45,785 bases of DNA, taken from contig JAFSXX010000039.1 in the NCBI GenBank assembly GCA_017443845.1, forward strand, positions 1 to 45,785, read 5' to 3'. Every line of letters starts with the position of its first letter. Position 1 is the first letter of the stretch. A program made the position numbers and the translations under genes. Of this stretch, positions 1 to 45,785 are shown piece after piece. The notes below the pieces were generated by a model that saw only the letters and a program-made list of their open reading frames with translations, did not search any database and was not told the origin of the DNA. This DNA comes from Bacteroidales bacterium (GTDB taxonomy: Bacteria; Bacteroidota; Bacteroidia; Bacteroidales; UBA932).

Positions 1-275
1 GTTGCTGCGGATCCAGTCCAGCAGGACGCTCTTCTCGAAATAGATCAGTTTGCCCGCAGGCTTGTAGAACGGAATCCGGTTCTCGTGGGTCATCTTGTAG
101 AGCGTGCTCTTGGCGATGCCCAGGAAACTGGCGGCTTCCTCAAGGTTCAGGACCTCCTTCGCGGAGTAGCAGAGGTTCTCCAGTGTCCGGACCCTCGACT
201 GAAGGTCCGTGAACTTACGGTCGCCCTCATGGACGGCCTGCTTTTCTTGGTTTCGTTAACTTCTGACATATGCAT
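1..275 (-). CDS. Excisionase-like helix-turn-helix protein, partial, apparent frameshift
   Basis: The minus strand encodes the helix-turn-helix region seen in excisionase/MerR-like small proteins of Bacteroidetes mobile elements. Diagnostic stretches are LNLEEAASFLGIAKSTLYKM and IPFYKPAGKLIYFEKSVLLD, followed by W-I-R at the window edge. The carboxyl end is cut off by position 1. The helix-turn-helix frame has no usable start codon: it meets a TAA at about 256-258. A natural start with the peptide MSEVNETKK lies at 267-269 (or MHM at 273-275) in another frame. Adding one A to the A-rich run near 242-246 would join them as MSEVNETKKKQAVHEGDRK. So the gene has either lost one base or the sequence has an error. 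The family role is DNA binding, often in excision or regulation of an integrated element; no integrase is visible here. Confidence is high for the domain and moderate for the start. Confidence 0.7.
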
Positions 276-309
276 TGTTTTTTAGAGTTTTCGTGTCTCA
301 TTTGTGCTG

Positions 310-341
310 CAAAGATATGGAATAAACCTCTAAATAAACAA
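310..341 (-). promoter_or_regulatory. Bacteroidetes-type promoter for the helix-turn-helix gene
   Basis: On the minus strand TATCTTTG (310-317) matches the -7 consensus TAnnTTTG. A TTG (339-341) lies 21 bases upstream, close to the usual 19-20. Transcription would begin about 30 bases before the ATG at 273-275. Confidence 0.5.
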
Positions 342-450
342 GCGTATAATGTTGGTGTACAGCGTGTTAGGCGCGACACGAAGACCACTTTTGCTGACAC
401 TTTAAAGGATGCGGCATGGCAAATCCAACTGAGCACTGACGGCAAATGAG

Positions 451-609
451 TTGTACAATGAACACCCCGGAAACATGGCATCCTGTGCACCTATCGAAAC
501 AGGTAGTCAAGTGAGATTGAGGACGTGACGGAGACGCCGGTTGTACAATACCGGAGTGAATGACTCGGCAAAACGAATGGCAGACGGAGAGGTCTTGTAT
601 TGTACAATG
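451..609. repeat. Three copies of the palindrome TTGTACAA in a gene-free region
   Basis: TTGTACAAT occurs at 451-459, 541-549 and 600-608; its core TTGTACAA is a perfect 8-bp palindrome. A weaker relative, GTGTACA, lies near 355. The region 276-1007 holds no gene I can support. Three copies in 160 bases, upstream of both flanking genes, look like operator sites for a dimeric DNA-binding protein. The helix-turn-helix protein next door is one candidate, but that link is inference only. Confidence 0.45.
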
Positions 610-690
610 TAACCCAAGGAAGATGGCAACTCAGGAAGAAGGCTTGCCATCATAATAAAGTGAAAAATTTTTACAACTTTTTTGTGCGAG

Positions 691-735
691 GGTATCAGAG
701 TACCCGATTTCGGGTGTTTTCTCGGTACTCTGACC
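691..735 (+). other. Compound hairpin in the leader or intergenic region
   Basis: The outer arms CAGAGTACC (696-704) and GGTACTCTG (724-732) are complementary, with GGT/ACC extending the stem around an AT bulge. Inside sits a second hairpin, ACCCG-ATTT-CGGGT, followed by GTTTTC. The two share bases, so they could be alternative folds. There is no long T-run, so terminator function is uncertain. Confidence 0.45.
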
Positions 736-788
736 CGGCGGAACGGGAGGCGTCAGGGCCGGGGAAGGGAGGAATCGTATCGGTCCTC

Positions 789-819
789 TTGCTAATGAAG
801 GAACTAATTGTTAACTTTG
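789..819 (+). promoter_or_regulatory. Bacteroidetes-type promoter upstream of the thioredoxin-like gene
   Basis: TAACTTTG (812-819) fits TAnnTTTG, and TTG (789-791) lies 20 bases upstream. The predicted leader is about 180 bases long and holds no other gene that I recognise. Confidence 0.5.
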
Positions 820-1007
820 CAATTGAAGGATGCAGACGTGATATGAACGGGGCATCCGGACAGACGGCTCTTTGATTTGATAAATCTGATTCTTGTCCCG
901 TTTTTGTCCCGTCGTTTTCCGGGCAAACGGAACGGAGCGCTGTAAGAAATTGATCTACATCTTGTTCCCTGCCACCCCTCTTCTTTCCAGGCAGGAATTG
1001 AAAAGAT

Positions 1008-1487
1008 ACGAAAAAACTGATTCTCTGCACTCTGCTTATCGCATCTTTCCTCTGCCCGGCGCTCGCGCAGGCTCCCGTCGCAGGCGACAAGGCCCCCGAT
1101 TTCACCGCGAAGAAGATAGACGGCACCTCCTTTAAGCTCTCGTCGCTCAAAGGTACCTATGTGGTTCTCGATTTCTGGGGCAGCTGGTGCAAATGGTGCA
1201 TCGTCGGAATGCCCGATATGAAAGAGGCTTACGCCAAGTACAAAGGCAAACTGGAGATAGTCGGCATCGCATGCCGCGACTCCGAGGAGAAGTGGCATGC
1301 GGCTACGGCGAAGTACGAACTGCCCTGGATCAGCGTCCTGAACCCCGCTGACAACGACCTTATCAAGCTTTACGGCATAAGGGGATTTCCCACGAAGATA
1401 GTGCTTTCGCCCAAGGGCGTCATCGAAAGGATATTCCTGGGCGAGGATCCGGAATTCTACACCTATCTGGATTCACTCCTCAAATAA
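1008..1487 (+). CDS. Secreted TlpA/ResA-like thioredoxin-fold protein with an ACG start
   Basis: This 159-residue product starts with a typical signal peptide (KKLILCTLLIASF, then cleavage near ALAQA at 19-22). A thioredoxin fold of the TlpA/ResA kind follows: GDKAPDF at 26-32, the redox motif W-C-K-W-C at 60-64 and the cis-proline loop RGFPTK near 130. Such proteins reduce disulphides outside the cytoplasm. The frame has a TGA just upstream (999-1001) and no ATG, GTG or TTG before the core. The codon where MKK would be expected is ACG (1008-1010). The next in-frame start, GTG at 1161, would remove the signal peptide and half the fold. Alternatively, deleting one A from the six-A run at 1011-1016 would connect a TTG at 998 to this frame. 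The gene may therefore be weakly translated, mutated, or affected by an error. It is convergent with the cobQ operon. Confidence 0.7.
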   Translation, partial: TKKLILCTLLIASFLCPALAQAPVAGDKAPDFTAKKIDGTSFKLSSLKGTYVVLDFWGSWCKWCIVGMPDMKEAYAKYKGKLEIVGIACRDSEEKWHAATAKYELPWISVLNPADNDLIKLYGIRGFPTKIVLSPKGVIERIFLGEDPEFYTYLDSLLK

Positions 1488-1498
1488 ATAGTCTTCGA

Positions 1499-1523
1499 CT
1501 CTCCAGATCAGGGCTTTGGAGAG
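1499..1523. terminator. Hairpin between convergent genes
   Basis: CTCTCCA (1499-1505) pairs with TGGAGAG (1517-1523) across an 11-base loop in the 46-base gap between the thioredoxin stop and the cobQ stop. Its position suits a bidirectional terminator, but no clear T-run follows. Confidence 0.4.
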
Positions 1524-1533
1524 ACTATAGTTA

Positions 1534-3057
1534 CTATTCTCCTTTGAGAATATTATAGAGTTTTTCTACATCCACATAGCGGCGGACATGGTCGGCCAGG
1601 CGGTCGTATTGCTGCTCCTTGAAGGCGTGGTAATCGAATGCTTCGGCGCTTCCGGAGTGTTTTTCGGCGTGCGGGGCCAGCAGGAAATCCACGAAGGAGG
1701 GATTGTCCAGAATGCCGTGGATATAGGTTCCCATACACTTGGCATCCACCATAAAACCATCTTCAGTTCCGCCTGAAATGATGTTCAGCGGCGATGCCGC
1801 GGCATCTTCCGCGGGCGTCGTGGTGCCCATATGTATCTCGTATCCTTCCATCGGACCCGATATACCTTCCAGGCCCGGAGAGAGCGCAGCGGCGCCTTTC
1901 GAGAGGCGGAACTCCACCTGGCGGGTCACCTTCCCGGGCAGCATCTCGGTCACGGTCGGAAGCAGGGCGAGGCCCGGCATCGAGCCGATCTCGCCTTCGA
2001 TATTGTGAGGGTCGAGGATCATCCTGCCCATCATCTGGTAGCCGCCGCAGATTCCGAGCACCGTGGCCCCCTCGCGGCGGGCCCGCAGGATGGCCTGCGC
2101 CACGCCGCCCCGACGCAGCCAATAGAGGTCGTCGAGGGTGCTCTTGCTGCCTGGCAGGATTACGATGTCGGCCTTCGAAATCTCGGCCGGATTGTCGCTG
2201 TAGAAGAGATGCACCCGCGGGTCGCGTTCCAGCGAGTCGAAGTCCGTGAAATTGCTGATATGGCGCAGCAGCACCACTGCGATATTGACTTTCCCGCGCT
2301 CGGCTGCCGCCGATTTGGCTGCAAGGGCCACCGAATCCTCTTCCTCGATGTGGATGTCCTTCACGTATGGCACCACTCCGAGCACCGGAACGCCGCAAAG
2401 CTCCTCGAGCATCTTCCGGCCCTCTTCGAAGAGGCGCATATCGCCACGGAACTTATTGATTATGATGCCCTTGATATATTTGCGTTCTTCGGGGGGAAGA
2501 AGCATGACCGAGCCATAGACGCTGGCAAAGACGCCGCCGCGGTCGATGTCGCCCACAAGTATGATATCGGCTCCGGCGTGAATGGCCATCGGCACGTTGA
2601 CCAGGTCGGAGTCGCGCAGATTGATCTCGGCCAGGGAACCGGCCCCCTCCATCACGATGGGGTTGTAGCGCGCTGCCAGGCGGTCGAAGGCCTCGCAGAC
2701 GGCGCTGCGCAGTTCCTCGCGCCCCTCCTTGCGGAAATAGTCGTAAGCGTCGCGGTTGCCGACCGGCTTGCCGTTGAGCACCACCTGCGAGGTATGGTCG
2801 CTCTGCGGCTTGAGCAGCAGCGGGTTCATATCGGTATGGCAGGGGATTCCCGCGGCCTCGGCCTGCACTGCCTGTGCGCGGCCGATCTCCAGCCCTTCAG
2901 GGGTCGCGAACGAGTTGAGGGCCATATTCTGCGCCTTGAACGGAGCCGGACTGTAGCCGTCCTGCCGGAAAATGCGGCAGAAAGCCGTGGCTATGACGCT
3001 CTTGCCCACGTCGCTGCCGGTTCCGGCGAACATTACGGGATGGAGTTTCTCTTTCAT
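1534..3057 (-). CDS. cobQ: Cobyric acid synthase (CobQ/CbiP)
   Basis: This enzyme amidates side chains b, d, e and g of adenosylcobyrinic acid a,c-diamide with glutamine and ATP, in the cytoplasm. The 507-residue length is normal for the family. The amino half is a dethiobiotin-synthetase-like ATPase with P-loop GTGSDVGKS at 12-20, PFKAQNMALNS at 39-49 and EGAGSLAEINL at 137-147. The carboxyl half is a class I glutamine amidotransferase with nucleophile Cys337 in GICGGYQ and His447 in TYIHG. The start is the ATG at 3057. An open frame continues upstream, but those residues match nothing and lie inside the adenosyltransferase gene. Its ATG overlaps the preceding gene by 4 bases (ATGA), implying translational coupling. 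The neighbouring cbi genes at 9.2-15.4 kb make its precursor. Confidence 0.96.
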   Translation of the reverse strand: MKEKLHPVMFAGTGSDVGKSVIATAFCRIFRQDGYSPAPFKAQNMALNSFATPEGLEIGRAQAVQAEAAGIPCHTDMNPLLLKPQSDHTSQVVLNGKPVGNRDAYDYFRKEGREELRSAVCEAFDRLAARYNPIVMEGAGSLAEINLRDSDLVNVPMAIHAGADIILVGDIDRGGVFASVYGSVMLLPPEERKYIKGIIINKFRGDMRLFEEGRKMLEELCGVPVLGVVPYVKDIHIEEEDSVALAAKSAAAERGKVNIAVVLLRHISNFTDFDSLERDPRVHLFYSDNPAEISKADIVILPGSKSTLDDLYWLRRGGVAQAILRARREGATVLGICGGYQMMGRMILDPHNIEGEIGSMPGLALLPTVTEMLPGKVTRQVEFRLSKGAAALSPGLEGISGPMEGYEIHMGTTTPAEDAAASPLNIISGGTEDGFMVDAKCMGTYIHGILDNPSFVDFLLAPHAEKHSGSAEAFDYHAFKEQQYDRLADHVRRYVDVEKLYNILKGE

Positions 3058-3638
3058 TTCGCAGCCCGCTTGTAGGTAAATGCCTTCCAGCGCTCCTCCG
3101 GCCAGTTCTGGCGGGCCAGTTCGCATCGCGCCATCACAAAGAGCAGGTCCGAGAGGCGGTTTATGTATCTGAGAATCTCTTCGGGAAGGGGATCCTGCCG
3201 GTGAAGGGTCCACAGGCGGCGTTCTGCCCTGCGGCAGACCGCACGGGCGAGCTGCATCCTGGCTGCCAGGGGAGTCCCTCCGGGCAAGATGAAATGTACG
3301 CTCTCACCGGCCTCGGCCGTGAAGCGGTCGATCTGTGACTCGATATCGGGGATAAGGTTATCCGGCAGGGAATTGGGATTCTGTGCGCGTTTTGCCGACG
3401 GGGTGGCCACCAGGCTCATCAGGGCCATCAGGATCTGCTGGCACTCCTGGAGGGGGGCGTCGAATGATATGCCCTGCCCCGATTGTTCCGGCAGCATGCT
3501 GCGGATTATTCCGATATGGCAATTGAGCTCATCCAAAGCCCCGTTGGCCTCGATGCGGACATCGTCCTTGGCCACTCGCTCACCACCGTGGATGCCGGTC
3601 GTCCCGGCGTCTCCGGTGCGGGTATAAATGCGTTTCAT
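3054..3638 (-). CDS. pduO: PduO-type cob(I)alamin adenosyltransferase
   Basis: This enzyme moves the adenosyl group of ATP to cob(I)alamin or a corrinoid intermediate, making the Co-C bond. The 194-residue sequence has the family's ATP-binding start (YTRTGDAGTTGIHGGERV at residues 4-21), the DELNCHIG segment, the arginine-rich helix R-A-V-C-R-R-A-E-R-R and the ending NRLSDLLFVMAR. The ATG at 3638 gives MKRIYTRTGD, the usual family start. It is the first gene of a two-gene minus-strand unit with cobQ, overlapping it by 4 bases. The context (cobyric acid synthase next door) favours a role in de novo synthesis or salvage rather than propanediol use. Confidence 0.95.
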   Translation of the reverse strand: MKRIYTRTGDAGTTGIHGGERVAKDDVRIEANGALDELNCHIGIIRSMLPEQSGQGISFDAPLQECQQILMALMSLVATPSAKRAQNPNSLPDNLIPDIESQIDRFTAEAGESVHFILPGGTPLAARMQLARAVCRRAERRLWTLHRQDPLPEEILRYINRLSDLLFVMARCELARQNWPEERWKAFTYKRAAK

Positions 3639-3662
3639 CTGCAAATGATATCGTACAGACCA

Positions 3663-3670
3663 CAAAGATA
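3663..3670 (-). promoter_or_regulatory. Probable -7 element for the pduO-cobQ unit
   Basis: TATCTTTG on the minus strand, 25 bases before the pduO ATG, matches TAnnTTTG. No convincing -33 element is visible at the normal spacing. No B12-box or cobalamin riboswitch is seen here. Confidence 0.4.
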
Positions 3671-3708
3671 ATCAAACTCCTCGAAATGGTGGCGGGGCGT
3701 GACTGTCT

Positions 3709-4845
3709 TCAATATACCTGGCAGATCCACTTCTCAAAAAATCGGTCTGCGACGGAATATAATTTGATGCGTCCTTCGTTTGTGAAAGTTATCAGCTGCG
3801 TATTGAGAAGATTGGCGACGGCATACTGGACTGAACTGGCAGATTTCAGGGCATGCTTCTTTACAAAAGCCGTCGAGGTGACTCCGCTGGCCTTACCTTC
3901 TTTTGCGATTGCGACCAGTGTCTCCTTTTGCTGGTAGCTCAGCTGGCTCATAATGTCGGCATAAGCCCTTTCCTTCTCGCGTATCGTATCGGAGACGATG
4001 CTGTCGATATCGCTTTGTTCCACGGTTTTTGAAGGATCGAGATATGCGAAAGCGTTATGTAGTATGTTATGGACATAATAAGTATGTCCGTCAAATAAGT
4101 CGTAGGCATATTCAGCAGCGTCTGGCAGTATGACACGGCCGAAGTTCCTGAACTGGCGGAGAGCAAAATCGACATAGGTGCCTTTGGGAATTTTGTCGAG
4201 ATACATCTGCTGGGCGCTATTGTAAAACGGTTTTGCGGCGGAGTTGAACATATTCTCCAGGATGTGGCGGTTACTGCCTGCAAAAATGAACCTGCAGTTG
4301 TTCATCGACTGGATGTGGGAACGCAGCAGCGCTTCTACATTCTTTTCGGGGTAGCTCGCGATCTGCTGGAATTCGTCTATTGCAAATATGCACGGTTTGT
4401 CGGCATTCTCAAGATACCTGATAATCTCTTGAAGAGTGAGTTCGGGGGTGTGTATATCTCCGAGTTTCAGATTGAAAGCGGGCGCACCGGTAAAGGGATT
4501 GTAAGTAAAACATCCTGATATGGACCTGACTGTGGAGAGAAAGAAGTCAAGCGCTGTTTTTCCCTTCGGAACAAGGATATCGTATATCTCCTTGCTCAGG
4601 AACAGAACCATCTCATGAAGGCTGGTGGTGGGGAAGAGGTCCGTGTAGAATGTGTAATAATTCTCTTTGATGGCCGGCTGCGCGAAGACGTGCCTTATCA
4701 GTTGGGTTTTTCCCATTCTGCGCGGTGAAGTGAGCAGAATGTTGGCGTTATTCTCGAGAGTCTTGGTAATACGTACCGTTTCCCGCTCCCTGTCGCAGAA
4801 ATACTCGTCCGGAACAATACCGTTGATATAAAAAGGATTCTCCAT
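3709..4845 (-). CDS. AAA+ ATPase of the archaeal/Bacteroidetes orphan type
   Basis: This 378-residue protein starts MENPFYINGIVPDEYFCDRE, a familiar opening of Bacteroidetes orphan AAA ATPases. It has a Walker A motif (SPRRMGKTQL near 40-50), a Walker B motif (FAIDEFQQ near 160) and a sensor-like FAGSNRHIL. A carboxyl winged-helix region follows (from about SYQQKETLVAIAKEG to KLYSVADRFFEKW). The cellular role of this family is mostly unknown; some members sit near mobile or toxin-antitoxin loci. A TTG five codons upstream is unlikely to be the start because it lies inside the predicted promoter, which supports ATG 4845. It is a single-gene unit between the cobalamin gene pair and the nitroreductase. 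Confidence 0.85.
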   Translation of the reverse strand: MENPFYINGIVPDEYFCDRERETVRITKTLENNANILLTSPRRMGKTQLIRHVFAQPAIKENYYTFYTDLFPTTSLHEMVLFLSKEIYDILVPKGKTALDFFLSTVRSISGCFTYNPFTGAPAFNLKLGDIHTPELTLQEIIRYLENADKPCIFAIDEFQQIASYPEKNVEALLRSHIQSMNNCRFIFAGSNRHILENMFNSAAKPFYNSAQQMYLDKIPKGTYVDFALRQFRNFGRVILPDAAEYAYDLFDGHTYYVHNILHNAFAYLDPSKTVEQSDIDSIVSDTIREKERAYADIMSQLSYQQKETLVAIAKEGKASGVTSTAFVKKHALKSASSVQYAVANLLNTQLITFTNEGRIKLYSVADRFFEKWICQVY

Positions 4846-4857
4846 AAGATCTTTTTG

Positions 4858-4889
4858 CAAAAATAACGCTCTTTTTGCAATTATACAAA
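4858..4889 (-). promoter_or_regulatory. Promoter of the AAA ATPase gene
   Basis: On the minus strand TTTG (4886-4889), a 20-base spacer and TATTTTTG (4858-4865) fit the Bacteroidetes consensus. The implied start of transcription leaves a very short leader before ATG 4845. Confidence 0.6.
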
Positions 4890-5209
4890 TTCTATAATAG
4901 GATTTCTATAATTAGTGTGGGGCTTTGGCTCTGGAAGGGCAGAATGATGTATAGCTCAGGAACTTGCATCCGGGAATCGTATCTGTACACACTTGGACGG
5001 GTCTGCCTTTAAACGGTTCATTTTTGTTTGATTGGATGGATTGAATAAATCGGAACATTTTTTCCGGACCGGAGAAGATTTCTTATTGGGTTTATGTTCG
5101 ATAGAGCCGGATTTTGTGCCCGATTCATTATATTTGCAGGGAAGAAAGGGACCGGGATCCGGCATTTGGGATCCGGATATCTTTTCGCTGAACAATAAAT
5201 CTAACAGAT
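4890..5209 (+). promoter_or_regulatory. Divergent intergenic region with promoter for the nitroreductase
   Basis: No gene is visible in this gap of about 320 bases. TATATTTG at 5129-5136 is a good -7 element pointing toward the nitroreductase; its -33 element is poor. The string GGGATCCGG appears twice (about 5154-5162 and 5168-5176) as a short direct repeat downstream of it. Confidence 0.4.
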
Positions 5210-5905
5210 ATGACAATTCTAGAAGCAATCGAAGCCAGGCATTCAGTCCGCAAATATACTGCGCGTGCCATCGAACCTGAAATCGTCGCCACTCTGCGCG
5301 ACTGTATCGACAAATGTAACTCAGAGGCGGGGTTGCATATCCAGCTGGTGACCGAAGAACCCGAGGCGTTCGCATCAGGCCTGCTCAAATACGGCGCTTT
5401 CTCCGGAGTGAGGAATTATCTGGTGATGGCAGGAAAGAAGGGGAGGGATGTTGAGGAAAAGATTGGCTATTACGGCGAGAAGATCGTCCTGCTTGCCCAG
5501 ACCCTCGGGCTGAACAGTTGTTGGGTAGGGCTTACTTACAAGAAGATTCCCGGAGCATTCGCTTTGGCTGAAGGCGAGACTGTACATTGCGTCATTGCTC
5601 TCGGATACGGTGAGAATCAGGGCGTCCAGCATCCCCTCAAGCCGGTGGAAAAGTTCTATGAGCTGGCATCGGGGCAGGACGGCGTCGCTCCCCAATGGTT
5701 CCTCGACGGAATGAAGGCAGCAATGCTGGCCCCTACAGCTATCAATCAGCAGAAATTCAAATTCATCCTGCATCCCGATTCTACGGTCGAGGCCCGAGCG
5801 CTCTTCTCTTTCGCAGGCTATGCGGCTATGGACCTGGGCATCGTAAAGTGTCACTTCGAGGCCGGTGCGGGAGCCGATAATTTCAAGTGGCATCACTCCT
5901 CATAG
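5210..5905 (+). CDS. Nitroreductase-family flavoprotein
   Basis: This 231-residue protein begins TILEAIEARHSVRKYTAR, the FMN-binding arginine-rich start of nitroreductases. It carries LAQTLGLNSCWVG and the later LAPTAINQQKFKF segment typical of the TM1586-like subgroup, in which two nitroreductase halves lie in one chain. The family uses FMN and NAD(P)H to reduce nitro compounds, quinones or other electrophiles; the substrate here is unknown. The ATG at 5210 places the RHSVR motif at the expected distance. It is followed after 4 bases by the PAP2 phosphatase gene, so the two probably share a transcript. It lacks the known hallmarks of BluB, so a direct role in the lower ligand of B12 is not supported. 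Confidence 0.88.
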   Translation: MTILEAIEARHSVRKYTARAIEPEIVATLRDCIDKCNSEAGLHIQLVTEEPEAFASGLLKYGAFSGVRNYLVMAGKKGRDVEEKIGYYGEKIVLLAQTLGLNSCWVGLTYKKIPGAFALAEGETVHCVIALGYGENQGVQHPLKPVEKFYELASGQDGVAPQWFLDGMKAAMLAPTAINQQKFKFILHPDSTVEARALFSFAGYAAMDLGIVKCHFEAGAGADNFKWHHSS

Positions 5906-5909
5906 ACAG

Positions 5910-6659
5910 ATGAATAAATCAGTTGTTCCCAAGTTGGCGTCGCTGTGCTGCGCCTTGCTTTGCGGAGTTCTGTTCGCCGCATCTGCCCAAAATCCGATAG
6001 TTCCGTATATCCCGGAAAGCGGGCTCCCAGATGTCGTAAAGTGCATTCCGCCGCCTCCGGAGGACCCGAGTCCCGAATTCGACAGGGATGTACTGCGATA
6101 TGTATGGGGCAAGCAGCAGCGGGCCGATTCCCTTCGGCTGGCAATGGCTGTCCGGGATGCGATATGGGACCTCGATACGACCATCGCGATCCTGAGCGAG
6201 CCCTTCGGAATGGCCATATCGCCCGAGGATACTCCCCGCATATACGAGGTGCTCACCCGGGGCGTCACCACCATCGAAAACATCCGCTTCCGCCCCAAGG
6301 CGCACTATTTCCGCAAGCGTCCGTTCGCCTATTTTGCCGAGCCCTCGATTTTTCCGCAGGACGACGACTGGCTCGCCCTCGAAGGCTCTTATCCTTCAGG
6401 GCATACGATCCGTGCCTGGGCCTGTGCCCTGCTCATGGCCGAAATCAATCCTGAGGCCGCGGAAAAGATATATGCCCGCGCATGGCAGTCGGGCGAGAGT
6501 CGAGTCATCTCCGGGTGCCACTGGCAGAGCGACGTCGATGCCAGCCGTCCCGTGGCGAGCATAGGCTATGCCTGCCTCCAGACCTCGCCGCAATTCCGCG
6601 AGCAGATGGCCCTGGCGCAGGAGGAGTTCAGGCGGATGAGCTTCTGTGGGCAGTGGTAG
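5910..6659 (+). CDS. Secreted PAP2-family (class A type) acid phosphatase
   Basis: This 249-residue protein has an amino signal peptide (LASLCCALLCGVLFAASAQ, cleaved near residue 27). The complete PAP2 active site is present: K130-x6-R137-P138, PSGH at 162-165, and S197-R198-x5-H204-x3-D208. Histidine 204 would take the phosphoryl group in the second step and His165 in the first. Soluble class A non-specific acid phosphatases of this type work in the periplasm. The start at 5910 is preferred over an upstream in-frame start at 5865 because it gives a clean signal peptide and follows the nitroreductase stop by 4 bases. A terminator follows at 6690. Confidence 0.92.
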   Translation: MNKSVVPKLASLCCALLCGVLFAASAQNPIVPYIPESGLPDVVKCIPPPPEDPSPEFDRDVLRYVWGKQQRADSLRLAMAVRDAIWDLDTTIAILSEPFGMAISPEDTPRIYEVLTRGVTTIENIRFRPKAHYFRKRPFAYFAEPSIFPQDDDWLALEGSYPSGHTIRAWACALLMAEINPEAAEKIYARAWQSGESRVISGCHWQSDVDASRPVASIGYACLQTSPQFREQMALAQEEFRRMSFCGQW

Positions 6660-6689
6660 CCGCACAGGCAGAGTCCACGACTGAGTATT

Positions 6690-6718
6690 AATGGCTTTTT
6701 GATTCCAAAGAGCCATTT
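6690..6718 (+). terminator. Terminator of the nitroreductase-phosphatase unit
   Basis: AATGGCTTTTTG (6690-6701) pairs with CAAAGAGCCATT (6707-6718) with one G-T wobble, and a T-rich tract follows. Confidence 0.7.
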
Positions 6719-6734
6719 TCATTATTTTTATTCT

Positions 6735-6742
6735 TATATTTG
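6735..6742 (+). promoter_or_regulatory. Possible promoter element TATATTTG
   Basis: A perfect -7 match pointing into the gene-free repeat region, with no clear -33 partner. If active it would transcribe 6750 onward as a non-coding RNA that includes the hairpin at 7005 and perhaps the array. Confidence 0.3.
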
Positions 6743-7004
6743 CAATGTCCTTCGGGACAGACATATTGTCAGCGATTATTTGTACCGCTCAAACTGAATC
6801 TGGACAATTCAATATTGAGGCGCGGCGCAAACAAATCGCTCACCTTGGCTATTCTCGGGCGTTTTTCCCTTCAATAGCAAAGTGTGAGCTGTTTTTTGAC
6901 CGTACCTCAGGGCTTGTCCAGAGCCTAGTTTGGCGGAAGAAGAATGGTTCACACTTTTTGTGTGGGTCATAATAAAAAAGTGAATAAGCCCCGCCAAGGG
7001 CGCG
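6743..7004. other. Unassigned stretch before the repeat array
   Basis: The only plus-strand frame of note (6745-6972, 75 codons) would start 2 bases after a promoter element, and its translation resembles no family I know. I see no RNA gene either. It may be a decayed gene or the 5' part of a non-coding transcript. Confidence 0.3.
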
Positions 7005-7033
7005 CAGGCTGGAGCGGCTTCCGCTTCAGCCTG
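7005..7033 (+). terminator. Strong 13-bp stem-loop, terminator-like
   Basis: CAGGCTGGAGCGG (7005-7017) pairs with CCGCTTCAGCCTG (7021-7033) over a CTT loop, with one G-T wobble. TTTGCTT follows. It could end a transcript from the promoter-like element at 6735, or be another palindromic repeat relic. Confidence 0.45.
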
Positions 7034-7091
7034 TTTGCTTCAAGGCGCAGGGACAAAGTTTCTGACTGATAGCTTCACAATTCCAGACAAG

Positions 7092-7729
7092 AAGGCGCAG
7101 GAAAAGTGTTTCGGATAGCCTTCTGCGGGCTTTTGTCTGCGCCTTCGCTTGCTCTGGGCATGGTAAGGCGCACGTCGTCCCCTTCAGAGTCGTTTCTTGC
7201 GGGGCTCGCCTGCGCCTTCTGATTTTTTGCGCGCCGTAAAGCGCACGTCGTCTCCCTCAGAGCCGTTTCTTGTGGGGCTCTCCTGCGCCTTTGGTCTCTC
7301 CTCGGATGGTAAGGCGCACGTCGTCTCCCTCAGAGTCGTTTCTCGCGGGGTTCGCCTGCGCCTTCGGTTTCTCTGCGCATGGTAAGGCGCACGTCGTCCC
7401 TTTCAGAGCCGTTTCTCGCGGGGCTCTCCTGCGCCTTGTGTTTCTCTGCGCATGGTAAGGCGCACGTCGTCCCCTTCAGAGCCGTTTCTTGTGAGGCTCG
7501 CCTGCTCCTTCTGATTCTTTGCGAGCGGTAAGGCGCACGTCATCCCCTTCAGAGTCGTTTCTTGCGGGGCTTGCCTGCGCCTTGTGTTTCTCTGCGCGCG
7601 GTAAGGCGCACGTCGTCCCCTTCAGAGCCGTTTCTCGCGGGGCTTGCCTGCGCCTTCTGATTCTTTGCGCGCGGTAAGGCGCACGTCATCCCCTTCAGAG
7701 CCGTTTCTTGTGAGGCTCGCCTGCGCCTT
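7092..7729 (+). repeat. Tandem array of nine 73-bp palindromic (REP-like) units
   Basis: Nine units start at 7092, 7165, 7238, 7311, 7384, 7457, 7530, 7603 and 7676, exactly 73 bases apart. Each has an 8-base arm AAGGCGCA, a 38-base interior, the complementary arm TGCGCCTT and a 19-base linker usually ending in GGT. Arm changes are few: AAAGCGCA in the third unit and TGCTCCTT in the sixth. In most units CCCC and GGGG inside the interior can pair after a symmetric 6/6 loop, so each unit is a compound hairpin. A lone AAGGCGCA at 7052-7059 is probably a broken extra unit. The period is not a multiple of 3 and no frame stays open, so it is not a protein repeat. It ends 34 bases from the stop codon of the RAYT-like gene. 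Confidence 0.95.
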
Positions 7730-7763
7730 CTGGCTTTCGTGCCGTGGAGACACGTCTGTTGTG

Positions 7764-8663
7764 TTACTTGATATACTTGAAAATCTCTTCTTCAGGAAGC
7801 CTGACAAGAGTGGCAAGTTGCCGCTTCGAAAGCATGTGATCTTTTTTGAGCTGTTGGGCCAAAGCGAGTCTTTGCTTTGCGGTAAGCCTTCTCGTGTCAT
7901 TTTCCCCAAACATTTCCTGGCAAACAACCTTGCATACTTCGATTGCTTCTTTATCCTCAAGCGCGATACCATTAGCGATAGCCAGTGCGTTGAGGACCTC
8001 CATATCCTTATTCTTTCCGGATGACATGAATGCCCTGAAGCAGTTGTGGGTCTGGTATATGCGTTCGAAGTGCGCTACATCGACATAATTACCCGGCAAC
8101 AACAGTCCGTTGCAAACTGTCCAGTCTTGCTGGGGTATACGCCTTTTCGAATGAAGTATCCTGGCCTGCTCCCTGGCCGACAACTGCCCGATAGGGAATG
8201 GTTCCACATATCGGCCGTTACTGTCGAAACACCATATCGGAATATGATTCGCAGGCCTGAAGTACATTGAGCCAGTTCCCCATTTGTAATCGTAAGGCAT
8301 AACGATCTTACCGTCCTTGGTTGGCTGGCTGATGACGTATGTACCTACGGTTTTGAGATAACTCTCACTGTCGACAGGAATTATGGACAGTTTGAAAACT
8401 ACGCCGTCGGCTCCTCCCCGCGAGGTGACGATGTGTCTGAATATGATTATTTCACACAGAATCTTGAACCGCTGACATGATTCGTACGTTCCATAGCCGA
8501 GAACGTGCGGATGTGATTCTTCAAAAGAGAATGCCAGAACCGTAAAATCCGATAGAGCGGCAGCGATTCCGATTGCGTTGAATGTGGCATAATAGTCTGT
8601 GTCGCAAATAATAAGCCGGCGAGTCAGACGACCGTCGGCACAAAGATGAAAATATCCCTTCAT
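7764..8663 (-). CDS. REP-associated tyrosine transposase (RAYT)-like HUH/Y1 protein
   Basis: This 299-residue protein matches the layout of Y1 (IS200-like) transposases of the REP-associated kind that I know from Bacteroidetes. It has an amino start of the type KGYFHLCADGRLTRRLI. The metal-binding site is H51-P52-H53 in a VLGYGT context, where relatives have N-H-V-H-F-V-L-Y-G. The candidate catalytic Tyr109 is in TYVISQP, corresponding to YVLRNP-like motifs. MPYDYKWGTGSMYF follows, then a carboxyl helix-turn-helix (about 260-299, LTAKQRLALA and LSKRQLATLVRLPEEEIFKY). Proteins of this family nick single-stranded hairpin DNA. The ATG at 8663 has a good ribosome site, GAGGAG, 7 bases upstream; a TTG two codons earlier is less likely. 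It has its own promoter and lies between two arrays of 73-bp palindromes. The proline in the HUH motif is unusual. Family assignment is by pattern, not search. Confidence 0.78.
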   Translation of the reverse strand: MKGYFHLCADGRLTRRLIICDTDYYATFNAIGIAAALSDFTVLAFSFEESHPHVLGYGTYESCQRFKILCEIIIFRHIVTSRGGADGVVFKLSIIPVDSESYLKTVGTYVISQPTKDGKIVMPYDYKWGTGSMYFRPANHIPIWCFDSNGRYVEPFPIGQLSAREQARILHSKRRIPQQDWTVCNGLLLPGNYVDVAHFERIYQTHNCFRAFMSSGKNKDMEVLNALAIANGIALEDKEAIEVCKVVCQEMFGENDTRRLTAKQRLALAQQLKKDHMLSKRQLATLVRLPEEEIFKYIK

Positions 8664-8695
8664 AATCAAACTCCTCAGTCGTTATTTTCAGGATT

Positions 8696-8726
8696 CAAAG
8701 ATAAGTTATTTGTTTCACTTCTACAA
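8696..8726 (-). promoter_or_regulatory. Promoter of the RAYT-like gene
   Basis: On the minus strand TTG (8724-8726), a 20-base spacer and TATCTTTG (8696-8703) fit the consensus. The leader to ATG 8663 is about 25 bases and carries GAGGAG. Confidence 0.6.
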
Positions 8727-8817
8727 TACTTTCGAGAAGGTTCTGAACGATGGTGCTGATGTCGCCTTTTCAGATACACACTTGTAAAGATATTTCTCGC
8801 CGTCGTGTCGGAAAACA

Positions 8818-9017
8818 AAGGCGCACACAACCGGCTTAGGGATGCTGTTCAGAGCGATTTTGGTGCGCCTTCTTGAAGTGGCAGAAGCCGAAGGCGCACA
8901 CAACCAGCTTAAGACTGCTGTCCAGGGCAATTGTGCTGCGCCTTCTGCCTTGCCAGGCGGGGTAAGGCGCAGCGAAGTTGCGCGAAAGGGGCATTTCGCA
9001 GTGGTCACCTGCGCCTT
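8818..9017 (+). repeat. Second array: three 73-bp palindromic units
   Basis: Units start at 8818, 8891 and 8964, again exactly 73 bases apart, with the same AAGGCGCA and TGCGCCTT arms, 38-base interiors and 19-base linkers as the first array. The interiors differ from the first array and from one another but form their own inner stems, for example CACAA with TTGTG in the second unit. The third unit has TGCGCGAAA opposite TTTCGCA. The arrays lie on both sides of the RAYT-like gene. Beyond 9017 a G-rich stretch leads to cbiHC with no other gene. Confidence 0.93.
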
Positions 9018-9155
9018 CTGCCAGCGGCCTGGGGGGGAGACGATGCCTGGAAAGTCGTCCGAGGAGCGAAAGAACAAAATTCCTCGTTCAGAGGGTGGTT
9101 TCGGCGGGGGCTGCACATAGCCATTTCCAATAATTTGCGTAACTTCGCACTCAAT

Positions 9156-10622
9156 ATGAGCAAAGCGAAGATCATTGTTGCGGGAATCGGGCCCGGAAGT
9201 CCTCAGGATGTCACTCCGGCGGTTCTCGAGGCCGTCAGGCAGGCTGATGTCATTATCGGCTACAAGTACTATTTCCAGTTTGTCGAACCCTATCTCAGGA
9301 CCGGGACGGAGTGCGTCGATACCGGGATGAAAAAGGAACGTGAGAGGGCTGAGGAGGCCTTCCGTTATGCGGAGTCGGGCAAAACCGTATGCGTGGTGAG
9401 TTCCGGCGACGCCGGAATCTATGGCATGGCACCCCTCATCTGGGAAATGAAACGGGAGCGCGGCGGAAGCGAAGATATTGAAATCGAGGTACTTCCGGGA
9501 ATCAGTGCTTTCCAGAAGGCCGCGTCCCTGCTTGGGGCGCCTGTCGGACACGACTTCTGCGTAATCTCGCTTTCAGACCTGATGACCCCATGGGAGACCA
9601 TCGAGCGTCGCATCGTCGCCGCGGCGATGGCCGATTTCGTCACCGCAGTCTATAATCCCAAAAGCAACGGCCGTTACTGGCAGCTCTACCGCCTGAAGGA
9701 GATATTCCTCAAGCACCGCAGCCCCGAGACCCCTGTGGGATTCGTGCGCCAGGCCGGCCGGGATGAGCAGCAGGTAAGCGTCACGACTCTGCAATCCTTT
9801 GATCCCGAGGAGGTTGATATGTTTACGGTCGTCATCATCGGCAATTCGCAGTCCTATCTCTATCAGGGCCGTTTTATCACCCCCCGCGGTTATTACCGCA
9901 CGGCCGTCGCAACCCCCGTGACCCCCTCGACCCCCGAGAGCCGCTCAACCCCCGCGACCCCCGAAGTCTCCCCGGCCATCGGTCAGGAGATAATGATGGA
10001 GAGTTTCAGGACCATCGCCGGCGAACTCAGGCATCCCGATATCCCGATAGGCCTTAAATGGCCGCTGCTGCACGCCATCCATACCACCGCCGATTTTGAT
10101 ATGGAGAATATCCTCAAGGTCGATGAAGGTGCGGTTGAGAAACTCTATGAGGGCTTCGTGCAGAAGCGTATCGATACCATAATCACCGATGTCACGATGG
10201 CCGCCGCCGGAATCCGGAAAGGCGCCCTGCAGCGCCTCGGAGTGCAGGTGAAGTGCTACCTGTCGGATCCCAGGACCGCCGAAATGGCAAAGGAGAAGGG
10301 GATAACCCGCACCCAGGCCGGCATCCGTCTCGCGGCGGAGGAGCATCCCGGCGCCCTCTATGCCTTCGGAAACGCCCCTACGGCTCTGATGGAGCTCTGC
10401 GACCTTATCCGCAAGGGCAAGGCCTCTCCCGCAGGCATTATCGCCGCTCCGGTGGGTTTCGTGCACGTAAAGGAGAGCAAGCATATGGTGAAGCCTTTCA
10501 CCAATATTCCCAAGATAATAGTCGAGGGCCGCAAGGGTGGCAGCAACTTAGCGGCAACTCTCGTAAATTCAATACTTTGTTTCAATGACGCCGAGGCGTT
10601 AAGACCGGGCCGCGATGTGTAA
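9156..10622 (+). CDS. cbiHC: Fusion of CbiH (precorrin-3B C17-methyltransferase) and CbiC (precorrin-8 methylmutase)
   Basis: Residues 1-248 are a cobalamin-type tetrapyrrole methylase (CbiH/CobJ): IIVAGIGPGSPQDVTP, VVSSGDAGIYGMA and LPGISAFQKAAS. It adds the C17 methyl from SAM and contracts the ring. A Pro/Thr-rich linker (249-275) leads to CbiC/CobH (276-488). That part moves the methyl group from C11 to C12, with the likely catalytic His in HAIHTTADFD and the terminal GFVHVKESK segment. ATG 9156 gives MSKAKIIVAGIG, the standard start; the open frame upstream only covers repeat sequence. The reading frame overlaps cbiET by 8 bases. A weak promoter may lie near 9140 (TAACTTCG). No cobalamin riboswitch is seen upstream. 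Confidence 0.95.
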   Translation: MSKAKIIVAGIGPGSPQDVTPAVLEAVRQADVIIGYKYYFQFVEPYLRTGTECVDTGMKKERERAEEAFRYAESGKTVCVVSSGDAGIYGMAPLIWEMKRERGGSEDIEIEVLPGISAFQKAASLLGAPVGHDFCVISLSDLMTPWETIERRIVAAAMADFVTAVYNPKSNGRYWQLYRLKEIFLKHRSPETPVGFVRQAGRDEQQVSVTTLQSFDPEEVDMFTVVIIGNSQSYLYQGRFITPRGYYRTAVATPVTPSTPESRSTPATPEVSPAIGQEIMMESFRTIAGELRHPDIPIGLKWPLLHAIHTTADFDMENILKVDEGAVEKLYEGFVQKRIDTIITDVTMAAAGIRKGALQRLGVQVKCYLSDPRTAEMAKEKGITRTQAGIRLAAEEHPGALYAFGNAPTALMELCDLIRKGKASPAGIIAAPVGFVHVKESKHMVKPFTNIPKIIVEGRKGGSNLAATLVNSILCFNDAEALRPGRDV

Positions 10623-11799
10623 GAAGTTTACAGTCATCGGCCTGACGGACGGCCGCAAGCCCTTCTTCCCGCCGGAAGTGCTCGAAGCAATCGCAGCTGC
10701 GAGTGTCTTTTCGGGGGGCAGGCGCCATCACGAAATAGTGGAGCATCTCCTTCCGCTTGGCGCGCAGTGGATAGAGATTACCGTCCCCCTCGAGGCGGTA
10801 TTCGAGCAGTACGCCGCACACCGCGAGGTGGTGGTTTTCGCCTCCGGCGACCCCCTTTTCTATGGCTTTGCGGGCACACTCAGGCGTCGGCTTCCGGAGG
10901 CTGAGATAAAAGTTTATCCGGCCCCCAATTCCCTCCAGATGCTTGCCCACAGGATGTGTCTGCCATACGAGCAGATGCGTTGCGTATCGCTTACCGGCCG
11001 CCCCTGGGATGCCTTCGACAAGGCTCTGATAACGGGTGAGATTCTCATAGGCGCCCTGACGGACCGCCATAAAACCCCTTCGATGATCGCATCGAGGATG
11101 CTCGAGTACGGTTATGACAATTACCGTATGACAGTGGGGGAGTCCCTCGGGAACGAGGCCGAGGAGCGGGTTCGAAGCCTCTCTCTTGCAGAGGCCTCCG
11201 AAACGGAATTCGCCTTTCCCAACTGTCTGATACTTGAGCGCCTGCGCGGGAATCCCCGCCCCTTCGGCATCCCCGAATCGGAGTTCGAGTTGCTCGACGG
11301 CCGCGCAAAGATGATAACCAAGATGCCGATCCGCCTTCTTACGCTCCAGGCCCTGGAGTTGAGGCGCCGTCATTCTTTCTGGGACATAGGCTTCTGCACC
11401 GGCTCCGTCTCTATCGAGGCTCGCCTTCAATTCCCTGATCTTCAGATAACTGCCTTTGAGGTGAGAGAAGCTGGCAGGCAATTGATGGAGGCCAATTCCC
11501 GACGTTTCGGCGCTCCCGGAATCAATGCGGTGATCGGCGATTTCATGACGGCCGGCCTGGATTCCCTCCCCGCGCCGGATGCCGTTTTCATAGGCGGCCA
11601 CGGAGGGCGGCTGAAGGAGATGCTGCGCCGCATCGACGAGGTCCTGCTTCCAGGCGGCGCGATAGTCTTCAACAGCGTCAGCCCTGAGAGCAAAGCGCAG
11701 TTCGAGGAGGGCATAGAGGCCCTTGGGCGCCATATTACCGGCCGGACTCACGTGGCCATAGATGATTTCAATCCTATAGATATACTTCGTGCGGAATGA
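10615..11799 (+). CDS. cbiET: Fusion of CbiE and CbiT (precorrin-6B C5,15-methyltransferase, decarboxylating; CobL-like)
   Basis: This 394-residue protein joins CbiE (about 1-210), a tetrapyrrole methylase with VVVFASGDPLFYGFAGTL and VYPAPNSLQMLAHR, to CbiT (about 215-394). CbiT is a Rossmann methyltransferase with SAM loop DIGFCTGSVSIEA and later DAVFIGGHGG. Together they methylate C5 and C15 and remove the acetate carboxyl at C12, as CobL does. In the SAM loop, F-C replaces the more usual A-G. The gene starts inside the end of cbiHC (8-base overlap) and its stop overlaps the cbiGF start by 4 bases, so the four genes are likely translated in a coupled way. Confidence 0.95.
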   Translation: MCKKFTVIGLTDGRKPFFPPEVLEAIAAASVFSGGRRHHEIVEHLLPLGAQWIEITVPLEAVFEQYAAHREVVVFASGDPLFYGFAGTLRRRLPEAEIKVYPAPNSLQMLAHRMCLPYEQMRCVSLTGRPWDAFDKALITGEILIGALTDRHKTPSMIASRMLEYGYDNYRMTVGESLGNEAEERVRSLSLAEASETEFAFPNCLILERLRGNPRPFGIPESEFELLDGRAKMITKMPIRLLTLQALELRRRHSFWDIGFCTGSVSIEARLQFPDLQITAFEVREAGRQLMEANSRRFGAPGINAVIGDFMTAGLDSLPAPDAVFIGGHGGRLKEMLRRIDEVLLPGGAIVFNSVSPESKAQFEEGIEALGRHITGRTHVAIDDFNPIDILRAE

Positions 11800-13646
11800 G
11801 CAATACTGTAATAATTCTTGTCTCGGAATCGTCGCTTCCGATGGCGCAGGCCCTGCAAAAAGAACTCTCTTCGCGGAACCGGATGGGCGAAGATTCGGTA
11901 ACCATCTGCGCCAAAGATGAAAAACCGGGCTGTAAGGCCATCGGGCCCTATTCGGCCTATCTCAGGGAGCACTGGGGCGAGCTCGACGAAGTCATTTTCA
12001 TCGGAGCGCTCGGGATATGCGTCAGGAGCATCTCCACGGCCCTTAAGAATAAATACCGCGACCCCGCCGTGGTCTGCATCGACAGCACCGGCCGTTTCGT
12101 GATTCCGGTGGTTTCGGGCCACATCGGAGGGGCCAATGACCTCGCACGCCGCATTTCCGGCATAGTGGGAGGGGAGGCCGTGGTCACCACGCAGAGCGAC
12201 AACGAGGGACTCTGGGCCCTCGACACCCTCGCACAGCGTTTCGGATGGCGCACCGATGCCACGCCGCAGCAGATGCAGAAGGCCGTTTTCGCCTTCGTGG
12301 GGAAGCACCCGACGGCACTGCTCCTCGAAGTCAGGGACAAAGGCACGGCGGAGCTCGAGCGCACCCTTCCACCTCACGTCAAGTGCTTTACCCGTGCTGA
12401 AGATATCGATCCCAAGGCCTTCGAACTGCTCCTGGCCGTCACTCCGTTTATCCATACGGATCTTGCCGGAGCTCTTCCGTCCTTGTTTTTCCGTCCGGCC
12501 GTCCTGCACGTCGGAATAGGTTGCCGCCGCGATTGCGACGCGGAAGGAATTCCTGAGTATATTGACTCATATCTGCGCTCGCAATTCCTTGATCCCCTGT
12601 CGGTTGCATCTGTCGGGACGGTGGAGCTGAAAAAAGACGAGCCGCTGATGAAGGCAATGCTCGAAAAATGGCCCCAGGCCTCTTTTTCCGTCCATTCCGC
12701 CGCCGAACTCGATGCGGTGGAAGTCCCCAATCCTTCCGACAAAGCCTTCGAGGCGGCGGGTACCCACGGAGTAGCGGAGGCTGCCGCCATACTTGATGCC
12801 GCAGGAGGCCCGCTGCTGGTTGAGAAACAGAAGTGCAAACTGACTGATGGCAACGACTTTACATTCGCTCTTGCCCGCGATGCCTCCTCACTGCGCGGAG
12901 GCCATATCGAGATAGTGGGCGCGGGCCCGGGAGACCCCGAACTGGTGTCGGTCCGTGGCAAGCGTTTCCTGCAGGAGGCCGACCTGATTCTCTATGCGGG
13001 CAGCCTGGTGCCTGTCGAGCTCACCTGGTATGCCAAGCCCGGTGCCGTGGTGCGGAGTTCCGCGAGCCTCGATCTGGAGGAGCAGTTCGCCCTTATGAAG
13101 GAATTCTACGACCGCGGCCTGCTGGTGGTGCGTCTCCATACCGGCGACCCGTGCATCTATGGCGCCATCCAGGAGCAGATGGCTTTCTTCGACCGCTACG
13201 GAATGAGTTACCACATCACTCCCGGCATCTCCGCATTCCAGGCGGCTGCCGCCGCACTTCGCTCGCAATTTACTATTCCTGAGAAGGTTCAGACCATTAT
13301 CCTCACCCGCGGGGAGGGCCGTACTCCCATGCCGGAGAAAGAGCAGCTCCATAAGCTGGCGCAGTCGCAGAGCACTATGTGCATCTACCTGAGCGCCGCG
13401 ATAGCGGAGGAGGTTCAGGCCGAACTGCTTCAGGCCTATCCGCCCGAGACTCCTGTCGCAGCCTGCTACAAGCTGACCTGGAAGGAGGAACGGATCTATC
13501 GGGGGCAGCTCCGTGATCTGGCCAGGATAGTCAGGGAGAATAATCTTACCCTGACCACCCTGTTGGTGGTAGGCGAGGCCATCGATAACCGCAAGGGACT
13601 GTCGCGCCTCTATGCCCACGAATTCAAACACCTTTTCCGCCAATGA
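11796..13646 (+). CDS. cbiGF: Fusion of CbiG (cobalt-precorrin-5A hydrolase) and CbiF (precorrin-4 C11-methyltransferase)
   Basis: Residues 1 to about 365 are CbiG. Marks are IFIGALGICVRSISTALKNK, VIPVVSGHIGGANDLARRI and, after the middle, LHVGIGCRRDC. CbiG opens the delta-lactone and releases acetaldehyde in the anaerobic pathway. From about 372 (HIEIVGAGPGDPELVSVRG) a full CbiF/CobM methylase follows, with ADLILYAGSLV, RLHTGDPCIYGAIQEQ and ITPGISAFQAAAAA; it methylates C11. The CbiG domain shows that the route is the anaerobic (early cobalt) one. The ATG overlaps the cbiET stop, and its own stop overlaps the cbiJD start, each by 4 bases. Confidence 0.96.
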   Translation: MSNTVIILVSESSLPMAQALQKELSSRNRMGEDSVTICAKDEKPGCKAIGPYSAYLREHWGELDEVIFIGALGICVRSISTALKNKYRDPAVVCIDSTGRFVIPVVSGHIGGANDLARRISGIVGGEAVVTTQSDNEGLWALDTLAQRFGWRTDATPQQMQKAVFAFVGKHPTALLLEVRDKGTAELERTLPPHVKCFTRAEDIDPKAFELLLAVTPFIHTDLAGALPSLFFRPAVLHVGIGCRRDCDAEGIPEYIDSYLRSQFLDPLSVASVGTVELKKDEPLMKAMLEKWPQASFSVHSAAELDAVEVPNPSDKAFEAAGTHGVAEAAAILDAAGGPLLVEKQKCKLTDGNDFTFALARDASSLRGGHIEIVGAGPGDPELVSVRGKRFLQEADLILYAGSLVPVELTWYAKPGAVVRSSASLDLEEQFALMKEFYDRGLLVVRLHTGDPCIYGAIQEQMAFFDRYGMSYHITPGISAFQAAAAALRSQFTIPEKVQTIILTRGEGRTPMPEKEQLHKLAQSQSTMCIYLSAAIAEEVQAELLQAYPPETPVAACYKLTWKEERIYRGQLRDLARIVRENNLTLTTLLVVGEAIDNRKGLSRLYAHEFKHLFRQ

Positions 13647-15448
13647 TACTTATCCTCGGTGGCACTACGGAAGGGCGGATTGCGGTGCAGGTCGCCGATT
13701 CCGCCGGCTCCCCCTACTTTTACTCTACAAGAGGAGAGGGGCAGAGCATCGAGTGCCATAACGGGAGACATATAACCGGGGCGATGGATGCCGGGGCTAT
13801 GGCCTCTTTCTGCGAGGAAAACGGCATCCGGCTGCTGGTGGACGCAGCCCATCCCTTTGCGGCGCTGCTGCATTCGACGGTGGCCGAAGTCTCTGACAGG
13901 CTGGGCATTCCGGCCGTGCGCCTCGAACGGATCTATCCTTCGGAAGAGGAACTCGACGGGGTGGTATGGTGCGACGGGTATGCCGATGCCATCACCCGCC
14001 TCGAATCGGCGGGGGTGGAGAAACTGCTGGCTCTGACGGGTGTCCAGACCATAGCTGCATTGAAGCCCTGGTGGGACCATCACGAATGCATCTTCCGTAT
14101 CCTGAATCGCGAGGAGTCCTTAAAAATAGCTGAGGATCACGGAATTGACCGTTCGTCACTGGCTTTCTGGGACGAAGACAGCGACGCCGGAATCATACAA
14201 AAATACCATCCGCAGGCGATCCTGACCAAGGAAAGCGGCCGGACGGGAGGCTTTATGGAGAAGTACGAGGCGGCCCGCGGCGCGGGAATTCCCCTTTATG
14301 TGGTACGCCGCCCCACTTTGCCCGAAGGCTTCATAACGGTGACGGGCAAAAACGGCCTTCGAAAGGCGATAGAGCGCCTTGTACCGGGATTTTTCCCTCT
14401 CCGCAGCGGCTTCACGACGGGAGCCTGCGCGACGGCGGCCTCGAAGGCAGCCCTGCTGGCCCTCCTCGGCCGCCCAGTGGGAGACACAGTCAAGATAACG
14501 TTCCCGGACGGCGAATCTCTCGCCCTTCCCGTCGAATCGTATGAAATCAGTACCGGTTCGGCCTCCGCAACGGTCATCAAAGATGCCGGCGACGATCCGG
14601 ACGTCACCAACGGCCGCGCCATAGTGGCGACAGTCGCCTTCAGCACCGGGCCCGGGATCCATTTCCTGCAGGGTGAGGGAGTCGGACGAGTAACCCTCCC
14701 CGGCCTGGGCCTGCCTGTCGGCGGCCCGGCTATCAACAAAGTTCCCCGCGAAATGATCACCCGCGAACTCTCGTCCATCTACGATGGGGGCCTTGATGTC
14801 ACGATTTCAGTCCCGGGAGGGCGCGAGCTGGCCCAAAAGACATTCAACCCCAAACTGGGTGTCGTGGACGGCATCTCCATAATCGGTACCTCCGGAATCG
14901 TGATGCCTTTCTCCAGCGAGGCGTTCGTGGATGCCATACGCAAGGAGATGGAGGTGGCCGTGGCAATAGGCTGCAGCCACATAGTCATCAATTCCGGAGC
15001 GAAGAGCGAGGCCTTTCTCAAGAGCAGGTTTCCCGAACTCCCTCCGCAGGCCTTTATCCACTACGGCAATTATATCGGAGAAACCCTCAGGATAGCGGCC
15101 GGGATGCATATCCCCGAAGTTACGATGGGCATAATGATCGGCAAGGCCGTAAAACTGGCCGAAGGGCATCTCGATACCCACAGCCGCAGCGTGGTGATGA
15201 ACCGCGACTTCCTTAAATCGCTCGCTTCCGATGCCGGATGCTCCGATGCGGCCTTGGAGATTATCGGAGGAATGAGCCTTGCGCGGGAGCTGTGGAAAGG
15301 CCTTCCCGAAAGCGATTCCCGCCTCTTTTTCGATGCCCTTCTGGAACGCTGCAGGAGGGTCTGTTCCAGGGCTTTCCAGTCAGAAGGATTTGCTGGAAAA
15401 TTCGAAATTCTCCTGATGGATGAGGAGGGGAATACGATATTGTCGTGA
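13643..15448 (+). CDS. cbiJD: Fusion of CbiJ/CobK (precorrin-6A reductase) and CbiD (C1-methyltransferase)
   Basis: Residues 1-250 match the reductase: start MILILGGTTEGR, VDAAHPFAALLHST, ALTGVQTIAALKPWW and ILTKESGRTGG. It reduces cobalt-precorrin-6A with NADH or NADPH. From residue 253 (RSGFTTGACATAASKAAL) a complete CbiD follows, with ITFPDGESL, DAGDDPDVTNG, GTSGIVMPFSSEAF and MGIMIGKAVKLAEGHLDTHS. CbiD methylates C1 in the anaerobic pathway. This is the last gene of the overlapping four-gene set. No clear terminator follows; the next promoter begins 9 bases after the stop. Confidence 0.96.
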   Translation: MILILGGTTEGRIAVQVADSAGSPYFYSTRGEGQSIECHNGRHITGAMDAGAMASFCEENGIRLLVDAAHPFAALLHSTVAEVSDRLGIPAVRLERIYPSEEELDGVVWCDGYADAITRLESAGVEKLLALTGVQTIAALKPWWDHHECIFRILNREESLKIAEDHGIDRSSLAFWDEDSDAGIIQKYHPQAILTKESGRTGGFMEKYEAARGAGIPLYVVRRPTLPEGFITVTGKNGLRKAIERLVPGFFPLRSGFTTGACATAASKAALLALLGRPVGDTVKITFPDGESLALPVESYEISTGSASATVIKDAGDDPDVTNGRAIVATVAFSTGPGIHFLQGEGVGRVTLPGLGLPVGGPAINKVPREMITRELSSIYDGGLDVTISVPGGRELAQKTFNPKLGVVDGISIIGTSGIVMPFSSEAFVDAIRKEMEVAVAIGCSHIVINSGAKSEAFLKSRFPELPPQAFIHYGNYIGETLRIAAGMHIPEVTMGIMIGKAVKLAEGHLDTHSRSVVMNRDFLKSLASDAGCSDAALEIIGGMSLARELWKGLPESDSRLFFDALLERCRRVCSRAFQSEGFAGKFEILLMDEEGNTILS

Positions 15449-15456
15449 AAATTTAT

Positions 15457-15464
15457 TATATTTG
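15457..15464 (+). promoter_or_regulatory. Promoter element TATATTTG for the small ORF and lipoprotein
   Basis: A perfect -7 match 48 bases before the 55-residue ORF and just after the cbiJD stop. The -33 region is not well conserved. Confidence 0.5.
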
Positions 15465-15511
15465 CACGATAAGGACCGCTTACGCAAAATTTTATTCTAA
15501 CTCAATACTTT

Positions 15512-15679
15512 ATGAAAAAACAACTGACAGGCAAATACGCGGCGCCTGAAGTCTGCGTAAAAAACATCAGCACGGAGCGCTTTATAGCAGCCTCCGGCGG
15601 AACGGAGCCTTCCGGCTCGATTCCCGGCAAGTTCGACAAGAGCTTCGACTGGAGTGATTTCGAAAACTTCAAATTCTAG
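15512..15679 (+). CDS. Small 55-residue protein upstream of the fimbrillin-like lipoprotein
   Basis: The ORF encodes 55 residues starting MKKQLTGKYAAPEVCVKNIS and ending DFENFKF, with an FIAASGGTEPSGSIPG middle. Short proteins of this build (K-Y-x-x-P start, an x-A-A-S-G-G turn, an acidic-aromatic end) are common before surface lipoprotein genes in Bacteroidales; their role is not known to me. It has a promoter at 15457, and its stop overlaps the AGGAGG of the next gene, so it is probably translated and coupled to it. It has no hydrophobic stretch that would make a signal peptide. It is too short to assign by fold. Confidence 0.6.
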   Translation: MKKQLTGKYAAPEVCVKNISTERFIAASGGTEPSGSIPGKFDKSFDWSDFENFKF

Positions 15680-15691
15680 GAGGACCGCTCT

Positions 15692-18082
15692 ATGAAGAAG
15701 ATTTTACTTTCCCTTGCAGTCATTGCAATGGCAGCGGGCTGCTCTTTGGTAGATGAGGGTGGAGTACCCTCCGGCAAGAACATTATCCGCGTGACCTCCG
15801 ACGAGGGCACCAGGACGGAGATCGTTACCGACGACGATGTCAACTTCCGCCACAATTGGGTTGAGGGAGATGCCATCGCCCTGTTCGACGCGAAGGATAT
15901 CTTGAAGTACGAGCTGGTAGGAGAGGGAGGCAGCACTGTCGCTGACTTCGCCGGTGAGGCTCCTGTAAAGCAGAAAGCTCCCTACTATGCGTTCTATCCC
16001 TACAAGGACAACATCGACATCTACAACGATGCGACGAACCAGTCGAAGTTCCTGTACAACTTCCCCAACGAAGTGGAGTATGACGGCGGCGTGATGGCCG
16101 GCAGCAACGTTATGATCGGCTTCTCGGACGAGAAGAACCTTTCGATGAAGAACGCCTGCGCCTATATCCGCGTAAGCCTCTCTGCACAGGATCTGAGTTT
16201 CCTGGATGAGATCGAGATCATCGCCAACGGCGGAGAACTCATCGCGGGTCCCCACCTTGTGGGTATCGACCCTGACGGAGTTCCCTTCACCGAGCCTTGC
16301 TACGATAAGGAACCCGGCACCACCGGCGCCGGCAGTGAGCGTAGCTATCTCTCGAATGTCCTGAAGGTCAAATTCCCTGAGACGAAGTTCATCTTTGCCA
16401 ACAGTTCGGTATTCTACATTCCCGTTCCCGCCGTCGATCTGAGCGAAGGCCTATCGTTCAACCTCTACGGCAACTTCTCGGGCGATGCTGAGATCAACCT
16501 GACCAGTTCCACCGCGACCCTCGAGCGCAACAACGTGCTCGTTATGCCCGACTACCGCATCACCATCAACTATGCCCTGCTGACCGACGGCGAGCACTTC
16601 AATGTGGCCCTCAAGAAGATGGTCAACGATACCGTCACCCTTACCGGTACTATCGACAATATCATCAAGAAAATCACCTTCAAGGTGAATGAGGAACTCG
16701 AAGGTCTCGAAGGAACCGACGTCAGCGCATTCGGTGACGGCAGTATCATCGCTACCCTCGAAGAGGGCAATGAGATTGTCGTCCACGCGGCTAACCCCGA
16801 TATCAGGACCAATGCCGATGCAAGCTATATGTATTCCAGGATGCAGGCTCTCGAGACCGTCGAAGGATGGGGTCTCGTCGATACCAAGATGAGTACCACT
16901 ATGCGCAATATGTTTTGGAATGCCCGTGTGCTCAAGGATATCGATCTTTCTCATATGGACACCAGAAACAATACTAATATGTGGTCGATGTTCTGCAATA
17001 TGTTTGAATTCGATGATACCCATTTTGAGCAGGTCAAGAAATGGAATACCGAGAACCTCGTTTATCTTACATACGCTTTTGCCGGAACGAAGATAACCGC
17101 AGCCGACCTCTCTTGCTGGGATCTTTCGAGTCTCTACAATATGAATTATTGCTTCCAGAATTGTGACCAGCTCACCGATATCGACTGGAGTGGCTACAGT
17201 TTCCCCAGTTTGAAGTACATGTACTATACCTTCGATCAGTGTGACAAACTCAAGACCGCAAATATCAGCGGTATGAATCTTCCTGTTGCTACGGATATCA
17301 GCTATATGTTCAACAAATGTACGGCTCTTGAGACCGCAGATGCAAGCAATATGAATATTCCCAAGGTTGAGGATATATCAAGATTCTTCTATGGCTGTAC
17401 CAGCCTGAAGAGTGCATCTCTGGCAAATTGCAAGGCAGGAAGCATTAAGGAAATGCGCTCCATATTTTATAATGATGCCGCTCTGGAGACTGCTGATATG
17501 ACTAACCTTGATGTTTCGACAGCCACGAATATCAACTATCTGTTCTATCACTGCACTTCAATCAAGCACATCGATCTGAGTACTTGGGACTTCTCAAGTT
17601 GGAGTACAACGATCACTGTATCGAGCGCAAGGCCGCAATCCATCGGTTATATCTTCACCGGCTGCACCGCTCTCGAATCGATAGATATGTCGAAACCCGG
17701 TTGGGACTTCGGTGATGTTACCGGTATGTATCAGTGGCTTGATGCATGCCCCTCCCTCAAAGAATGGAAGCTCGGAAAGGATTGCACGATGGAAAAGATC
17801 ACATACCACAGCTATTCCTGGAGGAATCTGGCTACATCAGCTACGACATCGGACCCTCTCAAGTTCTATTGCTCGGCTGCTGCGGCACAGAGTATGCTCA
17901 GGGCTGCTAATTCCGGCAACCTGCGTACCTGGCTGAAGGACGGTACTTTCCGTTTCTACTCCATCAACAATGAGTCTGTCGCTCTGAAGGTCTTCTATGA
18001 CGGAACGGAGACGACCGATGTCACTGTAGCGAACAATGCCGAAAAACGTGCAAAGATCACCGTTACCGATCCTGCTCTGTAA
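15692..18082 (+). CDS. Surface lipoprotein: fimbrillin-like amino part and BspA/DUF285-type leucine-rich repeats
   Basis: This 796-residue protein has a lipoprotein signal with lipobox M-A-A-G-C17. The first ~300 residues resemble the fimbrillin family: FRHNWVEGDAIALFD, YYAFYPYKD, then beta-rich sequence. From about residue 406 to 694 there are roughly nine or ten repeats of about 24 residues of the pattern MF-x-x-C-x-x-L-x-x-I/A-D-x-S-x-x-D. This is the DUF285/BspA type of leucine-rich repeat found on surface proteins. Such repeats usually mediate binding to host or bacterial partners; the ligand here is unknown. A strong ribosome site AGGAGG (15678-15683) lies 8 bases before the ATG. The gene ends at a strong terminator, separating it from the SusC operon. 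Confidence 0.85.
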   Translation: MKKILLSLAVIAMAAGCSLVDEGGVPSGKNIIRVTSDEGTRTEIVTDDDVNFRHNWVEGDAIALFDAKDILKYELVGEGGSTVADFAGEAPVKQKAPYYAFYPYKDNIDIYNDATNQSKFLYNFPNEVEYDGGVMAGSNVMIGFSDEKNLSMKNACAYIRVSLSAQDLSFLDEIEIIANGGELIAGPHLVGIDPDGVPFTEPCYDKEPGTTGAGSERSYLSNVLKVKFPETKFIFANSSVFYIPVPAVDLSEGLSFNLYGNFSGDAEINLTSSTATLERNNVLVMPDYRITINYALLTDGEHFNVALKKMVNDTVTLTGTIDNIIKKITFKVNEELEGLEGTDVSAFGDGSIIATLEEGNEIVVHAANPDIRTNADASYMYSRMQALETVEGWGLVDTKMSTTMRNMFWNARVLKDIDLSHMDTRNNTNMWSMFCNMFEFDDTHFEQVKKWNTENLVYLTYAFAGTKITAADLSCWDLSSLYNMNYCFQNCDQLTDIDWSGYSFPSLKYMYYTFDQCDKLKTANISGMNLPVATDISYMFNKCTALETADASNMNIPKVEDISRFFYGCTSLKSASLANCKAGSIKEMRSIFYNDAALETADMTNLDVSTATNINYLFYHCTSIKHIDLSTWDFSSWSTTITVSSARPQSIGYIFTGCTALESIDMSKPGWDFGDVTGMYQWLDACPSLKEWKLGKDCTMEKITYHSYSWRNLATSATTSDPLKFYCSAAAAQSMLRAANSGNLRTWLKDGTFRFYSINNESVALKVFYDGTETTDVTVANNAEKRAKITVTDPAL

Positions 18083-18108
18083 TAGTTCAGACTGTCAATG
18101 ATTGACTG

Positions 18109-18139
18109 GCGCCCGCCTCTCCGGCGGGCGCTTTTTTTT
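18109..18139 (+). terminator. Strong intrinsic terminator
   Basis: GCGCCCGCC and GGCGGGCGC form a perfect 9-bp stem over a 5-base loop, followed by eight T residues. It ends the lipoprotein transcript. Confidence 0.95.
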
Positions 18140-18195
18140 GTCATCCGGGATCCGTTTTTTTGTGGCTTGGTAAGTGTTTTATGCGATTTTTTTAG

Positions 18196-18203
18196 TATAT
18201 TTG
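18196..18203 (+). promoter_or_regulatory. Promoter element TATATTTG of the SusC/SusD operon
   Basis: A perfect -7 match 85 bases before the susC ATG, after a T-rich tract. The expected -33 TTTG is not at the usual distance. No ECF-sigma or hybrid two-component gene is adjacent. Confidence 0.5.
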
Positions 18204-18288
18204 CATAATTATCGTGTATTATCCGCAACTGTCCATACTCACGATAAGACACTATTTAGGCAACTATAACAACAACTTTAACTATAGT

Positions 18289-21200
18289 ATGATCAAACTA
18301 ACCTACAATTCAAGGACGAAGGCTGGTTTCGGTAAGAAACTTTTACTTTCCGTTCTTCTGGTTTGCGTCGCCATCACAGGCTTCGCCCAGGGCGGAAAGG
18401 TTAAGATTACCGGTACCGTTACTGACGAAATGGGAGAGCCTTTCCCGTTCGTCGATGTCTTCGTGACGAACACGACCCTTGGTACGGTGACAGATGCCAA
18501 GGGACATTACGAGTTGACGGTCGATCCTTCGGCAAGTTTGACCTTTAACTTCCTCGGCTACGAGACCCGCGAGGTCAACGTAGGCAAGAAGACGGTCATC
18601 GATGTCAAGATGCGTCCGGCGACGAGCATGATTGAGGAGACAGTGGTCGTGGCATTCGGCGAACAGCGCAAGGCTGCGATCTCATCTTCGATTTCGACGG
18701 TCAAGGCCGACGAGATCGTGAAGTCTCCGGTGTCCAACATCTCGAATGCGGTGGCAGGCCGTATCCCCGGTCTGGTATCCATGCAGGCCTCCGGTCAGCC
18801 TGGTGCCGACGAGTCGACCCTCTACATCCGCGGTGCGGGTACCTGGAACAACGCTGAGCCTCTGTACGTCATCGACGGTGTGGAGCGCAACCAGGCGCAG
18901 TTCCTCCGTATCGACCCTACCGAGATCGAGTCGTTCTCCATCCTCAAGGATGCTGCTGCGACCGCGGTTTACGGATCGAAGGGTGCGAACGGTGTCGTGC
19001 TGGTCACCACCAAGCGAGGCGACGAAGGACGTCCGAAAGTCACCTTCAACTCCTCCATCACCCTGAACCAACCTACCCGTGTCCCTACCTACCTGAACTC
19101 TTACGAGAGCCTCAAACTTTACAACGAGGCCTTGATGAACGATGGGAACGAGCCCCTCTATTCAGATGCGGATCTCGAGCACTACCGCATCCAGGACGAC
19201 CCCCTGAGGTATCCTGATACAGACTGGTACGCACTGATGATGAAGAAATTCTCCACCCAGGAGAACTTCTCCCTCAGTGTCCGCGGCGGTACCAAGACCG
19301 TGAAGTACTATGTTTCCGGTACCTATATGTATCAGGATGGTCAGCTGAAGACCGAGCAGGGACGAATCTACGACCCTAAGTTCGGCTACCAGCGTATGAC
19401 CCTGCGTTCCAATGTTGACGTGCTTGTGACCAAAGCCCTCACTATTTCAATGGATATGAGCGCCGGTATCACAGACCGTGCCCAGCCGTACAGCAACACT
19501 GCGGTTTTCACCAACATGAACCGTATCCCTTCGTGGATAATGCCTCCGTACTATACTGATGCAGACGGCAACCGTCTCTACGCAGGTACGACAGACTTCC
19601 CCGATGCGAACCCTATGTACATGCTTGCGACAAAGGGTACCTATCGTCCCAAGAACAATACCATCAACACTTCCATCAGACTGTCGTATGATTTCAGCCA
19701 GTGGGTCAAGGGCCTCTCGGCTTCCGTCCGCGGAGCGTACGACTCCAACTTCGGTAACTATGGTCAGTGGACCGAGACCCAGTCTACCTATATGCTGATC
19801 TCGCAGCCCGGCCGTACCGAGCGTTTCACCTCCTTCCTCGAGCCTGTATTCTATGCTACCTCCTCCGGTTCGATCTCTTCTACCAGAAAGATTTACGGTG
19901 AGGGTCGCCTCAACTACAAGTTCCAGGTAGGCGGACACAACGTCTCCTTCTCCGGAGTGGCCAACCTCTCCGACTACCGCAGCGGTTCTGCAGTGCCTTA
20001 TAAGAGCGTCAGCTTCATCGGAATAGCCAACTATTCCTTCAAGAACCGCTACTTCATCGAGGCTAACGCAGCATACCGTGGATCGGAGAACTTCGCACCC
20101 TATCACCGTTTCGGTCTCTTCCCTTCGGTGTCTGTAGCGTGGAACGTCCACAACGAGAACTTTATCAAGGACAACGCCGACTACATCAACAACCTGAAGA
20201 TCCGTGCATCCTACGGTATTACCGGTAACGACTACGCGAACACCCGATTCATCTACAAGGAAGGTAAGTGGACAACCGGTACTACCTCTTATGCCCAGTT
20301 CGGTATCAACGGCGGTACATCTCTCGGTTACTCGACCGAGCCTGTGATCGCCAACCCTCTGGCTACCTGGGAGAAAGCTCATCAGACCAATATCGGTGTC
20401 GATATCGCAGTGCTCAAGAACAAGTTCAGCCTCTCGGTCGACCGCTTCTTCGAGAACCGTACCGATATCCTCATGACTCCTAACTCCATCCCCGGTGTCA
20501 TTGGTATCGGCTTTGCTGATATGAACATCGGTAAGACCAAGAAGGACGGTTGGGAGTTCGATTTTGCATATCGCCAGAAGCTCAGCAAGAATCTTGACTT
20601 CTATCTGAAGGCCAACTATACCTATATTCATAATGAGGTTATCTATAAGGACGAGCCCGACGATATGCTCGCTTGGCAGAAGGAAGAGGGCCGCGCAATC
20701 GGCCAGCAGTATGGCTATGTGGTGATCGGCTACTTCCGCGACAAGGAAGAAATCGCCAACTCGCCTGTACAGGAGGTCGGCAGCAAGCCCATCCCCGGCG
20801 ACTTCAAGTATCTGGATTACAATGCGGACGGCGTTGTCAATACGTATGACCGCGTAGCTATCGGATACCCTACCATCCCCGCTATCGTTTACGGTTTCTC
20901 CGGCGGTGTCAACTACAAGCGCTGGTCTCTCGACTGGCACTTCCACGGTGCAGCCCACAGCAGTGTGTTCATCTCGAACTATTTGATGTATGAGTTCTAC
21001 AACCGTGGACGCGTCCAGGATATCCACCTGGGCAGATGGACTCCCGAGACTGCGGATGTCGCAACATATCCCGCACTCCACATCGGAGCAACCAGCCAGA
21101 ACCACGTACGTAATACCTTCTTCCAGAAGAACAACCCTTACCTGCGTCTGAAGAATGTCGAGGTTGCTTACAATATGACCTTCAAGAAGACTTCAGCCGT

Positions 21201-21348
21201 CAAGGGCCTTCGCGTTTATCTGAGCGGTGTCAACCTCTTCACCTGGGACACCCTCCACGTGGTTGACCCCGAGACCCCTACCGGATCGACCGGTGCAATC
21301 TATCCCCAGACCCGCGGTATCAGCCTCGGTCTTAATATGCAATTCTAA
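18289..21348 (+). CDS. SusC-like TonB-dependent outer-membrane transporter (first of two)
   Basis: This 1019-residue protein has a signal peptide ending VAITGFAQG. A carboxypeptidase-regulatory-like domain follows (VKITGTVTDEMGEPFPFVDV), then a TonB-box region (MIEETVVVAFGEQRK) and the plug with the SusC hallmark (LYIRGAGTWNNAEPLYVIDG, then IESFSILKDAAATAVYGSKG). The carboxyl beta-barrel ends ISLGLNMQF. SusC proteins import glycans or peptides with a SusD lid, powered by TonB. The start ATG 18289 is chosen because MIKLTYNSRTKAGFGKKLLL leads directly to the signal peptide; an earlier in-frame start at 18214 adds unlikely residues. The gene is followed after 14 bases by SusD. Confidence 0.95.
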   Translation: MIKLTYNSRTKAGFGKKLLLSVLLVCVAITGFAQGGKVKITGTVTDEMGEPFPFVDVFVTNTTLGTVTDAKGHYELTVDPSASLTFNFLGYETREVNVGKKTVIDVKMRPATSMIEETVVVAFGEQRKAAISSSISTVKADEIVKSPVSNISNAVAGRIPGLVSMQASGQPGADESTLYIRGAGTWNNAEPLYVIDGVERNQAQFLRIDPTEIESFSILKDAAATAVYGSKGANGVVLVTTKRGDEGRPKVTFNSSITLNQPTRVPTYLNSYESLKLYNEALMNDGNEPLYSDADLEHYRIQDDPLRYPDTDWYALMMKKFSTQENFSLSVRGGTKTVKYYVSGTYMYQDGQLKTEQGRIYDPKFGYQRMTLRSNVDVLVTKALTISMDMSAGITDRAQPYSNTAVFTNMNRIPSWIMPPYYTDADGNRLYAGTTDFPDANPMYMLATKGTYRPKNNTINTSIRLSYDFSQWVKGLSASVRGAYDSNFGNYGQWTETQSTYMLISQPGRTERFTSFLEPVFYATSSGSISSTRKIYGEGRLNYKFQVGGHNVSFSGVANLSDYRSGSAVPYKSVSFIGIANYSFKNRYFIEANAAYRGSENFAPYHRFGLFPSVSVAWNVHNENFIKDNADYINNLKIRASYGITGNDYANTRFIYKEGKWTTGTTSYAQFGINGGTSLGYSTEPVIANPLATWEKAHQTNIGVDIAVLKNKFSLSVDRFFENRTDILMTPNSIPGVIGIGFADMNIGKTKKDGWEFDFAYRQKLSKNLDFYLKANYTYIHNEVIYKDEPDDMLAWQKEEGRAIGQQYGYVVIGYFRDKEEIANSPVQEVGSKPIPGDFKYLDYNADGVVNTYDRVAIGYPTIPAIVYGFSGGVNYKRWSLDWHFHGAAHSSVFISNYLMYEFYNRGRVQDIHLGRWTPETADVATYPALHIGATSQNHVRNTFFQKNNPYLRLKNVEVAYNMTFKKTSAVKGLRVYLSGVNLFTWDTLHVVDPETPTGSTGAIYPQTRGISLGLNMQF

Positions 21349-21362
21349 AGGAGGAAAGTAAT

Positions 21363-23189
21363 ATGAAGAAATTTTTCTGCTTTATCGCACTGAGCGCCGC
21401 TTTCGTTGCCGGCGTGTTCTCCGTATCCTCCTGCAAGGAGTTCCTCGACGAGGCTCCGAACGCGGACCAGTCCAAAGAGTACATCTTCGAAGACTATCTG
21501 CGTGCACAGAGGTATTTGGATATGCTCTACTATTATATGCTCCCTACCTGGGTGGGCGACGGCAAGTTCAACGATTACCACGGAATGCTTGAGTCGGCTA
21601 CCGATATGTCTGAGTACACAGCAGACTACGGCGCTACCAACAAGGCATTCAATGTCGGTAACTGGTATCACGCCAGTGCTTCCTTCGAAGTGAAGGAGAT
21701 ATGGTACCGCTGCTATCGCCAGATCCGCAGGGCCTGGATGTTCCTTGAGAATGTGAACAACTTCCAGAATGAGCCTAAGGACCGCAAGACCTTGATGCAG
21801 GGCGAGTGCCACTTTATGCTGGCATACTACTATTTCGAACTCTATCGCCGTTATGGTGGAGTTCCCATTGTCGACAAGGTGCTCACTCTCGAGGATAATT
21901 ACAAGATTCCCCGCTCCAGCGAGTCTGAGGTTATGGCTTATATCCTCAAGGAGCTTGATACGGCGGAGTCACTTGTTCCCGACCAGTGGGACCAGGCTGA
22001 TTTCGGCCGCGTAACCAAGGCTTGGTGCAAGGCTATGCGTTCAAGGGCCACCCTTTACGCAGCGAGCCCCCTGCACAACCCTTCGGGAGACGTTGAAAAA
22101 TGGAAGCAGGCAGCGGCAGCGGCAAAGGATTGCCTCGACTACTGCGAGAGTACCGGCTATCATTCGCTTTATCCCGACTACCAGAACATCTTTATGCGTT
22201 TCACCCCCGACAAGGTTTCCGAAATTATCGTTTACAAGATCGGAGGCGCAAACCGTTATACCTTCAACAGCTCGATGATCAACTACGAGCAGGCTACTCC
22301 CGGTGAGGACTACTGGGGATATGCAAGCAACTCCCCCAGCCAGAACCTTGTTGACCGCTATCCTGTCATCAAGTTCGACGAGGCAGGCAATGCGATCGGC
22401 ACCGAGGACTTCGACTGGAGCAATGCAAGCCAGGTAGCCAATATGTACGAGAATCGCGACCCCCGTTTCTACTGGACCGTTCTCTTCAACGGCCGTATGT
22501 GGTACAAGCGCGACATCCAGACCTGGCGCGACGGTAACGTTTACGGTATGGACCGTGACCCGAAGAACCAGCTTTTCTCCAAGACCGGTTACTATCTCCG
22601 TAAGTTCTGGCCTCGCGAGTGCAAGGACAAGAACCTCCCCGGAAGTTCGAATATCTTCGGCTTCTATATCCGTCTCGGCGAGATTTATATGAACTATGCC
22701 GAGGCGATGAACGAGGCCTATGGTCCCGACAACGGAAATGGTGGTATGACCGCTATCGAAGCTGTCAACAAGCTCCGCGCACGTCTTGTCTGCCCTCCCG
22801 ACGATAAGATCGGCGGAAACTCCGACCCTTATTATTATATTAAGGTGGAACGTCAGGAGAACCCTCTCTTCCCTGTGCTTCCTGAAGGAATGCCCGGTCT
22901 CCCTACCGGTATGAGCCAGGATGTCGCACGTGAGAAGATCCACAACGAAAGGGTCATCGAATTCGCTTTCGAGGATCAGTATTTCTATGATATTCTCCGT
23001 TGGAAGGAGGGTGACAAGCACATCGGCACCACCATCTACGGCAATGATGTCGTCAAGAGCGGCGATACCTATACCTACAACAGGGTAGCCCTCGAGACCC
23101 GTCCTTTCGATGCGAATCGTATGTATCTGTACCCCATCCCTCAGGAGGAGGTCTATAACCTTGGTGTTGAACAGAATCCCGGATGGTAA
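21363..23189 (+). CDS. SusD-like lipoprotein (partner of the first SusC)
   Basis: This 608-residue SusD/RagB-family protein has the lipobox S-V-S-S-C24 followed by KEFLDEAPNAD. It carries the TPR-like helices (GECHFMLAYYYFELYRRYGG), the LYAASPLHNPSG segment and a carboxyl end with EERVIEFAFEDQ-like features (NERVIEFAFEDQYFYDILRW). It sits on the cell surface and closes over its SusC. A strong ribosome site, AGGAGG, follows the susC stop directly, which suggests coupling. Substrate unknown. Confidence 0.95.
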   Translation: MKKFFCFIALSAAFVAGVFSVSSCKEFLDEAPNADQSKEYIFEDYLRAQRYLDMLYYYMLPTWVGDGKFNDYHGMLESATDMSEYTADYGATNKAFNVGNWYHASASFEVKEIWYRCYRQIRRAWMFLENVNNFQNEPKDRKTLMQGECHFMLAYYYFELYRRYGGVPIVDKVLTLEDNYKIPRSSESEVMAYILKELDTAESLVPDQWDQADFGRVTKAWCKAMRSRATLYAASPLHNPSGDVEKWKQAAAAAKDCLDYCESTGYHSLYPDYQNIFMRFTPDKVSEIIVYKIGGANRYTFNSSMINYEQATPGEDYWGYASNSPSQNLVDRYPVIKFDEAGNAIGTEDFDWSNASQVANMYENRDPRFYWTVLFNGRMWYKRDIQTWRDGNVYGMDRDPKNQLFSKTGYYLRKFWPRECKDKNLPGSSNIFGFYIRLGEIYMNYAEAMNEAYGPDNGNGGMTAIEAVNKLRARLVCPPDDKIGGNSDPYYYIKVERQENPLFPVLPEGMPGLPTGMSQDVAREKIHNERVIEFAFEDQYFYDILRWKEGDKHIGTTIYGNDVVKSGDTYTYNRVALETRPFDANRMYLYPIPQEEVYNLGVEQNPGW

Positions 23190-23202
23190 AAGGAAACGAG
23201 CT

Positions 23203-26200
23203 ATGAAACACAGACTTTACATATTCATCACATTGTGCCTTGCTTTGATGGTCGCATCTCCGTCGATGGAGGCCCAGAGCAAGAAAAACCAGCCGAAGGA
23301 CTTCACGGTCTATGGTAATGTAAAGAGCGAAAAAGGAATTCCCCTGATGGGCGTCGAAATTACCGTCCAGGACTCTTTTATCAATGCCATATCCGATGAG
23401 AACGGTGACTTCAACATCACAATTCCCACTATCGGAAGCGTGCTGGTATTCTATACCCAGTATTACAAGGAGACAACCCAGACGGTAACCTCGTCTGACT
23501 ATCTCCAGATCATAATGTACGAGGCTGAGGCCGGACAGGGAGCCCGCGATGTCGTGAACATGCCTTATTGGACTACCCAGAAACGTAATGTCACAGCTTC
23601 CCTGAATACCATTACCTGGGAGGATTTCGACAAGGCAAAGGTAACTGACCTCGGCAATGCCCTTCAGGGCCGTGTCCTCGGTATGACCGCCCGCCTGCTC
23701 GCCGGCAACCCCGGATACGAGTCGACCACTTATCTGGTCCGCGGCAACCGTACCCTCAACGGAAACGGAACCACCAACAGCCTTGACCTCTATTGCTCGA
23801 CCGATCCTCTGATCATCGTGGATGGATTCGAGCGTGAGTTCGGTGACCTTGACCCTCACGAGATCGAGTCCTTCAGCGTCCTTCGCGATGCTGCTGCTAC
23901 TTCGATCTACGGTAACCGAGGCGCCAACGGTGTCATCCTTGTCAACACCAGGCGTGGCGAGACCAACAAGCGCACCATCGACTTCAACTACTACGAAGGT
24001 GTGGCCCAGGCGGTCACAATGCCTGACTATGTTGACTCTTATACCTATGCGCAGTGGTTTAACGAGGCCCGTATCAATGACGGTCTTGCTCCGACTTATA
24101 CTCAGGAGGATCTCGACCACTACAAGAACGGCGACAGCCCCCTTACCCATCCGAACACCAACTTCTACAAGGAGATCACCAACAAGTTCGCTCCCCAGCG
24201 CCGCGCTTCCATCTCGATGCGAGGTGGAAACCAGGTTGCGCGTTACTTCGTCCTCTTCGGTTATTCGTATGCGGAGAGCCTTTTCAAGACCGACTTGAAT
24301 CCCGATTACAAGACCACTTACAACCAGACGAAGTACAATTTCCGTTCGAACCTCGACGTGAACATTACAAAGTGGCTGACTCTCGACGTCCAGTTCGCAA
24401 ACCGCGTGATCGAGAAACATCATCCCACTATGTCCACTTCTGATGTGATGGTTTCCGCGCATAACCCTGCCAATTCGTACCCCATCTCCTTCTACGGTAT
24501 CGACCCTGACTTGAATAAAGAGATATTCATGCTTGGCGGTGACTCTCTCGGCTCATACCAGAACAACCCTATCGGAATCCTGAACTTTGGAGGTTACACC
24601 GAAAGAACGTACCGTTATTATCAGACAGGCGGTCACTTCCGTGCAGACCTCTCGCAGTTTGGCCTCAAGGGCCTTTCGGTCGAGATAGGCGGCGATTTCG
24701 ACGGTTACAATTACTACAATGTCGAGAAGAGTCAGACATTCAAGGTGTGGAAGTATTCCCAGGGCGTCGATGGAGAGGATATCTATCAGTCTTATAAGAC
24801 TCCTACATCCCTTTCTACTGCTACCGGTTACAATATCCAGAGATACTGGGGACTCGATGGCAAGATTACCTATACCAATACCTGGGGTGATCACGCCTTC
24901 ACTGCAATGGCTCTCTACACCCAGCAGCGTACCGAGCTCAAGCAGAACAACCAGCCTGACCGTCGTTACCAGAACTTCGCCGGCTGGGTCAACTATTCAT
25001 TCAAGAACCGTTACTATATTGATCTTACCGGCAGTTATTCCGGTACTGACAAGTTCTACTATACCAAGCACAGGCGCGACTTCTATCCTTCAGTCGGCCT
25101 TGCCTGGATTGTTTCGTCCGAGCCTTGGATGAAGAACCTCGACTGGCTCAATTACTTGAAGATCCGCGGTTCGTGGGGTATTTCCGGAGAGAACGAGTAC
25201 CAGTTCGTCGATATCAACGACAACGAGGAGCGCTATCCTGCACGCGAGAGGTATTGGACACACGGCAGCTCCCAGTTGAGGTTTGGTACCGCGATGACGG
25301 CTTATACCACCATCACCGAGGGTCGCGCACCCAACTATGATGTCACGATCGAGAAGGGTTCAATGTTCAATATAGCTCTCGAATTGGCAGCTTTCCGCCA
25401 CCGCCTGAATTTCGAGGTGGACTTCTGGAAGGAGCACAGGTATGACGCCTATACCGCTTCCGTCGGTCTGTATCCCAAGGTTCACGGTGCTCTCGACAGC
25501 CGTATGGCCATCACCAACGACGGTATTGTCAACAGTCAGGGCATCGAGGTCGAACTCAGTTGGGCTGATAAGGTAGGAGACTTCTCCTACGCTCTCCTCG
25601 GCCAGTTCGCATACAATGATGCCAAGATCATTGAGGCCGGCGAGCCTTACCGCGAGTACGACAACCTCTGGAATACCGGAAACCGTCCCCGTATGGACTA
25701 CGGACTCGTATGCCTCGGTCTCTTCAAGGACTGGGAAGAAATCGCCAACAGCCCCCGCCAGACATTCGGAAGCTACAAGCCCGGTGACCTCAAGTATGCC
25801 GACCTGAACGACGACGGTATAGTTGACGCTGACGACCGAACCGCTATCGGTCTTGGCCGCGACCCCCGTATGCAGTTCAATTTCAACTTCAATGTTCAGT
25901 ACAAGAATGTAAGTCTGGACGTACTCTTCCAAGGTACCAGCGCAATGTCCAACTGGCTCTCCAACGATGCCCAGAGGGCGTTCTACAACAACGGTACAGC
26001 CCAGTACTGGATGGAAAACCGTTTCCACTATGACGAGAACGGCAACAGCAACTGGGAGACTGCAGATTATCCCATCTTCAGTACCAATGACGCAGCCAAC
26101 AACAAAGAGTGCTCCACCTTCTGGATGAAGGATGCCACTTATCTCCGCCTCAAGAACGTAGAGCTTGCTTACCACATTCCTTCCAAGTGGCTTAAGAATG

Positions 26201-26358
26201 TCACCCTCGACAAGGCGAAGATATACTTCAGTACCTACAACCCTTATACCTGGTCCTACCTAGGCAAGTACAACGTGGATGCCGAGGACTGGCTTGCGGG
26301 TGTCGAGCGTTACTTCCGTACAAGAACATTCAACATCGGTGTTGACTTAACATTCTAA
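23203..26358 (+). CDS. SusC-like TonB-dependent transporter (second)
   Basis: This 1051-residue protein starts MKHRLYIFITLCLALMVASP with a signal peptide ending MEAQS. A carboxypeptidase-like domain (FTVYGNVKSEKGIPLMGVEI) and a plug with YLVRGNRTLNG, DPLIIVDGFEREFGD and IESFSVLRDAAATSIYGNRG follow, then the barrel. It is clearly diverged from the first SusC, so the pair is not a recent copy. The start at 23203 avoids 31 upstream residues that read through the end of susD. The gap to the preceding gene is 13 bases and to the next only 4. Confidence 0.94.
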   Translation: MKHRLYIFITLCLALMVASPSMEAQSKKNQPKDFTVYGNVKSEKGIPLMGVEITVQDSFINAISDENGDFNITIPTIGSVLVFYTQYYKETTQTVTSSDYLQIIMYEAEAGQGARDVVNMPYWTTQKRNVTASLNTITWEDFDKAKVTDLGNALQGRVLGMTARLLAGNPGYESTTYLVRGNRTLNGNGTTNSLDLYCSTDPLIIVDGFEREFGDLDPHEIESFSVLRDAAATSIYGNRGANGVILVNTRRGETNKRTIDFNYYEGVAQAVTMPDYVDSYTYAQWFNEARINDGLAPTYTQEDLDHYKNGDSPLTHPNTNFYKEITNKFAPQRRASISMRGGNQVARYFVLFGYSYAESLFKTDLNPDYKTTYNQTKYNFRSNLDVNITKWLTLDVQFANRVIEKHHPTMSTSDVMVSAHNPANSYPISFYGIDPDLNKEIFMLGGDSLGSYQNNPIGILNFGGYTERTYRYYQTGGHFRADLSQFGLKGLSVEIGGDFDGYNYYNVEKSQTFKVWKYSQGVDGEDIYQSYKTPTSLSTATGYNIQRYWGLDGKITYTNTWGDHAFTAMALYTQQRTELKQNNQPDRRYQNFAGWVNYSFKNRYYIDLTGSYSGTDKFYYTKHRRDFYPSVGLAWIVSSEPWMKNLDWLNYLKIRGSWGISGENEYQFVDINDNEERYPARERYWTHGSSQLRFGTAMTAYTTITEGRAPNYDVTIEKGSMFNIALELAAFRHRLNFEVDFWKEHRYDAYTASVGLYPKVHGALDSRMAITNDGIVNSQGIEVELSWADKVGDFSYALLGQFAYNDAKIIEAGEPYREYDNLWNTGNRPRMDYGLVCLGLFKDWEEIANSPRQTFGSYKPGDLKYADLNDDGIVDADDRTAIGLGRDPRMQFNFNFNVQYKNVSLDVLFQGTSAMSNWLSNDAQRAFYNNGTAQYWMENRFHYDENGNSNWETADYPIFSTNDAANNKECSTFWMKDATYLRLKNVELAYHIPSKWLKNVTLDKAKIYFSTYNPYTWSYLGKYNVDAEDWLAGVERYFRTRTFNIGVDLTF

Positions 26359-26362
26359 GATT

Positions 26363-28342
26363 ATGAAAAAGACATATATTGCTTTTCTGATTGCCACCCT
26401 TTCCCTCGCTCTCTCTTCCTGTGAGCATTCCTTCCTCGAGCCCTGGCCCCCGGATGCAGCCCGTCAGGCAGAGGATATCTGGGGAAACTATTACTACACG
26501 AAGGGTGTGCTTGACCGCGCTTATACCGGTGAAGGTCTCTGCAGTCACTGGAATGAAATGTATGGCCCTACTGTCAACGGTGCGTATACGATGAGCCCTC
26601 TCGCCTGCGCAACCGATGAGGCGGAGCATACTCTCCCCACCGCAAGGCCGCAGATCTTTACCAATGGTAACTGGAATATCAACAATACTCCTACCACTTA
26701 TTACGGCTCACGTTACAACGGACACAACGCACGTCATCCCTGGATCAACTCCTATCTTGGAATGAGGCGTCTTCACCTATTCCTCGATAACGTGGACCAC
26801 TCTGTCTTGATCAACGACCCTGACGACCCTACAAGGGCTCATGACCTTACCTATTGGAGAGGTCAGGCTTTCTATCTCAGGGCTTGGTTCGGATTCGAGA
26901 TCCTCAAACGTTATGGTGGTTACCCTATTTCTCTCCACACCGAGGAGATCGACGAGACTCTCTATCGTCCCCGTAATACCCTCGATGAATGCGTCGCCCA
27001 GATCGTGGCCGACCTGGACTCCGCAGCCGAGATGCTTCCCGCCCTTTGGGACGAGGAGAACTGGCACCGTGCCAACCGTATGTTCGCCCAGGCCCTCAAA
27101 TCGCGCGTGCTGCTTTACTATGCGAGCCCCCTTTACCAGGGTGACTTCTGGTCCTTCGGCCTTAACAAGGGCGAAGTCGGAGACGTAAACCGTTGGGTCA
27201 GAGCTGCCGATGCTGCCAGGGAAGCCATCAACAACAATGACTTCTATAACCTGATGGAAGTTACCAGTAACAGCCGTCCCTACTCGAACCCCGGAACCTA
27301 TGGCTATCAGATCGGTCTTACCGGAAACCTGGAGAATGTAGAGATAATACATACGACAGGTTTCTACGCAGGAACATCTTCCGGAGGTACTTATTTCTCC
27401 GTTTATGATGAGCGTTACGGCCTCCCCGACGGATTTGACGGATGCTACGGCTACTGCAATCCTACGCAGGAGATGGTTGACGCCTTCGAGGTCGTGACCG
27501 GAAACGGAGCCAACCGCAAGGCTGTTCCGTTTGACTGGAACAATCAGGATCATGCCAAGAATCCCTACGCAAACCGTGATCCCCGTTTCTACAACTCCAT
27601 TATCTATAACGGAATGGTATGGGGTGAATCCTCGAGCAAGGCAAAGACTGTCTATACTTATGAGCCTGTCACCATCGGATCCAAGAGCTATCCCGCCGGA
27701 GTCAACCGCGACCGTTCTCGTCCGAATGCGACCAAGACAGGTTATTACTATCGCAAATACTTCTCCGAGGCTATCTATTCGCTCAAGAGCGGTGATTATA
27801 CACGCCCTGCACGCGGAAGGTGGGATATTCGCTTCGCAGAGCTTATCCTCAACTATGCGGAGGCTCTCAACGAGGCTTACGGCCCTGATACTCCCGATCC
27901 CAACTGCCCTGAAGGACTCCGCGAGATCCTTGGCGTAGAAGGTATCAATACCGCGCGTCAGGCTGTGAATATTATCCGTACCCGCGTGAGTATGCCTAAT
28001 GTCGACCGCGAGAAGACTTCCACCCAGGAAGGAATGCGTGAAGCCATCCACCACGAGCGCCAGATAGAGCTTTGCTTTGAGGCTCAGAGGTTCTACGATG
28101 TACGCCGCTGGAAAGAGGGCGAGAAATTCGGAGGCCCTATCCACGGTATCAAGATTACCCCTACGGCCTTCAATTCTCGCAATATCCCTACCGCTTATAC
28201 CTACGAGGTTGAGAAAATTGAAGACCGCGTATGGATGGATAAGTACTACTGGTATCCGATTCCTTACAGCGAGATTGTCAAGTACGCTGGACAGGGTCCT
28301 GACGGTACCAATCCCATGAAACAGAATCCCGGCTGGGATTAA
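26363..28342 (+). CDS. SusD-like lipoprotein (partner of the second SusC)
   Basis: This 659-residue protein has lipobox A-L-S-S-C20 and the SusD pattern: GQAFYLRAWFGFEILKRYGG, LYYASPLYQGDFW, and near the end HHERQIELCFEAQRFYDVRRW. It is longer than the first SusD. The start context GATTATGAAAAAG is repeated at the next two genes. It probably binds the ligand for the second SusC. Confidence 0.94.
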   Translation: MKKTYIAFLIATLSLALSSCEHSFLEPWPPDAARQAEDIWGNYYYTKGVLDRAYTGEGLCSHWNEMYGPTVNGAYTMSPLACATDEAEHTLPTARPQIFTNGNWNINNTPTTYYGSRYNGHNARHPWINSYLGMRRLHLFLDNVDHSVLINDPDDPTRAHDLTYWRGQAFYLRAWFGFEILKRYGGYPISLHTEEIDETLYRPRNTLDECVAQIVADLDSAAEMLPALWDEENWHRANRMFAQALKSRVLLYYASPLYQGDFWSFGLNKGEVGDVNRWVRAADAAREAINNNDFYNLMEVTSNSRPYSNPGTYGYQIGLTGNLENVEIIHTTGFYAGTSSGGTYFSVYDERYGLPDGFDGCYGYCNPTQEMVDAFEVVTGNGANRKAVPFDWNNQDHAKNPYANRDPRFYNSIIYNGMVWGESSSKAKTVYTYEPVTIGSKSYPAGVNRDRSRPNATKTGYYYRKYFSEAIYSLKSGDYTRPARGRWDIRFAELILNYAEALNEAYGPDTPDPNCPEGLREILGVEGINTARQAVNIIRTRVSMPNVDREKTSTQEGMREAIHHERQIELCFEAQRFYDVRRWKEGEKFGGPIHGIKITPTAFNSRNIPTAYTYEVEKIEDRVWMDKYYWYPIPYSEIVKYAGQGPDGTNPMKQNPGWD

Positions 28343-28360
28343 ATCTACAATTATTCGATT

Positions 28361-29740
28361 ATGAAAAAGATATTAATCATTGCGCTTTTTGCCGTCCTGG
28401 TCGGAATGGTTTCCTGCCAGAAACCCGAAGTGATTTGGGAAGACAATGCCAATCCTGAGGTTTATATACCGCGTTATGGTTATACCCAGCAGACCGTGTG
28501 GGATGTGACTTCCGGCAGCTATGACACTTATCTTGGCGTTTATTGCGGAGGTCTCCGTCCTGCAAACCAGGTCAACAGCATTACAATCAACTATGCAGTT
28601 GACAATGCGATGGTGGATGCCTATAACGAAGATATCACCCAGCAGTACCAGGGCGAGCTTGTTGCCCTCCCTTCAGACTGCTACTCCTTCAGTTCTTCCA
28701 GCGTCACTGTCACTCCCGGCAATGTTGATGCTGCCATTCCCATCAAGTTCAATGTAGCAGCAGTCAAGGCCGCCATCGAGGCTAACCCTGGAAAGCGTCT
28801 TGTCATACCCGTCAAACTCACCGGCACTTCGCTTTATAAGCTCAGCGAGAATGAAGAGTATACCAAGACCTTTATGGAGGTTTCGGTGTCCGAGCCCGCT
28901 TTCTACTTCTTCTGCAACAATTACGGTCTGACCCTTCAGAGCACCAAACTTATCTACGGAACCACTGGCAACAACTATAAGTTCGATGTCCTTGCAGAAG
29001 GTGTCCCCGAGGGTAATTACACCGTCAATTTCGCTTACGATGCAGATGCCCTTGCCGCAGTATATCCCGGAGAGACTGCTTATCCCGAGAATGCAATTGT
29101 CCTCAAGAACTCTTCGGTTTACAAAGACAATTCCAACCACGCATACCTCGAGTTCGAGCTTCTTCCCGAGAATCTCGAGTTCTTCACTACTTATTACCTT
29201 CCCATCTCCATTTCCGGTGCAACGGAATATGGCGGTGATGAGGTTCTTGGCAAGTTCTTTATGACTGTCGAGATGAAGAACGAGTATGAGAAGTCCTATT
29301 CCAGCACGCTTGTGGTTAACAATGTCGAGTATGACGAGTCTCTGCCTGACAATGCCGGCAACATCATCCGAAGCGCAGCTTATTCCGCAAAAAAGAGCGC
29401 AACCACCTTCGCTTCCGATATTCTCGAGGTTAACACCTGCGCCAATAATACCATTGCAGGTGCAACCGTCGACAAGCAGAGCGCAACTACCTACAACAAC
29501 CGCTATATCCGCCTGAAGGTTATCCCCACTGAGGATAAGTCCCATTACGGCATAGAGTATGTCATCGTTACCGACAAGGCGAAGAAGAACAATACTCCTG
29601 ATTTCTTCGAGGCTGATCCCACCCAGGAAAGTTACTACGACTGGAATGAGGAGAAGTTCGTTCTCAACTATCGCTGGCTCCATATCGCCAAGAAGGATAC
29701 CAACTGGGTATATGTCCAAGAAATCATGCAGGCTAATTAA
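28361..29740 (+). CDS. Surface lipoprotein with DUF1735 (BT_3987-like) domain
   Basis: This 459-residue protein has lipobox M-V-S-C19. The amino half carries the DUF1735 pattern, with SITINYAVDNAMVDAYNEDI, LPSDCYSFSSSSVTVTPGN and PIKFN. Such domains are common in SusCD operons and are thought to help bind glycan at the cell surface. The carboxyl half is beta-rich and I do not recognise it. It follows the second SusD by 18 bases in the same unit. Confidence 0.8.
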   Translation: MKKILIIALFAVLVGMVSCQKPEVIWEDNANPEVYIPRYGYTQQTVWDVTSGSYDTYLGVYCGGLRPANQVNSITINYAVDNAMVDAYNEDITQQYQGELVALPSDCYSFSSSSVTVTPGNVDAAIPIKFNVAAVKAAIEANPGKRLVIPVKLTGTSLYKLSENEEYTKTFMEVSVSEPAFYFFCNNYGLTLQSTKLIYGTTGNNYKFDVLAEGVPEGNYTVNFAYDADALAAVYPGETAYPENAIVLKNSSVYKDNSNHAYLEFELLPENLEFFTTYYLPISISGATEYGGDEVLGKFFMTVEMKNEYEKSYSSTLVVNNVEYDESLPDNAGNIIRSAAYSAKKSATTFASDILEVNTCANNTIAGATVDKQSATTYNNRYIRLKVIPTEDKSHYGIEYVIVTDKAKKNNTPDFFEADPTQESYYDWNEEKFVLNYRWLHIAKKDTNWVYVQEIMQAN

Positions 29741-29751
29741 ATCAAACGATT

Positions 29752-30201
29752 ATGAAAAAGTTTATATTTTCAATAATTGCTGCCGCAGGTATTTTGATGG
29801 GATTTACCTCCTGCCAGATGCCGGATTATGAATACAATGGATCCAGTAATCCCGAATATCCCGATGTTACTGTTTCAAGCTATTCCACGACCATTTTTTC
29901 GTCGTCCCTTACTGATGTGAAGAATCCGACATTCGCAATAATGGCCGTCCGCGACGCTTTCGGATCCAATGGCTGGGTAACCCGTCAGTGCACTTATGAG
30001 ACCTCAGCTCCCGAAATCACCGTAAAGCCTTATACCGGTTCAATCTTGGCATTGAGGGAGTACGCAATGGTTGTCAATGCGACTGCAAGCGGTTCTATTA
30101 CTGTCACTTATCCCGCTCCCGTCGGAGATAAAACAGGAACCACCATTAATGTCAACTATAATGACGAAACTGGTGCTGTCGTTCTAACTTCCGCAAACTA
30201 G
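29752..30201 (+). CDS. Small lipoprotein at the end of the SusCD operon
   Basis: This 149-residue protein has lipobox G-F-T-S-C21. The mature part (about 128 residues) is beta-rich with many Thr, Ser and Tyr and looks like one immunoglobulin-like or similar sandwich domain. I recognise no family. It lies 11 bases after the DUF1735 gene and is followed by a terminator, so it is the last gene of the unit. Surface location is inferred from the context. Confidence 0.75.
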   Translation: MKKFIFSIIAAAGILMGFTSCQMPDYEYNGSSNPEYPDVTVSSYSTTIFSSSLTDVKNPTFAIMAVRDAFGSNGWVTRQCTYETSAPEITVKPYTGSILALREYAMVVNATASGSITVTYPAPVGDKTGTTINVNYNDETGAVVLTSAN

Positions 30202-30225
30202 AGTCTGACAGGTATTCAAAGAAAG

Positions 30226-30258
30226 AATGCCTGCTCCTAAGGGGGCGGGCATTTTTTT
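30226..30258 (+). terminator. Intrinsic terminator of the SusCD operon
   Basis: AATGCCTGCTCC pairs with GGGGGCGGGCATT (with G-T wobbles) over a short loop, followed by seven T residues. Confidence 0.9.
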
Positions 30259-30274
30259 ATTGAGGATCATTGAC

Positions 30275-30282
30275 TATATTTG
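30275..30282 (+). promoter_or_regulatory. Promoter element TATATTTG of the mutL-namZ operon
   Basis: A perfect -7 match 18 bases before the ATG at 30301. No clear -33 partner, as with most copies of this element in the window. Confidence 0.5.
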
Positions 30283-30300
30283 TAGATTAAAACTACCATT

Positions 30301-30675
30301 ATGGCAATCCGATTCAGCTTTTTCCCTACGCCGGAGCACAAGGTGTTCCATTATGAACCGCGTTACTACGACCCCCGCAAGGAGCGTCTGGAGCAACTTT
30401 ATGAGAAATACGGCAAGACCCCGGAGGGGATGAAGAAGGCCGAGGATGAGCTTGCCGCCGAGCAGGCCGCATCCGGAGACCAGGCATCGCAGCCGGGTGT
30501 TTCCAAGGATTACGTTCCCGGCAGCCGCATCCGCGGCGCATTCACCCGCAGCGTGGAGGAGAGTCGCCGCAGCGAGGGCAATCAGAAAGTCAAGAAGATT
30601 CTGACCCTCATCACGATCCTTGCCGCCATTGTGGTGGCATATTATCTGTCGCAGGGGCTTGTGAAGTTGTTATAG
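30301..30675 (+). CDS. Small single-pass membrane protein preceding mutL
   Basis: This 124-residue protein has a charged amino part (FHYEPRYYDPRKERLEQLYE, then Ala/Glu-rich sequence) and one membrane helix near the carboxyl end (ILTLITILAAIVVAYYLSQG). Proteins of this form often precede mutL in Bacteroidales; their role is unknown to me. It is the first gene of an eight-gene unit, with a 3-base gap to mutL. Confidence 0.8.
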   Translation: MAIRFSFFPTPEHKVFHYEPRYYDPRKERLEQLYEKYGKTPEGMKKAEDELAAEQAASGDQASQPGVSKDYVPGSRIRGAFTRSVEESRRSEGNQKVKKILTLITILAAIVVAYYLSQGLVKLL

Positions 30676-30678
30676 GCG

Positions 30679-32421
30679 ATGCTTAAGGTACTTCCGGAAA
30701 ATATATCCAATCTCATAGCGGCCGGAGAGGTGGTCACCCGTCCGGCTTCGGTTGTCAAGGAGCTTGTGGAAAATGCAGTCGATGCGGGTTCCAATAGCAT
30801 CTCCGTAGTCATTACCGATGCCGGCCGTACCCTTATCCAGGTCATAGACGACGGCTGTGGAATGACCGCCGGCGAGGCTGTCCTCTGCTTCGAGCGCCAC
30901 GCTACCTCAAAGATCTCGGAGGCCGCCGACCTCGAGAGCATAACCACGTTCGGTTTCAGGGGTGAGGCCCTCGCCTCGATCGCGGCGGTTGCCGAAGTCA
31001 CCCTCAAGACCCGCAGGGCTGAGGATGAGACAGGGACCCTCGTCCGCTTCGCCGCCTCAAAACTGGTGGAGCAGTCGCCGGTCGCCGCCCCGCAGGGTTC
31101 CAATTTCGAGATACGCAATCTCTTTTACAACGTGCCGGCCCGCCGCAAATTCCTCAAGAGCGACAATGCCGAGCTCAAGCATATCGTTAACGAATTCCTC
31201 AGGGTGGCTCTCACGCGGCCCTCGGTAGCGATGAGGCTGATCTCCAACGGACGCGATATCTACAATCTGCGTCCCACACCGAATCAGGCGCAGCGAATCC
31301 GCGACCTTTTCGGAGGAGAGATGATCCGCGAACTTGTGCCGCTGGAGACTTCGACATCGGTGGTGGAGGTGAAAGGCTGGATAGGCGCTCCCGAGGATGC
31401 CCGCAAGACTGCCGGCAACCAGTATCTCTTTGTCAACGGCAGGTATTTCCGTTCGCCCTATTTCAACAAGGCGGTCTGTATGCCCTATGAGAAGCTGATC
31501 CCCGACGGCTATCTCCCGACCTATTTCATCTGGCTCGAGACGGCTCCCGACAAGGTGGATGTCAATATCCACCCTGCCAAGACGGAGGTCAAATTCGAGG
31601 ATGAGCAGATAGTGTTCGACATACTCAAGGCCTCTGTCCGCGAGGCTCTGGGCCGCAACGCCTTCACCCCGAGCATAGATTTCGATATGGAGGGGGCGCC
31701 GGAGATCCCGACTATCCAGTCCGCTGTCTCCGCCGCAGGCCGCAGCGGAGGATATGTGGCTCCCCCGAAGGTGGATTTCAATCCCCTTTTCGACCCGTTC
31801 GAGCAGGAGGGAAGGCATGTAGAGGGTTACGGCGCCCTTTTCAGGGAGGAACCCGATCAGATGCGCCACAACCAGATAGTCCTCCACGGCAAGTATATCG
31901 TCGTTCCCGCCGAAGAGGGGCTCTGCGTGATCAATATAGCCCGCGCCCGCGAGCGTATCTTCTATGAGCGCTATCTGGAGTGCGTGGCCGAGGAACAGCC
32001 CGTCATCCAGCACTCCCTTTTCCCGGTGACGGTCAAACTCTCCGCAGCCGATTACCTGACCCTTATGGAGGACCCCGACCGCCTGGCTTCGCTGGGCTTC
32101 GACGTGCGCGATTTCGGCGACAACTCGGTGGTGGTATATGGCCTGCCCGACGGCTTCCCCGGTGACGACGAAAGCGTCCGCGGTGCAATCGACGGTATCG
32201 TGGCGGCGCTCCGCGAGGGGGATATCGAGGATGATTACAAATCGGCCCTCGCTGCCAAAATGGCGCACACGGCGTCGCTGATGCACAAAGAGAGCGTTTC
32301 CGACCAGGAGGCACGATTGTTGACCTCCCAACTCTGGGCGTGCAGGTACCCCTCTGCCACAGCGGACGGGCGCAAGGTCTTCGCCATCATTACTACTGAC
32401 GATCTGGACAAGAAATTATGA
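30679..32421 (+). CDS. mutL: DNA mismatch repair protein MutL
   Basis: This 580-residue protein has the complete GHKL ATPase: IAAGEVVTRPASVVKELVEN at 13-32, DDGCGM at 57-62, FGFRGEALASI at 91-101, and the NVPARRKFLKS segment at 151-161. MutL links MutS to strand incision. Around 417-432 the carboxyl metal-site motif that normally reads D-Q-H-x-A-H-E-R-I reads N-I-A-R-A-R-E-R-I. The nuclease/metal motif is therefore degraded here, although the flanking residues align. The ATG at 30679 gives the usual MLKVLPENISNLIAAGEV. The stop overlaps the rhomboid start by 4 bases. Confidence 0.96.
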   Translation: MLKVLPENISNLIAAGEVVTRPASVVKELVENAVDAGSNSISVVITDAGRTLIQVIDDGCGMTAGEAVLCFERHATSKISEAADLESITTFGFRGEALASIAAVAEVTLKTRRAEDETGTLVRFAASKLVEQSPVAAPQGSNFEIRNLFYNVPARRKFLKSDNAELKHIVNEFLRVALTRPSVAMRLISNGRDIYNLRPTPNQAQRIRDLFGGEMIRELVPLETSTSVVEVKGWIGAPEDARKTAGNQYLFVNGRYFRSPYFNKAVCMPYEKLIPDGYLPTYFIWLETAPDKVDVNIHPAKTEVKFEDEQIVFDILKASVREALGRNAFTPSIDFDMEGAPEIPTIQSAVSAAGRSGGYVAPPKVDFNPLFDPFEQEGRHVEGYGALFREEPDQMRHNQIVLHGKYIVVPAEEGLCVINIARARERIFYERYLECVAEEQPVIQHSLFPVTVKLSAADYLTLMEDPDRLASLGFDVRDFGDNSVVVYGLPDGFPGDDESVRGAIDGIVAALREGDIEDDYKSALAAKMAHTASLMHKESVSDQEARLLTSQLWACRYPSATADGRKVFAIITTDDLDKKL

Positions 32422-33098
32422 GTTACTACGACAACAGCCGGCCGGGATTCTGGTCAATGATGACCCCCGTGGTCAAGAACCTGGTCATTATTAATACAAT
32501 AATGCTCATCGCCACCTATATCATCGGCGATGCGATGTACGAGAAGCTGGCGCTCTTCGCCTTCAATTCCCCTTTCTTCAAGCCCTGGCAGTTCGTCACG
32601 CATATGTTTATGCACGGCGGATTCTGGCATCTGTTCTTCAATATGTACACCCTGATGATATTCGGTTCCGTACTGGAGAATGCCTGGGGCAGCAAGAAGT
32701 TCCTGCTCTTCTATATGGTCACCGGCCTTGGGGCGGCGCTCTGCCACGATCTGGTACTCTATCTGCAGTTCCAGCATTTTACGGCAGCAGGCAATGCCGC
32801 GGCTGCGGCGAATATCCTCCGCATCCCGACCGTGGGTGCCTCGGGTGCCATATATGGAGTACTGCTGGGCTTCGGAATGCTCTTTCCCAATGCTGAGCTG
32901 AGGCTGCTCTTTTTGCCCTTCTTCCCTTTGAAGGCCAAGTGGTTCGTAGTCATTTTCGGAGTCATCGAACTGCTTACCGGCATTTCGGGAACAGCGGACG
33001 GAGTGGCACATTTCGCGCACCTGGGAGGTATGCTCTTCGGCCTGCTGCTGATTCTCTACTGGAAAAAGAACAATAAAATGTACGAATACAAAGAATAA
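32418..33098 (+). CDS. Rhomboid-family intramembrane serine protease
   Basis: This 226-residue multi-pass protein has the rhomboid hallmarks. These are HMFMHGGFWHLFFNMYTL (the second helix with H and N), catalytic Ser142 in VGASGAIYG, and His201 in HFAHLGGMLFG. It cleaves membrane proteins within the bilayer; the substrate is unknown. It starts with an ATGA overlap on mutL and ends with a one-base overlap (TAATG) on the next gene. Rhomboid genes next to mutL are usual in Bacteroidales. Confidence 0.95.
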   Translation: MSYYDNSRPGFWSMMTPVVKNLVIINTIMLIATYIIGDAMYEKLALFAFNSPFFKPWQFVTHMFMHGGFWHLFFNMYTLMIFGSVLENAWGSKKFLLFYMVTGLGAALCHDLVLYLQFQHFTAAGNAAAAANILRIPTVGASGAIYGVLLGFGMLFPNAELRLLFLPFFPLKAKWFVVIFGVIELLTGISGTADGVAHFAHLGGMLFGLLLILYWKKNNKMYEYKE

Positions 33099-33685
33099 TG
33101 GATACCGACAGAATCGAAATAGACGCCGCCGAGGTTGATGCAGCCGTAGAGGCGCTCAAGGCGGGAGATATAATCCTCTATCCCACCGATACGGTGTGGG
33201 GGATAGGATGCGATGCCACCAATCCCGACGCCGTGGCAAGGGTTTTCGAACTCAAGAAACGTCCTGACAGCAAGTCGCTCGTCACCCTGGTGGCCGATGC
33301 CGATATGCTCGGGAAGTATGTCAAGGTGATACCCGAGACGGCTATCAATCTGATCGAGGTCAACGACAGGCCTATGACCATAGTCTATCCCGGTGCTATG
33401 AACCTGGCTCCCAATGTGATCGCGGAGGACGGAACCGCCGCCATCCGCATCCCGCAGAGCGAGTTCTGCGTTCAGGTGATACGCAAGTTCCGCAAGGCGA
33501 TAGTCTCGACTTCGGCCAACATCAGCGGGGAACCGGCTCCCTCTTTCTATGAGGATATCCCGATGGAGATTATCGACGGCGTGGATCACGTGGTTGACCC
33601 CTGCCTAGAAGAGGGTGCTACCGGCGAGCCCTCGCAGATAATCAAGGTCGGCCTGCACAGCGAGATAGAGATAATCCGACAGTAA
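33098..33685 (+). CDS. tsaC: L-threonylcarbamoyladenylate synthase (Sua5/YciO/YrdC; TsaC type)
   Basis: This 195-residue protein has the YrdC fold: ILYPTDTVWGIGCDA, the K-K-R-P-x-x-K-S binding motif, AAIRIPQSEF and STSANISGEP. It makes threonylcarbamoyl-AMP for the t6A modification of ANN-decoding tRNAs. A YciO-like role cannot be fully excluded by eye, but the KxR and SxN motifs favour TsaC. It lacks the extra Sua5 carboxyl domain. Confidence 0.92.
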   Translation: MDTDRIEIDAAEVDAAVEALKAGDIILYPTDTVWGIGCDATNPDAVARVFELKKRPDSKSLVTLVADADMLGKYVKVIPETAINLIEVNDRPMTIVYPGAMNLAPNVIAEDGTAAIRIPQSEFCVQVIRKFRKAIVSTSANISGEPAPSFYEDIPMEIIDGVDHVVDPCLEEGATGEPSQIIKVGLHSEIEIIRQ

Positions 33686-33694
33686 CGCAACGAT

Positions 33695-35164
33695 ATGGCT
33701 GGAAGAATAATATGCTTTGTCCCTTACAGGGAAGACGCACAGGCGGCGGCTACGGTCGCCGCTTTGCGCAGTGAAAAACCGGTGGTGGGCATCCGCCTCC
33801 TGAGCACCGCGGAAGATGCTCCATCGGAGGCTCTAGGCTGCCCCGTCATAAAAGTCCCCGGACTCTCCTCCACAGCCGCCGTCAAGGCGATCGCCACCCA
33901 CTCCAGGGGCGACTATTCGCTTATCTTTACCAAATATACCTCGCTTCAGCTGGTCCACTATTCGCTTGAGAGGATGATACAGCTGATGGAGGATACAGGT
34001 GCGGTGATGGCTTACTCCGACCACTTCGCAAGCGTGGACGGGGTGCTGTCGCAGGCTCCCAAGATCGACTGCCAGAGCGGATCGCTCCGCGACGACTTCG
34101 ATTTCGGCTCGATGCTGCTCTACCGTTCCGACATTCTGCGCTCCTGCGCCGCCTCACTCGAGGCCGATTATGCCTATGCCGGAATGTATGCGCTCCGCCT
34201 CGCGGCCTGGCGCAGGGGTGAGCTGCTCCACATCAACGAGTATCTCTACTACGATGTGGAGAGCGACACGCGTGCGAGCGGGGTCAAGCAGTTCGACTAT
34301 GTCAATCCCCGCAACCGCGAGGTCCAGGTGGAGATGGAGCAGGCCTGCACGCATCATCTCAAGGAGATCGGGGGATGGCTCGAGCCTTCGGATTTCGAGG
34401 ATATCGACCTCTCGGCCGGAGAGTTCGGATACGAGGCCTCGGTGGTCATTCCCTGCCGCAACCGTGTCCGCACTATCGGCTACGCCATAGCCTCGGCCCT
34501 GGCCCAGAAGACCGACTTCAAGTACAATGTCATCGTGGTTGACGACAACTCCACCGACGGTACGGTGGATGTCATCAAGTCATTCCTCGGCGACGAGAAA
34601 CTCATATACATAGCCCAGGATCCAACCTGGCACGCTATCGGTGGCAACTGGAACGCGGCGCTGCACCATCCAGGGTGCGGCCGCTTCGCCCTCCAGCTCG
34701 ACTCGGACGACACCTACAGCGGTCCCGATACTGTCCAGAAGTTCGTCGAGGCCTTCCGGGAGCAGAACTGCGCTATGGTTGTCGGCACCTACAGGATGAC
34801 CGATTTCGAAGGCAATATGCTGTCTCCGGGAATCATCGACCACCGCGAGTGGACTCCCGACAACGGCCGCAACAATGCCCTCCGTATCAACGGTCTGGGC
34901 GCACCTCGCGGCTTCTTCACCCCGCTGCTGCGCGAGATGAACTTCCCCACCACCAAGTATGGCGAAGATTACGCCGTTGGACTCCGCGTCAGCCGCCGCT
35001 ACCGCATCGGCCGCATATACGACGTGCTCTACAACTGCCGCCGCTGGGAGGGCAATTCTGACGCCGCCCTCGATGTGGTGAGCGTCAATGCCAATAACTT
35101 CTATAAAGACAAGATACGCACCTGGGAACTCGCTGCCCGGATAGCTCACAATACCGAAAGATGA
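33695..35164 (+). CDS. Family 2 glycosyltransferase with a second, divergent amino-terminal GT-A-like domain
   Basis: Residues from about 250 form a GT2 domain: [44 protein letters not shown] (metal-binding DxD) and [16 protein letters not shown]. The first 240 residues ([33 protein letters not shown]) look like a related fold without the DxD. The acceptor and sugar are unknown. There is no membrane helix, so it should act in the cytoplasm. It overlaps the SpoIID gene by 4 bases, which hints at a cell-envelope role. Confidence 0.85.
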
Positions 35165-36405
35165 AGCCGCAGGAGAGATTGACGGTCGGCATTTTCTCCT
35201 CCCCGGAGATAGCCTTCGAGCTGCTGAAGCCCTGCGGTTTCGGCGGCAGGGAGTACTGCGGCCCGCAGAAGGCCCTCTTTTCGAACGGCCGCATCCTCTT
35301 CGACGGCGGAGAGTACGAAGAGCTTCTCTTTGCCGCACCAGAGCGGGGCGAGGGCTTTTCCGACGCCGTTTTCGCCCTTGCGGGAGTGACCATAGGAGTG
35401 GATTTCCACTGGGAGAGGCAGGAGACTCAGCGCTTTGCAGGAAGCCTCAGGATAATAGTGGAGAATGGCCGCCTGACCGCCATAAATGTCATAGGAATAG
35501 AGGATTACCTGCGCAGCGTGATATCTTCCGAGATGAAGTCTTCCGCCCCGCAGGAGTTCCTCAAGGCCCACGCCGTCATCTCCCGTTCGTGGCTGCTGGC
35601 CCAGATCCGCAAGAAAGAAAAGAGCCTGCCCAGGCCCGAGCCGAAGATCCGGGAAGGCCGCCTTATCCGGTGGTTCGACCGCGAGGACCATCTCAATTTC
35701 GACGTCTGCGCCGACGACCACTGCCAGCGCTATCAGGGCCTTTCCCGAGTCGCCGCTGAGGCGGTCGACAAGGTGGTCGAGGCCACCTGGGGCGAAGTCC
35801 TGACCTATGGCGGCAAGATCTGCGACGCCCGCTTCTCGAAGTGCTGCGGAGGCGTTACCGAGATCTTCTCGAGCTGCTGGGAAGATATCGATTACCCCTA
35901 CCTGCGCAGCGTGGCCGATGCCCCCTCGGAAGGGGCCGACCCTTTCTGCAAGACCCGCGACCGGCGTCTGCTCTCCCACGTGCTCAACGATTACGATCTC
36001 GAGACCCTCGATTTCTTTGACTGGAAAGTGGAATATACCCGCAGTGAGCTTTCGGAGCTCATCTGCCGCCGCTCCGGTATCGATTTCGGGCAGGTGCGCG
36101 AGCTGATTCCGCTTCGCAGGGGCCCCTCGGGCCGCATAGTCGAACTGGAGATAGTCGGCTCCAAGCGTTCGCTCACAGTCGGAAAGGAACTTATGATCCG
36201 CCGCTGGCTCTCCGAAAGCCATCTCAAGAGCTCGGCATTCACAATTTCGTACGACGATGACCGCATCATCCTTACCGGCCGCGGCTGGGGTCACGGAGTG
36301 GGTCTCTGCCAGATCGGGGCCGCGGTGATGGGGGAGAAGGGCTACGATTATTCCGAAATACTTTCGCATTATTTCCCCGGCTCCGTCCTGGAAAAAGAAT
36401 ATTGA
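35161..36405 (+). CDS. SpoIID/LytB-domain protein (amidase-enhancer type)
   Basis: This 414-residue protein has the SpoIID marks [47 protein letters not shown] and [20 protein letters not shown]. SpoIID of sporulating bacteria is a lytic transglycosylase for denuded glycan; in Bacteroidetes the relatives are called amidase enhancer. I see no obvious signal peptide (the start is [14 protein letters not shown]), which is odd for a wall enzyme. It overlaps the glycosyltransferase and is one base from the permease gene. Confidence 0.9.
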
Positions 36406-36406
36406 T

Positions 36407-37684
36407 ATGGACAACAAGAAGAGTAAATCCCCCTGGCTGTGGGTTCCGTCCCTCTATTTCTTCGAGGGCTTGCCCTATTTCATTGTCAACACAATCTCCA
36501 TCCTTATTTTCAAGGATCTCGGGATGGACAACGGCAAAGTGGCCCTGCTGACCAGCCTTATCGGCCTTCCTTGGATGGTCAAGCCGCTCTGGAGCCCGTT
36601 CGTGGATATTTTCAAGAGCAAGCGCTGGTGGATCCTGATCACCCAGGTCATTATGGCCGTTACGGTCGCGCTGCTTGCCGCCACGCTGCCCTCCGGCTCT
36701 CCGTTTACCCTGACCCTGATATTCTTCGTCCTGGCCGGCTTCGCCTCCGCCACCCACGACATTTCGGCCGACGGCTTCTATATGATCGGCCTCGACAAGG
36801 GTGGACAGTCGGCTTTCGTCGGCATCCGCAATACATTCTACCGTGTGGCGATGGTCTTCGGCCAGGGTGTGCTGGTCGTGATCGCGGGCCTGCTGGAGCG
36901 GAAGACCGGAAGCGTCTCTGCGGCGTGGAGGCTCACGCTCGTCATCTCCGCCGCGATAATGGCCGCCCTTGCGTGGTATCACGCATTCGCCCTTCCGAAA
37001 GTCGAGCGGGAGGATAAAGGCGGACACAAGAACGCGTCCCAGATTTTCAGGGAATTCGGCGGAGCGTTCGGTTCATTCTTTACCAAGCCCGGAGTCTGGC
37101 TGGCAATCGCCTTTATGCTGCTCTACCGTCTTCCGGAGGCCTTCTCTGTCAAGATGATCTATCCTTTCTTCAGCGATGCGGCCGAGGTGGGCGGTCTCGG
37201 ATTCGACAAGGCCGCGTTCGGTCTGGTTTACGGCACCGCCGGGGTCATAGCCCTGCTTGCGGGAGGCATTCTCGGAGGCCTCGCGATTTCGCGTTACGGC
37301 CTGCGCAAATGCCTGCTGCCCATGGCGCTGAGCCTCGCGCTTCCCTGCGCGGTATATCTCTATATGGCACTGGTGCAGCCCTCGTCGCTCTGGACCGTCG
37401 GAGCCTGCGTGGTGTTCGACCAGTTCGGCTACGGATTCGGCTTTACCGCCTACACGGTCTATATGATGCGATTCGCCGACGGCCCGCTGAAGACCTCGCA
37501 CTATGCCATCTGCACAGGTTTCATGGCCCTTTCGATGCTGCTCCCCGGAGCCGTGGCCGGCTTCCTGCAGGAGGGCCTCGGCTACCGCGGCTTCTTCTGG
37601 ATGGTGATGGCCTGCTGCCTGGCTACCATAGCGATCACCCTTGCCGCCCGCAAGGATATTGAACCCGATTACGGTAAAAAATAG
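36407..37684 (+). CDS. Major facilitator permease, AmpG/MurNAc-transporter-like
   Basis: This 425-residue protein has about 12 membrane helices, with the amino motif WVPSLYFFEGLPYFIVNTIS and loop KVALLTSLIGLPWMVKPLWS, and later SATHDISADGFYMIGLD. This is the pattern of the AmpG/PAT branch, which takes up muropeptides or amino sugars. It lies between SpoIID and NamZ, both peptidoglycan proteins, so a role in importing peptidoglycan fragments is inferred. Substrate specificity cannot be read from the sequence. Confidence 0.88.
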   Translation: MDNKKSKSPWLWVPSLYFFEGLPYFIVNTISILIFKDLGMDNGKVALLTSLIGLPWMVKPLWSPFVDIFKSKRWWILITQVIMAVTVALLAATLPSGSPFTLTLIFFVLAGFASATHDISADGFYMIGLDKGGQSAFVGIRNTFYRVAMVFGQGVLVVIAGLLERKTGSVSAAWRLTLVISAAIMAALAWYHAFALPKVEREDKGGHKNASQIFREFGGAFGSFFTKPGVWLAIAFMLLYRLPEAFSVKMIYPFFSDAAEVGGLGFDKAAFGLVYGTAGVIALLAGGILGGLAISRYGLRKCLLPMALSLALPCAVYLYMALVQPSSLWTVGACVVFDQFGYGFGFTAYTVYMMRFADGPLKTSHYAICTGFMALSMLLPGAVAGFLQEGLGYRGFFWMVMACCLATIAITLAARKDIEPDYGKK

Positions 37685-37693
37685 TTTGAGGAT

Positions 37694-38977
37694 ATGAAAA
37701 AGAACATACTTATCATCTTATTGGCTGCGGTCGTCCTGCCGTTTGGCTGCGCCGCCAGGAATAGTTCCGCATCCGAGAGCAAACCGGTGGTCAAGACCGG
37801 CCTCGAAGTGCTCCGCGATATGGATTTCGCACCCCTCAAGGGCAAGCGTGTCGGCCTGCTCACCAACCCCACCGGCGTGGACCGCAATATGGTCTCGACC
37901 GTAGATATCCTCCTGAATGCCCCCGGAGTCAACCTCGTGGCGCTCTACGGCCCCGAGCACGGCGTGCGCGGCGATGAGTACGCCGGCGCGAAAATCGAGG
38001 GCAAGGACGATACCCTGCTCGGCGTGAAGGTGCATTCGGTGTACGGAAAATACCGCAAGCCCTCTCCCGAAATGCTCGAAGGGGTCGATGTGGTGGTCTA
38101 TGACATCCAGGATGTGGGCTGCCGCTCCTATACTTTCATCAGCTCGCTCGGGCTTATGATGGAGGCCTGCGCTGAGCAGGGAATAGAGGTGATGGTGCTC
38201 GACCGTCCGAATCCCCTCGGCGGCCTCAAGGTCGAGGGTTCCTTCGTGGAGCCTGGCTGCTACTCCTTCATCAGCCAGTTCGCCATCCCCTATGTCTATG
38301 GTCTCACGGTGGGTGAGCTCGCCACTATGCTCAATGAGGAGGGAATGCTCCGCGGCCAGAAGGGCGACGGACCCGCGAAGCACTGCAAGCTCACCGTCAT
38401 ACCGATGGAGGGCTGGCACCGCGATATGGTCTATTCCGACACGGAACTGCCCTGGGTAATGCCCTCTCCTCACATTCCCGAGGCCGTGACCTCATTCTTC
38501 TATCCTGCCACGGGTATCCTTGGCGATGTCCACGGCCATATGTCCAACGGAGTGGGATATACCGTTCCCTTCCAGCTCTGCGGTGCGGAATGGATAACTG
38601 ATGCCGAGGAATTCGCATCGCGCCTCAATGCCCTCGGCCTTCCCGGAGTGCGTTTCCGCCCCATTACCTACAAGCCTTTCTACGGCTTCGGGCAGGGCAA
38701 GGTGCTGCGCGGCGCCCAGATTGTCTTTACCGACTATCACGCTGCGCGTCTTTCCGACATCCAGTTCAAGGTGATGCAGGTTGCCGCCGAGATGTATCCC
38801 TCGCACAAGCCCTTCGGCGACCCGGAGACTAAGGTCGGCAATTTCGATGTCGTCACGGGCTCCAAGAAGATCCGCGAGATGCTTTCCCAGGGCCGCTACG
38901 ACGATCTTCTCGACTACTGGCATAAAGATGAGGAAGCTTTCCGCAAATCTTCCTCCAAATACTATCTCTACGAGTAG
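37694..38977 (+). CDS. namZ: NamZ-like exo-beta-N-acetylmuramidase (DUF1343)
   Basis: This 427-residue protein has the DUF1343 pattern: GKRVGLLTNPTGVDRNMVST, LYGPEHGVRGDEYAGAK, VVYDIQDVGCRSYTFISSLG, VLDRPNPLGG and a conserved middle around PHIPEAVTSFFYPATG. NamZ enzymes remove terminal MurNAc from peptidoglycan glycan chains. A lipobox, P-F-G-C19, predicts a lipoprotein. It is the last gene of the operon. Its stop codon touches the left arm of the nested palindrome. Confidence 0.93.
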   Translation: MKKNILIILLAAVVLPFGCAARNSSASESKPVVKTGLEVLRDMDFAPLKGKRVGLLTNPTGVDRNMVSTVDILLNAPGVNLVALYGPEHGVRGDEYAGAKIEGKDDTLLGVKVHSVYGKYRKPSPEMLEGVDVVVYDIQDVGCRSYTFISSLGLMMEACAEQGIEVMVLDRPNPLGGLKVEGSFVEPGCYSFISQFAIPYVYGLTVGELATMLNEEGMLRGQKGDGPAKHCKLTVIPMEGWHRDMVYSDTELPWVMPSPHIPEAVTSFFYPATGILGDVHGHMSNGVGYTVPFQLCGAEWITDAEEFASRLNALGLPGVRFRPITYKPFYGFGQGKVLRGAQIVFTDYHAARLSDIQFKVMQVAAEMYPSHKPFGDPETKVGNFDVVTGSKKIREMLSQGRYDDLLDYWHKDEEAFRKSSSKYYLYE

Positions 38978-39153
38978 CATCCTCTGATCCTGAGGGGTAC
39001 ATACCCCCCGAACCGTCTCGCTCCGCGAGACCCCTCCCAAATAATAATAGACGGTTGGAAACAACCGTCTATTATTATTCGGGCCCTTCCCTCTTATGGT
39101 GCCGAGGGTGGCACAGGTTCAGGGGGTATGTACCCCTCAGGATCAGAGGATGC
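38977..39153. repeat. Nested palindromic element between convergent operons
   Basis: The outer arms, 38977-39014 and 39116-39153, are 38 bases long and match at 37 positions. Inside are three further hairpins: GTCTCGC-TCC-GCGAGAC (39015-39031), an 18-bp perfect stem with GAAA loop (39040-39079), and GTGCC-GAGGGT-GGCAC (39099-39114). Each outer arm also holds the small palindrome GGGGTACATACCCC. The left arm begins at the last base of the namZ stop; the right arm contains the last codons and stop of the minus-strand gene. It looks like a MITE-type or other intergenic palindromic element; no target duplication is obvious. Confidence 0.9.
39040..39079. terminator. Bidirectional terminator hairpin
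   Basis: A perfect 18-bp stem with a GAAA loop, A-rich on the left and T-rich on the right, so it can act in both directions between the converging operons. Confidence 0.8.
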
Positions 39154-40360
39154 AGAAAATCTCGAAGTAGGGAACCCCTTCAGGGGCAACCACTCCGTAG
39201 AGGATATTGTCCACCAGGTAGAAGAGGTCTCCGCCGAGCCAGATCTCCTCATAGTCGTAAGGCAGACGGTCGGTGACCGCTCCGATAGGAGGATCCACTA
39301 CGGTGTACGTTCCACCCCTGACAGTGTAATAAATGCCATCCATACCAAAGTACTGGTTAACCTGCTGGCGGATGACATTCTCGAAGTAGTAACTCTCGTC
39401 GAGCATCCTGTAGCCGGGATACATCTTCGCATATAACCTGGAGAGGGCTATTGCCTCCGAGATACGTACCGAGGGATCGCGGTAAGGGTCGATCAGGACA
39501 AAAGGCAGGAGCAGGGAAGAGTTATAGGCATTGAATGAGAAGCCGACGGGAGGGCGCGAGATGATATATCCCGAGAGATTATTTTGCTTGTAGAATACAC
39601 CGTTGTAATAGTAATAGGTGGTATTGCGGTAATTCCTCACTACGTGACCTACCGGCAAAGTGTTGATCCGGGTGCCAAACATATGGTAACCAAGTTCATA
39701 ATAGGGCTTGGGGCGGTAGGGCTTGTTGGGCTTGTAATGGTCGGGATGCTTCGGGGGTTTTTGGGCCAGAGCGTTGGGCATATAGCCGGGAGTGATCTTC
39801 TGGCCGTTGGGCTTTGCCTGGGACTGGTTGGCGGGCCTTACCGCATTCCCGTTACCGTTCTGGTGGGAGGACGAACCGCCCGGACGGACGCCCGGCTGGG
39901 GATTCTGTTGGTTCCCTGAAGGTAGTTGGGAATTATTGTTCGGCTGAACGGCGGGTTGGGAAGGCTGGTTGGCAGGCTTCTGGGCGTTTGTGGCATCCTG
40001 GCGGCGGTTTGTGGTACTCGTACCCGACGTGGTGGCAGGTCTGGAAACCGGCTGGGAGGGCTGTGTATTCACCTGAGGGGTGCTCTGGCGGGTATTTGTA
40101 GTCGTAGTCTGCCGCGTAGTGGTTGTGTTCTGCGCGGGCTGGCTGGTCGTCTGCCTCCTTGTGGTGGTGGAGGTGCCGCTGTTGGTCTGGGGCGTGGTGG
40201 CGCTGGTGCCGGTGGTGGTCTTGGTCACCTGCTCCTGCTGCTGTTGCTGCTGGGTGGCTGTGGTCCTGCGGCCTCCCTGTGCGTAAGCGCCGTGAGGCGC
40301 AGCGATAAGTACTGCGGCAACTGCCAGTGCGGTCAGTGCGGTGTTTCTCGTCTTATTCAT
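39143..40360 (-). CDS. Secreted protein with Thr/Gln/Asn/Pro-rich region and a Tyr-rich carboxyl domain (DUF6515-like)
   Basis: This 405-residue protein has a signal peptide ending HGAYA-QG (27/28). A low-complexity stretch (about 30-215) is rich in T, Q, N, P and S. The carboxyl domain with TYYYYNGVFYKQNN, GYIISRPPVGFSF and later YYTVRGGTYTVVDPPIGAV resembles the DUF6515 type of Bacteroidetes proteins, a link made from memory. The function is unknown; a wall or surface role is plausible. The gene starts inside the end of pepT (8-base overlap). Its last residues (C-I-L) and stop lie in the palindromic element, so the end may have been replaced. Confidence 0.8.
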   Translation of the reverse strand: MNKTRNTALTALAVAAVLIAAPHGAYAQGGRRTTATQQQQQQEQVTKTTTGTSATTPQTNSGTSTTTRRQTTSQPAQNTTTTRQTTTTNTRQSTPQVNTQPSQPVSRPATTSGTSTTNRRQDATNAQKPANQPSQPAVQPNNNSQLPSGNQQNPQPGVRPGGSSSHQNGNGNAVRPANQSQAKPNGQKITPGYMPNALAQKPPKHPDHYKPNKPYRPKPYYELGYHMFGTRINTLPVGHVVRNYRNTTYYYYNGVFYKQNNLSGYIISRPPVGFSFNAYNSSLLLPFVLIDPYRDPSVRISEAIALSRLYAKMYPGYRMLDESYYFENVIRQQVNQYFGMDGIYYTVRGGTYTVVDPPIGAVTDRLPYDYEEIWLGGDLFYLVDNILYGVVAPEGVPYFEIFCIL

Positions 40361-41576
40361 TGTCGTAAAGTTTGATTATATTCAGGATTACTTCGGTAGC
40401 CTTCTCCATACTCTCGAGAGGCACATATTCCATCTTGCCGTGGAAATTGAGGCCGCCTGCGAAGATATTGGGGCAGGGGAGGCCCATAAACGAGAGGCTC
40501 GCGCCGTCGGTGCCGCCGCGGATGGGCTGCACCTTGGGTTTCACGCCCGCCATCTCTATGGCCTTGACCGCCTTCTCGACCACGTGGTAATGGGGCTCCA
40601 CCACCTCGCGCATATTGCGGTACTGGTCCTTGACCTCGGCCGTGACTATCTGAGCGCCGTATTTCTTGTTGATGAAGGCGGCGGCTTCGAGGATCATCTC
40701 CTTGCGCCTTGCTATGATGGCGGCATCGTGGTCGCGGAGGATGTAGTCCAGGTCGGCCTCCTCCACGGTGCCCTTGATTCCGGTCAGGTGGAAGAATCCC
40801 TCATAGCCCTCGGTATGCTCGGGACGCTGTACGGCGGGCAGCAGGGCGTCGAATTCCTCCGCGATATGGATGGCGTTGATCATCTTGTTCTTGGCATATC
40901 CGGGGTGGACGTTGCGTCCCTGGATGTGGACCTTCGCGCGGGCAGCGTTGAAATTCTCGTACTCGAGTTCCCCGACAGCCCCGCCGTCCATCGTGTAGGC
41001 ATAATCGGCGTCGAAGCGCTTGACATCGAATGCCACCACTCCGCGGCCGATCTCCTCATCGGGAGTGAATCCTATCCTGATGGGGCCGTGCTTGAATTCC
41101 GGATGGTTGACGATATACTCCACGGCGCACATTATCTCCGCGATGCCGGCCTTGTCGTCGGCTCCCAGCAGCGTGGTTCCGTCCGTGGTGATGACCGTCT
41201 GGCCCTTATAGTCGGCCAGTTCCGGGAATTCGGAGACCTTGAGGCTCAGGCCGGGAACGCCTTTGAGAGGGATGTCGCCGCCATCGTAATCCTTGATTAT
41301 CTGCGGATTGCGGCACTCTCCCGGAGCGTCCGGGGAGGTGTCCACGTGCGCTATGAACCCAATCTTCGGGGTATCCTTTCCGTTGTTGGCGGGAATGCGT
41401 CCCATAACATATCCGTCCTTGTCGAGCTCTGCTTCGACCCCGAGGGCCTTGAGCTCATCGACCAGCAGGCGGGAGAGGACGAGCTCCTTCGGGCTGGAGG
41501 GCTGCGAAGGGGACTCATCCACCGACATCGTATCTATCGCGATGTACCTGAGGAATTTATCGAGTATCTTTTCCAT
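40353..41576 (-). CDS. pepT: Peptidase T (tripeptide aminopeptidase), M20 family
   Basis: This 407-residue zinc peptidase has the M20B site: HVDTSPDAPG (His and Asp), the bridging Asp in LLGADDKAGIAE, and the general-base Glu in TPDEEIGRG. Also present are YTMDGGAVGELEYENF, IQGRNVHPGYAKNKM and the late IRGGTDGASLSFMGLPCPN. It removes amino-terminal residues from tripeptides in the cytoplasm. Its ATG is 2 bases after the OPT transporter stop, so uptake and cleavage are encoded together. Confidence 0.97.
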   Translation of the reverse strand: MEKILDKFLRYIAIDTMSVDESPSQPSSPKELVLSRLLVDELKALGVEAELDKDGYVMGRIPANNGKDTPKIGFIAHVDTSPDAPGECRNPQIIKDYDGGDIPLKGVPGLSLKVSEFPELADYKGQTVITTDGTTLLGADDKAGIAEIMCAVEYIVNHPEFKHGPIRIGFTPDEEIGRGVVAFDVKRFDADYAYTMDGGAVGELEYENFNAARAKVHIQGRNVHPGYAKNKMINAIHIAEEFDALLPAVQRPEHTEGYEGFFHLTGIKGTVEEADLDYILRDHDAAIIARRKEMILEAAAFINKKYGAQIVTAEVKDQYRNMREVVEPHYHVVEKAVKAIEMAGVKPKVQPIRGGTDGASLSFMGLPCPNIFAGGLNFHGKMEYVPLESMEKATEVILNIIKLYDNE

Positions 41577-41578
41577 AT

Positions 41579-43564
41579 CTATTTTGTCTGTTTTTCAACT
41601 TTCATCGACGAGCATATCATATAGATGATGATGCCGGCCAGAGGGAGGATCGCGATGGCTTCTCCGTATTGCGCGTTCCAGGTGTTGAGGAACCAGTCCA
41701 CATTCGCGAACTTGAGGATCGCGCTCACCACGCCCATCAGCGCGCCGCCCGCTATGAATCCTGATGCAATCAGCGTGCCCTTCTCTTTCCTTGCCGCATT
41801 GACAGCCGCATCCTTGCTGCGCGAGCCCACATACCAGGAGATGGCGCCGCCGATGAGCAGGGGCAGGTTGAGGTCGATGGGGATGAACATTCCGAGGCAG
41901 AAAGCCAGCGCCGGAACCTTGAATACCGTAAGCAGTATCGCTATGACCGCGCCGATGCCGTAGAGCAGCCAGGGAGCGTTACCGCCGTTCATCATAGGCT
42001 GCACGACTGCGGCCATCGCATTGGCCTGCGGGGCCACGAGGGCGCCTTCGCCCACGAAGCCGTATGTCTTGTTGAGGATGAGCATCACTCCGCTGACGGT
42101 GAGGGCGGCCACTGCCACGCCTACGAATTTCCAGGTCTCCTGCTTTGCCGGGGTGGTGCCGATCCAGTAACCTATCTTGAGGTCGGTGATCATCGCGCCG
42201 GCGACTGAGAGGGCCGTGCAGACCACGCCGCCGATTATCATCGCCGCAATCATTCCCGCATCGCCCCTGAGCCCTGCTGCCACGAGGATGAGGGCGGTGA
42301 TTATCAGGGTCATAATGGTCATTCCGCTGACGGGGTTGGTGCCCACGATGGCAATGGCGTTGGCAGCAACAGTCGTAAAGAGGAAGGAGATCACAGCCAC
42401 GATGAGCAGTCCGATGAGGGCCTGCCAGATATTGTGGACCACTCCGCCGAATGCGAAGAAGGCGAATGTGACGATCAGGGCGATGATGATGCCGAAGACC
42501 ACGGTCTTCATCGGAAGGTCCCTCTGGGTGCGCTCCTCTTCGCCGGTGCTGGCGCCATCCTTCCTGGAGAACTCCTTGGCCGCGATGCCGACCGCCGACT
42601 TGATGACGCCGAAACTCTTGATGATGCCGATGATTCCCGCTGTGGCGATACCGCCGATGCCGATGTGGCGGGCGTAGGTCTTGAATATCATATCGGGGCT
42701 CATCTCGCTTATGGTCTGGGTGATTCCGGTGCCCATGAAGTCGATGACGCTGCCGCCCCAGATGAGGTTCATCAGGGGGATGATCACCAGCCAGACGAGG
42801 AACGAGCCGCAGCAGATGATGAAGGCGTATTTGAGGCCGACGATGTATCCGAGGCCGAGGACCGCCGCGCCGGTGTTGAGCTTGAGCACCAGTTTGGCCT
42901 TGTCGGCGACAGCAGCACCCCATTTGGTGACAGTGGTGGTGATGGTTTCACTCCAGGCTCCGAATGTGGCTACCACGAAATCGTAGATACCTCCGATCAG
43001 GCCGCTGATGAGCAGGGTCTTCGCGCTGTTTCCGCCGCTCTCGCCGCTGACCAGCACCTGAGTGGTGGCAGTGGCCTCGGGGAAGGGATACTTGCCGTGC
43101 ATCTCCTTGACGAAGTACTTCCGGAAGGGGATGAGGAAGAGGATTCCGAGCACGGCTCCCAGGAGGGAGGACATCACCATCTGGAAATAATTGACGTCGA
43201 GACCTATTATATATATGGCGGGGAGGGTGAAGATGCTGCCGGCCACCACCGCACCGGAGCAGGCTCCGATGGACTGGATGATGACGTTCTGGCTCAGCGA
43301 ATCACTTTTCTTGAATGCGCTGGTGAGACCTACGGCGAGGATGGCTATGGGGATCGCAGCCTCGAATACCTGGCCGACCTTGAGTCCGAGGTATGCCGCC
43401 GCGGCGGAGAAGATGACGGTCATCACCAGTCCGATGCTTACGGACCATACCGTGACCTCTTTCGGCTTATGGCCTGAGGGAATGATGGGATTGTAGGTTT
43501 CTCCCTCCCTGAGCTCCCGGTATGCGTTTTCCGGCAGCCCTTGCGGTTTGTTTTCTTCACTCAT
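41579..43564 (-). CDS. OPT-family oligopeptide transporter
   Basis: This 661-residue protein has many hydrophobic helices and the OPT opening EVTVWSVSIGLVMTVIFSAAAAYLGLKVGQVFEAAIPIAIL, with the family features SLSQNVIIQSIGACSGAV and KEMHGKYPFPEATATTQVL. OPT proteins import oligopeptides or metal-chelate complexes using the proton gradient. With PepT directly downstream, peptide import is the likely role. The start MSEENKPQGLPENAYREL is typical. Confidence 0.95.
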   Translation of the reverse strand: MSEENKPQGLPENAYRELREGETYNPIIPSGHKPKEVTVWSVSIGLVMTVIFSAAAAYLGLKVGQVFEAAIPIAILAVGLTSAFKKSDSLSQNVIIQSIGACSGAVVAGSIFTLPAIYIIGLDVNYFQMVMSSLLGAVLGILFLIPFRKYFVKEMHGKYPFPEATATTQVLVSGESGGNSAKTLLISGLIGGIYDFVVATFGAWSETITTTVTKWGAAVADKAKLVLKLNTGAAVLGLGYIVGLKYAFIICCGSFLVWLVIIPLMNLIWGGSVIDFMGTGITQTISEMSPDMIFKTYARHIGIGGIATAGIIGIIKSFGVIKSAVGIAAKEFSRKDGASTGEEERTQRDLPMKTVVFGIIIALIVTFAFFAFGGVVHNIWQALIGLLIVAVISFLFTTVAANAIAIVGTNPVSGMTIMTLIITALILVAAGLRGDAGMIAAMIIGGVVCTALSVAGAMITDLKIGYWIGTTPAKQETWKFVGVAVAALTVSGVMLILNKTYGFVGEGALVAPQANAMAAVVQPMMNGGNAPWLLYGIGAVIAILLTVFKVPALAFCLGMFIPIDLNLPLLIGGAISWYVGSRSKDAAVNAARKEKGTLIASGFIAGGALMGVVSAILKFANVDWFLNTWNAQYGEAIAILPLAGIIIYMICSSMKVEKQTK

Positions 43565-43620
43565 ATTAAATGCTGTTTGACGGGTGGGGCACTGGCGCCG
43601 GACCCTTGTTTATCCATATT

Positions 43621-43654
43621 CAAAGGTAATCATAATTTTCTTGACGGGCGCAAA
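43621..43654 (-). promoter_or_regulatory. Promoter of the OPT-pepT operon
   Basis: On the minus strand TACCTTTG (43621-43628) is a perfect -7 element 57 bases before the ATG. TTTG (43651-43654) lies 22 bases upstream, slightly longer than usual. Confidence 0.5.
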
Positions 43655-43722
43655 AAGAGGCTTATTTGTGCCCAAGTCGTCGTATTTCAATGCATTGGGC
43701 TCAGAGCGGCCTCGGGGTGCAC

Positions 43723-43783
43723 GAAATATTTCTGAAAATATTTTCAAAAAAATTTGGAGAATGAAAAAAAGTGCTTACCTTTG
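43723..43783 (+). promoter_or_regulatory. Strong rRNA-type promoter with AT-rich upstream element
   Basis: TTTG (43753-43756), exactly 19 bases, then TACCTTTG (43776-43783) is a perfect match to the Bacteroidetes consensus. Upstream lie the perfect palindromes GAAATATTTC (43723-43732) and GAAAATATTTTC (43734-43745) and an A-run, which look like an UP element. It points at the 23S rRNA gene. Confidence 0.85.
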
Positions 43784-43978
43784 CAGCCCGTTTCGGAAAT
43801 GACACGGCGAAACAGAGTCCGGAGCGTAGTTCATTGAAAGAATTGAGAGAGATAACGAGGTAAAAAACTGTAAGCAAAAGATAGTCTGAAATTGATCAGG
43901 TTTTTCTGACGATTGAGGGACTACAATTTCATAAAACAGAGGATTTACTGCGAAGTGGATCCTTATGTAATGATTCAA
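43784..43978 (+). other. Leader of the 23S rRNA transcript
   Basis: About 195 bases between the promoter and the 23S gene. It holds a stem GTTTCG/CGAAAC near the start, the rRNA-leader-like GTTCATTGAAAGAATTG near 43830, and a nested stem TAGTC (43882-43886)/GACTA (43919-43923) with TCAG/CTGA inside. No 16S gene and no tRNA are present. Confidence 0.6.

Positions 43979-45785
<1,807 letters not shown>

Follow-up and report, generated by a model that had tools for sequence, protein, structure and literature searches.

A RAYT-like Y1/HUH protein gene and its paired dyad repeats in gut Bacteroidales

The window, a 45,785-nucleotide stretch of a Bacteroidales genome, contains a gene for a RAYT-like Y1/HUH protein located between two arrays of palindromic units. 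The preferred reading, with a probability of about 0.7, is a REP/RAYT-type system belonging to a family of gut Bacteroidales, whose substrate would be a pair of dyad units with a set overall length, expanded into arrays at this locus. The architecture of the loci, the covariation of arms and protein, the concordance of spacing with protein clade, the intact catalytic residues and the dispersed copies are seen directly. From the sequences we infer binding, nicking, copying and mobility, as well as double-stranded binding on one face as the reason for the spacing.

The gene, its protein and the flanking arrays

The features of the locus are as follows (window coordinates).

7042..7049: lone AAGGCGCA arm, partner absent at unit distance, possibly a decayed unit
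7092..7729: nine dyad units of 54 bp, one every 73 bp (starting at 7092, 7165, 7238, 7311, 7384, 7457, 7530, 7603, 7676)
7764..8669, minus strand: gene of the RAYT-like Y1/HUH protein of 301 aa (listed start TTG; ATG two codons later)
7773..7886, minus strand: C-terminal three-helix segment, possible helix-turn-helix (predicted helices, weak PDB matches)
8094..8261, minus strand: inter-domain connector, F137 to P192 (alignment of 97 proteins)
8325..8339, minus strand: catalytic-type tyrosine Y111 with Q115 (Y-x3-Q; N in most other members), Y in 97/97 aligned proteins
8505..8513, minus strand: HUH motif H53-P54-H55, both H invariant in 18/18, 68/68 and 97/97 aligned proteins
8818..9017: three dyad units of 54 bp, one every 73 bp (starting at 8818, 8891, 8964)

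Each unit is an inverted repeat of 54 bp with the layout AAGGCGCA-N38-TGCGCCTT. The pattern AAGGCGCA-N30-45-TGCGCCTT has 10 perfect matches in the window, every one of them 54 bp long, and none in each of 100 shuffles. When up to two arm mismatches are allowed, 12 units are found (9 + 3), confirming the original prediction of a gene between nine and three palindromic units. The arms, said there to be all identical, carry one mismatch each in units 7238 and 7457, and thus 2 of the 12 units are imperfect. The arrays had also been described as phase-locked, which is correct within each of them (73 bp) but not across the gene, where the distance between 7676 and 8818 is 1142 bp, with a remainder of 47 modulo 73. 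The interior of unit 7092 is unlike the other eight of its array, and that of unit 8964 is unlike the first two of the three-unit array. Clear outer inverted repeats were not seen by eye at the window's own arrays. Cobalamin biosynthesis genes, named by eye from their translations, adjoin the array (window 8931-15448).

The predicted structure of the window protein (pLDDT 92.8) has the Y1/HUH fold, and its top match is the complex of a REP hairpin with TnpA_REP from E. coli. The HUH and tyrosine motifs noticed at the outset are well founded: H53, H55 and Y111 are invariant in alignments of 8, 18, 68 and 97 rows. Four residues after Y, 79 of the 97 aligned proteins have N and the other 18 have Q. 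The HUH domain is followed by the connector and then by a helical C-terminal domain (residues 190-301 in the model, pLDDT 79.5). The carboxyl helix-turn-helix proposed earlier is plausible from the predicted helices of this domain, for which the structural matches in the PDB were weak and a decisive one was not found.

Scans of the window protein against Pfam and NCBIfam gave no match at E ≤ 10, and none of the 18 members of its clade matched a RAYT model at E ≤ 1. The curated model of REP-associated tyrosine transposases, NF047646 (cut-off 80 bits), was matched weakly by all five scanned paralogues out of the seven in the window genome (12-45 bits, best E 1e-11, below the cut-off). Two of these five exceed Pfam's Y1_Tnp score. 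Taken together with the predicted fold, these matches support the assignment of the window protein as a Y1/HUH protein of RAYT type. Since the cut-off of the curated model was missed and the GT[AG]G foot is absent from the repeats (36 of 728 feet, compared with a shuffled mean of 53.7), the protein is called RAYT-like and is placed outside the canonical groups.

Paired units and spacing classes in the family

The seven paralogues, the closest of which is 48% identical to the window protein, have arms that differ from those of the window. For five of them, arms are present on both sides of the gene: TGACGTCG (spacing 72 bp), CGGAGCGC (71 bp), TCGGTGAG (51 bp), GGAGACCT (51 bp) and ATGGACGG (51 bp). 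The other two have arms on one side only, CCCTCTGG upstream (51 bp) and CGTCGTCC downstream (52 bp). A profile search found relatives in 118 of the 199 family genomes. An exact inverted arm pair common to both sides of the gene was found at 40 of 99 fetched loci (97 of them different); 990 shuffles and 82 other stretches gave none. A scan for unit pairs, with the spacing left free between 40 and 99 bp, detected pairs in 109 of 188 flanks. After shuffling, none of the 188 flanks had a pair, and among 154 other stretches 6 did; in the remaining 79 flanks, no pair was found at the cut-off. Most pairs sit a few hundred bp or less from the gene. Although the window genome has tandem arrays elsewhere without such a gene beside them, the idea that an unrelated tandem repeat happens to surround a Y1 gene is refuted by these two-sided linkage controls and by the covariation of arms with protein, and its probability is negligible.

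The spacings of the 109 paired flanks fall into two classes, with 59 at 51-52 bp, 47 at 70-73 bp and three elsewhere. A second scan, of named genomes and partly of the same records as the first, covered records of uncultured Bacteroidia from the gut, with ruminants and horses as the source of many; among the best 80 of 96 relatives, 86 of 90 pairs were spaced at 71-73 bp, as expected for the window's clade. After the two scans were merged (with the best 80 of 96 relatives included) and identical pairs were removed, 182 of 188 pairs were at 51-52 or 70-73 bp, and 157 of these 182 flanking arrays consisted of exactly two units. The two-unit pair on a side is therefore the usual form in the family, and long arrays, like those in the window genome, are exceptional.

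The spacing class follows the protein phylogeny. A quick tree was made from 97 proteins, 75 classed and 22 without a spacing class, and on it a single change of class is sufficient, vs. a mean of 24.8 after shuffling, with 0 of 500 shuffles as low. The connector between F137 and P192 has 51-55 residues in each of the 33 proteins with 70-73 bp spacing and 41-45 residues in 41 of the 42 proteins of the 51-52 bp class, the remaining one having 77. It is thus about 10 residues longer in the longer-spacing class, and the other segments show either no difference or a mean difference of approximately one residue. As the two classes represent a single evolutionary split, the link between connector and spacing rests on one change. 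The mean spacings of 51.4 and 72.1 bp correspond to 4.99 and 7.00 turns at 10.3 bp per turn, or to 4.89 and 6.87 at 10.5. These may reflect whole helical turns, though there are only two such values.

The arms diverge along with the protein. For 46 proteins of the window's clade, arm similarity correlates with protein identity (Spearman 0.27, with 0 of 1000 permutations as high), the number of matching arm letters being 6.8 of 8 at 70-97% identity, 5.3 at 60-70% and 3.9-4.4 below 60%. The nearest relative found (locus L140, 64%) has a AAGGCGCA pair upstream at 73 bp and a decayed pair downstream, also at 73 bp. This locus adjoins the same cobalamin gene as the window (by eye), and the flank matches by nucleotide. 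At the next loci, L141 (59%) and L142 (58%), no pair was found at the cut-off; L141 also seems, by eye, to lie among cobalamin genes. The change of the palindrome with the enzyme, while the spacing is held to two lengths, suggests that the enzyme may recognise its DNA partners by sequence and spacing together.

Dispersed copies, pair ends and the mode of recognition

The AAGGCGCA units are dispersed in the window genome (2.06 Mb, 57 contigs), with 44 perfect units on five contigs, including the window contig. The fetched stretches contain 47 units at up to two arm mismatches, one additional chance-like match having been excluded, and the spacing within arrays is 73 bp with a single gap of 75 bp. 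Neighbours with unlike interiors keep the 73-bp step (C5 25937/26010; C17 274/347/420; window 7092/7165 and 8891/8964); plain duplication is therefore insufficient to explain the spacing. Comparison of 22 interior types (17 from the window genome, four from genome G307 and one from G461) revealed a half-site symmetric in both halves: the arm is followed by G and S, interior position 5 is A, positions 10-13 form a C/pyrimidine stretch and positions 14-17 read A-G-A-R, position 16 being A or G in 44 of 44 half-sites. The core of the AAGGCGCA units can be written as CCYYAGAR. In the wider clade the core is weaker; counted from the centre, positions 10-7 read CCYY and positions 4-3 read AA.

Among the 199 family genomes, AAGGCGCA units occur in five: the window genome (44), G307 (5), G461 (1), G330 (1) and G381 (1), and the single units of the last two look like chance. 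The earlier proposal that copies occur only in genomes with this protein does not strictly hold, as G307 and G461 have units, and no close orthologue of the window protein was found in their assemblies (best relatives 42% and 24%). The 42% relative in G307 is flanked by pairs of another type, TGCGGCAG, at 72 bp; these are dispersed in G307 as well, and the pattern is present in 2 of 40 genus genomes, with 12 units in G307 and 4 in G461.

Several further arrangements were observed. In the window genome, a AAGGCGCA array directly adjoins an array from the family of another paralogue, TCGTCCCA/GGGACGA with 52 bp (L025:620-800, C17); different families thus occupy the same intergenic sites. Two long arrays, 52-bp GGGACGA/TCGTCCC and 51-bp GGTGAGC/GCTCAC, lie side by side on C12 (L029:9516-10526), with the nearest family gene about 5 kb off. 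The ends of L024 (C5) and L026 (C38) are contig ends inside alike AAGGCGCA arrays, which probably represent one long array split by assembly. In two copies in G307 (L130:1946-2078 and L131:1960-2093), the arms are quite different in the second part of the pair; in L130 they read, by eye, CAGTCAAGCGC/GCGCTTGACTG. Several intergenic repeat families, e.g., a GGGCACAAAAAGG-type repeat, are seemingly nested around pairs in L129 (G307 C4:1-4000).

The pair has definite ends. In the longer class (n = 108), inverted repeats extend about 12 bp past the outer arms: the inverted match is 0.54-0.78 at positions 1-12, vs. 0.31-0.44 when permuted, falls to 0.31-0.37 at positions 13-16 and is at the permuted level from position 17. 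The majority letters of this outer repeat are TTYYCGCCAAAG. Pairs of the shorter class (n = 42) have an outer inverted repeat of about 6 bp. In G307, two copies of the AAGGCGCA type have 85% identity across 135 bp, beginning one base before the first arm, and no further match between these two stretches was found. The proteins of loci L071 and L075 are 98% identical; the two loci match between -376 and +15 relative to the gene and have unlike surroundings, and a rearrangement is a possible cause. By eye, the left end of the match is at the upstream pair. In L075 the downstream pair is absent beside the gene, and another copy is located about 2 kb away, at the contig end. A convincing target-site duplication was not seen. 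The definite ends, the G307 copies and the L071/L075 match suggest that pairs, perhaps together with the gene, may move.

Flanks are shared by 23 of 24 locus pairs at a protein identity of at least 90%, but by just 10 of 25 at 80-90% and 26 of 132 at 70-80% (locus pairs of at least 99.9% are left out of this comparison, and some records are present in both sets). The first of these values would suit a domesticated regulator, for which the paired dyads would be operators or chromosome-organising sites that it binds but has ceased to move, as would the proximity of most pairs to the gene, the fixed spacing close to whole helical turns and the weak likeness of the C-terminal segment to helix-turn-helix domains. 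The lower values do not agree with such a protein, nor do the invariant HUH and tyrosine residues (97/97), the dispersal and copying of units and pairs or the definite pair ends with inverted repeats, and this explanation is regarded as rather unlikely.

The original prediction of a REP-RAYT system stands as far as a RAYT-type Y1/HUH protein with its own repeat family is concerned, given the arms and spacing shared with L140, the tracking of protein similarity by the arms and the dispersal of the units. The long compound hairpin that it assumed is not supported. The unit interiors are approximately as foldable as shuffled ones (mean z -0.42 for 17 unit types, with one unit at -3.2), and the arms pair no better within the unit than with its neighbour. 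In the 182 pairs, which had been selected for alike arms and so limit this complementarity test, mismatches of the second unit's arm number 134 against its own partner and 140 against that of the other unit, and for the first unit's arm they number 102 and 79, respectively; two-against-two splits are compensated within the unit in eight cases and uncompensated in 32, one to two being the chance level. The lack of a clear own-partner excess and the few compensated splits point to a read-out of sequence, as of a double-stranded dyad, with a sequence-specific hairpin reader as a possibility.

These data also bear on the classical REPtron, in which the protein would see nothing but a single-stranded hairpin in each unit, and tandem duplication would produce the regular spacing as a side effect. 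The best fold match, TnpA_REP with a REP hairpin, is in line with it; so are the outer arms, paired with each other in 15 of the 17 predicted unit folds, and the tandem REPIN clusters found beside RAYT genes in P. fluorescens SBW25, as described in the excerpted text of PMC3116915. Against it speak the exact 73-bp step between unlike interiors, the spacing retained across proteins with diverged arms, the interiors not clearly more foldable than shuffled ones, the mismatch counts and splits given above and the missing GT[AG]G foot. According to the same excerpt, compensatory changes are common in the SBW25 REPINs (PMC3116915). The classical scheme is a rather improbable description of these loci.

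Under the preferred reading of a paired dyad element, a two-domain Y1/HUH protein, with a nickase-type domain and a C-terminal helical domain, would act on its own repeat family. The substrate would be two dyad units at a set distance, 70-73 bp in the clade of the window protein and 51-52 bp in the other sampled members of the family, and each half-site would combine a fast-evolving arm matching the local protein with a weaker inner core. The protein would recognise arms and spacing, and its HUH and tyrosine residues would nick and rejoin the DNA at the element, so that the pair could be copied or moved as a unit. The nine- and three-unit arrays may have been built by repeated in-register copying or by unequal exchange at the 73-bp module. 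A more specific version is tentative: the enzyme might accept only dyads five or seven double-stranded turns apart, the length being set by the connector; the pair of about 150 bp with terminal inverted repeats might be a miniature mobile element; and assembly of the HUH protein on double-stranded DNA might precede single-strand cutting.

Relation to known systems

In contrast to the two-domain protein and the two dyads per end described here, IS200/IS605 transposons such as IS608 and ISDra2 have small, one-domain transposases and a hairpin at each end. The Y1 transposase fold is common to both, as is a coding sequence bordered by palindromes (PMC8266576, as excerpted). The TnpA_REP/RAYT genes found in E. 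coli and Pseudomonas, which form groups 2 and 3, are bracketed by inverted repeats, with coevolution of protein and repeat, according to the same excerpt (PMC8266576). The family shares with them the Y1/HUH fold, the catalytic residues, the flanking inverted repeats, an own repeat family, the dispersed copies and the coevolution, and differs in its length of about 300 aa, the extra C-terminal domain, the lack of a GTAG-type foot and the paired units at two spacings.

GT[AG]G at the repeat foot marks subclasses 2.2, 2.4, 2.5, 2.7 and 2.8 in the available part of PMC6006769, and since this foot is missing, the family is not filed under any of them. The same part of that 2018 paper describes subclass 2.6 of tnpA_REP, mostly from Bacteroidetes, with repeats found by eye that lack GT[AG]G, have atypical secondary structures and occur as copies elsewhere in the genome; its table row gives 179, apparently the length in aa (PMC6006769). 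The resemblance consists of two features, Bacteroidetes hosts and the missing foot, and the paired units and spacing classes are unmentioned in that part of the paper.

The REPINs of SBW25 contain two inverted REPs per unit, are of near-constant length and form ordered tandem clusters, one beside each RAYT (PMC3116915, as excerpted). The 54-bp unit resembles a REPIN in its fixed length and its dyad-symmetric half-site with a conserved core. The REPINs of SBW25 are, in that excerpt, mostly single and rich in compensatory changes, unlike the two units at a fixed distance and the lack of a compensation excess observed here.

The family offers a natural experiment, with eight members in one 2-Mb genome and more than 100 in relatives, many arms being combined with a constant geometry. 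Because these arms stand on a constant geometry with two connector-linked classes, the read-out of sequence and that of length are separable and directly testable. If the enzyme does measure the distance between dyads, assembly of this HUH system on double-stranded DNA would come first and the cutting of single strands second. The closest known systems are TnpA_REP/RAYT, the REPINs and the little-described Bacteroidetes subclass 2.6; new here are the paired units as the usual form in the family and the two spacing classes that follow the protein tree.
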